Origin: Ignavibacteriota bacterium
GTDB lineage: Bacteria; Bacteroidota; Ignavibacteria; Kapaibacteriales; UBA2268
DNA: 48,548 nucleotides
Reading direction: 5' to 3'
Assembly (NCBI GenBank): GCA_024636855.1
Contig: JAGXGG010000100.1
Span: 1 to 48,548, forward strand
The notes under the pieces are model-generated. The model worked only from the letters and a program-made list of their open reading frames with translations. It did not search any database and was not told the origin of the DNA. The position numbers and the translations under genes were made by a program. This document shows, piece after piece, positions 1 to 48,548 of this stretch (position 1 is the first letter of the stretch; each line of letters opens with the position of its first letter).

Positions 1-262
1 AGATTAATATCAAAGAGAATCTAGCTTGATCTGGAGGACAAGTTGGTGAAGTAAATGGAGTTGTAATTCCCAAATTCTTTAGCTGGAAATCTGCGTCGCT
101 TAGATTTCTAACTTCTACTCCACCTGCATCTTTCACTCTGAATTCTGCTCTAAGAGTAGGGAAGTTTGTTGTGACTACTCTTTCTACTTCTATAGATTGA
201 GCGAATACCATATTACTGCATGACAGTAGTAACAAGTATATCAAAATTTTAATATTTTTCAT
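1..262 (-). CDS. Secreted VWA-like protein, N-terminal fragment (runs off the window)
   Basis: Only the first 87 codons are present; the gene continues past the left edge. The start ATG lies at 260-262. A signal peptide with a hydrophobic core (ILIYLLLL) ends near VFAQ. The mature part is β-rich, with phrases such as TLRAEFRVKDAGG and LSDADFQLKN followed by a Cys and a hydrophobic strand (FSLILI). This resembles the N-terminus of the large WD40/VWA protein at 25075-28863, where a comparable stretch leads into a VWA fold, so I infer a paralogue. It lies 60 bases downstream of the OmpA gene at 323 and is probably co-transcribed with it. The C-terminus and full function cannot be judged. Confidence 0.6.
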   Translation of the reverse strand, partial: MKNIKILIYLLLLSCSNMVFAQSIEVERVVTTNFPTLRAEFRVKDAGGVEVRNLSDADFQLKNLGITTPFTSPTCPPDQARFSLILI

Positions 263-322
263 TTTTTTAACACCATTTTTATTTCTTTATTTTAATAACA
301 GTTCAGTTACATAATAATTACA

Positions 323-2377
323 TTACTCGATAGGAGTTATGATACTAATTACAACTGTTCTGCTATAGAATCTTCCTTCAGGATAATCATTGTCATAAAG
401 TAGTTTCTTCTCACCTAAACCACGAGCAGTAGTCTCAGGGTTTAGTGATAAGAATTCTGCTACATTGTAAGCTCTTCTTTGAGATAGTTTCTGATTTGCT
501 ATTTCATTACCTAATCTATCAGAATATCCGATAATATCAGGAATAGAATAACTTCTCAGTCTTTGTTTTGCTTTATCAGCAATAAATATATTTCTATCAT
601 TCAATTCTGCCTGGTTATAACCAAACCCAATCATAGAGTAAATATCAAATTCCTTATCAGGAAGTACATTCTCAAATTTGTATTCTATTGTGACTTGCTC
701 TACTGGGAGTTCCTGAATTGCAGATTCCCACATTTTATTGTCATTATCAATAATTTGGAGTCTATATTGTAAAGGTCTATCCATTGTTGGGATATAATCT
801 TGTTCTTTTTCCAATTCCAAGTCCCATTCAATAGCTTTTGGTATTTCACCAGTACCACTAAATGTTTTTAGCTCTTTACCATTTTGATAAGTAATAATCT
901 TCCATCTATTCGACCCAACTGCAGATTTGACAACTGGTTTGAATCTAATATGAGGCGGATTTGATGTTCTCAAAGTATCTTTGATATTCATCGGCTCAAA
1001 TATTTGTGGTATGTTCGCATTCATCTCTACTCTTCTATTTTCAACTATACCATCAGGTTCGTTTACGTTAGAAGGGTTTTCTGGTAGATTCTGAGATTTA
1101 ACAGTTATTCTAGTTGGGTCTATACCCCATTCATCTACTAAATATTTTTTAACCGTTTCTGCTCTGTCTTTTGATAGACTAATTTTATCTTTTTCTAATC
1201 CTTGGTCCGAATTACAACCTACTAGCTCAATTTTTGCTTGAGGATAGAATTGCATTCTTTTTCCAACAATATTAAGAATTTCATAATAAACTTCCATTGT
1301 TTTCAAGTCAAATAACTGTTTAAATGAGAAATTCTCTTTTTCAGCTTCAGTGATTCTTGAATATCTTTTAGGTATTTCAGCTGAGTTCTCACCAAAGAAA
1401 ACATAGTTCAGAAGAGGGTGAATTCTATTTAAGAAGAACTCCTCTACTTTTATTGAACTTACGTCACTTTCTTGTCCGTTCTCATTAACTGACACAGCCA
1501 AAATAGACGCATCTAACTGAGGTACAGCAGGTGGCGGTGGTGGCGGTGGTAATGGTGGCGGCGGTGGTGGTGGTGGTGGTGGTAAAATTTCCTTTTTCTT
1601 TATAATATCTCTAGGCGCGTATCTAAGACCTAAACCACCAACTATTGAATTAGAAGTCCAACCAAAGTCTGGTACAAATGATGTAAGTCCTAATGACATA
1701 TCAACAAATGGTACTAAGAATAAAGTATATGAGCTATTCAGTGGCAAATCATAAGAAGCCCCAAATACAATTGCTGCATCTAACGTTGATAAGGAAGGTA
1801 TTTCTCCTTCATAACTATTTCTAGTTCTAGAAGTATTTCCGTTCTCATCAACAAAAAGACCATTACTCGGTGAAACTACTTCTTCTACATGTTCATTTAG
1901 GTTTCCGCTCAATAAGTAACCTATTCGGAAACCACCACGCAACCTAAATTCATTTGAAAGTTTAAATTCTAATAGAGGTTCTAATGCTACTGAAGTAATT
2001 GCAGCATCGAATCTATGTTCGAACTGAAGTGTCTGTATATCACCACTTAATGTAGTTCCTAACTCTTCTTCGATCCTTGATAATTCGCCGCCAAGTTGTA
2101 GATATTTTGCTCTTAGCGACAAATCTATTAAATCACCTAACGGGAATGAATAGAAAGCTCCAACATTAATTCCTACTCCAGAACCAGTTTCATAACCTGG
2201 ACAACAACTTGGTATCTCTGCGAAACTTTTGAAATCCGCACTATGGAGGTTAAGTCCAAACCCAGCAAATACACCATAACTATCTCTTGGTGTGTAGGGT
2301 TCTTCAGCATATTCTTGTGAGAATATTGGACTTATTGCAATTGCAGCTAAAATTAAAAAGGTCAATAGTTTGTTCAT
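323..2377 (-). CDS. OmpA-family outer-membrane protein with two OmpA-like domains (protein 1)
   Basis: 684 residues. The signal peptide is about 1-20 (cleavage near IFSQ). A β-barrel-like region spans about 30-260, and a proline-rich linker (10 Pro, Leu, 7 Pro) about 266-285. The C-terminal half holds two OmpA/MotB-like domains: the first (about 325-455) ends in the typical NRRVEMN, the second (about 575-684) has GYSDRLG and QRRAYNV. OmpA domains anchor the outer membrane to peptidoglycan; the last domain keeps the Asp and Arg expected for diaminopimelate binding. A Cys-Cys pair at residues 58-59 precedes a YETGSG loop that recurs in the paralogue at 17437-19323. A strong GGGGGAG ribosome site supports the start. 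The exact role (structural, adhesion or secretion partner) is unknown. Confidence 0.85.
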   Translation of the reverse strand: MNKLLTFLILAAIAISPIFSQEYAEEPYTPRDSYGVFAGFGLNLHSADFKSFAEIPSCCPGYETGSGVGINVGAFYSFPLGDLIDLSLRAKYLQLGGELSRIEEELGTTLSGDIQTLQFEHRFDAAITSVALEPLLEFKLSNEFRLRGGFRIGYLLSGNLNEHVEEVVSPSNGLFVDENGNTSRTRNSYEGEIPSLSTLDAAIVFGASYDLPLNSSYTLFLVPFVDMSLGLTSFVPDFGWTSNSIVGGLGLRYAPRDIIKKKEILPPPPPPPPPPLPPPPPPPAVPQLDASILAVSVNENGQESDVSSIKVEEFFLNRIHPLLNYVFFGENSAEIPKRYSRITEAEKENFSFKQLFDLKTMEVYYEILNIVGKRMQFYPQAKIELVGCNSDQGLEKDKISLSKDRAETVKKYLVDEWGIDPTRITVKSQNLPENPSNVNEPDGIVENRRVEMNANIPQIFEPMNIKDTLRTSNPPHIRFKPVVKSAVGSNRWKIITYQNGKELKTFSGTGEIPKAIEWDLELEKEQDYIPTMDRPLQYRLQIIDNDNKMWESAIQELPVEQVTIEYKFENVLPDKEFDIYSMIGFGYNQAELNDRNIFIADKAKQRLRSYSIPDIIGYSDRLGNEIANQKLSQRRAYNVAEFLSLNPETTARGLGEKKLLYDNDYPEGRFYSRTVVISIITPIE
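1529..1582 (-). repeat. CCN trinucleotide tract coding for the polyproline linker
   Basis: Eighteen codons, nearly all CCA/CCG, encode 7 Pro, one Leu and 10 Pro on the minus strand (GGT/GGC repeats on the plus strand). Unit changes would alter linker length in frame. The run of 10 prolines would need EF-P for smooth translation. Confidence 0.8.
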
Positions 2378-2501
2378 TCTGTCTCCCCCAAAATATAGGG
2401 AATTTGTTTTTAAAGAATTTAAGAATTCAAAATAAAAAATAATTTCCTAAAAAGATAACTTTTTGAAAACTACTTATATTTCACAATCCATAATTACCAA
2501 A

Positions 2502-3788
2502 TTACATAATTCTTTTATAACTTTCTAAAGCTCTTTGTCTAGCCTCTTTATAATTAACTATTGGCTCAATATAATTTTCTCTATACTCTGGTATCCATTT
2601 CCTTATATACTCTAGATTTTTATCAAATCGTTCTACTTGGGTATCAGGTCTGAATATCCGAAAATATGGAGCTGCATCTACTCCGGTACCAGCAGCCCAC
2701 TGCCAATTACCAACGTTTGAAGACATTTCGTAATCAAGAAGTTTTTTGGCAAAATACGCCTCCCCCCATCTCCAATCTATTAAAAGAAGCTTTGTTAGAA
2801 AATTAGCAACTACCATTCTAACTCTATTATGCATAAGTCCTGTTTCATTCAGCTCACGCATCCCTGCATCAACTAGAGGAAATCCTGTCTTTCCATTACA
2901 CCAAGCTTCGAATTCGTCTTGATTATTCCTCCATTCCATCTTATCATATTTTTGGTGAAAATTATCAGATATAGTTTGTGGGAAATGGAAAAGTATAGAC
3001 ATAAAGAACTCACGCCATATCAATTCATTAAGATACTTCTCATTAGTTTCTAAAGCATTGCTAACTAGCTCCCGAATCGAGATAGTACCAAACCTAAGAT
3101 GAACACTCATATTACTAGTACCTTTTATAGCGGGATAATCTCTAGTATTCTGATAGTTTTTAATTATTTCAATATCTAATTCTTTTTCTGATAGTTTGAT
3201 ATCTAACTTCTCGAACCCTAGTTCATTGATTGATATTAATTGGCTTGGAGTTTCATATTTTTTAAAACTTGACTTATATTGATTTATACTATTGTCAATT
3301 AAAGCATCATTATTGAGTTTGCTTTTCCATATTTTAGAATATGGTGTAAAAACAAGATATGGTTTCCCATCACCTTTCAGTATCTCATTCTTTTCAAATA
3401 TTACTTGGTCTTTGAAGGTTTTGAATTCAATCTTATTATTATTTAATATTTTTTCAATTTTGTTGTCTCTAAGTATAGAATAAGGTTCATAATCATGATT
3501 AGTATAAACTTTTTCTATTCCATAATCTTCAATTAATTTAAGGAAAACTTCTTCTGGCGTTCCCCTGAATACTAATAAGTCAGAACCAATATTAATGAGC
3601 TGTTTTTTAATACTTTCTAATTCAGTATAAATATAGCTTATTCTTTTATCATTTTGTGGAAGTTCTTTAATTATATTATCATCAAATATAAAGACAGGAG
3701 TAACTTCTTTATTATTTTTTAATGCATTATGTAGTCCAACATTATCTTTTAATCTTAAATCCCTTCTAAACCAAAATATAGTCTTCAT
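2502..3788 (-). CDS. phrB: Deoxyribodipyrimidine photolyase (class I CPD type)
   Basis: Light-driven repair of cyclobutane pyrimidine dimers using FAD. The 428 residues contain the N-terminal α/β photolyase domain (IFWFRRDLRLKDN at residues 4-16) and the C-terminal helical FAD domain. By motif alignment with E. coli PhrB at an offset of 20, the electron-transfer tryptophans are present as W286, W339 and W362 (E. coli W306, W359, W382). N358 matches the FAD-N5 asparagine N378, which favours photolyase over plant-type cryptochrome. The segment MHNRVRM is also typical. The gene is somewhat shorter than E. coli PhrB (472). It is divergent from tsaC with only 32 bases between starts. Antenna chromophore binding cannot be judged. 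A DASH or cryptochrome role is less likely. Confidence 0.93.
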   Translation of the reverse strand: MKTIFWFRRDLRLKDNVGLHNALKNNKEVTPVFIFDDNIIKELPQNDKRISYIYTELESIKKQLINIGSDLLVFRGTPEEVFLKLIEDYGIEKVYTNHDYEPYSILRDNKIEKILNNNKIEFKTFKDQVIFEKNEILKGDGKPYLVFTPYSKIWKSKLNNDALIDNSINQYKSSFKKYETPSQLISINELGFEKLDIKLSEKELDIEIIKNYQNTRDYPAIKGTSNMSVHLRFGTISIRELVSNALETNEKYLNELIWREFFMSILFHFPQTISDNFHQKYDKMEWRNNQDEFEAWCNGKTGFPLVDAGMRELNETGLMHNRVRMVVANFLTKLLLIDWRWGEAYFAKKLLDYEMSSNVGNWQWAAGTGVDAAPYFRIFRPDTQVERFDKNLEYIRKWIPEYRENYIEPIVNYKEARQRALESYKRIM

Positions 3789-3820
3789 AAAAAGTTTAAA
3801 TATTATTAAATTGACAGAAT

Positions 3821-4441
3821 ATGATAACGATAACGGAAATAAACGATAATAATTTAGAATTGATTAAATCAATTCTTGATGATTCTGGTATAATTGTATT
3901 CCCTACTGAGACGGTTTGGGGATTAGGTTGCAGGTTTGATAATCAAAAAGCAGTTACCCGTTTATATGAAATCAAGGGTAGAATTACATCTAATCCATTG
4001 CAAATACAGGTATCTAGTATATCTGAATTTGAAAAATATAGTATAATAGAAAACAATATTGTATTGGAACAGATTTTAAAGAAGTATTTACCCGGTCCAC
4101 TTTCTATTGTATTGAATAAGAAAAATGTTCCTGATTTTGTTACTTCTAATTTAAAAACTGTTGCATTTAGGTTAAGTAGTTGTAGTTATTTATTAGAAAT
4201 AATCGATTATTTAGGTTATCCGATAGCTTCATCATCTTGTAATTTATCAGGTATGCCTGTAATAACAGACAAAGATGAAATTAATTATTTTGCAACTCAA
4301 TATGCAGACATATTTATTGATATTGATTGTGGAATAAATAATATTAATTCAACAATTATACAGCTAACAAATAATGAAATCAAGTACATTAGAGAAGGTG
4401 TGATTTCTTTTGGTGAAATAAAAAAGAGTATTCAACAATGA
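3821..4441 (+). CDS. tsaC: L-threonylcarbamoyladenylate synthase (Sua5/YciO/YrdC family)
   Basis: Makes threonylcarbamoyl-AMP from threonine, bicarbonate and ATP, the first step of tRNA t6A37 modification. The 206 residues cover a single YrdC domain with the expected motifs: FPTETVWGLG (residues 27-36), KGRITSNPL as a variant of the K-x-R...PL signature, LPGPLSIVL, SSSCNLSG and IREGVIS. There is no C-terminal Sua5 extension, so it is the short TsaC form. Its stop overlaps the ptsH start by four bases (ATGA), giving a tsaC-ptsH-ptsI operon. The link to the PTS genes is positional only. TsaB, TsaD and TsaE are not in this window. Confidence 0.9.
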   Translation: MITITEINDNNLELIKSILDDSGIIVFPTETVWGLGCRFDNQKAVTRLYEIKGRITSNPLQIQVSSISEFEKYSIIENNIVLEQILKKYLPGPLSIVLNKKNVPDFVTSNLKTVAFRLSSCSYLLEIIDYLGYPIASSSCNLSGMPVITDKDEINYFATQYADIFIDIDCGINNINSTIIQLTNNEIKYIREGVISFGEIKKSIQQ

Positions 4442-4707
4442 TAGAGTTTGAAGTTTCAGTAGTAAATAGAGCAGGATTACATACTAGGCCTGCTGCATCT
4501 TTGGTAAAGTTAACTTCTAAGTATAAATCAAATGTATTTATAGAGAAAGACGGGATGAGAATAAATGGTAAATCAATAATCGGTGTTATGACACTTGCTG
4601 CTGAAGTAGGAAGCACACTTTCATTTGAGATAGATGGCATAGATGAAAATGAAATGGAAACTGAAATTAAGGAGCTATTTCGTTCTGGATTTGGAGAACC
4701 AATATAA
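4438..4707 (+). CDS. ptsH: Phosphocarrier protein HPr
   Basis: 89 residues, the usual HPr size. The EI-dependent phosphorylation site is His15 in GLHTRPA. Ser46 in GKSIIGVMTL sits exactly at the position of the regulatory serine phosphorylated by HPr kinase in organisms that have HprK; no hprK gene is in the window. It starts inside the tsaC stop codon (4-base overlap), and its own stop shares one base with the ptsI start (TAATG), so translational coupling to both neighbours is likely. No EIIB or EIIC sugar permease gene lies nearby, so a regulatory role is plausible (inference); the only EIIA in the window is at 43717-44175. Confidence 0.93.
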   Translation: MIEFEVSVVNRAGLHTRPAASLVKLTSKYKSNVFIEKDGMRINGKSIIGVMTLAAEVGSTLSFEIDGIDENEMETEIKELFRSGFGEPI

Positions 4708-6299
4708 TGATAAACCACAAGTTAAGCGGTATCGCTATATCAAAAGGTATAGTTATTGGTAAAGCTAAAAGATTAGATTTTGATAAGAATCAGAACGAAT
4801 TAAGAACTCTAAATGTTTTTGATCCAGAAGTAGAGAAAACCAAATTTGATTTAGCTAAGAATTCCTTGATAATAGATTCTAAACGAATAATTGAAAAATA
4901 TAATCATAAAGAAAAGATAAAATCAATTATAGAATCTGAAATTATGTTCTTACAAGACGTAGAGTTGACAAATGGTGTGAATAACTTGATTAATAAAGGT
5001 AATAGATGTGAAACAGCGATAGAAGTTTTCTTTTCAAACTATATTCAATTAATCAGTAATAATGGCAATAATTTATCAAAGATTAAAGTAAATGACATAC
5101 AGTTTCTTAAGCATAAGTTAATTCAAGAAATTAATGATGTCGAAAATGATTATTCAGAAGTAAGAAATAGAGTAATAGTTACTAGCCTACTTGATACTGA
5201 TGAAATATTAAAAATTCACGAAAATGGGGCAATAGGTTTTGTAACTGAATTTGGTTCAAATCTCTCTCATTCTTCTATTATTTCTAGAAGTTTAAATATA
5301 CCTGCTGTATTTGGTGTTAACTCTCTATTAAGCCTAATAAAAGATAATGATGAAATCATTATTGACGGCTATTTAGGTAACATTACAATCAATCCCGATA
5401 AAAAGACAAAGAAATTATACAAAGAGAAACAGAATAAAGCAGATGAAGAATTAAAGTCTTACCAAGACTATAAAGATACTCACGTTAAAAATAAAATTGG
5501 ATCAAAAATAAGGTTTTATTCAAATATCAATAATATGATTGACCTTGAGAATACTTTGATTAATAACGCAGATGGTATAGGTCTAGTAAGAACTGAAAAC
5601 TTAGTACATGAAATTGAAGAAATATTCGAAGAGGATATCCAATTCGAAATATATAATAGAATAGCTGAAAGTATTTATCCTAAAACCGTGACTTTCCGTT
5701 TATTTGATTTTGGTTACGATAAACTAAATTTGAATGATGAAAAAGAAAACAATCCAGCTCTCGGCTTACGAGGAGTTAGATACTTGCTTAGAAATAAGCA
5801 TATACTAGAAACACAGCTCAATGCGCTAATTAGAACTTCGATAAATGGAAATGTAAAATTATTAATTCCTATGGTTACATTTACCGAGGAAGTTATTGAC
5901 ATTAAAAGAATAGCATCTAAAGTATCTAATGAATTAAATATTCAAATGCCCAAAATAGGTACAATGGTAGAAACTCCATCGGCAGCTTCATTGATAAAGC
6001 AAATAGCAATAGAATCTGACTTCATAAGCATCGGTACTAATGATTTAATGCAATATTACTTCGCAGCTGATAGGAATAATGAACATGTAAAAGAATTTCT
6101 AGACTATAGAGATAAATCTTTTATCCAGCTTTTAACTAATATCAAAAAAACATGTGATAAGAAAGAAAAGGAATTAATAATTTGTGGCCAAATAGCGAGT
6201 GACGAAAAATCATTAATGCTGCTAGTAAAAAAAGGTTTCCTTAACTTTTCAGTAATTCCAGCAAGAATTCTATTACTTAAAAAAACTTTACTCAAGTAG
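4707..6299 (+). CDS. ptsI: PTS enzyme I (phosphoenolpyruvate-protein phosphotransferase)
   Basis: Transfers phosphate from PEP to HPr. 530 residues, shorter than E. coli EI (575). The catalytic His188 lies in GSNLSHSSIISRS (canonical GGxTSHxAI). The PEP-binding half retains R295 (GIGLVRTE), R331 (FRLFDFG), R355 (GLRGVR), E422 (GTMVETP), N445/D446 (GTNDLMQY), R456 and the general-acid Cys493 (IICGQIASD), so the enzyme looks active. Some catalytic surroundings differ from the consensus, for instance DFGYDK where DIGGDK is usual. It is translationally coupled to ptsH by a one-base overlap. Its 3' end overlaps the convergent CotH gene by 12 bases, with no terminator between them. Confidence 0.93.
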   Translation: MINHKLSGIAISKGIVIGKAKRLDFDKNQNELRTLNVFDPEVEKTKFDLAKNSLIIDSKRIIEKYNHKEKIKSIIESEIMFLQDVELTNGVNNLINKGNRCETAIEVFFSNYIQLISNNGNNLSKIKVNDIQFLKHKLIQEINDVENDYSEVRNRVIVTSLLDTDEILKIHENGAIGFVTEFGSNLSHSSIISRSLNIPAVFGVNSLLSLIKDNDEIIIDGYLGNITINPDKKTKKLYKEKQNKADEELKSYQDYKDTHVKNKIGSKIRFYSNINNMIDLENTLINNADGIGLVRTENLVHEIEEIFEEDIQFEIYNRIAESIYPKTVTFRLFDFGYDKLNLNDEKENNPALGLRGVRYLLRNKHILETQLNALIRTSINGNVKLLIPMVTFTEEVIDIKRIASKVSNELNIQMPKIGTMVETPSAASLIKQIAIESDFISIGTNDLMQYYFAADRNNEHVKEFLDYRDKSFIQLLTNIKKTCDKKEKELIICGQIASDEKSLMLLVKKGFLNFSVIPARILLLKKTLLK

Positions 6300-9200
6300 T
6301 AATTTAATTGCTTCAGTTTTATTAACTGTATTAATAATTAATAGATAAACTCCCCTATCCAAAAAATGCAAATTAAGTTCTAGTTGATTTGTTCTTTCAT
6401 TTCTATCAGCACTCAAATTCAATTTCTTTCCAGTTAAAGTAAAGAGTCCAAAATTATCTATTATATAATCAGACTTAATACTAATTCTTCTATCATTCTG
6501 TTCAAATCTGAAATCTCCTGAATCGGAGTATAAATATATACTTGTTTGAAGTGAATCGTAATTCGAATTTTTTTCTCCTGCTGTTCCTAATTTCATTTTA
6601 CTAATCTTCCAATTAGTACCTATATTATTATCTAGAATTGGACTAATTAGTTCAATTGTATATCCACTACCGTCAGCACCAACTGGCCAAGGGCTATCAT
6701 TATCATAATTAACAGAATCATGAGTAACTCCAGTTTCATCGATTAGTCTGATTATATCATTACCACCCAGTCCAAATTCGAAATCACCAATTTTTTTGTT
6801 AGAAATACTAATATATTCTTCAAATTCTTCTTTTTCTCTAGTTATAATTAAAAATTCATCGGGTTGGATTTGATAATTTTCATTGATAATAAATTTAGAA
6901 TGGGTAGTATCTTCATCTATTATTGACCATCCTTTTAGGTTAACTACATCTGTACCAGCATTGTAAAGTTCAACCCAATCTTTAGTATCTTGTTTTTTAT
7001 CAGCATTGTACATAATCTCATTTATTACAACTACTCTCTTCCGATCATTAATATCCTTTTTCTCAAATATTGCTTCTAGCTCAATAGATTCAGGTAATGT
7101 TGTTGTTATTGTTGGTTCAGTACCTAAAGAATCATGATTCCACTTTATGAATTTCATCCCATGTTTTGGAATAGCTGTGATTGTTATTGGTAAAGTCTGA
7201 AAATATATCCCATTCCAAAACGAAGTATCAACTGTAATTGTATTAACTTTGAATGTACCACTATTAGATGGGTAAGTTGATAATGAAAATTTGGAAACCC
7301 CATTACTCATATTAATATGTTGATCAAGATTTTTCATAAAATACTCTGGACGTTCCTCTAAAAAGACCTTCATATTTTCAATTTTTGTGTCCCATTCAAG
7401 ACAAGAACCTTCCCATCTTTTTTGCTGTAATGGTATATATTCTCTAATCTGGTCTGCTAGACTATCTAGTATAAATTTCATATTCTGAGGTCTGAAAACT
7501 GAGTTTACCAAATCTGCAGCTCTTGTTAGATAATGAGTTTTGAAAAGCTTATTATCCAAAAATTTGGTCAATATTATAGAAACATGACTAAATGTGTCGG
7601 TCACCATTAAGCCAATTTTATCTTGTATTGGTTTGTAATCAAAGTGGCTATAAGTCCAATCCATATCATGAATTAAATATATAAACTTACTACTTAATTC
7701 ATCAGATTGGAATAACTTTATATTTTTCCATGGCCAATCGTAATTAGCTGCATATATTCCAATCAAAGTATAATTTATAAAGTTGTCGATATCAACTAAT
7801 GAATCGATAACTTCATATTTCTTATTCTCAGTAAATTCATTATCAATAATATAATTATAATATCTTTTATATCTGAAGTAATCTCCATCTACATAATCAC
7901 CATTATCTTCGTAATAATTTATTGAATTAACATCTATATCATAATACTCCGCAAGAAAATCATCATTTAACCTTTCACGAAAATTTATTAACCCATAGAA
8001 ATCTGAATTCAAATAAGTCAAAACAGGTGTATAGCATGCCGATATTAGATGACCTATTTGTTTAGCTATAATACCATTATAAGCATCTTTTATAAACGTC
8101 TCCGACCAATCTGTACCACTATTTCTGAAAACTAATTGACTGTATTTTTTTACATCTGATTTGAAAAAATCATTTTTAATTGTATTGCTTTCCATTTTTC
8201 CATCTGCATAAATCCTAAATGACTTTTGTGGATGGTATTTTGAATTATTGCCATGCACTTTAATTTGAATATTCTGTGTCACATCCTTTTTGTATGAATA
8301 GTAATTGAAACTAGCATTTACTTTTGGAGTTATTCTCAAAATGTCTTCTTTCAATATCCCATATTCACCCCACAAATCGGTTGAGTCTGCGGAAATAGAT
8401 ATTATTGGTAATTTGAATTCTGGTTCATTTATTCTAATTAGCATCGATTGTACAAAGCTAGGTAAGTAATTATCTTTATATGAAACTGCCTTTATTACTG
8501 TAGTTTTATTGGGAATTATAGGTTGACTTGAATTATAGATTTTTGATTCTATGTTAGGTGTACTATTATCAATTGTATATCTAACAATTGCATCTTTAGA
8601 GTTATTTATTTCTATTTTACCATTCTGAAATGAAATGATTGGTTTAGACAATCTACTTAAGTAACCAATTCCATTTTTTTCTGCAGGAGTAGGTTTATCT
8701 GTTATTTGCCATTCATTTTTATTAGTTAGTATATTAGAAACATCACCTGTCATTGGCTGTAATTTTACACTATCTTCTAAAATACTATTGTTATATAGGA
8801 ATATTGTATCATCATCTTTTATACTAAAGTTTGTATGCAACTCATTGTAATATGAATCAATTCCAGCTTCCTTTTCATTAACTTCGTATAAATCTAGTTT
8901 CATCAAATCAGTAAATTCATTGTCTATTAGAAATGAATCAAGAATAAACTCAGAGAATTGATTTTCATTAAACGCTGATACACTTACACCAATGAGAATA
9001 CTATCAGGAAAGAAATTATGATATGACTCTTTGTATCCCTCTTTTCCATTTCTATCGATGTAAGAGCAATAAAGAGAATCATTTTTTCGTGAAAGTCTAA
9101 GTTTAGTATAAGGTAAATTAAGACCTCCGTAAAGTGCTTTGAATTTTGGAAGATATAGAACAGTGTCTCGCCAATAATTAAAAAAACCATCTTTATCTTT

Positions 9201-9710
9201 AGAACCAACAAAAATTCCAAAGAAGTTTGTAGTGTCAGATAAATCTGCTCTTATGTGTATTCCGCATAAAGACCATATACCCTCATTTCGAATAGATAGT
9301 ATATTTAATTCAGCTTGGAAATCACCTGAATATTGTTTGTATCTATATCTATAAGCATCCCTGTTGTTGTAAGGAACGATAGAACCAAAACTCTTCATTT
9401 TCATTGAGATTTTCGAATTTCCTGTCCGATTTTTCCCAGAAGCATGTACTATAAGATATTCATTTGGATTGATAATTGTATCTGGTAATTGCCAAGCTAA
9501 ATCTATATTAGGTTTATCTGATATCTTCCACGTAGATAGATTAACTGGTAGGTCACTGTAATTGTATAGTTCTATCCAATCTGGTGTGTGCGAGTCTTCA
9601 TCATATAAAGACTCGGAGTTAGAAGCACATACCTCATTTATTCTTATTTGCGCTTTCGCTTGGGATAGTAATATTAATACTGTTGAAACTAATAATGTTA
9701 ATAATCTCAA
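6288..9710 (-). CDS. Exported lamin-tail / CotH-kinase-like / T9SS-sorted surface protein
   Basis: 1140 residues beginning with a signal peptide (about 1-20, cleaved near AKAQ). In order: the first half of a lamin-tail domain (LTD, about 22-97, INEVCASNS and DWIELYN); a β-rich concanavalin-like stretch (about 115-265); what looks like the other half of the LTD (about 295-348, ending PTPAEKNG); a chitobiase C-terminal-like repeat (about 355-425); a CotH-like region (about 435-800, with HGNNSKYHPQKSFRIY and HDMDWTYSHF); an InlB-repeat-like segment (about 818-883); a second LTD (about 893-1030); and a T9SS type A-like tail (about 1065-1140). Known CotH proteins are atypical kinases of spore coat or surface proteins; activity here is unproven. 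The start is TTG at 9710 with GGAAA upstream; the in-frame stop just upstream excludes much earlier starts. Confidence 0.8.
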   Translation of the reverse strand: MRLLTLLVSTVLILLSQAKAQIRINEVCASNSESLYDEDSHTPDWIELYNYSDLPVNLSTWKISDKPNIDLAWQLPDTIINPNEYLIVHASGKNRTGNSKISMKMKSFGSIVPYNNRDAYRYRYKQYSGDFQAELNILSIRNEGIWSLCGIHIRADLSDTTNFFGIFVGSKDKDGFFNYWRDTVLYLPKFKALYGGLNLPYTKLRLSRKNDSLYCSYIDRNGKEGYKESYHNFFPDSILIGVSVSAFNENQFSEFILDSFLIDNEFTDLMKLDLYEVNEKEAGIDSYYNELHTNFSIKDDDTIFLYNNSILEDSVKLQPMTGDVSNILTNKNEWQITDKPTPAEKNGIGYLSRLSKPIISFQNGKIEINNSKDAIVRYTIDNSTPNIESKIYNSSQPIIPNKTTVIKAVSYKDNYLPSFVQSMLIRINEPEFKLPIISISADSTDLWGEYGILKEDILRITPKVNASFNYYSYKKDVTQNIQIKVHGNNSKYHPQKSFRIYADGKMESNTIKNDFFKSDVKKYSQLVFRNSGTDWSETFIKDAYNGIIAKQIGHLISACYTPVLTYLNSDFYGLINFRERLNDDFLAEYYDIDVNSINYYEDNGDYVDGDYFRYKRYYNYIIDNEFTENKKYEVIDSLVDIDNFINYTLIGIYAANYDWPWKNIKLFQSDELSSKFIYLIHDMDWTYSHFDYKPIQDKIGLMVTDTFSHVSIILTKFLDNKLFKTHYLTRAADLVNSVFRPQNMKFILDSLADQIREYIPLQQKRWEGSCLEWDTKIENMKVFLEERPEYFMKNLDQHINMSNGVSKFSLSTYPSNSGTFKVNTITVDTSFWNGIYFQTLPITITAIPKHGMKFIKWNHDSLGTEPTITTTLPESIELEAIFEKKDINDRKRVVVINEIMYNADKKQDTKDWVELYNAGTDVVNLKGWSIIDEDTTHSKFIINENYQIQPDEFLIITREKEEFEEYISISNKKIGDFEFGLGGNDIIRLIDETGVTHDSVNYDNDSPWPVGADGSGYTIELISPILDNNIGTNWKISKMKLGTAGEKNSNYDSLQTSIYLYSDSGDFRFEQNDRRISIKSDYIIDNFGLFTLTGKKLNLSADRNERTNQLELNLHFLDRGVYLLIINTVNKTEAIKLLLE

Positions 9711-9780
9711 AACTTTTTCCGTTTTTGTAATCTATATTATCTATATAGACACATGAACAGCAAAAACGTCTCAATTTTTG

Positions 9781-10197
9781 TTAAGATTTTTTTATTTCAT
9801 ACTCATAAGTAACAGCTGCACCAGCTAATTTAAGAGTTGCCGTTACACTGCAATACTTTTCTTGTGAAAGACTTATAGCTCTAACTAACTCGGTTTCTTC
9901 TATATCTGGGCTAACTAGAATATATTTCATGTGTACTTTATTAAATATAGTTGGATACTCTTCTCTTTTTTCACCACTTACTTCAATATTGAAATCAGTG
10001 ATTTTTTTCTTTCTTTTGTTAAGCATTGCTACAACGTCTATTGCTGTACATGCTGCAGCTGCTTCAAGTAGTATTTGCATTGGAGTAGCAGCTTTGTATT
10101 CACCACCTGCAGATGAAGAATCGAACATAGTTTTATGTCCGGCTTCATTTTCTCCTATGAAACTCATATTTTTGTTATATTTAACATTTACTTTCAT
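9781..10197 (-). CDS. OsmC/Ohr-family peroxide-reducing protein
   Basis: 138 residues from the ATG at 10195-10197, which is preceded by GGAG; the open frame runs further upstream, but that extension would run into the purE coding region and lacks family similarity. The two family cysteines are visible in AAACTAIDV and EKYCSVTATL. In OsmC/Ohr proteins they form the thiol pair that reduces organic hydroperoxides. The spacing and the SSSAGGEYKAATPMQILLEA stretch place it with the OsmC/YhfA-like branch rather than Ohr, though the subfamily is uncertain. It is divergent from purE with only 31 bases between the starts, so the promoters must overlap or lie within the genes. Confidence 0.88.
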   Translation of the reverse strand: MKVNVKYNKNMSFIGENEAGHKTMFDSSSAGGEYKAATPMQILLEAAAACTAIDVVAMLNKRKKKITDFNIEVSGEKREEYPTIFNKVHMKYILVSPDIEETELVRAISLSQEKYCSVTATLKLAGAAVTYEYEIKKS

Positions 10198-10228
10198 ACT
10201 TTTCTCCAAATAAAAAATAGCTGAAATT

Positions 10229-10723
10229 ATGTCAACCAAAATAAGTATAATAATGGGCAGTGATTCGGATCTTCCAACAATGAGACAGGCTGCAGAAATT
10301 TGCAAAGAGTTCGGAGTTGAATATGAGATGCGAGTAATATCTGCACATAGAACACCACAAGAGATGATTGACTATGGTACTAATGCCATTGGACGTAATA
10401 TAAAAGTAATAATTGCAGGTGCTGGTGGTGCTGCTCATCTACCTGGTATGATAGCTTCTACGACTCATTTACCAGTTATCGGAGTCCCTATCCAATCTAA
10501 AACTCTTAGTGGTATTGATTCACTTTACTCTATAGTCCAAATGCCACCGGGTGTACCTGTAGCTACTGTTGCAATTGGTGCTGGGAAAAATGCTGGTATT
10601 TTAGCAATTAGTATATTAGCAACTTCTGATGAAGTTCTTGCAAATAAGTTAGTAGATTATAAAAAAGAAATGGCAGAAATGTCAAGACAGAAGAATAATA
10701 ACGATGAGTTTACTCCTTTGTAA
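10229..10723 (+). CDS. purE: N5-carboxyaminoimidazole ribonucleotide mutase
   Basis: Converts N5-CAIR to CAIR in de novo purine synthesis (class I PurE), or carboxylates AIR directly if it is class II. 164 residues, the normal size. Motifs: [12 protein letters not shown] (residues 7-18), [27 protein letters not shown] and [11 protein letters not shown]. The ISAHRTP form is usual in class I, which needs PurK; no purK lies beside it, unlike the common purEK arrangement. The last 14 bases overlap the convergent small gene at 10710-11015. Confidence 0.95.
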
Positions 10724-11015
10724 ATTCTTCTGGATATTCAATAACTAATACATAATCAGCTTCCTTTACTTCTTGTTGGTCTATGAAGTCTCGGAGTACA
10801 GGTTTTACGAATTTATTATCTATTTCGGCCCTTTTGAGTTCTGTGGCTATTACTGCTGCGAGCTTGTCTTTAGGTATTTTGGTGTCTAATACTAATATAG
10901 GTTCATCATCCACTAAGCATATACCTGAGATTTTTGCAGATTTATCTCTTTTTATAGTTACGCCTAACTGTTTAGCTAACTCAAGTAACTCTTTATATAG
11001 TTCCTCAGCTTTCAT
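10710..11015 (-). CDS. Small conserved-looking protein of unknown function
   Basis: 101 residues, charged and soluble, no signal peptide. The N-terminal helix ([16 protein letters not shown]) is followed by a β-rich part with [16 protein letters not shown], then [18 protein letters not shown] and a final strand ending in YPEEFTKE. I recall short proteins of this shape in FCB genomes but cannot name a family. It starts inside the end of the upstream membrane-protein gene (11-base overlap), so the two are an operon. The 3' end overlaps purE on the other strand by 14 bases. Function unknown. Confidence 0.65.
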
Positions 11016-11529
11016 TTTTATCCAGTGGTTTGAGTATCATGAAGAAAGCTATGGCTATATGTGATAGAAAGGACATTGGTTGTATTATTTTAAATATATC
11101 AACTATGTATCTTTGCTTGAATAAGTGCAAACTACCGTCAGATATAGTATGATTAACAGTATGAAGATTAAAATAATATAAATCTACATCATTTAGAATC
11201 AGATATATTTCAGGAATCGAAAATATATAAAACAAAACAATCGAAATAAACAGCCATCCTGTTTTTTTCAAATTCTTCAAATTCTTCAAAAATAGAATAG
11301 TAATGAAAAGAAAAGATAATATATAGAACAAATCTACATAGAAAGTAATATTGATATAAGTAGTTATAGTGTAATATAACTCATTCATATCTATGTTATT
11401 ACGTAACACAAATTGATCTTTAATTTCAAATAAAGTATATCCGATGGAACTCCTTATAATTGAAGATCCAGTCCATAATAGTATACTTATTAAACTAAAT
11501 GCTTTTATGTAATTCTTTTTTTGATTCAT
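11005..11529 (-). CDS. Integral membrane protein of unknown function
   Basis: 174 residues with about four hydrophobic segments (about 8-28, 57-81, 91-113 and 150-166) and Lys/Asn-rich ends. It contains a tandem LKNLKNLKK after the second segment, marking a cytoplasmic turn by the positive-inside rule. No family recognised. The stop overlaps the start of the next minus-strand gene by 11 bases, so co-translation is likely. It is divergent from murF, 77 bases apart. It could be an envelope or stress protein, but nothing in the sequence says so. Confidence 0.6.
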   Translation of the reverse strand: MNQKKNYIKAFSLISILLWTGSSIIRSSIGYTLFEIKDQFVLRNNIDMNELYYTITTYINITFYVDLFYILSFLFITILFLKNLKNLKKTGWLFISIVLFYIFSIPEIYLILNDVDLYYFNLHTVNHTISDGSLHLFKQRYIVDIFKIIQPMSFLSHIAIAFFMILKPLDKNES

Positions 11530-11570
11530 TCTATTCCTATTTAGAAAAGCAAATATATTGTTTTATAACT

Positions 11571-11578
11571 TATATTTG
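11571..11578 (+). promoter_or_regulatory. Bacteroidota-type -7 element upstream of murF
   Basis: TATATTTG matches the -7 consensus TAnnTTTG, 28 bases before the murF start. No clear TTTG -33 partner is seen at the usual distance, so this is a tentative call. Confidence 0.35.
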
Positions 11579-11606
11579 AAAATTAATTATAAACAGAAAC
11601 AGAAAA

Positions 11607-12992
11607 ATGATAGAAAACAAGGCACAATTCAGTGGGTTTGAGTTAAAATTAATTTTCAAATCTCAGAATGTAATCAATATTGAAGATGATTTAATTATTA
11701 AAGGTATCAGTATAGACACAAGACAAATAAGTGATGGAAACTTATTTGTACCATTGAAGGGTGAAAATATTGATGGAAATACTTTGATTAAAGATGCTTT
11801 TGAAAAAGGTGTGCTTGCTTCATTGATTGACAGAGAATATTACGAGAAGAATAAATCTGATTTTGAAAATCTTCCACTTATAATTGTAGAAGATACATTA
11901 AAAGGACTCGGGCTTCTTGCAAATTTCCATAGAAAAAGGTTTGATATACCTGTTGTTGCTATAGGCGGTTCGAATGGAAAAACCACTACAAAAGAAATAC
12001 TTTCTCATATACTATCTGTAGACAATAAAGTATTAAAGACTTATAAAAATTACAACAATCAATTAGGTATACCATTAATGTTGTTATGCCTAGATGAGAC
12101 TTATCAAGTAGCAATACTTGAAATAGGTACTAATGAACCTGGCGAGATTGCTTATTTATCTGAGTTATTAGAGCCAACACATGGTCTTATCACCAACATA
12201 GGTAAAGAACATCTAGAAAAATTAATTGATATAGTTGGTGTAGAAATGGAGGAAACATTCCTTTTTGGTCATTTAAGAAAATTCAATAAAATGTCTTTCA
12301 TTAACTATGACGATAAAATATTAAGTAAATACGCTAACTTACTAGAAACTAAGTATGTATTTGGTCAAGATGAAGGAATGCATTTAACTTATAAAGTAAT
12401 TCTTGATGAAAATTTGAATCCAACTCTTTCTATTAAGACGTACGATGAGAAGAATTTCGATGTTGAAATAAAAGGTATTGTAGGACATATACAAGCCTAT
12501 AACGCAGCCGCTGCTATTGCAATAGCTATGGAACTCGGTGAAGAAACCGATATAATAAAGAAAGCATTAGCAGAATATGTCCCAGAATCTGGTAATGGTT
12601 ATGGTAGGATGTTAGTCGAAATAATTGGACAGAATACAGTATTAAATGATTGTTATAATGCCAATCCAAATTCAGTTTCAGCAGCGCTAGACACATTAAA
12701 CCTATATAGTAATTATAAGATAGCTGTATTAGGTGATATGCTTGAATTAGGAGATAATACTGTAGAAGAACATAAAGATATAATAGAGCTAGCTTCTATT
12801 ATAGCAGATGAAGTTTACTTATATGGAAGTATCTATGGTGGACTAGAGCTAAAGAATAATTGTTCCCATTTTTCAGATAAAAATGATATTGTCAAAACTA
12901 TATTGAAAAAAGATAAACCTACCACAATACTTGTAAAAGGTTCAAGAGGAATGAGATTAGAAGATGTTATAATTGGATTGAAATCAAGTTAA
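11607..12992 (+). CDS. murF: UDP-N-acetylmuramoyl-tripeptide--D-alanyl-D-alanine ligase
   Basis: Adds D-Ala-D-Ala to the UDP-MurNAc-tripeptide in the cytoplasm, the last soluble step of murein precursor synthesis. 461 residues with the Mur ligase layout: N-terminal substrate domain with ISIDTRQISDGNLFVPL (residues 34-50), P-loop GGSNGKTTTKE (120-130), central KNYNNQLGIPL and LEIGTNEPGEI (diagnostic of MurF), and a C-terminal domain with NDCYNANPNS and VLGDMLELGD. It is followed by mraY after 87 bases, the classic murF-mraY order. The rest of the dcw cluster (murD, ftsW, murG, murC) is absent here. Confidence 0.96.
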   Translation: MIENKAQFSGFELKLIFKSQNVINIEDDLIIKGISIDTRQISDGNLFVPLKGENIDGNTLIKDAFEKGVLASLIDREYYEKNKSDFENLPLIIVEDTLKGLGLLANFHRKRFDIPVVAIGGSNGKTTTKEILSHILSVDNKVLKTYKNYNNQLGIPLMLLCLDETYQVAILEIGTNEPGEIAYLSELLEPTHGLITNIGKEHLEKLIDIVGVEMEETFLFGHLRKFNKMSFINYDDKILSKYANLLETKYVFGQDEGMHLTYKVILDENLNPTLSIKTYDEKNFDVEIKGIVGHIQAYNAAAAIAIAMELGEETDIIKKALAEYVPESGNGYGRMLVEIIGQNTVLNDCYNANPNSVSAALDTLNLYSNYKIAVLGDMLELGDNTVEEHKDIIELASIIADEVYLYGSIYGGLELKNNCSHFSDKNDIVKTILKKDKPTTILVKGSRGMRLEDVIIGLKSS

Positions 12993-13039
12993 TTGAGAAA
13001 TAATTAGTTTGATATTATTAATTTTCCAGTTTTTATTAT

Positions 13040-13047
13040 TATATTTG
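13040..13047 (+). promoter_or_regulatory. Possible -7 element upstream of mraY
   Basis: TATATTTG again fits TAnnTTTG and lies 32 bases before the mraY start in the murF-mraY gap. A TTTG occurs upstream (13008-13011) but 28 bases away, longer than usual. It could give mraY its own promoter. Confidence 0.3.
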
Positions 13048-13079
13048 TTATCATTTCATTTAAGCAGCATATTAGATAG

Positions 13080-14210
13080 ATGTTATATTTTCTATTAGAA
13101 TGGATACATAAGACATTTGACCCACCTGGGTTTGGTGTATTCCAATTTATTACTTTCAGAGCAGCAGCGGCGGCTATAACGGCTATGATCATAAGTTTTT
13201 TCATAGGGCCTAAAATAATATCTAAATTAAAGAGCATGCAAATAGGAGAACAAGCCAAATCCGAATTAATGGATAAAGGACTTCACTTGAATAAGGCAGG
13301 CACTCCAACTATGGGTGGACTAATTGTTCTCTCTTCCCTATTAATACCAAGTATATTATGGGCTGACATGACTAATATGTTTGTTGTCATGGTGGTATTA
13401 GTAACAGCTTGGCTAGGGGTAGTAGGGTTTCTTGATGATTATTTAAAAGTAATAAAAAAACTACCTAAAGGCTTAGTAGGTAGATATAAAATATTAGGAC
13501 AAGTAAGTATTGGGCTTATATTAGGCTCTACTATTTACTTTTTCCCAGAAATGTATTCTAAAGGATTTGCAGAAATAAACACTCTGACAACAGTGCCATT
13601 TGCTAAAGATTTGAATTTTGATTTTGGAATATTCTATATTCCTATGGTTATTTTTATAATCACAGCTACTTCTAATGCTGTGAATTTAACTGATGGATTG
13701 GATGGTCTCGCTATTGGAACAGTTAGTATAGTAGCGCTTACTTTAGCACTTTTATCATATTTTACCGGTAATACATTCTTCGCTAACTATCTGAATATAA
13801 TGTTTATACAAGGTTCTGGTGAGCTAACTATATTTACTGCAGCTCTAATAGGTGCAGGTATTGGATTTCTTTGGTATAACTCTTACCCTGCTCAAGTATT
13901 TATGGGTGATACTGGTTCGCTTGCATTAGGTGGAGCAGTTGGTACTATGATAATCCTAATAAAGAAAGAATTTTTGCTTCCAATATTAGGTGGATTATTT
14001 TTTATAGAAGCAATGTCTGTAATAATCCAAGTAACTTATTTTAGATATACTAAAAATAAAACTGGTGTTGGAAAGAGAATATTCAAAATTGCACCTATTC
14101 ATCACCACTTTGAGAAGACAGGAATACACGAATCGAAAATTGTTACTCGATTTTATATAGTTGGTATTATTTTGGCTATCATAACTATGGCAACATTCAA
14201 GGTAAGATAG
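13080..14210 (+). CDS. mraY: Phospho-N-acetylmuramoyl-pentapeptide-transferase
   Basis: Transfers phospho-MurNAc-pentapeptide to undecaprenyl phosphate, giving lipid I in the inner membrane. 376 residues with about ten membrane segments. Signature sites: GTPTMGG, FLDDYLKV (catalytic Asp pair), NAVNLTDGLDGLA, MGDTGSLALGG and the histidine motif HHHFEKTG. The first residues (LLEWIHKTFDPPGFGVFQFITFR, shown in part here: LLEWIHKTF) resemble the usual MraY start. The TPR-like lipoprotein begins only four bases after the stop, so they are likely one transcript. Confidence 0.96.
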   Translation: MLYFLLEWIHKTFDPPGFGVFQFITFRAAAAAITAMIISFFIGPKIISKLKSMQIGEQAKSELMDKGLHLNKAGTPTMGGLIVLSSLLIPSILWADMTNMFVVMVVLVTAWLGVVGFLDDYLKVIKKLPKGLVGRYKILGQVSIGLILGSTIYFFPEMYSKGFAEINTLTTVPFAKDLNFDFGIFYIPMVIFIITATSNAVNLTDGLDGLAIGTVSIVALTLALLSYFTGNTFFANYLNIMFIQGSGELTIFTAALIGAGIGFLWYNSYPAQVFMGDTGSLALGGAVGTMIILIKKEFLLPILGGLFFIEAMSVIIQVTYFRYTKNKTGVGKRIFKIAPIHHHFEKTGIHESKIVTRFYIVGIILAIITMATFKVR

Positions 14211-14214
14211 TTAA

Positions 14215-14814
14215 ATGAAATATATAAGTATTATAATATTATTATCATTAATTGCATGCTCCCCTGTCAGAAATAGATATATGACAAGGAGTCATAATAA
14301 CAATATTAGCGATACATCTAATTTTAATACGAATAGAAACCATCAAGAAGAGTCCGCTTCAGCTGGTTATATAGATGATAAAGATACTGTTTATATCAAG
14401 TTACCTCCTATCTACATAAATGAAAGTTCTGAAAATATAAAAAGAAGTCTGAGTGTTGAGCTCGATTCTGCAATATATTTATTCAATAGTGGTAAATATG
14501 ATGAAGCTTGTGATAAGTTTAGTCTACTCCAAGAAACTTTGAAAGAGAAAGATTCATTGTACCACGAAGCAGTGTTTTATAGCGCTGAATGCCTTATAGT
14601 GCATAATGAATATAAACTAGCTAATAGATTACTTAATGATATTATGAATAATGAGTTAAGTGCTAATCTAAAGCAAAGAGTACTATTGAGACAAGGTCAT
14701 ATACTTTGTGCATTAGGTGATGAAAGTACGGCTCAATGGTATTTTGATAAACTTAAATCCGATTTTCCTAAGTCTATTTACCTGAAACTGGCAGACTGTA
14801 GTACTCTAAAATGA
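14215..14814 (+). CDS. TPR-like lipoprotein of unknown function
   Basis: 199 residues. The signal is short and ends in a lipobox (LIACSP, Cys15), so an SPII-processed lipoprotein is expected. A low-complexity Asn/Ser stretch follows (about 25-50). From about residue 75 the helices look like tetratricopeptide pairs: SAIYLFNSGKYDEACDKF, YHEAVFYSAECL and QGHILCALGDESTAQWYFDK, the last with the spacing of a YbgF/CpoB or BamD-type TPR. It starts four bases after mraY, suggesting a cell-wall connection (inference). It overlaps the convergent pdxB by nine bases. Confidence 0.75.
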   Translation: MKYISIIILLSLIACSPVRNRYMTRSHNNNISDTSNFNTNRNHQEESASAGYIDDKDTVYIKLPPIYINESSENIKRSLSVELDSAIYLFNSGKYDEACDKFSLLQETLKEKDSLYHEAVFYSAECLIVHNEYKLANRLLNDIMNNELSANLKQRVLLRQGHILCALGDESTAQWYFDKLKSDFPKSIYLKLADCSTLK

Positions 14815-15876
14815 ATCATTAGATAAAGTTTCATTATGCTTTGGATACTCTTTTCTCATCTGATTAAAATTCTTATAATCGAAGTCATCTAAAATCCTTT
14901 TAAAATTAATACTAGTTTTAGAGAGTCGTATTTTACTCTCAAGTTTTTCGTACAAACTATAATAATCTAATGAACTTAATACACTTTTCTCATCTTTATT
15001 AATCTCATTTAGAATAAGAGATTTATCAATTCTTTTACCGATGTAAACTTCGAAAGATTGAAGCATATTCAATGTCCCTCTGAGCTTACCTTCAAACGAA
15101 TGCCCTGCTATATGAGGTGTGGATAAAAATAAACTTGATGCAAAATCGGAATCTATATTTGGCTCGTTTTCCCAAACATCAAATATTAAATTATTTGGGT
15201 TATGATTTGCTATTTTTATCGCTTGCTCATCTATTACACCACCTCTAGCAGCATTTATTATAAGCGCATCTTTTTTTACCAAATCCATTTTATTCAAGTC
15301 AAGTAACTTATAGGTAGGGTGTTCACCATCTTTTACAAGTGGGGTGTGAAAAGTTATAATATCAGAATTTCTTAACACCTCTTCAATTCCACACAGTTTA
15401 GCCTTTATAGAGTTTGTATGGTCTATATAAGGGTCAGAAACTAATATCTGTTTACATTGCTGTTCAAATATCTTCCCTACTTTACTGCCTATATTACCGA
15501 ATCCTACGATACCAAGAGTTAATTCTGAAATATCTTTCTGATTTTCCGTGCACCAAGATAAAACCGCTAAAGTAGTATATTCCGCAACTGAAATCGAATT
15601 AGAACCAGCAGCATTTGTCCACTTAATATTATTATTCTCTAAGAATTCTAAATCAAGATTATCTATTCCTGCTGTTGCAGTACCAATAAATCTAACATTA
15701 GAATCGCCTAACAGAAATACATCACAACTTGATGTAGATCTTACAAAAAGTATTTCAGCATTTGTTTCTTGAAGTAACTCTGGAGTTAGTTCTCCTCCAT
15801 CAAAAGTAATGACGTTAAAATCAGTTCCAAGTGATTCTTTTAAAAGTACAATATTCGAGTCTATTACTATATTCAT
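14806..15876 (-). CDS. pdxB: Erythronate-4-phosphate dehydrogenase
   Basis: Oxidises 4-phosphoerythronate in the DXP-dependent pyridoxal phosphate pathway. 356 residues, near E. coli PdxB (378). The D-2-hydroxyacid dehydrogenase fold is clear: RFIGTATAGIDNLD (about residues 82-95), AGSNSISVAEY, the NAD-binding GIVGFGNIGSKVGKIF, DVWENEPN and the PdxB-typical STPHIAGHSFEGKLRGT. The GTATAGxD and HIAGxSxEGK phrases distinguish it from glycerate or phosphoglycerate dehydrogenases. A terminator-like hairpin sits just eight bases before its ATG. The C-terminal dimerisation region is shorter than in E. coli. Confidence 0.92.
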   Translation of the reverse strand: MNIVIDSNIVLLKESLGTDFNVITFDGGELTPELLQETNAEILFVRSTSSCDVFLLGDSNVRFIGTATAGIDNLDLEFLENNNIKWTNAAGSNSISVAEYTTLAVLSWCTENQKDISELTLGIVGFGNIGSKVGKIFEQQCKQILVSDPYIDHTNSIKAKLCGIEEVLRNSDIITFHTPLVKDGEHPTYKLLDLNKMDLVKKDALIINAARGGVIDEQAIKIANHNPNNLIFDVWENEPNIDSDFASSLFLSTPHIAGHSFEGKLRGTLNMLQSFEVYIGKRIDKSLILNEINKDEKSVLSSLDYYSLYEKLESKIRLSKTSINFKRILDDFDYKNFNQMRKEYPKHNETLSNDSF

Positions 15877-15884
15877 ATAAAAAT

Positions 15885-15901
15885 GGGGAGCTTAACTCCC
15901 C
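15885..15901 (-). terminator. Hairpin between the SRPBCC gene and pdxB
   Basis: On the minus strand a perfect 6-base-pair stem GGGGAG/CTCCCC with a five-base loop is followed by ATTTTTAT and then the pdxB ATG. It looks like an intrinsic terminator for the upstream gene. It also lies where the pdxB ribosome site should be, so it could act as an attenuator or translational hairpin. Confidence 0.65.
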
Positions 15902-15912
15902 TTAATATTTTG

Positions 15913-16932
15913 TTATTGAATTGGAAAATAAATGTAGGTTATAAGCTTATCTTCAGGAGTATCAGAGGGGTCACTGATATAAACTTCCCAAGGGTTCTGA
16001 GTAATCTCAAGTCCCATTTGTGATATATATGCCAAAATAGCATCATAAGAGCTATTCAAATTAGCATAAGAACCCAAATGTTCAATTTTCATAGCTGTAC
16101 CTTTATAAGTCTTTGACTCAAATACTTTAGCAGACAAATCCCCTTTTACATTTTGAATTGGAATACAGTTATCAAATTCATAAACATTCTCTTCCCATTT
16201 CGTAGTAACTGTGATAGGAGGGCCAGTCATTTCCATTCCATTAACTTGTATATTAGATACAAGTTGCCCATAAGATTTACCCATTTTATCAGCGAGATTC
16301 TGATCAGTAGGAGTAGTTGAAGTAGACATACATATAACAGTTTGTGATTCTACATTCTCAATTGAAATATTCTTACTAGTAACATCTAATTTATTTTTAA
16401 TACTTTCAGATAGTTTCTTCAAACTTTCTAAACCTTTGACATATTCTTTTTCTATCATTGGTTCCATCATTAAGCATAGATATCCCCCAAAAATAGGAAT
16501 ATCAATTTCACTATTGAATCCCCAAGTCACCTTACACTTTCCTTTTTCTGCAGTCTCGAACTTATAATATGAAGTGGCAATTCCTTGATCTCCGAAATCT
16601 AAATCTGTTTCTATATAAGAGAAAGGTTCATCTTTAGTAATTGTCATAGACCCTGAACCTACTTGTTCATCTTTACTTTTCCAAGAGCGTTTAGCTCCAA
16701 CACCTGCTATTGGTCCTTCATAAACTGTTTCCATAGTTGTATCCAGTTTTGACCATGGATCCCATTTGGGCATATTCATCAAATTAGTTATTTGACTATA
16801 AGGAACGTTTGCTGGAGTTTCAATTACAATCGACTTTTCTACCGACATTGTACTAGGTAAAAATAAACCTACTACTATTAGTAATCCTAATATAACAGCA
16901 ATTGCAATTATAACAATTTTTAGAATTTTCAT
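15913..16932 (-). CDS. Membrane-anchored SRPBCC plus GyrI-like ligand-binding protein
   Basis: 339 residues from the ATG at 16930-16932, preceded by AAGGG. One N-terminal membrane segment (about 3-25) is followed by a polyketide-cyclase/SRPBCC domain (about 28-175, with MPKWDPWSKLD and IAGVGAKRSWKSKDE) and a GyrI/AraC-effector-like domain (about 195-339, with GPPITVTTKWEE and NPWEVYISDP). Both folds bind small hydrophobic or cationic ligands. There is no DNA-binding domain, so it is not a transcription factor. The ligand is unknown. It is divergent from crcB. Confidence 0.78.
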   Translation of the reverse strand: MKILKIVIIAIAVILGLLIVVGLFLPSTMSVEKSIVIETPANVPYSQITNLMNMPKWDPWSKLDTTMETVYEGPIAGVGAKRSWKSKDEQVGSGSMTITKDEPFSYIETDLDFGDQGIATSYYKFETAEKGKCKVTWGFNSEIDIPIFGGYLCLMMEPMIEKEYVKGLESLKKLSESIKNKLDVTSKNISIENVESQTVICMSTSTTPTDQNLADKMGKSYGQLVSNIQVNGMEMTGPPITVTTKWEENVYEFDNCIPIQNVKGDLSAKVFESKTYKGTAMKIEHLGSYANLNSSYDAILAYISQMGLEITQNPWEVYISDPSDTPEDKLITYIYFPIQ

Positions 16933-17042
16933 GGGGACACCCTTAGTTATTTTATAACACACACATTAGAATGTAAAATTAAGAAGAATTTTTGATAAAT
17001 TATAAATGTAATTATAAATAATTAGCAAATAAATATGAGTTT

Positions 17043-17435
17043 ATGATGTTTTCTGACTTATTTTTCATTTTTCTAGGTGGCGGTATTGGGTCTGTCTTAA
17101 GGTATTTAATTAGTATACTTGGGGAAAAGACCATATACTATTTTATAGACAAACCTCATCCACTTGGGACTTTCACAGTAAACATAGTAGGTAGTTTCGC
17201 AATTGGTTTATTATATGGCTATTTTCAAGAGAATATAAGTGTTAGTGAAACTTTAAAACTATTTTTATTCGTTGGGTTTCTAGGTGGATTTACTACTTTT
17301 TCGTCATTCTCTTTAGATACTTTTAAACTTGTCCAATCGGGTGAGATTATGATAGCTATTCTCTATATTATTTCGAGTATTGTTCTTGCTCTAGGATTTA
17401 CTTATTTTGGAATTAAACTGACAAGTAATTTATAA
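17043..17435 (+). CDS. crcB: Fluoride channel CrcB/Fluc
   Basis: Exports fluoride passively across the inner membrane as a dual-topology dimer. 130 residues with four membrane helices. Conserved sites: GGGIGSVLRY (residues 12-21), GTFTVNIVGSF (42-52, with the pore Asn47) and GFLGGFTTFSSFSLD (78-92) carrying the Phe-box residues and the central sodium-site turn. The start could be either codon of an ATGATG pair at 17043. No fluoride riboswitch is visible upstream. It ends one base before the start of OmpA protein 2, an unexpected partner. Confidence 0.93.
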   Translation: MMFSDLFFIFLGGGIGSVLRYLISILGEKTIYYFIDKPHPLGTFTVNIVGSFAIGLLYGYFQENISVSETLKLFLFVGFLGGFTTFSSFSLDTFKLVQSGEIMIAILYIISSIVLALGFTYFGIKLTSNL

Positions 17436-17436
17436 C

Positions 17437-19323
17437 ATGAAATTATTCTCTAGACTCTCATTCTATCTTTTATTCTTAATTATTCCTTTATTACTAATTG
17501 CAAAGGAATCTCCATATTATGTTGGAGCAGAAGCAACTTATGGGTTATTGAATTATGATGCTAATTTTATAAAATTCGATGGTATAGAAAATTGTGGCTG
17601 TTATGAAACAGGTAGTGGAAACAGCCTAAAAGCTAGGATTTTTGCCGAGTATAGATTGTTAGATTTTCTAAATTTAGGTTTTCATGCTGGTTATCAAACA
17701 AAAAATGGATTACTAAACAATCCTGATACAGCCTATGCTAGAAATTTGAATACTGGAAACATTGAATTAGTTCAGACTAATAGAAAATTAGATGTCAAGT
17801 TCAATGCATTTGATATAGGATTGGATTTTAATATTCTTATTGATGATGAAGTATTTAATGGGCCTCTATATTTGAATTTATCACCAAGTCTACATCTTCA
17901 ACAATCAGGAAGTTTCACCCAAACTGAAGTAATAGACCAACCCTCTGGTGCTGCTTTCAAAGTGGATGACAAAGTATTTTTTGAAAGAGTTAATGCTGCA
18001 GGTGATTTTACAACTTTGAATTCGAGTATTCTAAATCTATCAGCTTCACTCTATAATAACATGAAAATAGGTCCTAATCTTTATTTCATACAAAGATTAG
18101 GAGTCTCAAATGATATGGATATGCTATTAACCGATGCAGATATTAGTACATTTAACTTATTTGGTTCACTAGGTATCAAGTTTGCGTTTGATGAGCCAAA
18201 AGAATATATACCTCCGATTCCTCCTCAATTACCTATACAACCTCTTCCTATAGACCCTGAGCCTACTCCTATATTAACTTTAGATTCAAAATTTGATTAT
18301 AACGATAGCTATATAGAAATTGGTGAGAAATTAGTTGCTTCACCCCCATTAGTTTTAGCAATTTTCTTTGATAAGAATTCAAGTGAAATAAGAAAAATAT
18401 ATCATTCTAATACTGACAAAAGTAATCCTATTGAAAATCATTATAATATTTTCGATGATTTGATAGAAATTCTAAATAAAAACCCACAATCAAACTTAGT
18501 ATTACATGGTAGTACATCTGGTATTGATGAGAATAATAATCTTATTTTAGCAAAAGAAAGAGTATTGAATGTAAAATCAAAATTTATTTCTAAAGGCATT
18601 GCATCTAATAGGATTACAACAAATTATACTATTAATCCTAAGATTATTACAAATAATCAATATGAACAAGGGTTAGCTGAAAATAGAAGAGTAGAAATTG
18701 ACTTAGTAAATGCTAATTCTGTAGAATTTGTAAAGAAAACAGAATATGAAAAATTATTTGGATTTATTGATTTCAAGACTGAATACGAGAACATAGCTGA
18801 CAAAGTATATTTCAAAAACAATCTGATGCATACTGAACAAGAAATCAAATCTGGACATATTAATACTCAATTCGATAGAGACATGATTGCCAATAAGGGT
18901 GATTTCACTATCGAATCTGAGTTAAGTAGCGAAGAATTAACAAGAAGAGATACAGAGAATGTAGAATTAGACAAAATAAGAGTAGAAAACATAGAACTCA
19001 AAACAGATGAGTTTGAAGCATTATTAATGTTTGATTTTGCGAATTCCAATCTAACTGATGAAACCAAGATATTACTAAAGCAGCTAATAGAACTACTCCC
19101 AGAGGGAAAAACTATAGTCATAATAGGTAATACTGACGAGATTGGATTAGAAGAAGCTAATAAGAAGATAGCTGAAGAAAGAGCAGCAAATGCAATCAAC
19201 TTCATTAAATCTAATACATCTAAAACATTTTATTTCGAGGAGCAAACAAATACCGATAAGAATGATGAATCTACACCACAGGGTAGGTATTTAAATAGAA
19301 GTATAATAATCAGAATAAAATAA
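17437..19323 (+). CDS. OmpA-family outer-membrane protein with two OmpA-like domains (protein 2)
   Basis: 628 residues, a paralogue of 323-2377 with the same order: signal peptide (about 1-22), β-barrel-like region (to about 255), Pro-rich linker (about 261-285, less extreme than in protein 1), OmpA-like domain 1 (about 305-430, with AENRRVEIDLV) and OmpA-like domain 2 (about 525-628, with GNTDEIG and AEERAAN, ending NRSIIIRIK). Cys53 and Cys55 precede the YETGSG loop (56-61), echoing the CC pair of protein 1. It begins one base after crcB, so it is probably translated from the same message. A role in the outer membrane bound to peptidoglycan is inferred from the family. Confidence 0.85.
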   Translation: MKLFSRLSFYLLFLIIPLLLIAKESPYYVGAEATYGLLNYDANFIKFDGIENCGCYETGSGNSLKARIFAEYRLLDFLNLGFHAGYQTKNGLLNNPDTAYARNLNTGNIELVQTNRKLDVKFNAFDIGLDFNILIDDEVFNGPLYLNLSPSLHLQQSGSFTQTEVIDQPSGAAFKVDDKVFFERVNAAGDFTTLNSSILNLSASLYNNMKIGPNLYFIQRLGVSNDMDMLLTDADISTFNLFGSLGIKFAFDEPKEYIPPIPPQLPIQPLPIDPEPTPILTLDSKFDYNDSYIEIGEKLVASPPLVLAIFFDKNSSEIRKIYHSNTDKSNPIENHYNIFDDLIEILNKNPQSNLVLHGSTSGIDENNNLILAKERVLNVKSKFISKGIASNRITTNYTINPKIITNNQYEQGLAENRRVEIDLVNANSVEFVKKTEYEKLFGFIDFKTEYENIADKVYFKNNLMHTEQEIKSGHINTQFDRDMIANKGDFTIESELSSEELTRRDTENVELDKIRVENIELKTDEFEALLMFDFANSNLTDETKILLKQLIELLPEGKTIVIIGNTDEIGLEEANKKIAEERAANAINFIKSNTSKTFYFEEQTNTDKNDESTPQGRYLNRSIIIRIK

Positions 19324-19326
19324 AAA

Positions 19327-19353
19327 AAAGCAATAATTAATTATTATCGCTTT
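19327..19353 (-). terminator. AT-rich hairpin between convergent genes
   Basis: AAAGC and GCTTT flank a 14-base AT palindrome (AATAATTAATTATT) plus three unpaired bases. On the minus strand it is followed by a long U-run, so it fits termination of the pspA transcript; on the plus strand it is weaker. Confidence 0.5.
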
Positions 19354-19383
19354 AGAATTTAATCTTTAACTTTTACATATGGA

Positions 19384-19821
19384 TTAAGCATCGTCATTTA
19401 AATCGTCTAATGCTCTTTTACCACCAGCTTTCTCTACTATTATATCATCATAATAATCGGCAACACTAGCGACGGCATTAATAGAACTTTTCAAGTCAAC
19501 TTCCGAAAAATCATTAGCTAATATAGAATGCTGAAAAGTAATAGTATCATCAAATAATAATCCAAAAGCACCAAATTTCAACTCAGAGTTTGCTCTAAGT
19601 AAGAAGTTTTTAAGATTATCATCTACTTTTGCATTTTTAACAACATGAGAAATCAAATCTATAACAACATGATCTTCAGTAATATTTTCAGCTTTTACTA
19701 ATACTTGAGTTGATCCTTTATTTATGATAAAAGACTCTTCATCAAAATATGTTTCTTCTTTAAAATTAGCTTCAAAAAATGATTTCAATTTTACATTAGT
19801 ATCTTTAAGTTTATTATTCAT
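19384..19821 (-). CDS. YbjN / type III chaperone-like protein
   Basis: 145 residues, acidic, no signal peptide. The pattern (an N-terminal helix, strands SFIINKGSTQVLVKA and VVIDLISHVV, a central LLRANSELKFGAFGLLFDD, ILANDFSEVDLKSSINAVASVADYYDDIIVEKAGG) resembles YbjN/CesT-like folds, where LLxxNxxxxxGxFxxxxD is a hallmark. These proteins are thought to chaperone or hold partner peptides. Its ATG lies within the end of pspA (8-base overlap), so the two are coupled. I infer a PspA-associated function. The family call is by memory of the motif and is moderate only. Confidence 0.6.
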   Translation of the reverse strand: MNNKLKDTNVKLKSFFEANFKEETYFDEESFIINKGSTQVLVKAENITEDHVVIDLISHVVKNAKVDDNLKNFLLRANSELKFGAFGLLFDDTITFQHSILANDFSEVDLKSSINAVASVADYYDDIIVEKAGGKRALDDLNDDA

Positions 19822-20488
19822 TGTTTCCTCTACTACTTATTTGAGCTTTCAATTTTTCAAGTACATCATCAATATCAGGATTTGATAAACTAGCAAATTC
19901 TTCTTCTAATGATTTATCTGAACTATTTAGTTCACCAAAAGCTTCAGCTTCAGCTTCCATTTGCTCAACTTTACTTTCCATTTTATCGAATTTGCTGAAA
20001 GCATCTGTTCCAGTTCCATTCATAGCTTGATTAAGTTGTTTTTCTGCTTTAGCTGCATTAGAACGAGCAATCAAAGTATTTTGTCTAGAGCGTGCTTCGT
20101 CCAATTTCTTTTTCAATTGATCTAATTGAGTTTTTAATCTCTCTGCTGTTGCTTTAGCTGTATCATAAGTTGGAAGCAAATCATTTACATTTTTCTGTGC
20201 AACTAGTTTCTTTTCAATAGCAGCTTTTGCTAAATCATCTCTACTAGCTACTATAGCTTGTTCTGCTTTTGCTTGCCAATCAGCAACTAGAGCTTGCTCT
20301 TTATCTAATCTTCTTTGCAATTGCTTTTCATTTGCAATAGATTGTGCAACTGATAAAGTTGCTTTATTAACAGATTCTTCCATTTCTAGAACCATCTGTT
20401 TTATCATTTTCTCAGGATCTTCTGCATTGTCTAACAAATCATTTATATTTGCTTTGATAACGTCAGACATTCTACTAAATATTCCCAT
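19814..20488 (-). CDS. pspA: PspA/IM30 (Vipp1) family membrane-stress protein
   Basis: 224 residues from the ATG at 20486-20488, preceded by the purine run AGAGAGAG; the longer frame upstream is rejected because PspA proteins begin MGIFSR. It is almost entirely coiled coil. The diagnostic start is GIFSRMSDVIKANINDLLD, then AEDPEKMIKQMVLEMEES, alternating Ala/Lys/Glu helices and a C-terminal acidic helix. PspA proteins are ESCRT-III-like and polymerise on stressed inner membranes. No pspF, pspB or pspC is nearby. It is divergent from ybaB with 110 bases between starts and is followed by the overlapping YbjN-like gene. Confidence 0.9.
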   Translation of the reverse strand: MGIFSRMSDVIKANINDLLDNAEDPEKMIKQMVLEMEESVNKATLSVAQSIANEKQLQRRLDKEQALVADWQAKAEQAIVASRDDLAKAAIEKKLVAQKNVNDLLPTYDTAKATAERLKTQLDQLKKKLDEARSRQNTLIARSNAAKAEKQLNQAMNGTGTDAFSKFDKMESKVEQMEAEAEAFGELNSSDKSLEEEFASLSNPDIDDVLEKLKAQISSRGNNE

Positions 20489-20598
20489 ATTTCTCTCTCT
20501 CTTTAAATAAGTAGTCAAAAAAATTAATTAGTTTGTATTAACTTACATAGTTAAACGTATAATATTTGAATTAGTTTTAAATTTTATTGGAGAAAGAT

Positions 20599-20925
20599 AT
20601 GAGTTTTGATATTGGCGGCATGATGGAAAAAATCCGTAACATGCAAACAGAAATGGAAGAAACAAAGAAGAGATTAAAGGAAATCAAAGTATCAGCCGAA
20701 TCTGGTGGTGGCATGGTAAAAGTAAACATGACATGTGATACAAGATTGAAATCAATTGAAATAGATGATGCTTTACTAAAAGCAGATGACAAAGCAATGA
20801 TGGAAGACCTGATAGTAGCTGCTACTAATAAGGCAATAGAAGAGGTAGAGAAAACAGTAGAACAAGAAATGGGTAAAATGAAAGACGGAATGCCGAATAT
20901 ACCAGGACTAAATTTAGGATTCTAA
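20599..20925 (+). CDS. ybaB: YbaB/EbfC nucleoid-associated protein
   Basis: 108 residues from the ATG at 20599, seven bases after the GGAG ribosome site; an in-frame TTG four codons upstream overlaps that site and is not used. Typical features: MMEKIRNMQTEMEETKKRL near the start, AESGGGMVKVNMT, and IEEVEKTVEQEMGKMKDGM with the short hydrophobic tail PNIPGLNLGF. YbaB dimers bind DNA as tweezers. The ybaB-recR pairing is widely conserved; here the TAA stop shares a base with the recR ATG. Confidence 0.93.
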   Translation: MSFDIGGMMEKIRNMQTEMEETKKRLKEIKVSAESGGGMVKVNMTCDTRLKSIEIDDALLKADDKAMMEDLIVAATNKAIEEVEKTVEQEMGKMKDGMPNIPGLNLGF

Positions 20926-21521
20926 TGAATAATGGTGTTGATAATATTGAGAGAATGGTTGATATTCTCTCTTCATTACCTACTATAGGTAAAAAAACAG
21001 CTCGAAGATTGACTTATTATATTCTGAAACAAGACCTAGAGTATGCTAATAATTTCTCTGCAACATTAATAGATTTAGTTGAGAAAGTACATCTTTGTGA
21101 AGTTTGTTATAACTTCACAGAAACTAAAGTATGCAAAATATGTGAATCTGAGAAAAGAGACAAAACTAAAATTTGTGTTGTAGAAGACCCTTCAGATGTT
21201 AGCTATATAGATAATACTAATGAGTTTTCAGGATTATATCACGTTCTCCACGGGGTAATAAATCCTCTGAATAATATAAACGCCCAAGATTTGAAAATAA
21301 GAGAACTTATTAATAGACTACAAGGTGTTGATGAGGTAATATTAGCACTTAACCCAAATGTAGAGAGTGATATAACAGCTCAGTATTTGGCTAATATAAT
21401 AAAACCATTAGATATAAAAGTAACTAAACTAGCTAGTGGTATTCCACTAGGAACAAGTATCGAATTTTCTGATAATGCAACTATTAGTCGTGCTTTGGAG
21501 GGAAGAGTAATTATAAAGTGA
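20925..21521 (+). CDS. recR: Recombination mediator protein RecR
   Basis: 198 residues, normal size. Helix-hairpin-helix at LPTIGKKTARRLTYYIL (about 18-34), a C4 zinc finger with Cys58, Cys61, Cys70 and Cys73, then a Toprim domain (CVVEDPSDVSYI onward, with EVILALNPNVESD) and the C-terminal ASGIPLGTSIEF. RecR works with RecO and RecF to load RecA at gaps. It overlaps ybaB by one base and the following lipoprotein by four bases (GTGA), so four genes form one tight operon. Confidence 0.95.
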   Translation: MNNGVDNIERMVDILSSLPTIGKKTARRLTYYILKQDLEYANNFSATLIDLVEKVHLCEVCYNFTETKVCKICESEKRDKTKICVVEDPSDVSYIDNTNEFSGLYHVLHGVINPLNNINAQDLKIRELINRLQGVDEVILALNPNVESDITAQYLANIIKPLDIKVTKLASGIPLGTSIEFSDNATISRALEGRVIIK

Positions 21522-22105
21522 AGTATTTACTAATCATAATGTTACCTTTACTAATAAACTCATGTGATTTATTCAGTACTCGAAATCCTGAGAAACCAGA
21601 TACTGGTGGAACAGGATACATTCCTCCTACTTCTTATGATTTAGTAATTGAAAATTTAAAAAATTCAATAAAAGAAAGAAATCTGAATAATTATCAATTA
21701 TGCTTTTCTGATTCTAGTTTTACAGGATTATCTGAATTCGTTTATATAGCTGACCCGCAAACTATGGCTCAGTTTCAGGGTTTATTTTCTGAATGGAATA
21801 TTAAAAGTGAAGAAAAATACTTTACATCTATGGTCGCATCAATTCTTGATGAAACTAACCCGAATGTGAATTTTACAGACGTGGAGTATCAGAATTTTAA
21901 TGATTCTATAGTTTTTACTGGTAATTATTATTTAAATATTGAGTTTGTTAATGATTTATCAGATAGAAATTATTCGGGTAGTACAAGAATTGTTTTGAAG
22001 AATAGTTCTACGGGTTTTTGGTATATTACTAGTTGGTACGATTTCCAGTCAGAAGATAAAACTTTATATTCATGGTCTTACTTAAAATCAAAATACTATT
22101 ATTAG
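21518..22105 (+). CDS. Small lipoprotein, NTF2-like shape
   Basis: 195 residues starting with GTG that overlaps the recR stop (GTGA). The signal ends in a lipobox, LLINSCDLF (Cys16). After a Gly/Pro-rich spacer the body has N-terminal helices (ENLKNSIKERNLNNYQLCF), then alternating β strands ending TRIVLKNSSTGFWYITSWYD. This pattern (helices, then a curved sheet with W near the end) fits the NTF2/SnoaL-like fold. It overlaps the next lipoprotein by 34 bases. The two share the closing pattern strand-xx-W-I-W and are probably diverged tandem paralogues. Function unknown. Confidence 0.7.
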   Translation: MKYLLIIMLPLLINSCDLFSTRNPEKPDTGGTGYIPPTSYDLVIENLKNSIKERNLNNYQLCFSDSSFTGLSEFVYIADPQTMAQFQGLFSEWNIKSEEKYFTSMVASILDETNPNVNFTDVEYQNFNDSIVFTGNYYLNIEFVNDLSDRNYSGSTRIVLKNSSTGFWYITSWYDFQSEDKTLYSWSYLKSKYYY

Positions 22106-22578
22106 CAGTAATATTTATTACCGCTTGTAATCCTTTCGCACCTAGCAAATACACTGGTGAAGAGGGTAACTTAGTATTGGGTGACCAAAAAACTGTAGAA
22201 GGAGTATTCCAAAATTGGAGATATTCCTATATATTTGCTGATACATCTGTTTACAGTAACTTATTAGACAAAGACTTTACTTTCATTTACAGAAATTATG
22301 AGTTGGGTATAGATAATTCTTGGGGAAAAGATATAGATCTTCGTATTACAAGAACTCTTTTTGATTCTACTGAAAGTATTGATTTGATTTGGAACGAGAT
22401 AATATTTGAGATTGGTGATTCTTTATCAAAAAATATACTAAGAAGCTTTAACCTTCAACTATCTTTCCGAGCTGATGATATAACTAGGATAAATGGTAGA
22501 GCTAATATACAGTTGGTAAGAAGCAATGTAGATGAAGTATGGAGAATTCTACAATGGAGAGACGAATCTAACTACTAG
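22072..22578 (+). CDS. Small lipoprotein, NTF2-like shape, tandem with the preceding one
   Basis: 168 residues. Signal peptide with lipobox FITACNPF (Cys19). Start ATG at 22072, inside the preceding gene in another frame (34-base overlap). N-terminal helices (VEGVFQNWRYSYIFADTS) and a β-rich C-terminus ending IQLVRSNVDEVWRILQWRDE resemble the neighbour at 21518-22105. It probably faces the periplasm or the outer-membrane surface. The last 11 bases overlap the convergent histidine kinase. No catalytic residues can be assigned. Confidence 0.7.
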   Translation: MVLLKIKILLLAVIFITACNPFAPSKYTGEEGNLVLGDQKTVEGVFQNWRYSYIFADTSVYSNLLDKDFTFIYRNYELGIDNSWGKDIDLRITRTLFDSTESIDLIWNEIIFEIGDSLSKNILRSFNLQLSFRADDITRINGRANIQLVRSNVDEVWRILQWRDESNY

Positions 22579-23821
22579 TTATAACTGGTATTTCTATACC
22601 AAATGTTGTACCTTTCCCAGGTAATGTGTCCTCTACCCAGATTTTTCCTTTATGATAATCTTCTATAATCCTTTTTGATAAGCTAAGACCTAAACCCCAT
22701 CCTCTTTTCTTAGTAGTAAATCCCGGAACAAATATCTGTTTTTTTATTTTGTTAGTCATTCCCTTCCCATTATCTTTAACAAATATTACAACTTTCTTAC
22801 CTGTTACTCTCATCGATACACGAATACGACCATTATCTTCTTCGATTGATTCAGCTGCGTTTTTAATCAGATTCTCCATTACCCAAGTAAATAAGTCTAC
22901 ATTCATCTCAACTACTACTTTCTCTTTGGGGAAATCTCTGATAATCTCAACTTTTCTACCTAAGTGGGGTAATCTCTTTTCTACATAATTACAAGCTGCA
23001 TCAATTACATAAAAAATATGTTCATTTTCAAGTTCAGGCTTAGAACCAATTTTTGAAAATCTGTTAGCGATAGTTTTCATTCGGTTTACGTCATTATCCA
23101 TTTCGGAAAGAGTTTCGCTTATTGCTCGTGGTTCGTCTATATTGAGCCGGAGTATTTCCATCCATGCTAATAGTGACGAGAGAGGGGTTCCTAGCTGATG
23201 GGCTGCCTCTTTGGACATACCTACCCAAACCTTCGATTCCTCGTTCCTACGGACACTACTGAAGATTATGTACCCTATAGTAAGCAATACTACAACGCCT
23301 ATCACAGCTAAGAAAGGATACAACTGTAATGCTGTAACTAAGTCTGAATTGTTATAATAAATTTTAGATAATATTTTACCATTGTGATCTTTAATTACTA
23401 TTGGCTCATATGTCATTGCCATATCGACAATCTTAGATTTTAAAAAATCTCTTTGATCAGGTAATGATTTAGTAGAATCAATTTCAATATTTCTAATATT
23501 ATTTTGGAAAGGAAATAAAGGTTCATTCTTGTCATCAGTTAGAATCATAGGAAATGAAATATTAGGTAATATTTGGTCATTCAAAAGCAAAGAAAATTCA
23601 ATACTTTCAAAGTTTGGGTCTTCTAAACTTTCTAGAATCTTGGAATATGATTTGATAAGATTGGTTTCTTTTTCAATTATATCCTGAACTACAATTTGTG
23701 TTTGAAATATAATGACTATAACTGTAAGTAAAGCAATAAAAATAAGTGCTAACTTAAATTGCCAACGTATAACGGGCATGATTGCTATCTTATGAAAATC
23801 TATTTTTTCAAGAAATTTCAT
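22568..23821 (-). CDS. Sensor histidine kinase (orphan)
   Basis: 417 residues. Membrane segments at about 22-43 and 166-190 flank a periplasmic sensor of about 120 residues (with ISFPMILTDDKNEPLFPF). There is no clear HAMP; the kinase core follows directly: H-box GMSKEAAHQLGTPLSSLLAW (His208), N-box ENLIKNAAES (Asn321), G1 VKDNGKGM (about 349-356) and G2 WGLGLSLSKRIIEDY. The HQLGTP form is common among FCB kinases. No response regulator is nearby, so the partner is unknown. Its ATG overlaps the hisS stop by four bases. Signal unknown. Confidence 0.9.
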   Translation of the reverse strand: MKFLEKIDFHKIAIMPVIRWQFKLALIFIALLTVIVIIFQTQIVVQDIIEKETNLIKSYSKILESLEDPNFESIEFSLLLNDQILPNISFPMILTDDKNEPLFPFQNNIRNIEIDSTKSLPDQRDFLKSKIVDMAMTYEPIVIKDHNGKILSKIYYNNSDLVTALQLYPFLAVIGVVVLLTIGYIIFSSVRRNEESKVWVGMSKEAAHQLGTPLSSLLAWMEILRLNIDEPRAISETLSEMDNDVNRMKTIANRFSKIGSKPELENEHIFYVIDAACNYVEKRLPHLGRKVEIIRDFPKEKVVVEMNVDLFTWVMENLIKNAAESIEEDNGRIRVSMRVTGKKVVIFVKDNGKGMTNKIKKQIFVPGFTTKKRGWGLGLSLSKRIIEDYHKGKIWVEDTLPGKGTTFGIEIPVITSS

Positions 23822-25071
23822 TTAACATAATCTGCTATATTATCTATTGTATCGAATGATAGCTGTTGTTGTTCACCGCTATGCATGTTTTTTAGAGTAA
23901 ACATATTATCATTCATTTCTCTTTCAGCAAGTATAATCACATAATTCGCATTATATTTATTTGCATCTTTCATTTGTGATTTGAACGATTTTCTTTGAAT
24001 ATCAGAAACTACTTTGTAACCCTGATTTCTCAATAAGTTCGAGATTTCAAATGCTTTAGTTATATATTCTTCTTCGCCAGTAATAATGTAGAAGTCAATT
24101 AAACTGTCTTGATTATTTTTATTCAAAGTATCTATAATTAGCAATAGTCTTTCTACACCTAATGCAAAACCTACCGCAGGTGTAAATTTACCACCTAATT
24201 GTTCGAATAGACCATCGTATCTACCTCCACCACCAAATGAATCTTGTGAACCAAGTGCATTACTCTGAAATTCGAATACTGTGTGTGAATAATAATCAAG
24301 ACCACGTACTAACTTTGAAGAAATATTATATTTTACACTTATAGATTCAAGTATATTCAATACTCTATCAAAGTGAGATCTACTCTCTTTATCCAATGAG
24401 TCAATAATCTGTGGTGCATCATTTGCAATTTCAATATCTTTTAAATCTTTTGAATCTAGTATTCTGAGTGGGTTTGAAGCTAATCTCCTTACAGAATCTT
24501 CTGATAAATCACTTTCGTATTTTGAAAAATAATTTACGAGATTATCTCTATATACATCTCTTGATATACTATTTCCAAGTGAATTTATATTTAACGTATA
24601 ATCAACAATACCCAAATCAGTTATTAGAGAATGCGCTAAAAGTATAACTTCTGCATCACTTTCAGGATTAGGTGATGATAAACATTCTGCACCGAATTGA
24701 TGGAACTGTCTAAATCTTCCTTTTTGTGGTCTTTCATATCGGAAGAAAGGACCATAGTACCAAAGTCGTTCTAGTTCTCCCCTATTCGCTATGCTATTTT
24801 GTATGCAGGCTCTTACCAATGCAGCTGTCATTTCAGGACGAAGTGTTATTGAGTTTTCGCCTCTATCCATGAAAGTGTACATTTCTTTGTTAACTATATC
24901 TGAAGTATCTCCTATACTTCTAGAGAAAACTTCTGTAGATTCGAATATAGGAGTTCTAATTTCAGCATAACCAAATCTAGAAGTTATTCTACGAATTGCT
25001 TCTTCTAAATTATGCCACTTATTAATTTCATTAGGCAATATATCATTGGTCCCTCTAGGAGATCTTATCAT
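23818..25071 (-). CDS. hisS: Histidyl-tRNA synthetase
   Basis: Class II aminoacyl-tRNA synthetase charging tRNA-His. 417 residues. Start RSPRGTNDILPNE is typical (canonical xxxRGTxD). Motif 1 region FGYAEIRTPIFE, motif 2 with TLRPEMTAALVRA and YYGPFFRYERPQKGRFRQFH, the histidine-specific LVRGLDYYSHTVFEF and GGGGRYDGL, motif 3 GFALGVERLL, then the C-terminal anticodon-binding domain (ITGEEEYITKAFEIS onward). It begins three bases after the stop of the large secreted protein and overlaps the kinase by four bases, an unusual operon for an essential synthetase. Confidence 0.96.
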   Translation of the reverse strand: MIRSPRGTNDILPNEINKWHNLEEAIRRITSRFGYAEIRTPIFESTEVFSRSIGDTSDIVNKEMYTFMDRGENSITLRPEMTAALVRACIQNSIANRGELERLWYYGPFFRYERPQKGRFRQFHQFGAECLSSPNPESDAEVILLAHSLITDLGIVDYTLNINSLGNSISRDVYRDNLVNYFSKYESDLSEDSVRRLASNPLRILDSKDLKDIEIANDAPQIIDSLDKESRSHFDRVLNILESISVKYNISSKLVRGLDYYSHTVFEFQSNALGSQDSFGGGGRYDGLFEQLGGKFTPAVGFALGVERLLLIIDTLNKNNQDSLIDFYIITGEEEYITKAFEISNLLRNQGYKVVSDIQRKSFKSQMKDANKYNANYVIILAEREMNDNMFTLKNMHSGEQQQLSFDTIDNIADYVK

Positions 25072-25074
25072 ATT

Positions 25075-28000
25075 CTATCTTTCTATTTGTATTTTTCTAA
25101 CTAATATTTGTGTTTGGGTCTGCAGCCTTATAAAGTATAATCCAGATGGCAGTTTATCTATGTTTAATTCTGAAGAGTATTTACCAATATTTTTATACCC
25201 AGAATCAATACTGAATAGCTTATTGCCTGTGTAATCAATAACATCTAATTCAATAATTCCATCTTCTAACAATTCATAATTTATATAGGTACTAGCTACC
25301 AATGGGTTGGGGCTTGGAGTTTCCAAATTGAATTTATTTGAAGCATCAAATAACCTTACTCCTCCTTCGGTACATAAATCTAAGAGTCTAAAGTTACCAT
25401 CAGTTTCAAAAATTTTCAATTTTGCTTTACCAAGTACTTTCGCTCCATTTATATTCAACAATGAAGTAGAATCATTTCCTAGTGCAGTTCGAAAAGGTAA
25501 TTCAGCAATTTCTATTTCATTTGCTTGTGTTCTATTTTCTTTAGATTCTGTAATAAACCAGTTATCTTGAGCATCCAATTCAACACGTACTGATCTAACC
25601 CCATCAACAATCTCATCTGACGAATATGAGAAATCAGGGAAAAGTAATGTAGAATTAAAGGATAAATCAAAAGTTATACCTCTGAATTCATCATTCTTAA
25701 GCTCTGATTTCAATTCTGTTATATTAATCTTAGCAATTACTCTATTATTAGATGAAGCCTCGATATCCGAAATACTAACTGTAGTAGTATCAAACACTGG
25801 AATAGAGCCACTACCAAATAGCGATATTCGAGTAGGAGAATTATTTCCACTATGAATAAAAACAATATCAGCATTAGATCTATCTATAAATTGAGGTGCA
25901 AATCGAGCTATAATACCTAATTCTTTTCCAGTCTTCAGTTCAGTAATTGGATTGTCTACAACTATAGAATAGTCATTACTTCTTGGAATATCAATATAAA
26001 CAGAGTCAATAACCAAATCAATATTTGAGTTATTTCTTACTATAACGTCTACAATTCTATCTTTGAAATCACCGATATCTACTTTATCAAATACAATAGA
26101 GCCTTCTACTATTTCTAAATCTCGTTTAGTACAATTACCCTGAATTGGTATTACAACCTGATTACCGGGTATATCTAGAACTAATTCTGCTCTCCTAATA
26201 CCCAAATCTGTTGGTTTGAACCTTACATCTAATGTTACAGAGTTATTAGTGCTCAATGTATCAACAATAGTATTTATCAATTTATTAGTAATTTCAAAAT
26301 CATTAATGTTTGCTCCCCTAAGGAAAGCATTTCTAATTGGGAATTGGAAATTATTAAGGTTAATAAGTGCATCAGAGAATATAGTATCTTTATAATCACC
26401 CAAATAAGTATCACTGAAATTTAGACTATTCTTATCATATTTCAATTTTGTTATTGTAAACAAACAGTCAGAAGTATCCATTTGCAAATCACGCTCATCG
26501 AGATTCCATATTTTTGCTGTTTTATCCCAACTTGAAGTTATTACCCTTTGACCATCAAAATTAAAATTAGCAGTTCTCACAGAGTTAGTATGTTCTTTAT
26601 ATACATTAATACTATCTCCATCAGAGTTCCACATTATAGCAGTATAATCATCACCAGAAGTCAATATATACTCATTACCTCCAAAATTATTGAAAGAGCC
26701 AGAGTTTAGAGGTCTGTTCGATTGACTATTGTGCTTTAAAGTAAATAGTTTTGTATTAGTGTTGAAATCCCAAACTGTAATTTCTTTAGATAGAATATCA
26801 ACTATTAATAATCTACTACCATCGCTATTAATTGCAAATTGACTTACCCAACCCGCTATTTTAAATTCTTTTACAAAATTATTTGTCGTAACCTCCCACA
26901 CCTTTACACTTCCACCATTGCCCCCAGTTAGATAATAGTTACCCAAAGGATGGTAATCTGCAAACCAAAGAGGTTTAGTTCCATCTGGTGAAAATGAATG
27001 TAATTCATTGCCAGTTTCTACATCAAATATCTTACAAACTCCCGATTTATCAACCGAGATAATCTCTGTACCATTAGGATTGAAATTGACTGACCTGATT
27101 ACATCATTATGGTTATCTACAACTTTTAGTGGGTTAGTTTCATCATTTGAATCCCATAATATTACACTAGTGTCATTACTAGCAGAAGCAATCTTCGAAT
27201 CATCAGGACTAAAAGCTGCATAGTTTACTTCTTTAGTATGTTTTTCGAAGAGTCGCACAAGTTTACCAGTGTTAGTATTCCAAAGTCTAACACCTCCATC
27301 ATCACAAGAAGTTATAGCTTTAGACCCATCTACATGATCAAAAAAAGCAGTATTAACTGCATCTGGATGAACTAAATTTAGAGTTCTACCAATATTATTC
27401 GGCCAAAGCTGGATACCTCTGACTAAGCAATCTTCACTTTCTAAATCTGGAACTGTCCATTCGTATTTTAAATCAGTTACGTTACTAGCTAATGTATCCC
27501 AGTTACTACCACTATCTGTAGAGTACTCCAATTGTATTACATCACTAGGTAAAAGTCCAGACCAAGTAATTTTGTATTTATCGCCAACTATTAATTTTTC
27601 ATCACATTTATTTGGAGAAACTATTTCTATATTTTTCACAATAGGAGGAGTATTTGGAAATCCACCTGTTATTAATACTTCTTCATTTAGACATGCATCA
27701 GATGCGACTACTAATTTAGTGAAAACTATATTCGAGTCATTAGGGGCATATTCGACCCTGACTGTCCAATTGTTTCCGTTATTAAGAATCTGTGGTGAAG
27801 ATATTTTACCAGAAAGAAATTTGAAAACACCATTTTTATCATCAGAGAAATATATACTATCAATATTAATATCTGAGTTGACAGCAGTTATAACTATATC
27901 AGCTTCTTTTTTACTTCCAGGAAGTACCGAACTAAATCCATAGTAAGAAGGTGCTAAAGCTAATCTAGGGACTAGTGTTGAACTAACTTCAAATTGAAAT

Positions 28001-28863
28001 TCTTTGCTAGCTGAAATAGAAGGTATCGAAATATTAGAAACAATAGATGTATCGCAATCTATTGAACCAGTATAAGTTAAAGTACAAGGTTTATTTCCAT
28101 TTATTAACTCTTTAACAGCTAAAGTTACTAGTTTTAGGTTTGATTTATTGACTTGTTCAAATAATATAAATCCTTCATTATTATCGATATAAGTCTTTAC
28201 CTCTTTATCAGCTTTATTATCAAGGATTACTAAATATAAGTTTATACCATCTGATTTTAATTTATTCAAATTTTTAATATTTATAGAACTTCTTTTATCT
28301 GTATAAATAACTATATGTCTAGCATTTATTGGATTAGCCGTTTCAAATATAGAGTTTGATCCAACTGGCATAGAATAGAAAACTGAGTCTATTCTAGATT
28401 TATCAGAGCTTTTTAGCTTTAGTAATTCGTTATTAAAACTTGAAAATGACTGATTAAAATCAAAATTGAGATGATTCACTGTACTAAATGATGACAAAGC
28501 AAATTCAGAGTTTAAGGTATTTAGTTGCAAATAATTCGCCGCTGTTTTAACTGAATCGAAGTTAAAGCCACTATTATCAATGGCTAAATCTATAGAAACT
28601 ATTACAGAATTTTCGTTTATATCTACGTTATTATCACAACTAATATTTTTATCAGTTATGCTGATATCATTATTAAGAATAACAATATCATTTGCATTCA
28701 AAGTAGAGTTCTGGTTTACGGCATTTTTAAATACATAATACTCTAATGTAACTTTCGGGTAGTTTGAATAGTCATAGTCGGTAACTAATAAACCCGTTTG
28801 TGAAAACATTTGAGTGTTAAATATTAGTATTGCTGCAAATACTAATGTGGTTAACTTTTTCAT
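25075..28863 (-). CDS. Exported VWA-like / seven-bladed WD40 / T9SS-sorted protein
   Basis: 1262 residues from the ATG at 28861-28863 (MKKLTTLVFAAILIFNTQ); the extra 20 codons upstream are not signal-like and are left out. Signal peptide about 1-22. VWA-like region about 25-255 (NSVIVSIDLAID, RHIVIYTDK) with a degenerate metal site. ASH/HYDIN-like β domain about 300-400. An Ig-like segment (ITWSGLLPSDVIQLEY) about 410-480. A WD40 propeller of seven repeats about 495-800 (e.g. FSPDDSKIASASNDTSVILW, SSWDKTAKIWNL). Two or more further ASH-type domains about 805-1010. A cohesin-like stretch about 1040-1160. A T9SS type A-like tail (PSPNPLVASTYINYEL ... LPSGLYFIRL). It is first in an operon with hisS and the kinase. 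It is probably a secreted or cell-surface scaffold; the ligand is unknown. Confidence 0.82.
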   Translation of the reverse strand: MKKLTTLVFAAILIFNTQMFSQTGLLVTDYDYSNYPKVTLEYYVFKNAVNQNSTLNANDIVILNNDISITDKNISCDNNVDINENSVIVSIDLAIDNSGFNFDSVKTAANYLQLNTLNSEFALSSFSTVNHLNFDFNQSFSSFNNELLKLKSSDKSRIDSVFYSMPVGSNSIFETANPINARHIVIYTDKRSSINIKNLNKLKSDGINLYLVILDNKADKEVKTYIDNNEGFILFEQVNKSNLKLVTLAVKELINGNKPCTLTYTGSIDCDTSIVSNISIPSISASKEFQFEVSSTLVPRLALAPSYYGFSSVLPGSKKEADIVITAVNSDINIDSIYFSDDKNGVFKFLSGKISSPQILNNGNNWTVRVEYAPNDSNIVFTKLVVASDACLNEEVLITGGFPNTPPIVKNIEIVSPNKCDEKLIVGDKYKITWSGLLPSDVIQLEYSTDSGSNWDTLASNVTDLKYEWTVPDLESEDCLVRGIQLWPNNIGRTLNLVHPDAVNTAFFDHVDGSKAITSCDDGGVRLWNTNTGKLVRLFEKHTKEVNYAAFSPDDSKIASASNDTSVILWDSNDETNPLKVVDNHNDVIRSVNFNPNGTEIISVDKSGVCKIFDVETGNELHSFSPDGTKPLWFADYHPLGNYYLTGGNGGSVKVWEVTTNNFVKEFKIAGWVSQFAINSDGSRLLIVDILSKEITVWDFNTNTKLFTLKHNSQSNRPLNSGSFNNFGGNEYILTSGDDYTAIMWNSDGDSINVYKEHTNSVRTANFNFDGQRVITSSWDKTAKIWNLDERDLQMDTSDCLFTITKLKYDKNSLNFSDTYLGDYKDTIFSDALINLNNFQFPIRNAFLRGANINDFEITNKLINTIVDTLSTNNSVTLDVRFKPTDLGIRRAELVLDIPGNQVVIPIQGNCTKRDLEIVEGSIVFDKVDIGDFKDRIVDVIVRNNSNIDLVIDSVYIDIPRSNDYSIVVDNPITELKTGKELGIIARFAPQFIDRSNADIVFIHSGNNSPTRISLFGSGSIPVFDTTTVSISDIEASSNNRVIAKINITELKSELKNDEFRGITFDLSFNSTLLFPDFSYSSDEIVDGVRSVRVELDAQDNWFITESKENRTQANEIEIAELPFRTALGNDSTSLLNINGAKVLGKAKLKIFETDGNFRLLDLCTEGGVRLFDASNKFNLETPSPNPLVASTYINYELLEDGIIELDVIDYTGNKLFSIDSGYKNIGKYSSELNIDKLPSGLYFIRLQTQTQILVRKIQIER

Positions 28864-28908
28864 AAAACTATAATTTTTAAAGGATTTATCTGTAAAATTA
28901 AGACAATG

Positions 28909-28941
28909 TTTGAACAAAAACAATTAATTATATTAACTTTG
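28909..28941 (+). promoter_or_regulatory. Bacteroidota-type promoter of the gene at 28973
   Basis: A TTTG at 28909-28912 and an exact -7 element TAACTTTG at 28934-28941 are separated by 21 bases, matching the -33 TTTG / -7 TAnnTTTG layout of Bacteroidota primary-sigma promoters. Transcription would start a few bases beyond, leaving a leader of about 25 bases. Confidence 0.6.
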
Positions 28942-28972
28942 GAGCTAGTCCAAATAAAAACTACGAAAAACA

Positions 28973-29872
28973 ATGAAATTTAGAATTATTTGTGTATTAA
29001 TATTAACATCATTTCTTGCATTGAATGCTCAAAATCAAAGCTTAGACGAGAATTTGATAACAGGAGATATGGAACAAACTAAAGATACTCTATGTCACTT
29101 TTATAACTTTTCTGTTGGTGATACTTTGGAATACAGAGTAGAATCGGGAGATTCTATAGTTGTAAATTGGGAAAGTTATTTAACGAAAGAGCGATTTGAT
29201 TTGATAAGAATAGTATGCGAAAAAATAGATAAGAAGACAGGACATTTTTTCCTATCCTATGAAAATATAGAATACATCGGATATGAGTTCAAACCTCTTT
29301 ACGAGAAAGTAGAAAGAGATAATCATCCTTGGTTAAAAAAGAAAGTTGTAATTGAAATAGATTCATTAGGTAGAAGATATTCATACCAATACACAGATAC
29401 TACAACTAAAGGTTTAACTGCTGGAGGTCCTTTCCAAGGTTCATTAATACAACCCATAGGTATGAATTGTAGTGCAAAAGGTAATAGTGTAATTTTACAA
29501 AAAGATACCTCTTACCTAGCTGAAAATGGTTATCAAATACCTAAAGTTGTTATGACATATTTGATTGAGAATATGGGAGCAGTTGATACTTTGGATTACG
29601 AATGTACTAGAATTGATGCATCAACAACAGGAAATGGTGAAGTTTTTATAGAAAGTAAAGATGCTATATTCTATATGACAAGTGTAATTAATGGACATAT
29701 AGAGAATTATATGAGCAACGAATTGCATATACCTATTTGGCTTTACTTTACTCAAGAACAGAACTTCAATATTGAATTAGGTAAGGGCAAGAAAACGAAA
29801 GGATTTCATTATACTTACTCTATTTATAATCTAGATAGATACGTAAGTGGTAAAGAAAATAAGAAAAAATAA
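28973..29872 (+). CDS. Exported protein of unknown function
   Basis: 299 residues with a Sec signal peptide ending LALNAQ (about 1-19). The mature part is mixed β: FSVGDTLEYRVESGDSIVVNW, FFLSYENIEYIGYEF, a Gly-rich turn GLTAGGPFQGSLIQPIG, then IPIWLYFTQEQNF. The tail is Lys-rich. Several cysteines are scattered (e.g. CHFYNF, GMNCSAKG, DYECTRID), possibly disulphides in the periplasm. The repeated GDTLEY theme recalls DUF6263-like or surface lipoproteins, but I cannot assign a family. It has its own promoter and terminator, so it is monocistronic. Confidence 0.7.
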   Translation: MKFRIICVLILTSFLALNAQNQSLDENLITGDMEQTKDTLCHFYNFSVGDTLEYRVESGDSIVVNWESYLTKERFDLIRIVCEKIDKKTGHFFLSYENIEYIGYEFKPLYEKVERDNHPWLKKKVVIEIDSLGRRYSYQYTDTTTKGLTAGGPFQGSLIQPIGMNCSAKGNSVILQKDTSYLAENGYQIPKVVMTYLIENMGAVDTLDYECTRIDASTTGNGEVFIESKDAIFYMTSVINGHIENYMSNELHIPIWLYFTQEQNFNIELGKGKKTKGFHYTYSIYNLDRYVSGKENKKK

Positions 29873-29879
29873 TAAAAAA

Positions 29880-29902
29880 AAGCAGTTATTAAATAACTGC
29901 TT
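29880..29902. terminator. Bidirectional terminator between 28973 gene and frr
   Basis: A 10-base-pair stem AAGCAGTTAT / ATAACTGCTT with a three-base loop. A-runs precede it on the plus strand, so the minus strand reads into a U-run: a strong terminator for the pyrH-frr transcript, and a weaker one for the plus gene. Confidence 0.85.
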
Positions 29903-29928
29903 AATATAAATCTATTTAATGAAAGGAA

Positions 29929-30492
29929 TTAATCTTTACCAATTAGTTCCTTTTCTTTAGTAGCGAACACAGAATCAATCATACCAATATATTTATCAGT
30001 TAATTCTTGAGCTCCTACCTCACCATCTTTTTGTTGGTCTTCTGATATTTCACTTTCTTTTTCAGCAGCTCTTAATGACTCTATAGCCGAGCGACGAGAA
30101 TTTCTTATTGCTATTCTACCATCTTCTGCATAATTCTTACATACTTTAACATATTCCAATCTTCTTTCCTCAGTAAGAGGTGGAACGGGAATTCTAAGTA
30201 CATTTCCATCATTTTGAGGATTAAAACCTAAGTCAGCCAATTGTATCGCTTTTTCAATACTACTTAGTAAAGATGTATCGTAGGGTTGTATCATTATAGT
30301 ACGCGCATCTGGAGTAGATATACCGGCAACTTGATTTAGTGGAGTATTTGTTCCATAAGCGATAACTTCGATGCCATCAACTAAAGTTGCACTCGCACCA
30401 CCAGTTCTAATTTTTTCAATTTGAGCTTTCGAAAAATCGAAAGATTTTTTCATTTGCTCTTCAGTTTCTTTTAGTATTTCATTTATATCCAT
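29929..30492 (-). CDS. frr: Ribosome recycling factor
   Basis: Splits post-termination ribosomes together with EF-G. 187 residues, normal. Typical start with MKKSFDFSKAQIEKIRTGGAS (given as its two halves: MKKSFDFSKAQ, IEKIRTGGAS), then GVEVIAYG-like segment GIEVIAYGTNTPLNQVAGIS, the RNA-binding IPVPPLTEERR and AIRNSRRSAIE. It lies 10 bases after pyrH, the conserved tsf-pyrH-frr order, and ends at a strong terminator. No anomalies. Confidence 0.96.
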   Translation of the reverse strand: MDINEILKETEEQMKKSFDFSKAQIEKIRTGGASATLVDGIEVIAYGTNTPLNQVAGISTPDARTIMIQPYDTSLLSSIEKAIQLADLGFNPQNDGNVLRIPVPPLTEERRLEYVKVCKNYAEDGRIAIRNSRRSAIESLRAAEKESEISEDQQKDGEVGAQELTDKYIGMIDSVFATKEKELIGKD

Positions 30493-30502
30493 AATTTACT
30501 CC

Positions 30503-31216
30503 TTAGACTGATACGGTAGTACCAATTTTTTCGCCCATAACTAGTCTATACAAATTTCCAGTTTTATTCATATTTATAACTTTAATAGGTAGATTGTTTT
30601 CATTACAAAGGGTAATAGCTGTGTGATCCATTACTTTCAAATCTTTATTTAATACATCTTTGAAACTAATATTGTCGAACATCACTGCATCTTTATTCTT
30701 CTCAGGATCCGAATCGTAAACGCCATCCACTCTAGTCCCTTTTATAACTATTTCAGCTTTTACCTCGATTGCTCTAAGAACTGCAGCTGTATCTGTTGTA
30801 AAATAAGGGTTACCAGTACCAGCACCAAAAAGAACTACTCGTCCTTTTTCAAGGTGTCTAATAGCTCGACGCTGAATATACGGCTCTGCAATTTGTTCCA
30901 TTTTAATTGCTGTCTGCAATCTAGTAGGAACACCATGCTTTTCTAGTACATTTTGGAAAGCCATACAGTTAATTACTGTAGCAAGCATCCCCATATAGTC
31001 ACCAGAAACTTTATCAATTCCGTGTGCTGATGCTTGTATACCTCGGAAAATATTGCCCCCGCCTATAACTATACCTATCTCTACACCAAGTTCATGTATT
31101 TGTACAATCTCCTTGACGAATTTAGTGAGAATCTCTGGGCTGATACCGTAACCAGTATCGCCCATGAGCGATTCTCCACTAACTTTTAAGAATATTCTTT
31201 TATAGACTGGTTTCAA
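30503..31216 (-). CDS. pyrH: UMP kinase
   Basis: Phosphorylates UMP to UDP; amino-acid-kinase fold, hexameric and allosteric. 237 residues. Motifs: [15 protein letters not shown] (about 5-19), [24 protein letters not shown], and [16 protein letters not shown]. The start is TTG at 31214-31216: the in-frame codon before it is TAA, and there is no ATG before the conserved YKRI motif. A GGTGG ribosome site lies in the end of tsf. The stop of tsf is three bases upstream, so the genes are coupled. Confidence 0.95.
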
Positions 31217-31219
31217 TTA

Positions 31220-32074
31220 TTAACCACCGATAGAATATCTAATAAACTGATTGATTTTAACATCTTCACCAGCTTTTTCAGAAATTTGTTTTAAAACATC
31301 GGTAATAGTCATATTACCATCTTTCACGTACTGTTGTTCAACAAGACAATTTTCTTTGAAGAATTTGTTGATTCTACCTTCAGCTACTCTTTCAGCTATA
31401 TCAGCAGGTTTACCTTCTTCTTGAGCTTGTTGTTTGTATAATTCTTTTTCTTTATCTAAAATTTCTTGAGTTACAGTAGATCTATCTAAGAAAGAAGGAT
31501 TCATAGCAGCAACTTGCATAGCTATATCTCTAACCAATGCTCTTGATTCTTCATTGATTTTAGAAGAACTCACTTCTACAATAACACCTAATTTACTACC
31601 ACCATGGATATAATCCACAAGATAACCAGAAGTTTCTAAGTTTTCAAACTTGCTTACGTCAATTTTTTCACTGAACTTAGCTAGTATTTCATTATATCTG
31701 TCTTCTACTTTATTGCCATTAATATCTGTAGCTAATAATTCTTCTTTCGTGCTAGGAGATTTATCAAAGACTACTGATGCTATTGTTCCAACGAAATCTA
31801 CAAACTCTTCGTTTCTAGCAACAAAGTCAGTTTCGCATGTTACTTGTGCAATAGAAGCTTTCTGGCCATTTTCAGATACTTTAGTAGCTACTACACCTTC
31901 GTTAGTATCTCTATCAGCTCTCTTTTCAGCTGAAGCTGCACCTCTTTTACGAAGTTCATCTACTGCTGCAGCCATGTCACCATTTGCTTCTTCTAATGCT
32001 TTTTTACAGTCCGCCATTCCAGCGCCTGTTTTGTCTCTTAATTCTTTTACTTGTTGTGCTGTTATGTTTGCCAT
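31220..32074 (-). CDS. tsf: Elongation factor Ts
   Basis: Guanine-nucleotide exchange factor for EF-Tu. 284 residues, near E. coli size. The N-terminal UBA domain has VKELRDKTGAGMADCKKAL (residues 9-27), followed by GAASAEKRADRDTNEGVV. The core carries CETDFVARNEEFVDF (the TDFV contact to EF-Tu). The C-terminus has KFFKENCLVEQQYVKD. It follows rpsB with an 85-base gap that contains a terminator-like hairpin, so expression may be partly uncoupled from rpsB. Confidence 0.97.
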   Translation of the reverse strand: MANITAQQVKELRDKTGAGMADCKKALEEANGDMAAAVDELRKRGAASAEKRADRDTNEGVVATKVSENGQKASIAQVTCETDFVARNEEFVDFVGTIASVVFDKSPSTKEELLATDINGNKVEDRYNEILAKFSEKIDVSKFENLETSGYLVDYIHGGSKLGVIVEVSSSKINEESRALVRDIAMQVAAMNPSFLDRSTVTQEILDKEKELYKQQAQEEGKPADIAERVAEGRINKFFKENCLVEQQYVKDGNMTITDVLKQISEKAGEDVKINQFIRYSIGG

Positions 32075-32119
32075 TTCTTTTTTATATTTTATAGTTTCTA
32101 AAATTCAATATTTATAAAA

Positions 32120-32144
32120 AGAGCATCCTTATGAAAGATGCTCT
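32120..32144 (-). terminator. Hairpin in the rpsB-tsf gap (partial terminator or attenuator)
   Basis: An 8-base-pair stem AGAGCATC / GATGCTCT with a nine-base loop, followed on the minus strand by a U-run. It lies inside a gene order that is otherwise read as one operon, so partial termination, as known for rpsB-tsf in E. coli, is likely. Confidence 0.75.
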
Positions 32145-32159
32145 AGTTTTGTTTATTTC

Positions 32160-33044
32160 TTATTCAGCTGAGTCTTGTTTTACTTCAGCTTCGCCAGAGA
32201 CCTCTGCGACTTCCGATTTCTTTTTAGGTTTATCTGAAGCAACATCTTTCTTTCTTTCTCTAAGCTTTCTCTTAACTTTAGTTTGATCTTCACCCGAATC
32301 TTCATTCTCTTTGTTAATTCTTTCTGATTCAGCTTCCATTTCTGCACGTTTAGTTTTGGCAACAGTATAGCCTTCTACTAATGCGTCAGTGATAACTCCT
32401 AAAATCAATTCGATTGTATTTCTAGAATCATCATTCGCTGGAATAGGGAAATCAACTTCATGTGGGTTAGAGTTTGTATCTACGATTGCTATAACAGGAA
32501 TATTCAAGTTATGAGCTTCTTTGATAGCTAAGTGTTCTTTTTTAGTATCTACTATGAAAATTGCACCCGGTAAACGAGTCATATTTTCTATACCACCGAA
32601 GATTCTTCTTAGTTTCTCTCTTTCTCTATCGAAAAGTAATCTTTCTTTCTTAGTAATCTTTTCGTAAGTACCATCAATTGACATTTTGTCGATTGAAGTT
32701 AATCTTTTGATAGATTTTCTAATAGTAGCAAAGTTAGTTAACATACCACCTAACCATCTTTCAGAAACATAGTTTACATCAGCTTTCTTAGCAGCTTCTT
32801 GAAGTAAATCTTTTGCTTGGCTTTTAGTACCAACAAAAAGTATATTTCTACCACCAAGAGCTATCTCGTAAGCAGCATCTCTAGCAAGAGTAAGTAATAT
32901 TTGGGTTTTACGAAGATCGATAATGTGGATCCCATTTCTTTCATTGAAGATAAAATCTTCCATGGCAGGATTCCAACGTCTGGTCAAGTGACCAAAATGA
33001 GCACCAGCTTTAAGTAGCTGCTCTATTTCTACATAGTGTTTCAT
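32160..33044 (-). CDS. rpsB: 30S ribosomal protein S2 with charged C-terminal extension
   Basis: 294 residues, longer than E. coli S2 (241). Family motifs: LLKAGAHFGHLTRRWNPAM (about 9-27), IHIIDLRKT, NILFVGTKSQAKDL, RWLGGMLTNF, and FIVDTKKEHLAIKEA. The core ends near residue 240. The remaining residues are a low-complexity Lys/Glu-rich tail (KVKRKLRERKKDV, then an acidic end), absent in short S2 proteins. The ribosome site is AAGGA. A structured leader lies just upstream. Confidence 0.97.
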   Translation of the reverse strand: MKHYVEIEQLLKAGAHFGHLTRRWNPAMEDFIFNERNGIHIIDLRKTQILLTLARDAAYEIALGGRNILFVGTKSQAKDLLQEAAKKADVNYVSERWLGGMLTNFATIRKSIKRLTSIDKMSIDGTYEKITKKERLLFDREREKLRRIFGGIENMTRLPGAIFIVDTKKEHLAIKEAHNLNIPVIAIVDTNSNPHEVDFPIPANDDSRNTIELILGVITDALVEGYTVAKTKRAEMEAESERINKENEDSGEDQTKVKRKLRERKKDVASDKPKKKSEVAEVSGEAEVKQDSAE

Positions 33045-33060
33045 GTATTTCCTTATATTT

Positions 33061-33132
33061 TGTGTGTTTTAACTACTGCTAGAAAGATCTTGGTACATAT
33101 TATATATATGCAACACACAGTACTTTCCAGCA
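33061..33132 (-). promoter_or_regulatory. Structured rpsB leader (interleaved stems, possible pseudoknot or switch)
   Basis: On the minus-strand RNA, stem A is UGCUGGAAAG (33132-33123) with CUUUCUAGCA (33086-33077): ten pairs including one G-U. Stem B is UGUGUGUU (33119-33112) with AACACACA (33068-33061): eight pairs. Their order is A-B-A'-B', so the stems can only coexist as a pseudoknot or compete as alternatives. B' ends about 10 bases before the rpsB ribosome site. A small hairpin CAUAU/AUAUG lies between. This is a candidate S2 autoregulation site. A TATAAT in the same stretch is an alternative explanation (promoter). Confidence 0.5.
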
Positions 33133-33152
33133 TGATTGATAAATAATTCTTC

Positions 33153-33539
33153 TTAACGTTTCGAGAATTGGAATTTCTTTCTTGCTTTTTTGCGACCGTA
33201 TTTCTTACGTTCAACCATTCTAGAATCTCTAGTAAGCAAGTCCGCATCTTTCAACTGCTGTTTCAATTCAGGATCCATTTCGATAATGGCACGAGCTAAT
33301 CCAAGTTGGATAGCACCCGTTTGACCTGTCAATCCACCACCTTTTACATTGGCAACTATATTATACTGACCGTTTAGTGCAGTAACTACCAATGGTTTTA
33401 GGATTTTTTCTTTGTTACTTTGGAGGTCAATAAACTGATCAACATCTTTGTCATTTATAACAAACTCACCTTTACCAGGTGTGATTCTTACAGATGCAAC
33501 AGATGTCTTTCTTCGACCTGTTCCCCAAAATTGTTTCAT
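33153..33539 (-). CDS. rpsI: 30S ribosomal protein S9
   Basis: 128 residues, standard size. Starts with WGTGRRKTSVASVRI (residues 5-19); VKGGGLTGQTGAIQLGLARA is the core signature; the C-terminal tail is SRMVERKKYGRKKARKKF, ending FSKR, the conserved end that reaches the P-site tRNA. It is 18 bases after rplM, the universal rplM-rpsI order. The 3' end lies just before the rpsB leader, and stem A of that leader starts only about 20 bases after the stop. Confidence 0.97.
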   Translation of the reverse strand: MKQFWGTGRRKTSVASVRITPGKGEFVINDKDVDQFIDLQSNKEKILKPLVVTALNGQYNIVANVKGGGLTGQTGAIQLGLARAIIEMDPELKQQLKDADLLTRDSRMVERKKYGRKKARKKFQFSKR

Positions 33540-33557
33540 TCTAACTCCGATGTTATC

Positions 33558-33998
33558 TTATATTTCTAATTTTTTTGGCATTTGTGCTGCATGAGGGTGT
33601 TCTGTTCCTACATAAACTTTTAACTTTTTAGACATTTTACGTCCAAGTTTAGTTTTAGGAAGCATACCTTTGACAGCTCTTTCCAGAATTCGTTCTGGAT
33701 GTTTTTCTCTTACTACCTTAACAGGAGTAAAAGTTTCACTACCGTGGTACCCAGTATGTTTGAAGTAAGTTTTCTTATCTTCTCTTTTACCAGTGAACAC
33801 AACTTTTTCAGCGTTAATTACTACTACACAGTCACCATCATCAATATGAGGAGTAAAGCTAGGCTTATGCTTACCTCTAATCAATGTTGCTATCTTTGTA
33901 GCTACTCTGCCAACAGTTTGGCCCGATGCGTCAACTATCCACCATTCGGTGTTGACGTCTTCTTTTCTAAGCGATTTGGTAAATTGTCCAGTACTCAA
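33558..33998 (-). CDS. rplM: 50S ribosomal protein L13
   Basis: 146 residues. WWIVDASGQTVGRVAT (about 19-34), IRGKHKPSFTPHIDDGDCVVVINA, YFKHTGYHGSE, LERAVKGMLPKTKLGR, and VYVGTEHPHAAQ are all L13 signatures. The start is TTG at 33996-33998 with GGAG seven bases ahead; the ATG just upstream is followed at once by TAA and cannot serve. It heads the translation operon and has a clear promoter at 34037-34068. Confidence 0.97.
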   Translation of the reverse strand: MSTGQFTKSLRKEDVNTEWWIVDASGQTVGRVATKIATLIRGKHKPSFTPHIDDGDCVVVINAEKVVFTGKREDKKTYFKHTGYHGSETFTPVKVVREKHPERILERAVKGMLPKTKLGRKMSKKLKVYVGTEHPHAAQMPKKLEI

Positions 33999-34036
33999 TT
34001 TACATCTCCAAAATATTTCGTTTTAATTATAGCTTA

Positions 34037-34068
34037 CAAAATTAAAAGATTTATAAGAATATATCAAA
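34037..34068 (-). promoter_or_regulatory. Bacteroidota-type promoter of the rplM operon
   Basis: On the minus strand, TTTG (34068-34065), 20 bases, then TAATTTTG (34044-34037), an exact TAnnTTTG. Spacing and position before rplM make this the best promoter in the window. The leader to the TTG start would be about 30-35 bases. Confidence 0.65.
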
Positions 34069-34077
34069 TTATTTGAA

Positions 34078-35886
34078 TTATAATCTGAACTTTTTTTCTA
34101 ATTCACTATATGAAATAGTAAATGAAGTCAATTTGCCAGTAGGACTATGATAAGGATTTTGGCAATTAAACAAGTCCAAATATAGCTTTTTTAATTCAAT
34201 TTTAGTCTTATTTTCTGCAGTATTTAAGTTAATACTTATTGCAATAATCTTAGCAATAAACTCATGTAGCTCTTCCCTATCAGTGTATTCAGAGTCTATT
34301 AGATTATTTGATATTCTTTCAATTATTGATTTGATATTACCATTTTGTATTATTTCTGGTACTGAACTAATTGTTACAGTTTCAGACTCAAACTCCAAAA
34401 TAAAACCAAAATCTTTTAAATTTTCTGATTGTGACTTTAATGCAGATATTTGCTTTTTTTCTAATTTTAATTCATCTGGAAACAATAAATCTTGACTTTT
34501 TGTCAATCTATTATTGAAAGCATTCAATAAATACTCATAATAAATTCGTTGAAGTGCCCTTCTTTTATAAATTACTAGTAGATGTTCTTGCTCTTTTACT
34601 ATTATAAATCTATCATCTATTAATAAGAATTCAAAAGATTGCTCCTCATTAGAAGAAAAAATAGAACTCAAATTTGGATTAATTTCATTCGAAAATTCAT
34701 TATTGCTAAATTTTCTAAAAGATTTATCAGTGAAATTATTTGAGAATTGACCAAATTTCTGTTCATTTCTTTCTATTATTTCACCTGTATTCCTATTAAC
34801 TATGATAGATTCATTGTCACTATTTCTTTCTATTTGAAAAGGGGAATAATTCAATTCTGAATCTATTTTGAATTCAGGTATGAGATTAACTTCTCTAAGC
34901 GTACTCATTATTGCATTTTTAACTACATTATATACTAATCTATCATTTTCGAACTTAACTTCATGTTTTTGAGGATGAACGTTTACATCAATATTATTAT
35001 GATCCAACTCTAAGAATAGAACATAAAATGGGTATTTCTTCTCTTCTAATAGCTCTTCGTAGCAAGACATAATAGCATGATTAAGGTATCTATTCTTTAT
35101 AGTTCTTTCATTTAGGAATAAGTATTGATTTGATGAGTTTTGTTTTGCTAAAAATGGCTTTCCTATAAATCCGCTTATTTTTATACCTTCTTCTTCATAG
35201 TTTAGAGGAATTATCAAATCTTTGACAGCTCTTCCCAAGGTTGCAATAACTCGCGTTTCTAAGTCTGAAGCATTCAAATCGAAAATAAGATTATCATCAT
35301 CATAAAAAGTAAACCTAATACTAGGGAATGAGAGTGCGAATCTAATCATCGTTTCAGATATAGCTTTGAATTCACTCATATTACTTTTGAGAAATTTACG
35401 CCTTGCTGGTACATTGTAAAACAAGTTTTTTACTAATATCTGAGTACCTATATTACTATTGACTTCTTCGATCAATGAAGGTTTATTGGGCTCAGATACT
35501 AACTTGTAGCCCAAATTATCATTCTCAGAGCGAGTTATGATTTCAACATGAGCAACTGAAGTAATAGATGCCAGAGCTTCACCACGGAAACCTAAAGATT
35601 TGATTGCTTCTAAGTCTTTTTGTGATTCTATTTTACTTGTAGCATGCCTTCTAATACTCAATTCAAGATTATCTTTGCTCATACCGCATCCATTATCTAT
35701 AATATGGATTAGACTCTTGCCAGCGTTACGAACAACTACTGCAATCTCTGTGGCGCCAGAATCAATAGAATTTTCTACTAATTCTTTTACAACTGATTCG
35801 GGTCTTTGAACTACTTCGCCAGCGGCTATTTGGTTAGCAATAAAATCTGGGAGAATTTTTATGATATTTTCATTTCTTTTAATCAT
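34078..35886 (-). CDS. mutL: DNA mismatch repair protein MutL
   Basis: 602 residues. N-terminal GHKL ATPase: ELVENSIDSGATEI (35-48, catalytic Glu36), IIDNGCGM (62-69), SLGFRGEALASI (97-108). Then the transducer domain (NVHPQKHEVKF), a Ser/Asn-rich linker (about 345-410) and the dimerisation domain. Where endonuclease-type MutL has DQHAxxExxxxE, this protein reads YKRRALQRIYYE. The C-terminal metal site also has PYHSPTGK rather than CPHGRPT. It therefore appears to lack the nicking activity found in most MutL of non-γ-proteobacteria (inference). MutS is not in the window. Confidence 0.95.
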   Translation of the reverse strand: MIKRNENIIKILPDFIANQIAAGEVVQRPESVVKELVENSIDSGATEIAVVVRNAGKSLIHIIDNGCGMSKDNLELSIRRHATSKIESQKDLEAIKSLGFRGEALASITSVAHVEIITRSENDNLGYKLVSEPNKPSLIEEVNSNIGTQILVKNLFYNVPARRKFLKSNMSEFKAISETMIRFALSFPSIRFTFYDDDNLIFDLNASDLETRVIATLGRAVKDLIIPLNYEEEGIKISGFIGKPFLAKQNSSNQYLFLNERTIKNRYLNHAIMSCYEELLEEKKYPFYVLFLELDHNNIDVNVHPQKHEVKFENDRLVYNVVKNAIMSTLREVNLIPEFKIDSELNYSPFQIERNSDNESIIVNRNTGEIIERNEQKFGQFSNNFTDKSFRKFSNNEFSNEINPNLSSIFSSNEEQSFEFLLIDDRFIIVKEQEHLLVIYKRRALQRIYYEYLLNAFNNRLTKSQDLLFPDELKLEKKQISALKSQSENLKDFGFILEFESETVTISSVPEIIQNGNIKSIIERISNNLIDSEYTDREELHEFIAKIIAISINLNTAENKTKIELKKLYLDLFNCQNPYHSPTGKLTSFTISYSELEKKFRL

Positions 35887-35949
35887 ATTCCAAAATTAAT
35901 GGAATTATAACTGAAAATGAAACTGTGTGGTAAGAAGTTGATAAATAAA

Positions 35950-35978
35950 AATAGTCCCAATCTATGATTAGGACTATT
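35950..35978 (-). terminator. Terminator after the kdsC-ytxH-DUF948 operon
   Basis: Stem AATAGTCC / GGACTATT, one mismatch, then AATC / GATT around a TAT loop. On the minus strand it runs into TTTTTATTTAT. It separates this operon from mutL. Confidence 0.8.
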
Positions 35979-35985
35979 ATTTATC

Positions 35986-36441
35986 TTATTTTCTGGAGTT
36001 AAGTTTGGAACCGAAGACTTCTATTGCCTTAAACAATGCGGAAAAAACAGTTGTTGCTTTATCTATAGGAGGAGCTATTCTATTATAAGAACGATTTATT
36101 AATTTCTCATAAGGTTCAATGGATTGTTGTACTTTGGTAGCACTATCATTCACATTATCTATAAGAATATTAGTTTTTTCACTTGTAAGCTTCCAATGAT
36201 TTAGCTGTTCTAATGATTTTACTTTCAATTCTGATAAATCTCTTCGTGCTTCTGATAATTCTTCTAATGTTACCATAAGACGTGTCTTCATAACTATAAC
36301 ATTATCGGTGATTTTATCTATATTCTTCGTCACATTATTGATTTCCTTCGTCGTCTTAGATAAAAAGAAAATAACATAGACAACAAGTATCGTGATTGAT
36401 GTTAAAGCTATAATAGCAACTATTTTTAGTACTTCATCCAT
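35986..36441 (-). CDS. DUF948-like membrane-anchored coiled-coil protein
   Basis: 151 residues. One N-terminal membrane segment (about 7-28, IVAIIALTSITILVVYVIFFL in part) followed by amphipathic heptads (KEINNVTKNIDKITDNVIVM, LEELSEARRDLSEL) like a methyl-accepting or DUF948 helical rod. The C-terminal part (KATTVFSALFKAIEVFGSKL) is amphipathic. DUF948 and YtxH genes are neighbours in many bacteria, and the YtxH gene lies 24 bases upstream here. Role unknown; envelope or stress association is inferred from the pair. Confidence 0.65.
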   Translation of the reverse strand: MDEVLKIVAIIALTSITILVVYVIFFLSKTTKEINNVTKNIDKITDNVIVMKTRLMVTLEELSEARRDLSELKVKSLEQLNHWKLTSEKTNILIDNVNDSATKVQQSIEPYEKLINRSYNRIAPPIDKATTVFSALFKAIEVFGSKLNSRK

Positions 36442-36465
36442 AGGTATAACTACATTTTATTGATT

Positions 36466-36891
36466 TTAATTCTGTGCTTCATTTATTTCTTTTTTGAAAG
36501 TCTCTACACCAGCTTTAGTAGCGGTCCTTACATCTTCAATTTTATGCTGAACTGATTCTTTAGCTGTTCCAGCCTTTGTTTTAGCCTCATTCAATACACT
36601 TTCTGCAGCATAAAGCAATTCATTAGCTTGTTTTTTAGCTGAATCAATGATGTTTTGAGCTTTTACTCTACCTTCATTAACAGTAGTTGAAACTTGGTGT
36701 CCAACTTTTTGTTCAGTTTCTACCCACTTATTATTAGCTTTGCTATATATTTCATTTGATTTAGTTGAAATATCTTCACGCAATTCTTTGCCTGATTTAG
36801 GTGCAGTCAGTAGAGCTACAGCAGCACCAACTGCTCCACCTACTATTGCTCCTAATAAAAAACCTTTTGTATAATCTTGTCCGTTTGACAT
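36466..36891 (-). CDS. YtxH-family stress-type membrane protein
   Basis: 141 residues from the ATG at 36889-36891 preceded by TAGGAG; an upstream TTG frame is rejected. The Gly/Ala-rich membrane segment GFLLGAIVGGAVGAAVALLTAPKSG (residues about 10-34; quoted core GAIVGGAVGAAVALL) with APKSGKELR is the YtxH signature. The rest is a long Ala/Lys/Glu helix like late-embryogenesis proteins. The ATG lies eight bases beyond the kdsC end (kdsC stop at 36900), so they share a message. Confidence 0.85.
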   Translation of the reverse strand: MSNGQDYTKGFLLGAIVGGAVGAAVALLTAPKSGKELREDISTKSNEIYSKANNKWVETEQKVGHQVSTTVNEGRVKAQNIIDSAKKQANELLYAAESVLNEAKTKAGTAKESVQHKIEDVRTATKAGVETFKKEINEAQN

Positions 36892-36899
36892 AATGACTC

Positions 36900-37397
36900 C
36901 TACCAATTTTCGTTTAATGTATTTAATTTATCATGTGTTCTAAGTATTATTTCTGCAAGTTCCCTAACAGCCCCGTTACCTGCCCTAGCTTGGCAGACAT
37001 AGTCTGCAATATGTTTGATTGCATCGACTGCATCAGCTGGACAAGCAGAAAAACCTACTAAATCCATAGCGTGCAAATCATTTACATCATCACCCATAAA
37101 TGCTATTTCTTTCATTTCTAATTCCATCTCTTCGGCTAATAATTTGACAGCATCCGTTTTGTTATGACAACCTAAAATAGTTGCATCTACTCCTAATTTA
37201 TTAGCTCTTGCAGCAGCAATAGGAGAATCTTCACTTGTCATTATAGCAATTTTAAATCCTGCTTTTTTCAATAAGACTATACCCATACCATCTTTGACAT
37301 GGAATTTTCTCATCACATCACCTTCTGCTGTATAGTACATTCCCCCATCGGTCATTGTACCATCTAAGTCAAATATTATTAACTTTACGTGTTCCAA
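36900..37397 (-). CDS. kdsC: 3-deoxy-D-manno-octulosonate 8-phosphate phosphatase
   Basis: Hydrolyses Kdo-8-P to Kdo for lipopolysaccharide. HAD superfamily, 165 residues, the small tetrameric KdsC type without a cap domain. Motif I IFDLDGTMTDGGMYY (Asp10, Asp12), motif II IMTSEDSP, motif III Lys region RANKLG, motif IV FMGDDVNDLHAM. The tail QARAGNGAVREL is the KdsC C-terminal loop that reaches a neighbour's active site. The start is TTG (37395-37397) with AGGA ahead. kdsA, kdsB and kdsD are not here. Confidence 0.92.
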   Translation of the reverse strand: MEHVKLIIFDLDGTMTDGGMYYTAEGDVMRKFHVKDGMGIVLLKKAGFKIAIMTSEDSPIAAARANKLGVDATILGCHNKTDAVKLLAEEMELEMKEIAFMGDDVNDLHAMDLVGFSACPADAVDAIKHIADYVCQARAGNGAVRELAEIILRTHDKLNTLNENW

Positions 37398-37442
37398 TTT
37401 ATTTAATCCTGTTTATTTTAATATTCTATTTGCCTAACTTTA

Positions 37443-37450
37443 CAAAAATA
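37443..37450 (-). promoter_or_regulatory. Possible -7 element for the kdsC operon
   Basis: TATTTTTG on the minus strand matches TAnnTTTG, about 45 bases before the kdsC start. No TTTG -33 partner at the expected distance. It sits just upstream of the divergent prmA start. Confidence 0.35.
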
Positions 37451-37464
37451 ATAAAAGGTAATTT

Positions 37465-38307
37465 TTGAAAAACTATATCGCTATTAAATTATACGTTCCC
37501 GAGGAACACCAAGATACATATATTGCATTAATTTCTGACTTAGAGTTTACGGGAATAGAACAAGTTAATGATGAACTTACAATCAATTTCCTTGCCAACT
37601 ACTATAACGAATTAATAAATAATGAATTGTTTGAAGCTAGTAGAATTCTAGGATTTGAAACTAAATTAATATCTGAATCTCCAATTGTAGAAAAGAATTG
37701 GAATGAAGATTGGGAAAAAACTTTAGAACCGGTTATAATCAATGATGACTTAGTAATAAGTCCTACCAGCAAAGCTGATAATCTATCACATTACAAGTAC
37801 TTAATTAAAATTAACCCACAAATGTCATTCGGTACTGGCTATCATGCGACTACACGACTTGCATCATCTCTGCTAATTAAAACGGTAAATAAAGATGACA
37901 AATGGGTAGATGCAGGGACAGGGACTGGTGTTTTAGCGATATTAGCTTCTAAACTAGGAGCAAAATCTGTTTATGCTTTCGATATAGATGAATGGTCCGT
38001 TAGAAACACTATCGAGAACATAGAATTAAATAGTGTAAAAAACATTACAGTTTCACAAAGTGATCTGAATACTTTACAATTAGAAGAGTATGATGGTATA
38101 GTGGCAAATATATTCGCAAATATTCTAATAGATAATATGAGCAAATTTGCATCATCTATTAAGCAAGAAGGAATACTTATATGTACAGGTATTCTAAAGT
38201 ATGATAAACTAAAAGTATTAGAATCAGCAGAACAATACGGTTTTGAATTACTAGAAGAGTTAGCTGAAGATGAATGGGTTGCTTATAAATTTAGGAAGAG
38301 TGTATGA
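37465..38307 (+). CDS. prmA: Ribosomal protein L11 methyltransferase
   Basis: SAM-dependent trimethylation of ribosomal protein L11. 280 residues. The N-terminal substrate-binding domain ends near NWNEDWEKTLEPV (about 79-91), a PrmA hallmark; the Rossmann domain has MSFGTGYHATTRL (about 120-132), VDAGTGTGVLAILASKLGA and DGIVANIFANIL (the NPPY-like site in the PrmA form ANIxAxxL). Start is TTG at 37465 with AAAAGG six bases upstream; no ATG precedes the conserved domain. It overlaps ppx by four bases (ATGA). Confidence 0.93.
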   Translation: MKNYIAIKLYVPEEHQDTYIALISDLEFTGIEQVNDELTINFLANYYNELINNELFEASRILGFETKLISESPIVEKNWNEDWEKTLEPVIINDDLVISPTSKADNLSHYKYLIKINPQMSFGTGYHATTRLASSLLIKTVNKDDKWVDAGTGTGVLAILASKLGAKSVYAFDIDEWSVRNTIENIELNSVKNITVSQSDLNTLQLEEYDGIVANIFANILIDNMSKFASSIKQEGILICTGILKYDKLKVLESAEQYGFELLEELAEDEWVAYKFRKSV

Positions 38308-39209
38308 TTTGTGCTTCTATTGATATAGGTACCAATACTCTACTATTATTAATTACAGAAGTTATAGATGGTAAAATTATTAAAGTCTTAGCTGATGAAC
38401 ATCAAATAGCGCGTTTAGGTGAGGGACTTAATAAAACTGGATTAATATCTGATAATGCTGTTATCCGTGCTACTAGAATACTACATGACTATAAGAATAT
38501 TATGGAAGAATATAATGTCAAATTAGTCAGAGCCTCTGCTACTAGTGCTATGCGTGATGCTAATAATAGTGGTGAAGTTCGCAAGTTATTCGAAACTATA
38601 CTCAATTCATCTATAGAAATAATAGCTGGAATAGATGAAGCACGAATAAGCTATCTTGGAACTATTGAAGAATTTAGTGATAATCTGGATATTGTTCTAG
38701 ATATTGGTGGTGGTAGTACAGAGATAATAGTAGGTAAAAATGGCACTATCACTTATTCTAAGTCACTACAAATAGGTGCAGTTCGCATCACTGAAAGTTT
38801 TTTCCCGGATTTTGAATCTAAAAAAGAGAATTTAGAATCAGCTAGAGAACATATTATTAATATGTTTGGAGAATTAGATTTAGTTGAAACCAAAGGCAAT
38901 CTAATCGCTGTCGCTGGCACTCCTACTACTATTGCTGCAATAGATCTTAAACTTCCCCAATTTAATGCACATCTTATACATAATCATAGAATAGGTATAA
39001 GAAGACTAGAGGAAATTGTTGATATTTTTGTTAAAAGGACGAGTAAAGAATTAGTAGAAGAATATAATGTTCATCCCAATAGAGCAGACGTTATACTAGG
39101 AGGCTCATTAATCCTTTTAGAATTCCTTAAATACACTGGTAAAACAGACTTATTAGTTTCTTGTAGAGGACTTCGTTTTGGACTTATATTAGATATGTTT
39201 AAAAAATAA
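38304..39209 (+). CDS. ppx: Exopolyphosphatase / Ppx-GppA family phosphatase
   Basis: 301 residues, the short form with only the ASKHA ATPase-like fold and no C-terminal HD part. Phosphate-binding P-loops: SIDIGTNTLLLLI (5-17) and VLDIGGGSTEIIVG (about 132-145); also RASATSAMRDANN and a final GGSLILLEF. Family members degrade polyphosphate or convert pppGpp to ppGpp; the sequence does not decide which. The ATG overlaps the prmA stop by four bases. Confidence 0.88.
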   Translation: MICASIDIGTNTLLLLITEVIDGKIIKVLADEHQIARLGEGLNKTGLISDNAVIRATRILHDYKNIMEEYNVKLVRASATSAMRDANNSGEVRKLFETILNSSIEIIAGIDEARISYLGTIEEFSDNLDIVLDIGGGSTEIIVGKNGTITYSKSLQIGAVRITESFFPDFESKKENLESAREHIINMFGELDLVETKGNLIAVAGTPTTIAAIDLKLPQFNAHLIHNHRIGIRRLEEIVDIFVKRTSKELVEEYNVHPNRADVILGGSLILLEFLKYTGKTDLLVSCRGLRFGLILDMFKK

Positions 39210-39272
39210 TTGAATTTCTTAAAATATAAAGTTAATTTTGTGATTATTTTAATTACCAATATCGGAGATGAT

Positions 39273-39986
39273 ATGCGTTCAATACTATTAGGTCTAATCG
39301 CCATTACTATACTTGGATTAACTTCTTGTCAAGAAAGTGGGAATAAAACTCCTGAATTTTATAAAGATACTGTTACTTTTGATTTGCTATCAGATATGAA
39401 AAGCTTATTAGATGAGAATGCTGATAAAATTACAATTGAAGATGTAAACAATTTGAATGGAGCTATTAGATACTACTCTCCAATAAAAGATTCATTAATT
39501 GGTAAAACTGTCGGTGAATTAATTGAAGGACAAAAGCAAAGAACTTTGAGTACTAATATCAATTTGACTCAAGCAACTGCATTCAGTACTCTTTTCACTC
39601 AATCTCTAAAATTCAACATAAGTGAATTCCAAAAGATTGAACAAGAAAACGGTCAACCACTTAATGTACCTACTTATCAGTTCCAAAATATATCTGGTAA
39701 AAGCATTGTTAAATTATCTGGTGTTGTTGATTACTATAATGGTGAGCAACTTATCAAGAGGTTTACTATCGAAATCGATAAGGAAATCCCTGCTGATAAG
39801 ACTTTAAACCAACCTTACCCTTACAATCACGATGCTGCAAATCAAAGAGATGTATTCGTAAGAAACAACTTCGACAAATTGAGAAAAGTATGGATTCCTA
39901 CAATGATAGAATTTGCTGATGGTAAAATCTACAAAAGAAATCCTGACAAAAAAGGTGAAAATCAATTAGATAAAGATGCTAAATAA
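39273..39986 (+). CDS. Lipoprotein of unknown function
   Basis: 237 residues from the ATG at 39273, which has GGAG seven bases upstream; the open frame begins earlier at a TTG without a ribosome site. The signal ends in LGLTSCQESG (Cys19), so lipidation is expected. The mature part has N-terminal helices (LLSDMKSLLDENADKITIED), then β strands (GKSIVKLSGVVDYYNGEQLIKRFTIEI, shown here as two pieces: IVKLSGVVDYYNG, EQLIKRFTIEI) and a Lys-rich tail. I recognise no family. It is third in the prmA-ppx operon, 63 bases after ppx, and ends at a strong terminator. Confidence 0.7.
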   Translation: MRSILLGLIAITILGLTSCQESGNKTPEFYKDTVTFDLLSDMKSLLDENADKITIEDVNNLNGAIRYYSPIKDSLIGKTVGELIEGQKQRTLSTNINLTQATAFSTLFTQSLKFNISEFQKIEQENGQPLNVPTYQFQNISGKSIVKLSGVVDYYNGEQLIKRFTIEIDKEIPADKTLNQPYPYNHDAANQRDVFVRNNFDKLRKVWIPTMIEFADGKIYKRNPDKKGENQLDKDAK

Positions 39987-40007
39987 TACTTAGCTCTTAC
40001 TAAAAAC

Positions 40008-40036
40008 AAAAAAGACGGTCGATGACCGTCTTTTTT
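40008..40036. terminator. Strong bidirectional terminator
   Basis: Perfect stem AAAAAAGACGGTC / GACCGTCTTTTTT with a three-base loop (GAT). A-run and U-run flank it, so it works for the plus-strand lipoprotein and the minus-strand kgd gene. Confidence 0.95.
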
Positions 40037-40059
40037 TTTGCATTTTCTAATTTAATATT

Positions 40060-43000
40060 TTAGGAATCAATACCAAGAGCAGTATTCACAACATAAGCTT
40101 GTTCGTGGTTATGAATTTTATATGAACCAGTTGCTGTAGATGCAGCAGTATGGCGACCAGCATACTCTATTTTCTTATGATCATCTATCAACTGAAGTAA
40201 TTCAGTTAACATATAACCCCATGCACCTTGATTCTTAGGCTCTTCTTGAGCCCAAATAATCTTAGTTGCTTTATTATATTTTTTGATTACATTTTCTAGC
40301 TTATTGATGTTCATAGGATAAAGTTGCTCTATTCTGACTAAAGCAATATCATCTATATTTTCGTCCATACGCTTTTGTAGTAAGTCATAATAAAGCTTAC
40401 CTGTACAAAGTACTAATCTTTTTACATTTTCAGCTTTGATATTAGTATCAGTTTCATCAATTATATGTTGGAACTCACCACTGATGAAATCAGATGTTTG
40501 TGAAACAGCTAAATGATGTCTTAACATACTCTTAGGACTTACAACTATCATCGGAAGTTTATGCGTTAATTTAGCATGTCTCCTAATAGCATGAAAATAG
40601 TTAGCAGGTGTAGTAAAATTACAAACTATCATGTTTTCTTCAGCACATAACTGTAAGAATCTTTCTAATCTAGCAGAAGAATGCTCTGGCCCTTGACCAT
40701 CATGCCCATGAGGTAACAACAAAATAAGATTACTTGTTTGTCCCCACTTCACATCTCCACAAGAAATAAATTGATCTATAACTGGTTGTGCCATATTCAC
40801 GAAATCACCAAATTGTGCTTCCCAAATAGTAATAGTCTTTTTAGCGCTAACGCTATATCCATAATCATAACCAACAACCGCAAGTTCTGAAAGTGGACTA
40901 TCATATATTTGTATTTCTGCTTGATTAGAATCAATATTATTCAGTGGTATAAATGCTTCTTCAGTTTCAGAATCTATTAGCACAGCATGACGTTGACTAA
41001 AAGTACCCCTTCTAACATCTTCACCTGAGAATCTAATTCCAATATTATCTAATAAGACAGCACCTAGAGCAAGGGTCTCAGCAGAAGCCCAGTCAAATGA
41101 TGGTTTTTCATCATCTACCATACTTCTACGTTTTTGTAATCCATTTATAACTTTAGGATTTACATTAAATCCTTCGGGTACTTCAGTAGTATGCTCTATT
41201 ATTCTTTCGATATCATCTTTAGAAATAGTAGTTTCAAAATTTCTAATAGATTGACCAAATTTCTCTTCAAATGTAATTTTTTGAGATTTTGGTTTTTCTT
41301 TTCTCTCATCAAAGGCTTTTTCTAATTCGTTAGTATACGAACTGTTTAATTCATCCACTTCTTCTTTTGTTAAAATACCCGTAGAAACTAATTCTTCTTC
41401 ATATATTTCTCGAGTAGATTTCATAGATCTAATTTTCTTGTACATCAGAGGTTGAGTATAACTAGGTTCATCTCCTTCATTATGACCATATTTTCTGAAA
41501 CAAAGCATATCTATAATCACATCTTCATTATATTTATTTCTATAATTAAGTGCAAAAATTGCAGCTTGTGCAACAGCCTCTGGATCATCACCATTAACGT
41601 GTAAGATTGGCACTTGTAACATCTTAGCAACGTCAGTTGCGTAGTAAGTTGAACGAGCATCTTCTACAGATGTAGTAAAACCAATTTGATTATTTACGAT
41701 TATATGAATCGTACCACCATTTGAATATCCCTCTAGTCTAGCTAAATTCAATACTTCTTGGCTTATACCTTGACCAGCAAAGGCAGCATCACCATGTACT
41801 AGAATTGGTAGTACTTTGGAATAGTCTCCTTCATAATTCTCATCAACTAATGATCTACAAAAACCTAAAACAACTGGATTTACAACTTCCAAATGACTGG
41901 GGTTTGGCATTAGATGAACAGCCATTTTATTATTTTTCAATGAAGTGTATTCGTTCATTTGACCCAAGTGATATTTAACATCTCCTGAACCATGATAATC
42001 CTGAGGACTTATATCTCCATCAAATTCATTAAATATGGCTTTGAAACTTTTCCCAGCATTATTCACCAATACATTTAGTCTTCCTCTATGAGCCATTCCT
42101 AATACTGCTTGCTCTGTATAAGAGTTAGCTGAGTCTTGTAACAATTGATCTATCATTACTATCAGGGATTCTGCACCTTCTAAACTGAATCGCTTTTGTC
42201 CGATGAATTTTTTATGTAGAAAATCTTCAAAAGTCTCTGCATGAATTAATTTTCTAAGTATATTCTTTCTTTCTTCTTTTTCAAATTTTAAACTATTTCT
42301 CGAAGATTCTAGAGTGTTTTTTATCCAATTCTTTTTGATAAGATCTTGGATATACATAAACTCGATACCAATAGTACCACAATAAGTATCACGCATCAAC
42401 TCTAAAATTTCTCTTAGAGTCATTTGTTCTTTATCCCAAGAATCAACAGATGGGAAGCTTCTATCCAAATCCCAAATATTTAAACCATAGTAAGACATAT
42501 CCAATTCAGGATACGAATAACTAGACATACCAAATGGGTTTGTATTTGCCAATAAATGTCCCCTTACTCTATATGAGTTAATAAGTGACATGACGTGAGT
42601 ACTTTTCTCTTGTCTGTGATTCATTTCAGATTTTCTGAAATCTGAACTATCTATTTCCCATTTAACAGGACTAAAAGGAATACGAAGACTTGCAAATATT
42701 TGATCATAGAATCTATAGTCTCCCAATAATAATTGGTGCATATATCTTAGAAATTCTGCTGATTCAGCACCTTGTATTATTCTATGGTCATAAGTATTAG
42801 TTATGCTCACAACTTTCGAAATAGCTAATTCAGTTAGTTTATCTGGTTGTACTGCAGAAAATTCGGCTGGAAAATCAATTGATCCAGAAGCTATGATCAT
42901 ACCTTGACCATTCATCAATCTAGGTATAGACATAATAGTCCCCATCATACCTGGATTAGTTAATGATACTGTAGTACCTTCTAATTCATCTAATGTAATT

Positions 43001-43635
43001 TTACTATTTTTAGCTCTATTTATCAATTCTGATAATTTCTCTATAAATTCAGAGAAATTCATATTTCCAGCATCTTTCAGATTAGGTACAAGTAATAATC
43101 TATCGCCATTTTTCTTTTCAACATCAACAGCAACGCCTATATTTATCTCGTTGTTTATCTGTCTATAATACTTGCCATCTTTTTTGACAAAACTATCGTT
43201 CAATGCTGGATATTGTTTTAATGTTCTTACTATTGCCCATAGTAGAAGATGCGAAAATGATATTTTTGATCTTCTTTGTCTTATCAAATACTTATTTATA
43301 ATTCTTCTGTTTTCATCTAATGGTTTAACAGGAATTGACCTAACAGAAGTAGCAGTAGGAACAGTTAAACTTTCCTCCATATTCTCTGCTATTTTAGTTG
43401 GAATATTAGGTAATTCAGTTAATTTGTCTAGGTCTATTCTGTCAGCATGTGGAGTGCTATCAGCTACTACATGAGAAACATGTACTGTCTCTCCTCTACC
43501 GTTTATTGGCATTGTAACAATGGATTTACCATTTGCTTTAGAAAAATAATCTCTCCATTCTGCACTTACAGAACTAGGATCTTTTAAAAAGTCGTAGTAC
43601 AACTCTTCTTCGAAGGCTTGGTTTAAGTCAATCAC
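40060..43635 (-). CDS. kgd: Fused 2-oxoglutarate dehydrogenase E1 with E2-like domain (KGD type)
   Basis: 1191 residues. Short E1 N-terminal tail (about 1-35, [22 protein letters not shown] in part), Pro/Thr linker, an E2 succinyltransferase-like catalytic domain (about 95-320, with [12 protein letters not shown] and His284), then the thiamine-diphosphate E1 domain ([34 protein letters not shown]) and the transketolase C-part ([21 protein letters not shown] in part). No lipoyl domain is present. This is the architecture of mycobacterial KGD (1231 residues), which can act as E1/E2 with a lipoyl partner or as a decarboxylase/carboligase. The start is GTG. Separate lipoyl E2 and E3 subunits are not in the window. 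Confidence 0.93.
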   Translation of the reverse strand: [1191 protein letters not shown]

Positions 43636-43690
43636 TTTATCAACTTTATAATTGTTAAAAATTATTTATCAAATTAAAAAATCACGACGC

Positions 43691-43706
43691 TTTACATAAC
43701 TGTAAA
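43691..43706. promoter_or_regulatory. Inverted repeat between ptsN and kgd
   Basis: TTTACA-N4-TGTAAA, a perfect 6+6 palindrome, 55 bases before the kgd start. It could be a dimeric regulator's operator or a small hairpin; no U-run follows directly, so it is not a typical terminator. Confidence 0.4.
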
Positions 43707-43716
43707 TTGTAGTTAT

Positions 43717-44175
43717 TTAGTTCTCAAAATTATCGAAAAGTTCGATAACTTCAGTGTTTTTGGAAACATTTAGTATATCATCAAAAAAACTTCTATTATT
43801 TAATATTTTTGATATTCTACTTAATGCTTTTATATGTAATCCTAATTCTTCACAATTGCTAAGAATTAGAAATACTATCGAAACTTTTTTTCCATCTAAA
43901 GAATCAAAATTAACCGGTTTGCTAAGGGTTATCATAGCAGCTGTAAGTTCCTTTATGTCTTCAGACTTTGTATGAGGTATAGCAATATTGTTGCCAATTC
44001 CTGTCGACATGAGATTTTCTCGTGCAAATACTTCTTCTAATACCTTGGAAGTATTGGTAATGTTATCCGATTTGGCTGCTAAATCTACTAATGCTTCTAT
44101 TATTTCGTCTTTATTACTTAACTCAGAATCGAGAATAATACATTTCTCACTGAGTATTTCAGAGATTTTTTTCAT
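43717..44175 (-). CDS. ptsN: PTS EIIA domain protein (PtsN / fructose-type)
   Basis: 152 residues, a single PTS_EIIA type-2 domain. The phospho-accepting His lies in GIGNNIAIPHTKSED (about residues 60-74), with the N-terminal LDSELSNKDEIIEALVDLA and the C-terminal LGLHIKALSRISKIL typical of EIIA-Ntr. No EIIB or EIIC domain and no permease gene follow. With HPr and EI at 4.4-6.3 kb it could complete a regulatory phosphorelay (inference). It lies upstream of kgd on the same strand, 81 bases apart. Whether it belongs to EIIA-Ntr or a fructose EIIA remnant is not decided. Confidence 0.88.
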   Translation of the reverse strand: MKKISEILSEKCIILDSELSNKDEIIEALVDLAAKSDNITNTSKVLEEVFARENLMSTGIGNNIAIPHTKSEDIKELTAAMITLSKPVNFDSLDGKKVSIVFLILSNCEELGLHIKALSRISKILNNRSFFDDILNVSKNTEVIELFDNFEN

Positions 44176-44233
44176 ACTGTCATTTTTTTTTTACAATTTA
44201 TCCAATCTTATAGAGCAACTCAAATAATACTGT

Positions 44234-44241
44234 TAGATTTG
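44234..44241 (+). promoter_or_regulatory. Possible -7 element for the SDR gene
   Basis: TAGATTTG fits TAnnTTTG, 28 bases before the ATG at 44270. No TTTG -33 partner is seen. It sits in the 94-base divergent gap with ptsN. Confidence 0.35.
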
Positions 44242-44269
44242 TATAAATAATTAATCAAACGGAAAAGAT

Positions 44270-45259
44270 ATGAAAGTTTTGGTAACTGGTGCGACTGGGT
44301 TTATTGGGAGTCATATAGCCGACCAAATGAAAGAAAAGGGTGCCGATGTTATTTGCATCGTTCGTAATTCTAGTAATTTAAGGTGGGTAGAGAACAAAGG
44401 ATACGAACTTGTTGAAGCTTCTCTTTCTGATTTAGATGCACTAAAAAAGGTAGTAAAAGATGTAGATGTTATTTTCCACTCTGCTGGACTCACTGCTGCT
44501 AAGAGTATGGAAGATTTTGTTCGTGCAAATCTAACTGGTACTAAGAATTTATTTGAAGCAGCAAAATATGCAGCTCCAAATCTTCAAAGATTCTTGCATG
44601 TATCGAGTCAAACAGCTGTAGGACCCTCTAAGTCCCTCGAAGACATCTCAACAGAAGATCAATTACATAACCCTCTAACTTCATATGGAAAGAGTAAGAA
44701 AATGACTGAGGATTATTTAAATGAGAATCATAATATCCTACCTATTACTATTGTTAGACCACCTGCAGTTTATGGACCTAGAGATACAGCTACTCTCCCA
44801 ATGTTCCAAGCAGCACAGAAAGGTATAGGTACATTAATCGGATTTGATGATAAATATGTAAGTTTAGTTAGTTCTATGGATTTATCTAGAGGAATAATAG
44901 AAGCTGCATTATCTAATAATACTGTAGGCGAATCTTATTTTATTGCTTCAGAGATGTACTATAATTGGACTGAAATAATAAATGCTATGGGTACGGCGGC
45001 AGGTAGAGAAAAAATAATGAAAATACGTATACCACATCCTATAGTTAAAGTTATGGGAAATGTTAATGGTATGATTGGCAAAATCACTGGAAAACCTCCA
45101 GTTTTTGATTCTGAGAAGAGTATTGATTTTATTCAGAAATACTGGATTTGTTCCGTAGATAAAGCTAAAAAGGATTTCGGTTATGAACAAAAATATAGTT
45201 TAGAGGAAGGGTTCAATATTACTTTTGAATGGTATAAGCGTAATGGATGGATTAAATAA
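44270..45259 (+). CDS. Extended SDR NAD(P)-dependent epimerase/dehydratase-like protein
   Basis: 329 residues. Rossmann motif TGATGFIGSHIA (6-17), active-site Ser112/113 (LHVSSQTAVG), Tyr139 and Lys143 (SYGKSKK), and RPPAVYGPRD, which places it with the 3β-HSD/dihydroflavonol-reductase-like extended SDRs. Substrate unknown; NAD-binding Asp is not obvious after strand 2 (CIVRNSSNL), which suggests NADP preference. It ends exactly where the penicillin acylase begins (TAA then ATG), so they form an operon. Confidence 0.83.
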   Translation: MKVLVTGATGFIGSHIADQMKEKGADVICIVRNSSNLRWVENKGYELVEASLSDLDALKKVVKDVDVIFHSAGLTAAKSMEDFVRANLTGTKNLFEAAKYAAPNLQRFLHVSSQTAVGPSKSLEDISTEDQLHNPLTSYGKSKKMTEDYLNENHNILPITIVRPPAVYGPRDTATLPMFQAAQKGIGTLIGFDDKYVSLVSSMDLSRGIIEAALSNNTVGESYFIASEMYYNWTEIINAMGTAAGREKIMKIRIPHPIVKVMGNVNGMIGKITGKPPVFDSEKSIDFIQKYWICSVDKAKKDFGYEQKYSLEEGFNITFEWYKRNGWIK

Positions 45260-47659
45260 ATGTTCTTTAGAAATATACCAGCTTTTTTAATTTCTTTAGT
45301 ATTATTGGTAATTGCCATAATAGTTTTTTCTATTAATATTACTCGAATTGGGATAGATAGAGACTATTCGGAAGTCAAATCCCCTGAATTAAAGAATGAA
45401 ATAGATGTATATGAGAACTTTAATGGTATTCCTCATATCATTGCAAAGAATGAACAGGATTTATTTTTTGCTATAGGGTATTATCATGCTAAAGACAGAT
45501 TATGGCAGATGGATATAATGAGACGTGCTGCTGAAGGTAGATTATCTGAAGCATTTGGTGAAAAAACACTTAACCAAGATTTATTCCTAAGAAGTCTGGA
45601 AATGGGAAGTTTAGCTCGCAAATCAGTAAGTAAAATGTCTACTCAATCTAAGGAAATTCTAAAATATTACTCTAAAGGTGTAAACAGTTTTATCAAAAAC
45701 AACAAAGATAAACTTCAATTTGAATTTGGAGCTTTGAACTACGAGCCAGAGGAATGGTTTCCTTATCATTCAGTTCTGATTGGAAAATTAATGGCTTTTG
45801 AAATGAGTTTTAGTTTTTGGTCTGACTACGCATTGTCAGAAATTGCAATGAAATTGGGTAAAGAAAAAGCAAAATACTTTGTTCCAAACGATAAAGAATC
45901 AGCTTTACCAAGCCAGACTAATACGGATTCAATCTTTTTCCCCGAATTAGATTCAAATTTTATATCGAGTTTGATTAATGATTTTGGAACTGGATATACT
46001 GGAAGTAACTCATGGGCTATATCTTACAAAGATGAGAATGATAAACACACAATTCTAGCCAATGATCCACATCTACCAATCAATTTACCTTCTCGATGGT
46101 ATCAAATGCATATCAGCTCACCAAATATGAATGTAATTGGATACTCTATACCTGGAAATCCATCTATAATTGCAGGTAGAAATGATTCCATAACTTGGGG
46201 AATAACTAATGTTATGGCTGATGTATGCGATATCTATTTGGTGAAGAAAGGAAAAAATGACGACTTCTATATAGATGAAAATGGGAAAGAAATAGAGTTC
46301 GAATTCATTAGAGATACAATTAAGATAAACGGTAAAGAAAGTCACCAATACTATAGAAAGCGTACAAAAATGTCTGCTCTACTTTCCGAATCACATATAT
46401 GGAATGATAATAAATCAAAAAATAAATTTTTCAATGAGTATAATATTTGTTTCGATTGGGTCGCTAATAAGGAGTCAGATGAAGTAAAATGTCTGTATAA
46501 TTTGAACAAAGCAAATAATTATAAAGAATTTCGGGCTTCACTAAATGGGTGGAGTGCACCTGCATTGGTTTTCAACTATGCAGATAAAACAGGGAAAGTT
46601 GCGAAATTGCCTGTTGGTAATATCCCAATAAGAGGAAAAACAGACCCAAGTTTCATAAACCCTTATTGGGACAAAGAATACAGATGGAAAGGTTATAGGA
46701 GTCTTTCTGGAATTGGTGAGCAAGAAATTGACAGTGATGGATATGTCATAGCTGCTAATAATAATTTCTATCCAGATGATGTTTTCATCTCTCATAATTG
46801 GGAGCCAGATTCCAGAGCTAGAAGAATTGAACAGTTACTAAGTGAAAAAAACTTCACCACAATCAGAGATTTTGAGTTTATGCAAATGGATAACTTTTCT
46901 CCTTATGCTTATGATTTGCTAAAATTAACACTACCAACTCTAGAAAGGGTAAGTGATAGACTAAATGAGCAAGAGAAGAAGGCACTAAATAAATTATTAA
47001 AATGGAATACAATTCTTTCCAAAGATCTTAATGAACCCCTGATTTATAATTTCTTTAAAAGAACTCTAATAGAAGAAACTATAAAAGATGATTTGGGAAG
47101 TGGTAGTTACTATCATTATAATTTTTTGACTAATTATCCAGATAGATTGATGATGCAATTACTGAAAACCGAAAATCATATACTATTCGATAATATTGAA
47201 ACTAAAAAAAGAGAAAATAAAGAAGTAATAATATTCCGTTCATTCCGCAAAGCCATAAAAAGTTTAATAGATAAATATGGAATAGATGGTATTAGTAACT
47301 TGACTTTTGGAGAAGTAAGGAAACTAAAATTGAATCATCTTTTTGGTGACAATAAGTTCATCGGTCCAGCTGTTAATCTGAAACCAGTTGGTTTGGGAGG
47401 GGATAATACTACTCTATTCAATACAGAATCACGACACTCAAATCCAAATGATGTTATAGTATCTGCATCGATGAGGTTCATTACTGATATGAGTGATAGT
47501 TTAGTTTATCTGATATTACCGGGAGGCTCATCAGGTGATCCAATGAGTTCTAATTATGGCGATCAAGTGCAGCTATGGCTTAATGGTGGATATTTAAAAC
47601 TCAATATGAATAAAATACCCACTAGTGATTTCGAACTTAGAACTAGGTTTAAACCTTAA
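45260..47659 (+). CDS. Penicillin acylase-family N-terminal nucleophile hydrolase
   Basis: 799 residues. An N-terminal membrane anchor or signal (about 5-27) precedes the α-chain (GIPHIIAKNEQDLFFAIGYYHAKDR as two motifs: GIPHIIA, GYYHAKDRLWQMD). The autoproteolytic site is G248/S249 in YTGSNSWAIS, so Ser249 would become the β-chain N-terminus and nucleophile. Other family phrases: NDPHLPINLPSRWYQMHI, PGNPSIIAGRNDSITWGITN and LPGGSSGDPMSSNYGDQ. Members cleave amides such as penicillins, N-acyl homoserine lactones or glutaryl substrates; the substrate here cannot be told. It abuts elbB tail to tail. Confidence 0.92.
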   Translation: MFFRNIPAFLISLVLLVIAIIVFSINITRIGIDRDYSEVKSPELKNEIDVYENFNGIPHIIAKNEQDLFFAIGYYHAKDRLWQMDIMRRAAEGRLSEAFGEKTLNQDLFLRSLEMGSLARKSVSKMSTQSKEILKYYSKGVNSFIKNNKDKLQFEFGALNYEPEEWFPYHSVLIGKLMAFEMSFSFWSDYALSEIAMKLGKEKAKYFVPNDKESALPSQTNTDSIFFPELDSNFISSLINDFGTGYTGSNSWAISYKDENDKHTILANDPHLPINLPSRWYQMHISSPNMNVIGYSIPGNPSIIAGRNDSITWGITNVMADVCDIYLVKKGKNDDFYIDENGKEIEFEFIRDTIKINGKESHQYYRKRTKMSALLSESHIWNDNKSKNKFFNEYNICFDWVANKESDEVKCLYNLNKANNYKEFRASLNGWSAPALVFNYADKTGKVAKLPVGNIPIRGKTDPSFINPYWDKEYRWKGYRSLSGIGEQEIDSDGYVIAANNNFYPDDVFISHNWEPDSRARRIEQLLSEKNFTTIRDFEFMQMDNFSPYAYDLLKLTLPTLERVSDRLNEQEKKALNKLLKWNTILSKDLNEPLIYNFFKRTLIEETIKDDLGSGSYYHYNFLTNYPDRLMMQLLKTENHILFDNIETKKRENKEVIIFRSFRKAIKSLIDKYGIDGISNLTFGEVRKLKLNHLFGDNKFIGPAVNLKPVGLGGDNTTLFNTESRHSNPNDVIVSASMRFITDMSDSLVYLILPGGSSGDPMSSNYGDQVQLWLNGGYLKLNMNKIPTSDFELRTRFKP

Positions 47660-48349
47660 TTACTTTTTTATTATTGTAAACAATTTATCAATGGCTTGTT
47701 TCGTGTTATTTCGGACTTGACTAATAGACGCTTCCATCATATAGCAAGGAGCAGTTATTATTTTATTCTCTTCATCATAGCATATTTCGTTTATTGTTTT
47801 CATGACAGACATTACACCTAGACTTTCCATTCCATCGCTAATTTCCTTGATGTCATATGGTGATATTTTCATATTCGTACCAACAGTTAGTTTAGTACCG
47901 ATTCCTGAACCCTGAAGTGCTTTTGCGATTACTGTTGGCCCCATACACAGAGCAACGATAGGTTTTTTGGCACTTACCATATCTATTATCAGATGTTTGA
48001 CTGCGGGGTCGATATCTCCATCTGGTCCTTCGAAAGCCCATCTGTTCAGGTTTTTAGCCGCACCGAAGCCACCTGGTATAACTAAAGCATCGAAGTCATC
48101 GATTGATGTTTTATTAATTGATTTTATGTTCCCTCGAGCTATACGAGCAGATTCTTTTAATATATTTCTTTTTTCGCCTTTTTCAACACTTCCATCTAGA
48201 TGATTTATTACATGCGATTGGTCTTTGTCTGGTGCAAAACATATAGCCTCTGCCCCATTTTCTTCAATAGCTAAAAGCGTAAATACTGATTCGTGAATTT
48301 CTGAGCCGTCATATACTCCACAACCTGATAGTAGTACTCCAATTTTCAT
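47660..48349 (-). CDS. elbB: ElbB-type DJ-1/PfpI superfamily protein (glyoxalase-like)
   Basis: 229 residues, the ElbB size. LLSGCGVYDGSEIHESV (about 6-22), VIPGGFGAAKNLNRWAFEG and the nucleophile-elbow Cys in PIVALCMGPTVIAKAL fit the ElbB (YhbO/ES1-like) branch of the class I glutamine-amidotransferase-like fold. Members are called isoprenoid-biosynthesis protein with amidotransferase-like domain and have weak glyoxalase activity; the real role is unclear. AAGGG six bases before the ATG supports the start. Confidence 0.9.
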   Translation of the reverse strand: MKIGVLLSGCGVYDGSEIHESVFTLLAIEENGAEAICFAPDKDQSHVINHLDGSVEKGEKRNILKESARIARGNIKSINKTSIDDFDALVIPGGFGAAKNLNRWAFEGPDGDIDPAVKHLIIDMVSAKKPIVALCMGPTVIAKALQGSGIGTKLTVGTNMKISPYDIKEISDGMESLGVMSVMKTINEICYDEENKIITAPCYMMEASISQVRNNTKQAIDKLFTIIKK

Positions 48350-48492
48350 GTCAACCCTTTTTTGTTATTTTCTAGTATTATTTTTTCAATTACCACATAT
48401 AGTACGTAAAATCAAACAAATTGTTTTGCTAGCAGATTTCAGTCTATAGTTACATTATAAATATTTCAATATTTCAATATTATAATAAAAAA

Positions 48493-48518
48493 AGGGCTGC
48501 TAAATAAATAGCAACCCT
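48493..48518 (-). terminator. Terminator of a gene lying beyond the right edge
   Basis: Stem AGGG / CCCT, one mismatch, then TGCTA / TAGCA around AATAAA. On the minus strand it runs into a U-run (CCCTTTTTTT). It implies a minus-strand gene whose end lies just to the right or at about 48520-48548, but no coding can be assigned there. The stretch between it and elbB (48350-48492) is AT-rich and holds the elbB promoter region, with no gene seen. Confidence 0.7.
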
Positions 48519-48548
48519 AGTTTAATCTAATTTAAGATAGTGATTTAC

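Follow-up and report, generated by a model that had tools for sequence, protein, structure and literature searches.

The window analysed here, a stretch of 48,548 nucleotides from an Ignavibacteriota genome, contains a cluster which we take, having named the genes from their translations, to be rplM-rpsI-rpsB-tsf-pyrH-frr. Between rpsI and rpsB lies a gap of 108 nt (33045-33152, minus strand) in which two stems cross each other, their strands following one another along the minus strand in the order A-B-A'-B'. Loci upstream of rpsB or matched by our models carry L numbers, among which L001 is the window's own copy and L001-L004 represent four genomes of the window's genus. The features, all on the minus strand, are as follows.

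33153-33539, minus strand: rpsI (ribosomal protein S9), the upstream gene
33123-33132, minus strand: P1 5' strand (stem A, UGCUGGAAAG), pairing with 33077-33086; P1a covaries in relatives
33120-33123, minus strand: upper P1 5' strand GUAC, at a position corresponding to P1b of relatives
33112-33119, minus strand: pseudoknot 5' strand (stem B, UGUGUGUU), its pairing seen across relatives
33095-33111, minus strand: P3 hairpin GCAUAU ... AUAUGU with TATAAT inside, drawn by eye from the sequences of L001-L004
33093-33096, minus strand: upper P1 3' strand GUAC, overlapping P3 by two bases
33087-33092, minus strand: six-base 3' bulge CAAGAU, at about the site of the relatives' NNNGAN strand
33077-33086, minus strand: P1 3' strand (stem A', CUUUCUAGCA), ten pairs with A, one of them G-U
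33069-33076, minus strand: linker GUAGUUAA, equivalent to the relatives' GAAGUNUAA element
33061-33068, minus strand: pseudoknot 3' strand (stem B', AACACACA), eight pairs with B
33051-33054, minus strand: Shine-Dalgarno-like AAGG, 6 nt after B'
32160-33044, minus strand: rpsB (ribosomal protein S2), the presumed regulated gene

The original prediction, made from the window alone, had a ten-pair stem with one G-U crossing an eight-pair stem ahead of rpsB, and both stems were found where it had placed them; its distance of about 10 bases from the second stem to the ribosome site was too long, as 6 nt separate B' from AAGG. Two interleaved stems this good arose in 3 of 4000 dinucleotide-preserving shuffles of the gap, while a stem as long as A alone was reached by 180 of the 4000 and one as long as B alone by 541. 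The plain folding energy of the gap, computed with a program that does not score pseudoknots, is unremarkable (z -1.23). The G of the upper P1 5' strand GUAC also takes part in the last pair of stem A, and the upper P1 3' strand and P3 share two bases, so both cannot be complete together. By eye, the shape of P3 is kept in the window's genus through a compensatory change from CAUAU/AUAUG to CAUAC/GUAUG, and its sequence is not conserved. TATAAT, named in the original prediction as a possible transcription start that would take stem A out of the message, was considered as a conserved promoter and rejected because it is missing at that place from the genus's other three genomes (L002, L003 and L004).

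Downstream of rpsB, in the interval before tsf, there is a terminator-like hairpin with 11 pairs and a T run (window 32120-32144, minus strand), and inspection by eye shows one in L002, L003 and L005 as well. Expression of tsf may therefore be uncoupled from that of rpsB, or attenuated relative to it.

The leader in related genomes

The S2 protein of the window was searched over 40 related genomes, 38 of which yielded rpsB, and 30 upstream regions were compared. The nearest S2 proteins belong to metagenome genomes (named Ignavibacteriae or 'bacterium') at 98, 95 and 90% identity, and that of 'Candidatus Kapaibacterium' comes next at 75%. One genome of the window's genus also holds a second rpsB-like gene (G003:C60:2301-3173, 47% identity), possibly through contamination. 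The gaps have a common layout that runs from CAUG through P1a (about 7 pairs), GGA, P1b (about 7 pairs), UGUGUGGC and the variable hairpin P3 to the 3' side of P1b, NNNGAA, the 3' side of P1a, GAAGUNUAACACA and the ribosome site. It was parsed automatically in 29 of the 30 gaps, some of them in poor register (for example L010, L013 and L029). In L013, L024 and L026 a strong hairpin, seen by eye, stands right after rpsI and before the leader, followed in L013 by a T run, which suggests that rpsB has a separate promoter there.

Covariation was measured in an alignment of 14 sequences into which both P1 helices and the pseudoknot were written and from which the window's genus was excluded. Over P1 and the pseudoknot, 92.8% of 265 cells are paired and 12 of 19 pairs show double changes, a count reached by 2 of 500 shuffles; the percentage paired and the covariation score were each reached by 0 of 500, and sliding the partner by 1-3 columns brought pairing down to 36-56%. 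A larger alignment, A4 (98 sequences), was drawn from 100 loci without L018, L023, L067, L069, L116, L133, L037-L046 and duplicates; L002 and L004 were searched for it and lay above the E cut. Over the 14 pairs of P1 in A4, 95.6% of cells are paired and the covariation is 0.882, against 0.285 when shuffled and at most 0.147 when slid, and pairs with a double change are no more numerous than in shuffled alignments (13 versus 12.2, with 211 of 500 shuffles reaching the count). As A4 was fitted to the structure, the 14-sequence test is the cleaner of the two. For a further alignment, A5, 41 sources were searched, of which it contains 36; L166, L174 and L175 were removed before counting, which left 33 sequences counted and, together with A4, 131 aligned sequences.

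Kink-turns of the Kt-7 type are marked by tandem G-A pairs and a three-base bulge. Between the two P1 helices, 122 of the 131 aligned sequences (91 of 98 and 31 of 33) have an internal loop with NGA on its 5' side and NNNGAN on its 3' side, which we take to be a kink-turn signature with P1b next to the three-base bulge. This signature is absent from the window (L001) and from L003 and, by eye, from L002 and L004. The window's genus pairs straight through at the loop and keeps the 3'-side bulge CAAGAU, whose NGA partner is missing in the window. In the nearest outgroup, L005, which also lacks the signature, the kink-turn-like loop is altered, and in the window's genus it is gone, with the pseudoknot retained at 8 pairs; since its genus is without a signature common to most relatives, the window's copy is atypical.

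The pseudoknot of the relatives follows a pairing rule in which the junction reads NNNGU and then G, the tail reads AACNNN, and the three N positions should be complementary. When this register is fixed, the two constant pairs (GU/AC) are imposed by the search pattern, and only the three variable pairs are informative. The test scored 121 of the 131 rows and left out 10, an earlier version on 98 rows having left out 6. All three variable pairs form in 61 rows, compared with a permutation mean of 16.9 (maximum 29); two form in 24 rows, one in 28 and none in 8, so that 60 of the 121 rows are without all three in the tested register. These permutations treat related rows as independent, an effect that is lessened and not removed when distinct combinations are counted: among 55 such combinations, 85 of 165 cells pair against a mean of 58.4 (permutation p 0.0001), and 9 are fully paired (permutation p 0.0004), namely UGUGU/ACACA, CCUGU/ACAGG, GGUGU/ACACC, GGAGU/ACUCC, UUUGU/ACAAA, GAAGU/ACUUC, UGAGU/ACUCA, AGUGU/ACACU and CGGGU/ACCCG. 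Pseudoknot helices sought in a free register were dropped as false helices, some of which lay inside the coding start. In the window the pseudoknot is 8 pairs long, and its strands are invariant among L001-L004 and therefore uninformative within the genus.

Compensatory changes, whose absence from the rpsI-rpsB gaps of relatives was to have spoken against the predicted stems, are thus abundant for both of them. Because the two stems are conserved together, a pseudoknot is likelier than mutually exclusive folds, and the crossing stems appear to form an evolutionarily conserved pseudoknot. The original prediction had left the choice between these two readings of the topology undecided; the co-conservation favours the pseudoknot and makes exclusive folds less likely, and kinetic switching could still take place.

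The position of the pseudoknot relative to the ribosome site varies. Two or more of the three variable pseudoknot pairs form in 85 rows. Among these, a Shine-Dalgarno-like word has its GG inside the 3' core of the pseudoknot in 31, 0-1 nt beyond the core in 9 rows, 2-12 nt beyond it in 27 and farther away than 12 nt in 5; such a word was not found in 13 of the 85. In the leaders with ACAGG, the tail ACAGGAG is both the pseudoknot strand and the Shine-Dalgarno sequence. From the end of the motif to the rpsB start there are 2-125 nt (median 13, 131 sequences). In seven of the 131 (L113, L121, L123, L124, L127, L129 and L193), where the tail reads AACAAAAGCC or similar, 60-125 nt intervene, and capture of the Shine-Dalgarno sequence in this way is therefore not possible.

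Distribution and gene context

Two covariance models were used, R1 built from the 14 sequences without the window's genus and R2 from the 98 sequences. R1 recovers the window at 20.1 bits (E 0.005 in 160 kb) and finds 28 of the 30 loci at E < 0.01, 14 of them outside its training set, missing L018 and L023. R2 scores the window at 33.8 bits directly, L001 being part of its training set. The window's own genome was not reported by whole-genome searches with either model, so an empty genome row does not mean absence and all tallies are lower bounds; likewise G223, which the R2 whole-genome search did not report, gave a 34.6-bit match by direct search (L150).

With R1, matches were found in at least 68 of 392 genomes of the phylum and at least 71 of 149 of the class. 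In 12 of the 68 and 3 of the 71 the only matches are weak ones away from rpsB, so that 56 and 68 genomes remain. Wherever R1 scored at least 24.8 bits, rpsB lies downstream (43 of 43 and 41 of 41 fetched loci), and three more strong R1 loci (L020, L026 and L029) came through rpsB itself; at the weaker places (E 0.013-0.096), rpsB is downstream in 0 of 18. At E 0.003, R2 matched at least 87 of the 392 genomes of the phylum, including eight from other classes, and among the further R2 loci checked all 35 strong ones are upstream of rpsB, as against none of the 3 below 24 bits. In the relatives' loci checked, rpsI is upstream of the leader.

The same model reaches more distant loci, with 29.2 bits at L037, 27.0 bits at L042 and a weak 18.1 bits at L040. 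In the phylum of L042, a locus labelled Calditrichaeota, 3 of 39 genomes match R2, two of them strongly and one weakly and not beside rpsB; in that of L040, a locus labelled Zixiibacteriota, 3 of 60 match, one strongly and two weakly and not beside rpsB. Among ten loci from other classes of the window's phylum, which were chosen for weak R1 matches elsewhere and are not a random sample, six match R2 at 29-40 bits (L150-L154 and L157) and L155, L156, L158 and L161 have no credible match. According to one report, the ribosomes of Bacteroidia do not recognise Shine-Dalgarno sequences (PMC9976891). Closer to the window, ten f2-family genomes of its order, among those listed, have no R2 match. The f2 locus L018 reaches only 10.7 bits with R2 and L023 does not match, although each of them allows a diverged form of the leader to be drawn by eye.

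The original prediction had called for a covariance model and a search with it; R1, with no member of the window's genus in its training set, recovers the window, and all strong matches are upstream of rpsB. The view that the leader is a conserved structured RNA is very well supported. This branch of leaders is found through the window's class and is scattered in related groups.

Comparison with known ribosomal protein leaders

In E. coli, uS2 represses rpsB-tsf through the structure of the leader, and efficient repression requires S1; the operator does not include the ribosome site, and the mechanism by which S2 acts is described as unclear (PMC10931766). The rpsB motif of Meyer et al. 2009 consists of a long P1, an optional P2, a variable P3 and a pseudoknot between J2-3 and a 3' extension after P1; the pseudoknot has five pairs in most groups, and P2 is absent in several (PMC2704228). 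That motif is described for most Alpha- and Gammaproteobacteria, for a small number of Beta-, Delta- and Epsilonproteobacteria, for Cyanobacteria and for some Firmicutes (PMC2704228). Compared by description, the element here shares with it the position at rpsB, P1, a variable P3 and the pseudoknot, and is without P2 (PMC2704228). It differs in that Bacteroidetes appear in the consulted text only as a search database and the NGA/NNNGAN loop within P1 is not mentioned there (PMC2704228). The original prediction raised the prospect of a fold different from those of known S2 leaders, an idea that is only partly right; the topology is that of this published motif, as far as its description in the consulted text goes (PMC2704228).

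The E. coli rpsB leader itself is represented in Rfam by t44 RNA (RF00127), which has the same gene and position as the element here. By eye, the E. coli loop GGGGU-GCC (GGGGUGCC) and tail AUAACCCC obey the NNNGU-G / AACNNN rule of the present leaders, an agreement that speaks for common descent. In E. coli the P1 loop has 4 nt on its 5' side and 1 nt on its 3' side, the reverse of the asymmetry of the loop here. With RF00127 the window gave no match at the gathering score and none at E 5 in 32900-33300, and there were no matches at E 10 in the 18 relatives' loci tested (of 30) or in 3 genomes of the genus; the E. coli leader, as positive control, scored 83.5 bits. Rfam searches of the window and of these 18 of the 30 loci returned nothing relevant. 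R1 and R2, for their part, do not match the E. coli leader, so the case for a relationship to the proteobacterial motif is made by topology, by gene context and by short elements common to both.

A search of the literature that did not extend to the survey of Fu et al. 2013, which reportedly describes some E. coli leaders as widespread, turned up no S2 leader reported for Bacteroidota, and a prior report is possible. Leaders of ribosomal proteins are usually narrow in distribution (PMC4647458, PMC7247131). Eckert and Weinberg (2020) list an L13 leader for Bacteroidia, which comes from a Bacteroidetes lineage and from the same cluster, rplM and rpsI plus rpsB (PMC7247131). As described in the text consulted, it is assigned to L13, with rplM as the first regulated gene, whereas the element here stands between rpsI and rpsB (PMC7247131). 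The table of 20 new motifs in that work names no S2 leader (PMC7247131).

Proposed function of the leader

We consider, with a probability of roughly 0.8, that the element is an S2 (uS2) autoregulatory leader of rpsB and a diverged branch of the known S2 leader. The structured rpsB leader put forward at the outset is conserved, with S2 autoregulation as its best explanation; we infer S2 to be the ligand that binds it and repression of translation initiation to be the effect. The long hairpin P1 and the pseudoknot of its loop (UGUGU type) with the mRNA just 3' of it (ACACA type) would form together, and S2 present beyond its sites on the 30S subunit would bind and stabilise the knotted form. 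With the 3' strand of the pseudoknot on, beside or shortly before the Shine-Dalgarno sequence in most relatives that have one, ribosome entry at rpsB would be hindered. For the majority of members, though not for every one, hindrance at the ribosome site is probably the simplest mechanism. Against this explanation, the window's copy is divergent, at 20 bits with a model that lacks its kin, and its P1 is without the loop of the 122 sequences; and against a general capture of the Shine-Dalgarno sequence, B' stops 6 nt short of the ribosome site in the window, and the E. coli operator leaves the ribosome site out (PMC10931766).

A real leader that responds to something other than S2, such as S1, S9, EF-Ts or an L7Ae-type kink-turn binding protein, seems unlikely to us. 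With rpsI upstream in the loci checked, S9 could come from the same transcript; the kink-turn signature in the loop of 122 of 131 sequences would suit an L7Ae-type protein, and S2 of E. coli needs S1 to repress well (PMC10931766). Yet in E. coli it is S2 that is established as regulating the leader, and the topology published for that leader is the same (PMC10931766, PMC2704228), and the strong matches are all upstream of rpsB, even where a hairpin separates rpsI from the leader (L013, L024 and L026). Moreover, the window's genus does without the kink-turn signature and still keeps the leader.

We give still less credence to A and B being mutually exclusive folds that act as a switch. The stems are interleaved, and a program restricted to nested folds forms either A (-22.4 kcal/mol when forced) or B (-19.0 kcal/mol when forced), but on its own A gives the better fold, so B would seldom prevail. 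No base of B or B' belongs to A or A', and exclusion is thus not forced by overlap; both helices are maintained together, in a fixed order, across divergent sequences, and rpsB motifs with this layout have been published as pseudoknots (PMC2704228). That the repeats reflect chance or a promoter feature of an AT-rich gap is very improbable, for although the folding energy is ordinary for the composition and TATAAT lies between the stems, that word is absent at this place from L002, L003 and L004, stems as good as these are rare in shuffles, and covariation and rpsB context extend through the class.

Returning to an S2 leader, the loop within P1 offers a possible route to the knotted form in most relatives. 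A kink in the middle of P1 would bend its lower half back, folding the lower 7 pairs along the upper 7 or so, so that the 3' tail would reach the loop and a short tail would close the pseudoknot. We propose that, P1a and P1b being similar in length, the tail and the end of P1a would come to lie beside the loop once P1 is kinked. In many f12 and f17 members the pseudoknot would contain the Shine-Dalgarno sequence itself. The odds seem to us about even that these leaders make up a class of S2 leaders with a predicted kink-turn, unrecorded in the Rfam release searched, which spans the window's class, reaches related phyla and, unlike that of E. coli, has its Shine-Dalgarno sequence captured directly by the pseudoknot.

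If the main reading is correct, S2 autoregulation extends to a large and little-studied part of the tree, for which the alignment and models given here find the leader. Leaders in which the pseudoknot strand is the Shine-Dalgarno sequence would offer a simple and testable mechanism of repression. If the kink-turn is also real, the window's genus would be a case in nature where the kink has been lost and the knot kept, and the presence of the loop in most relatives, together with its loss in one genus, would be a natural experiment on what the loop contributes.
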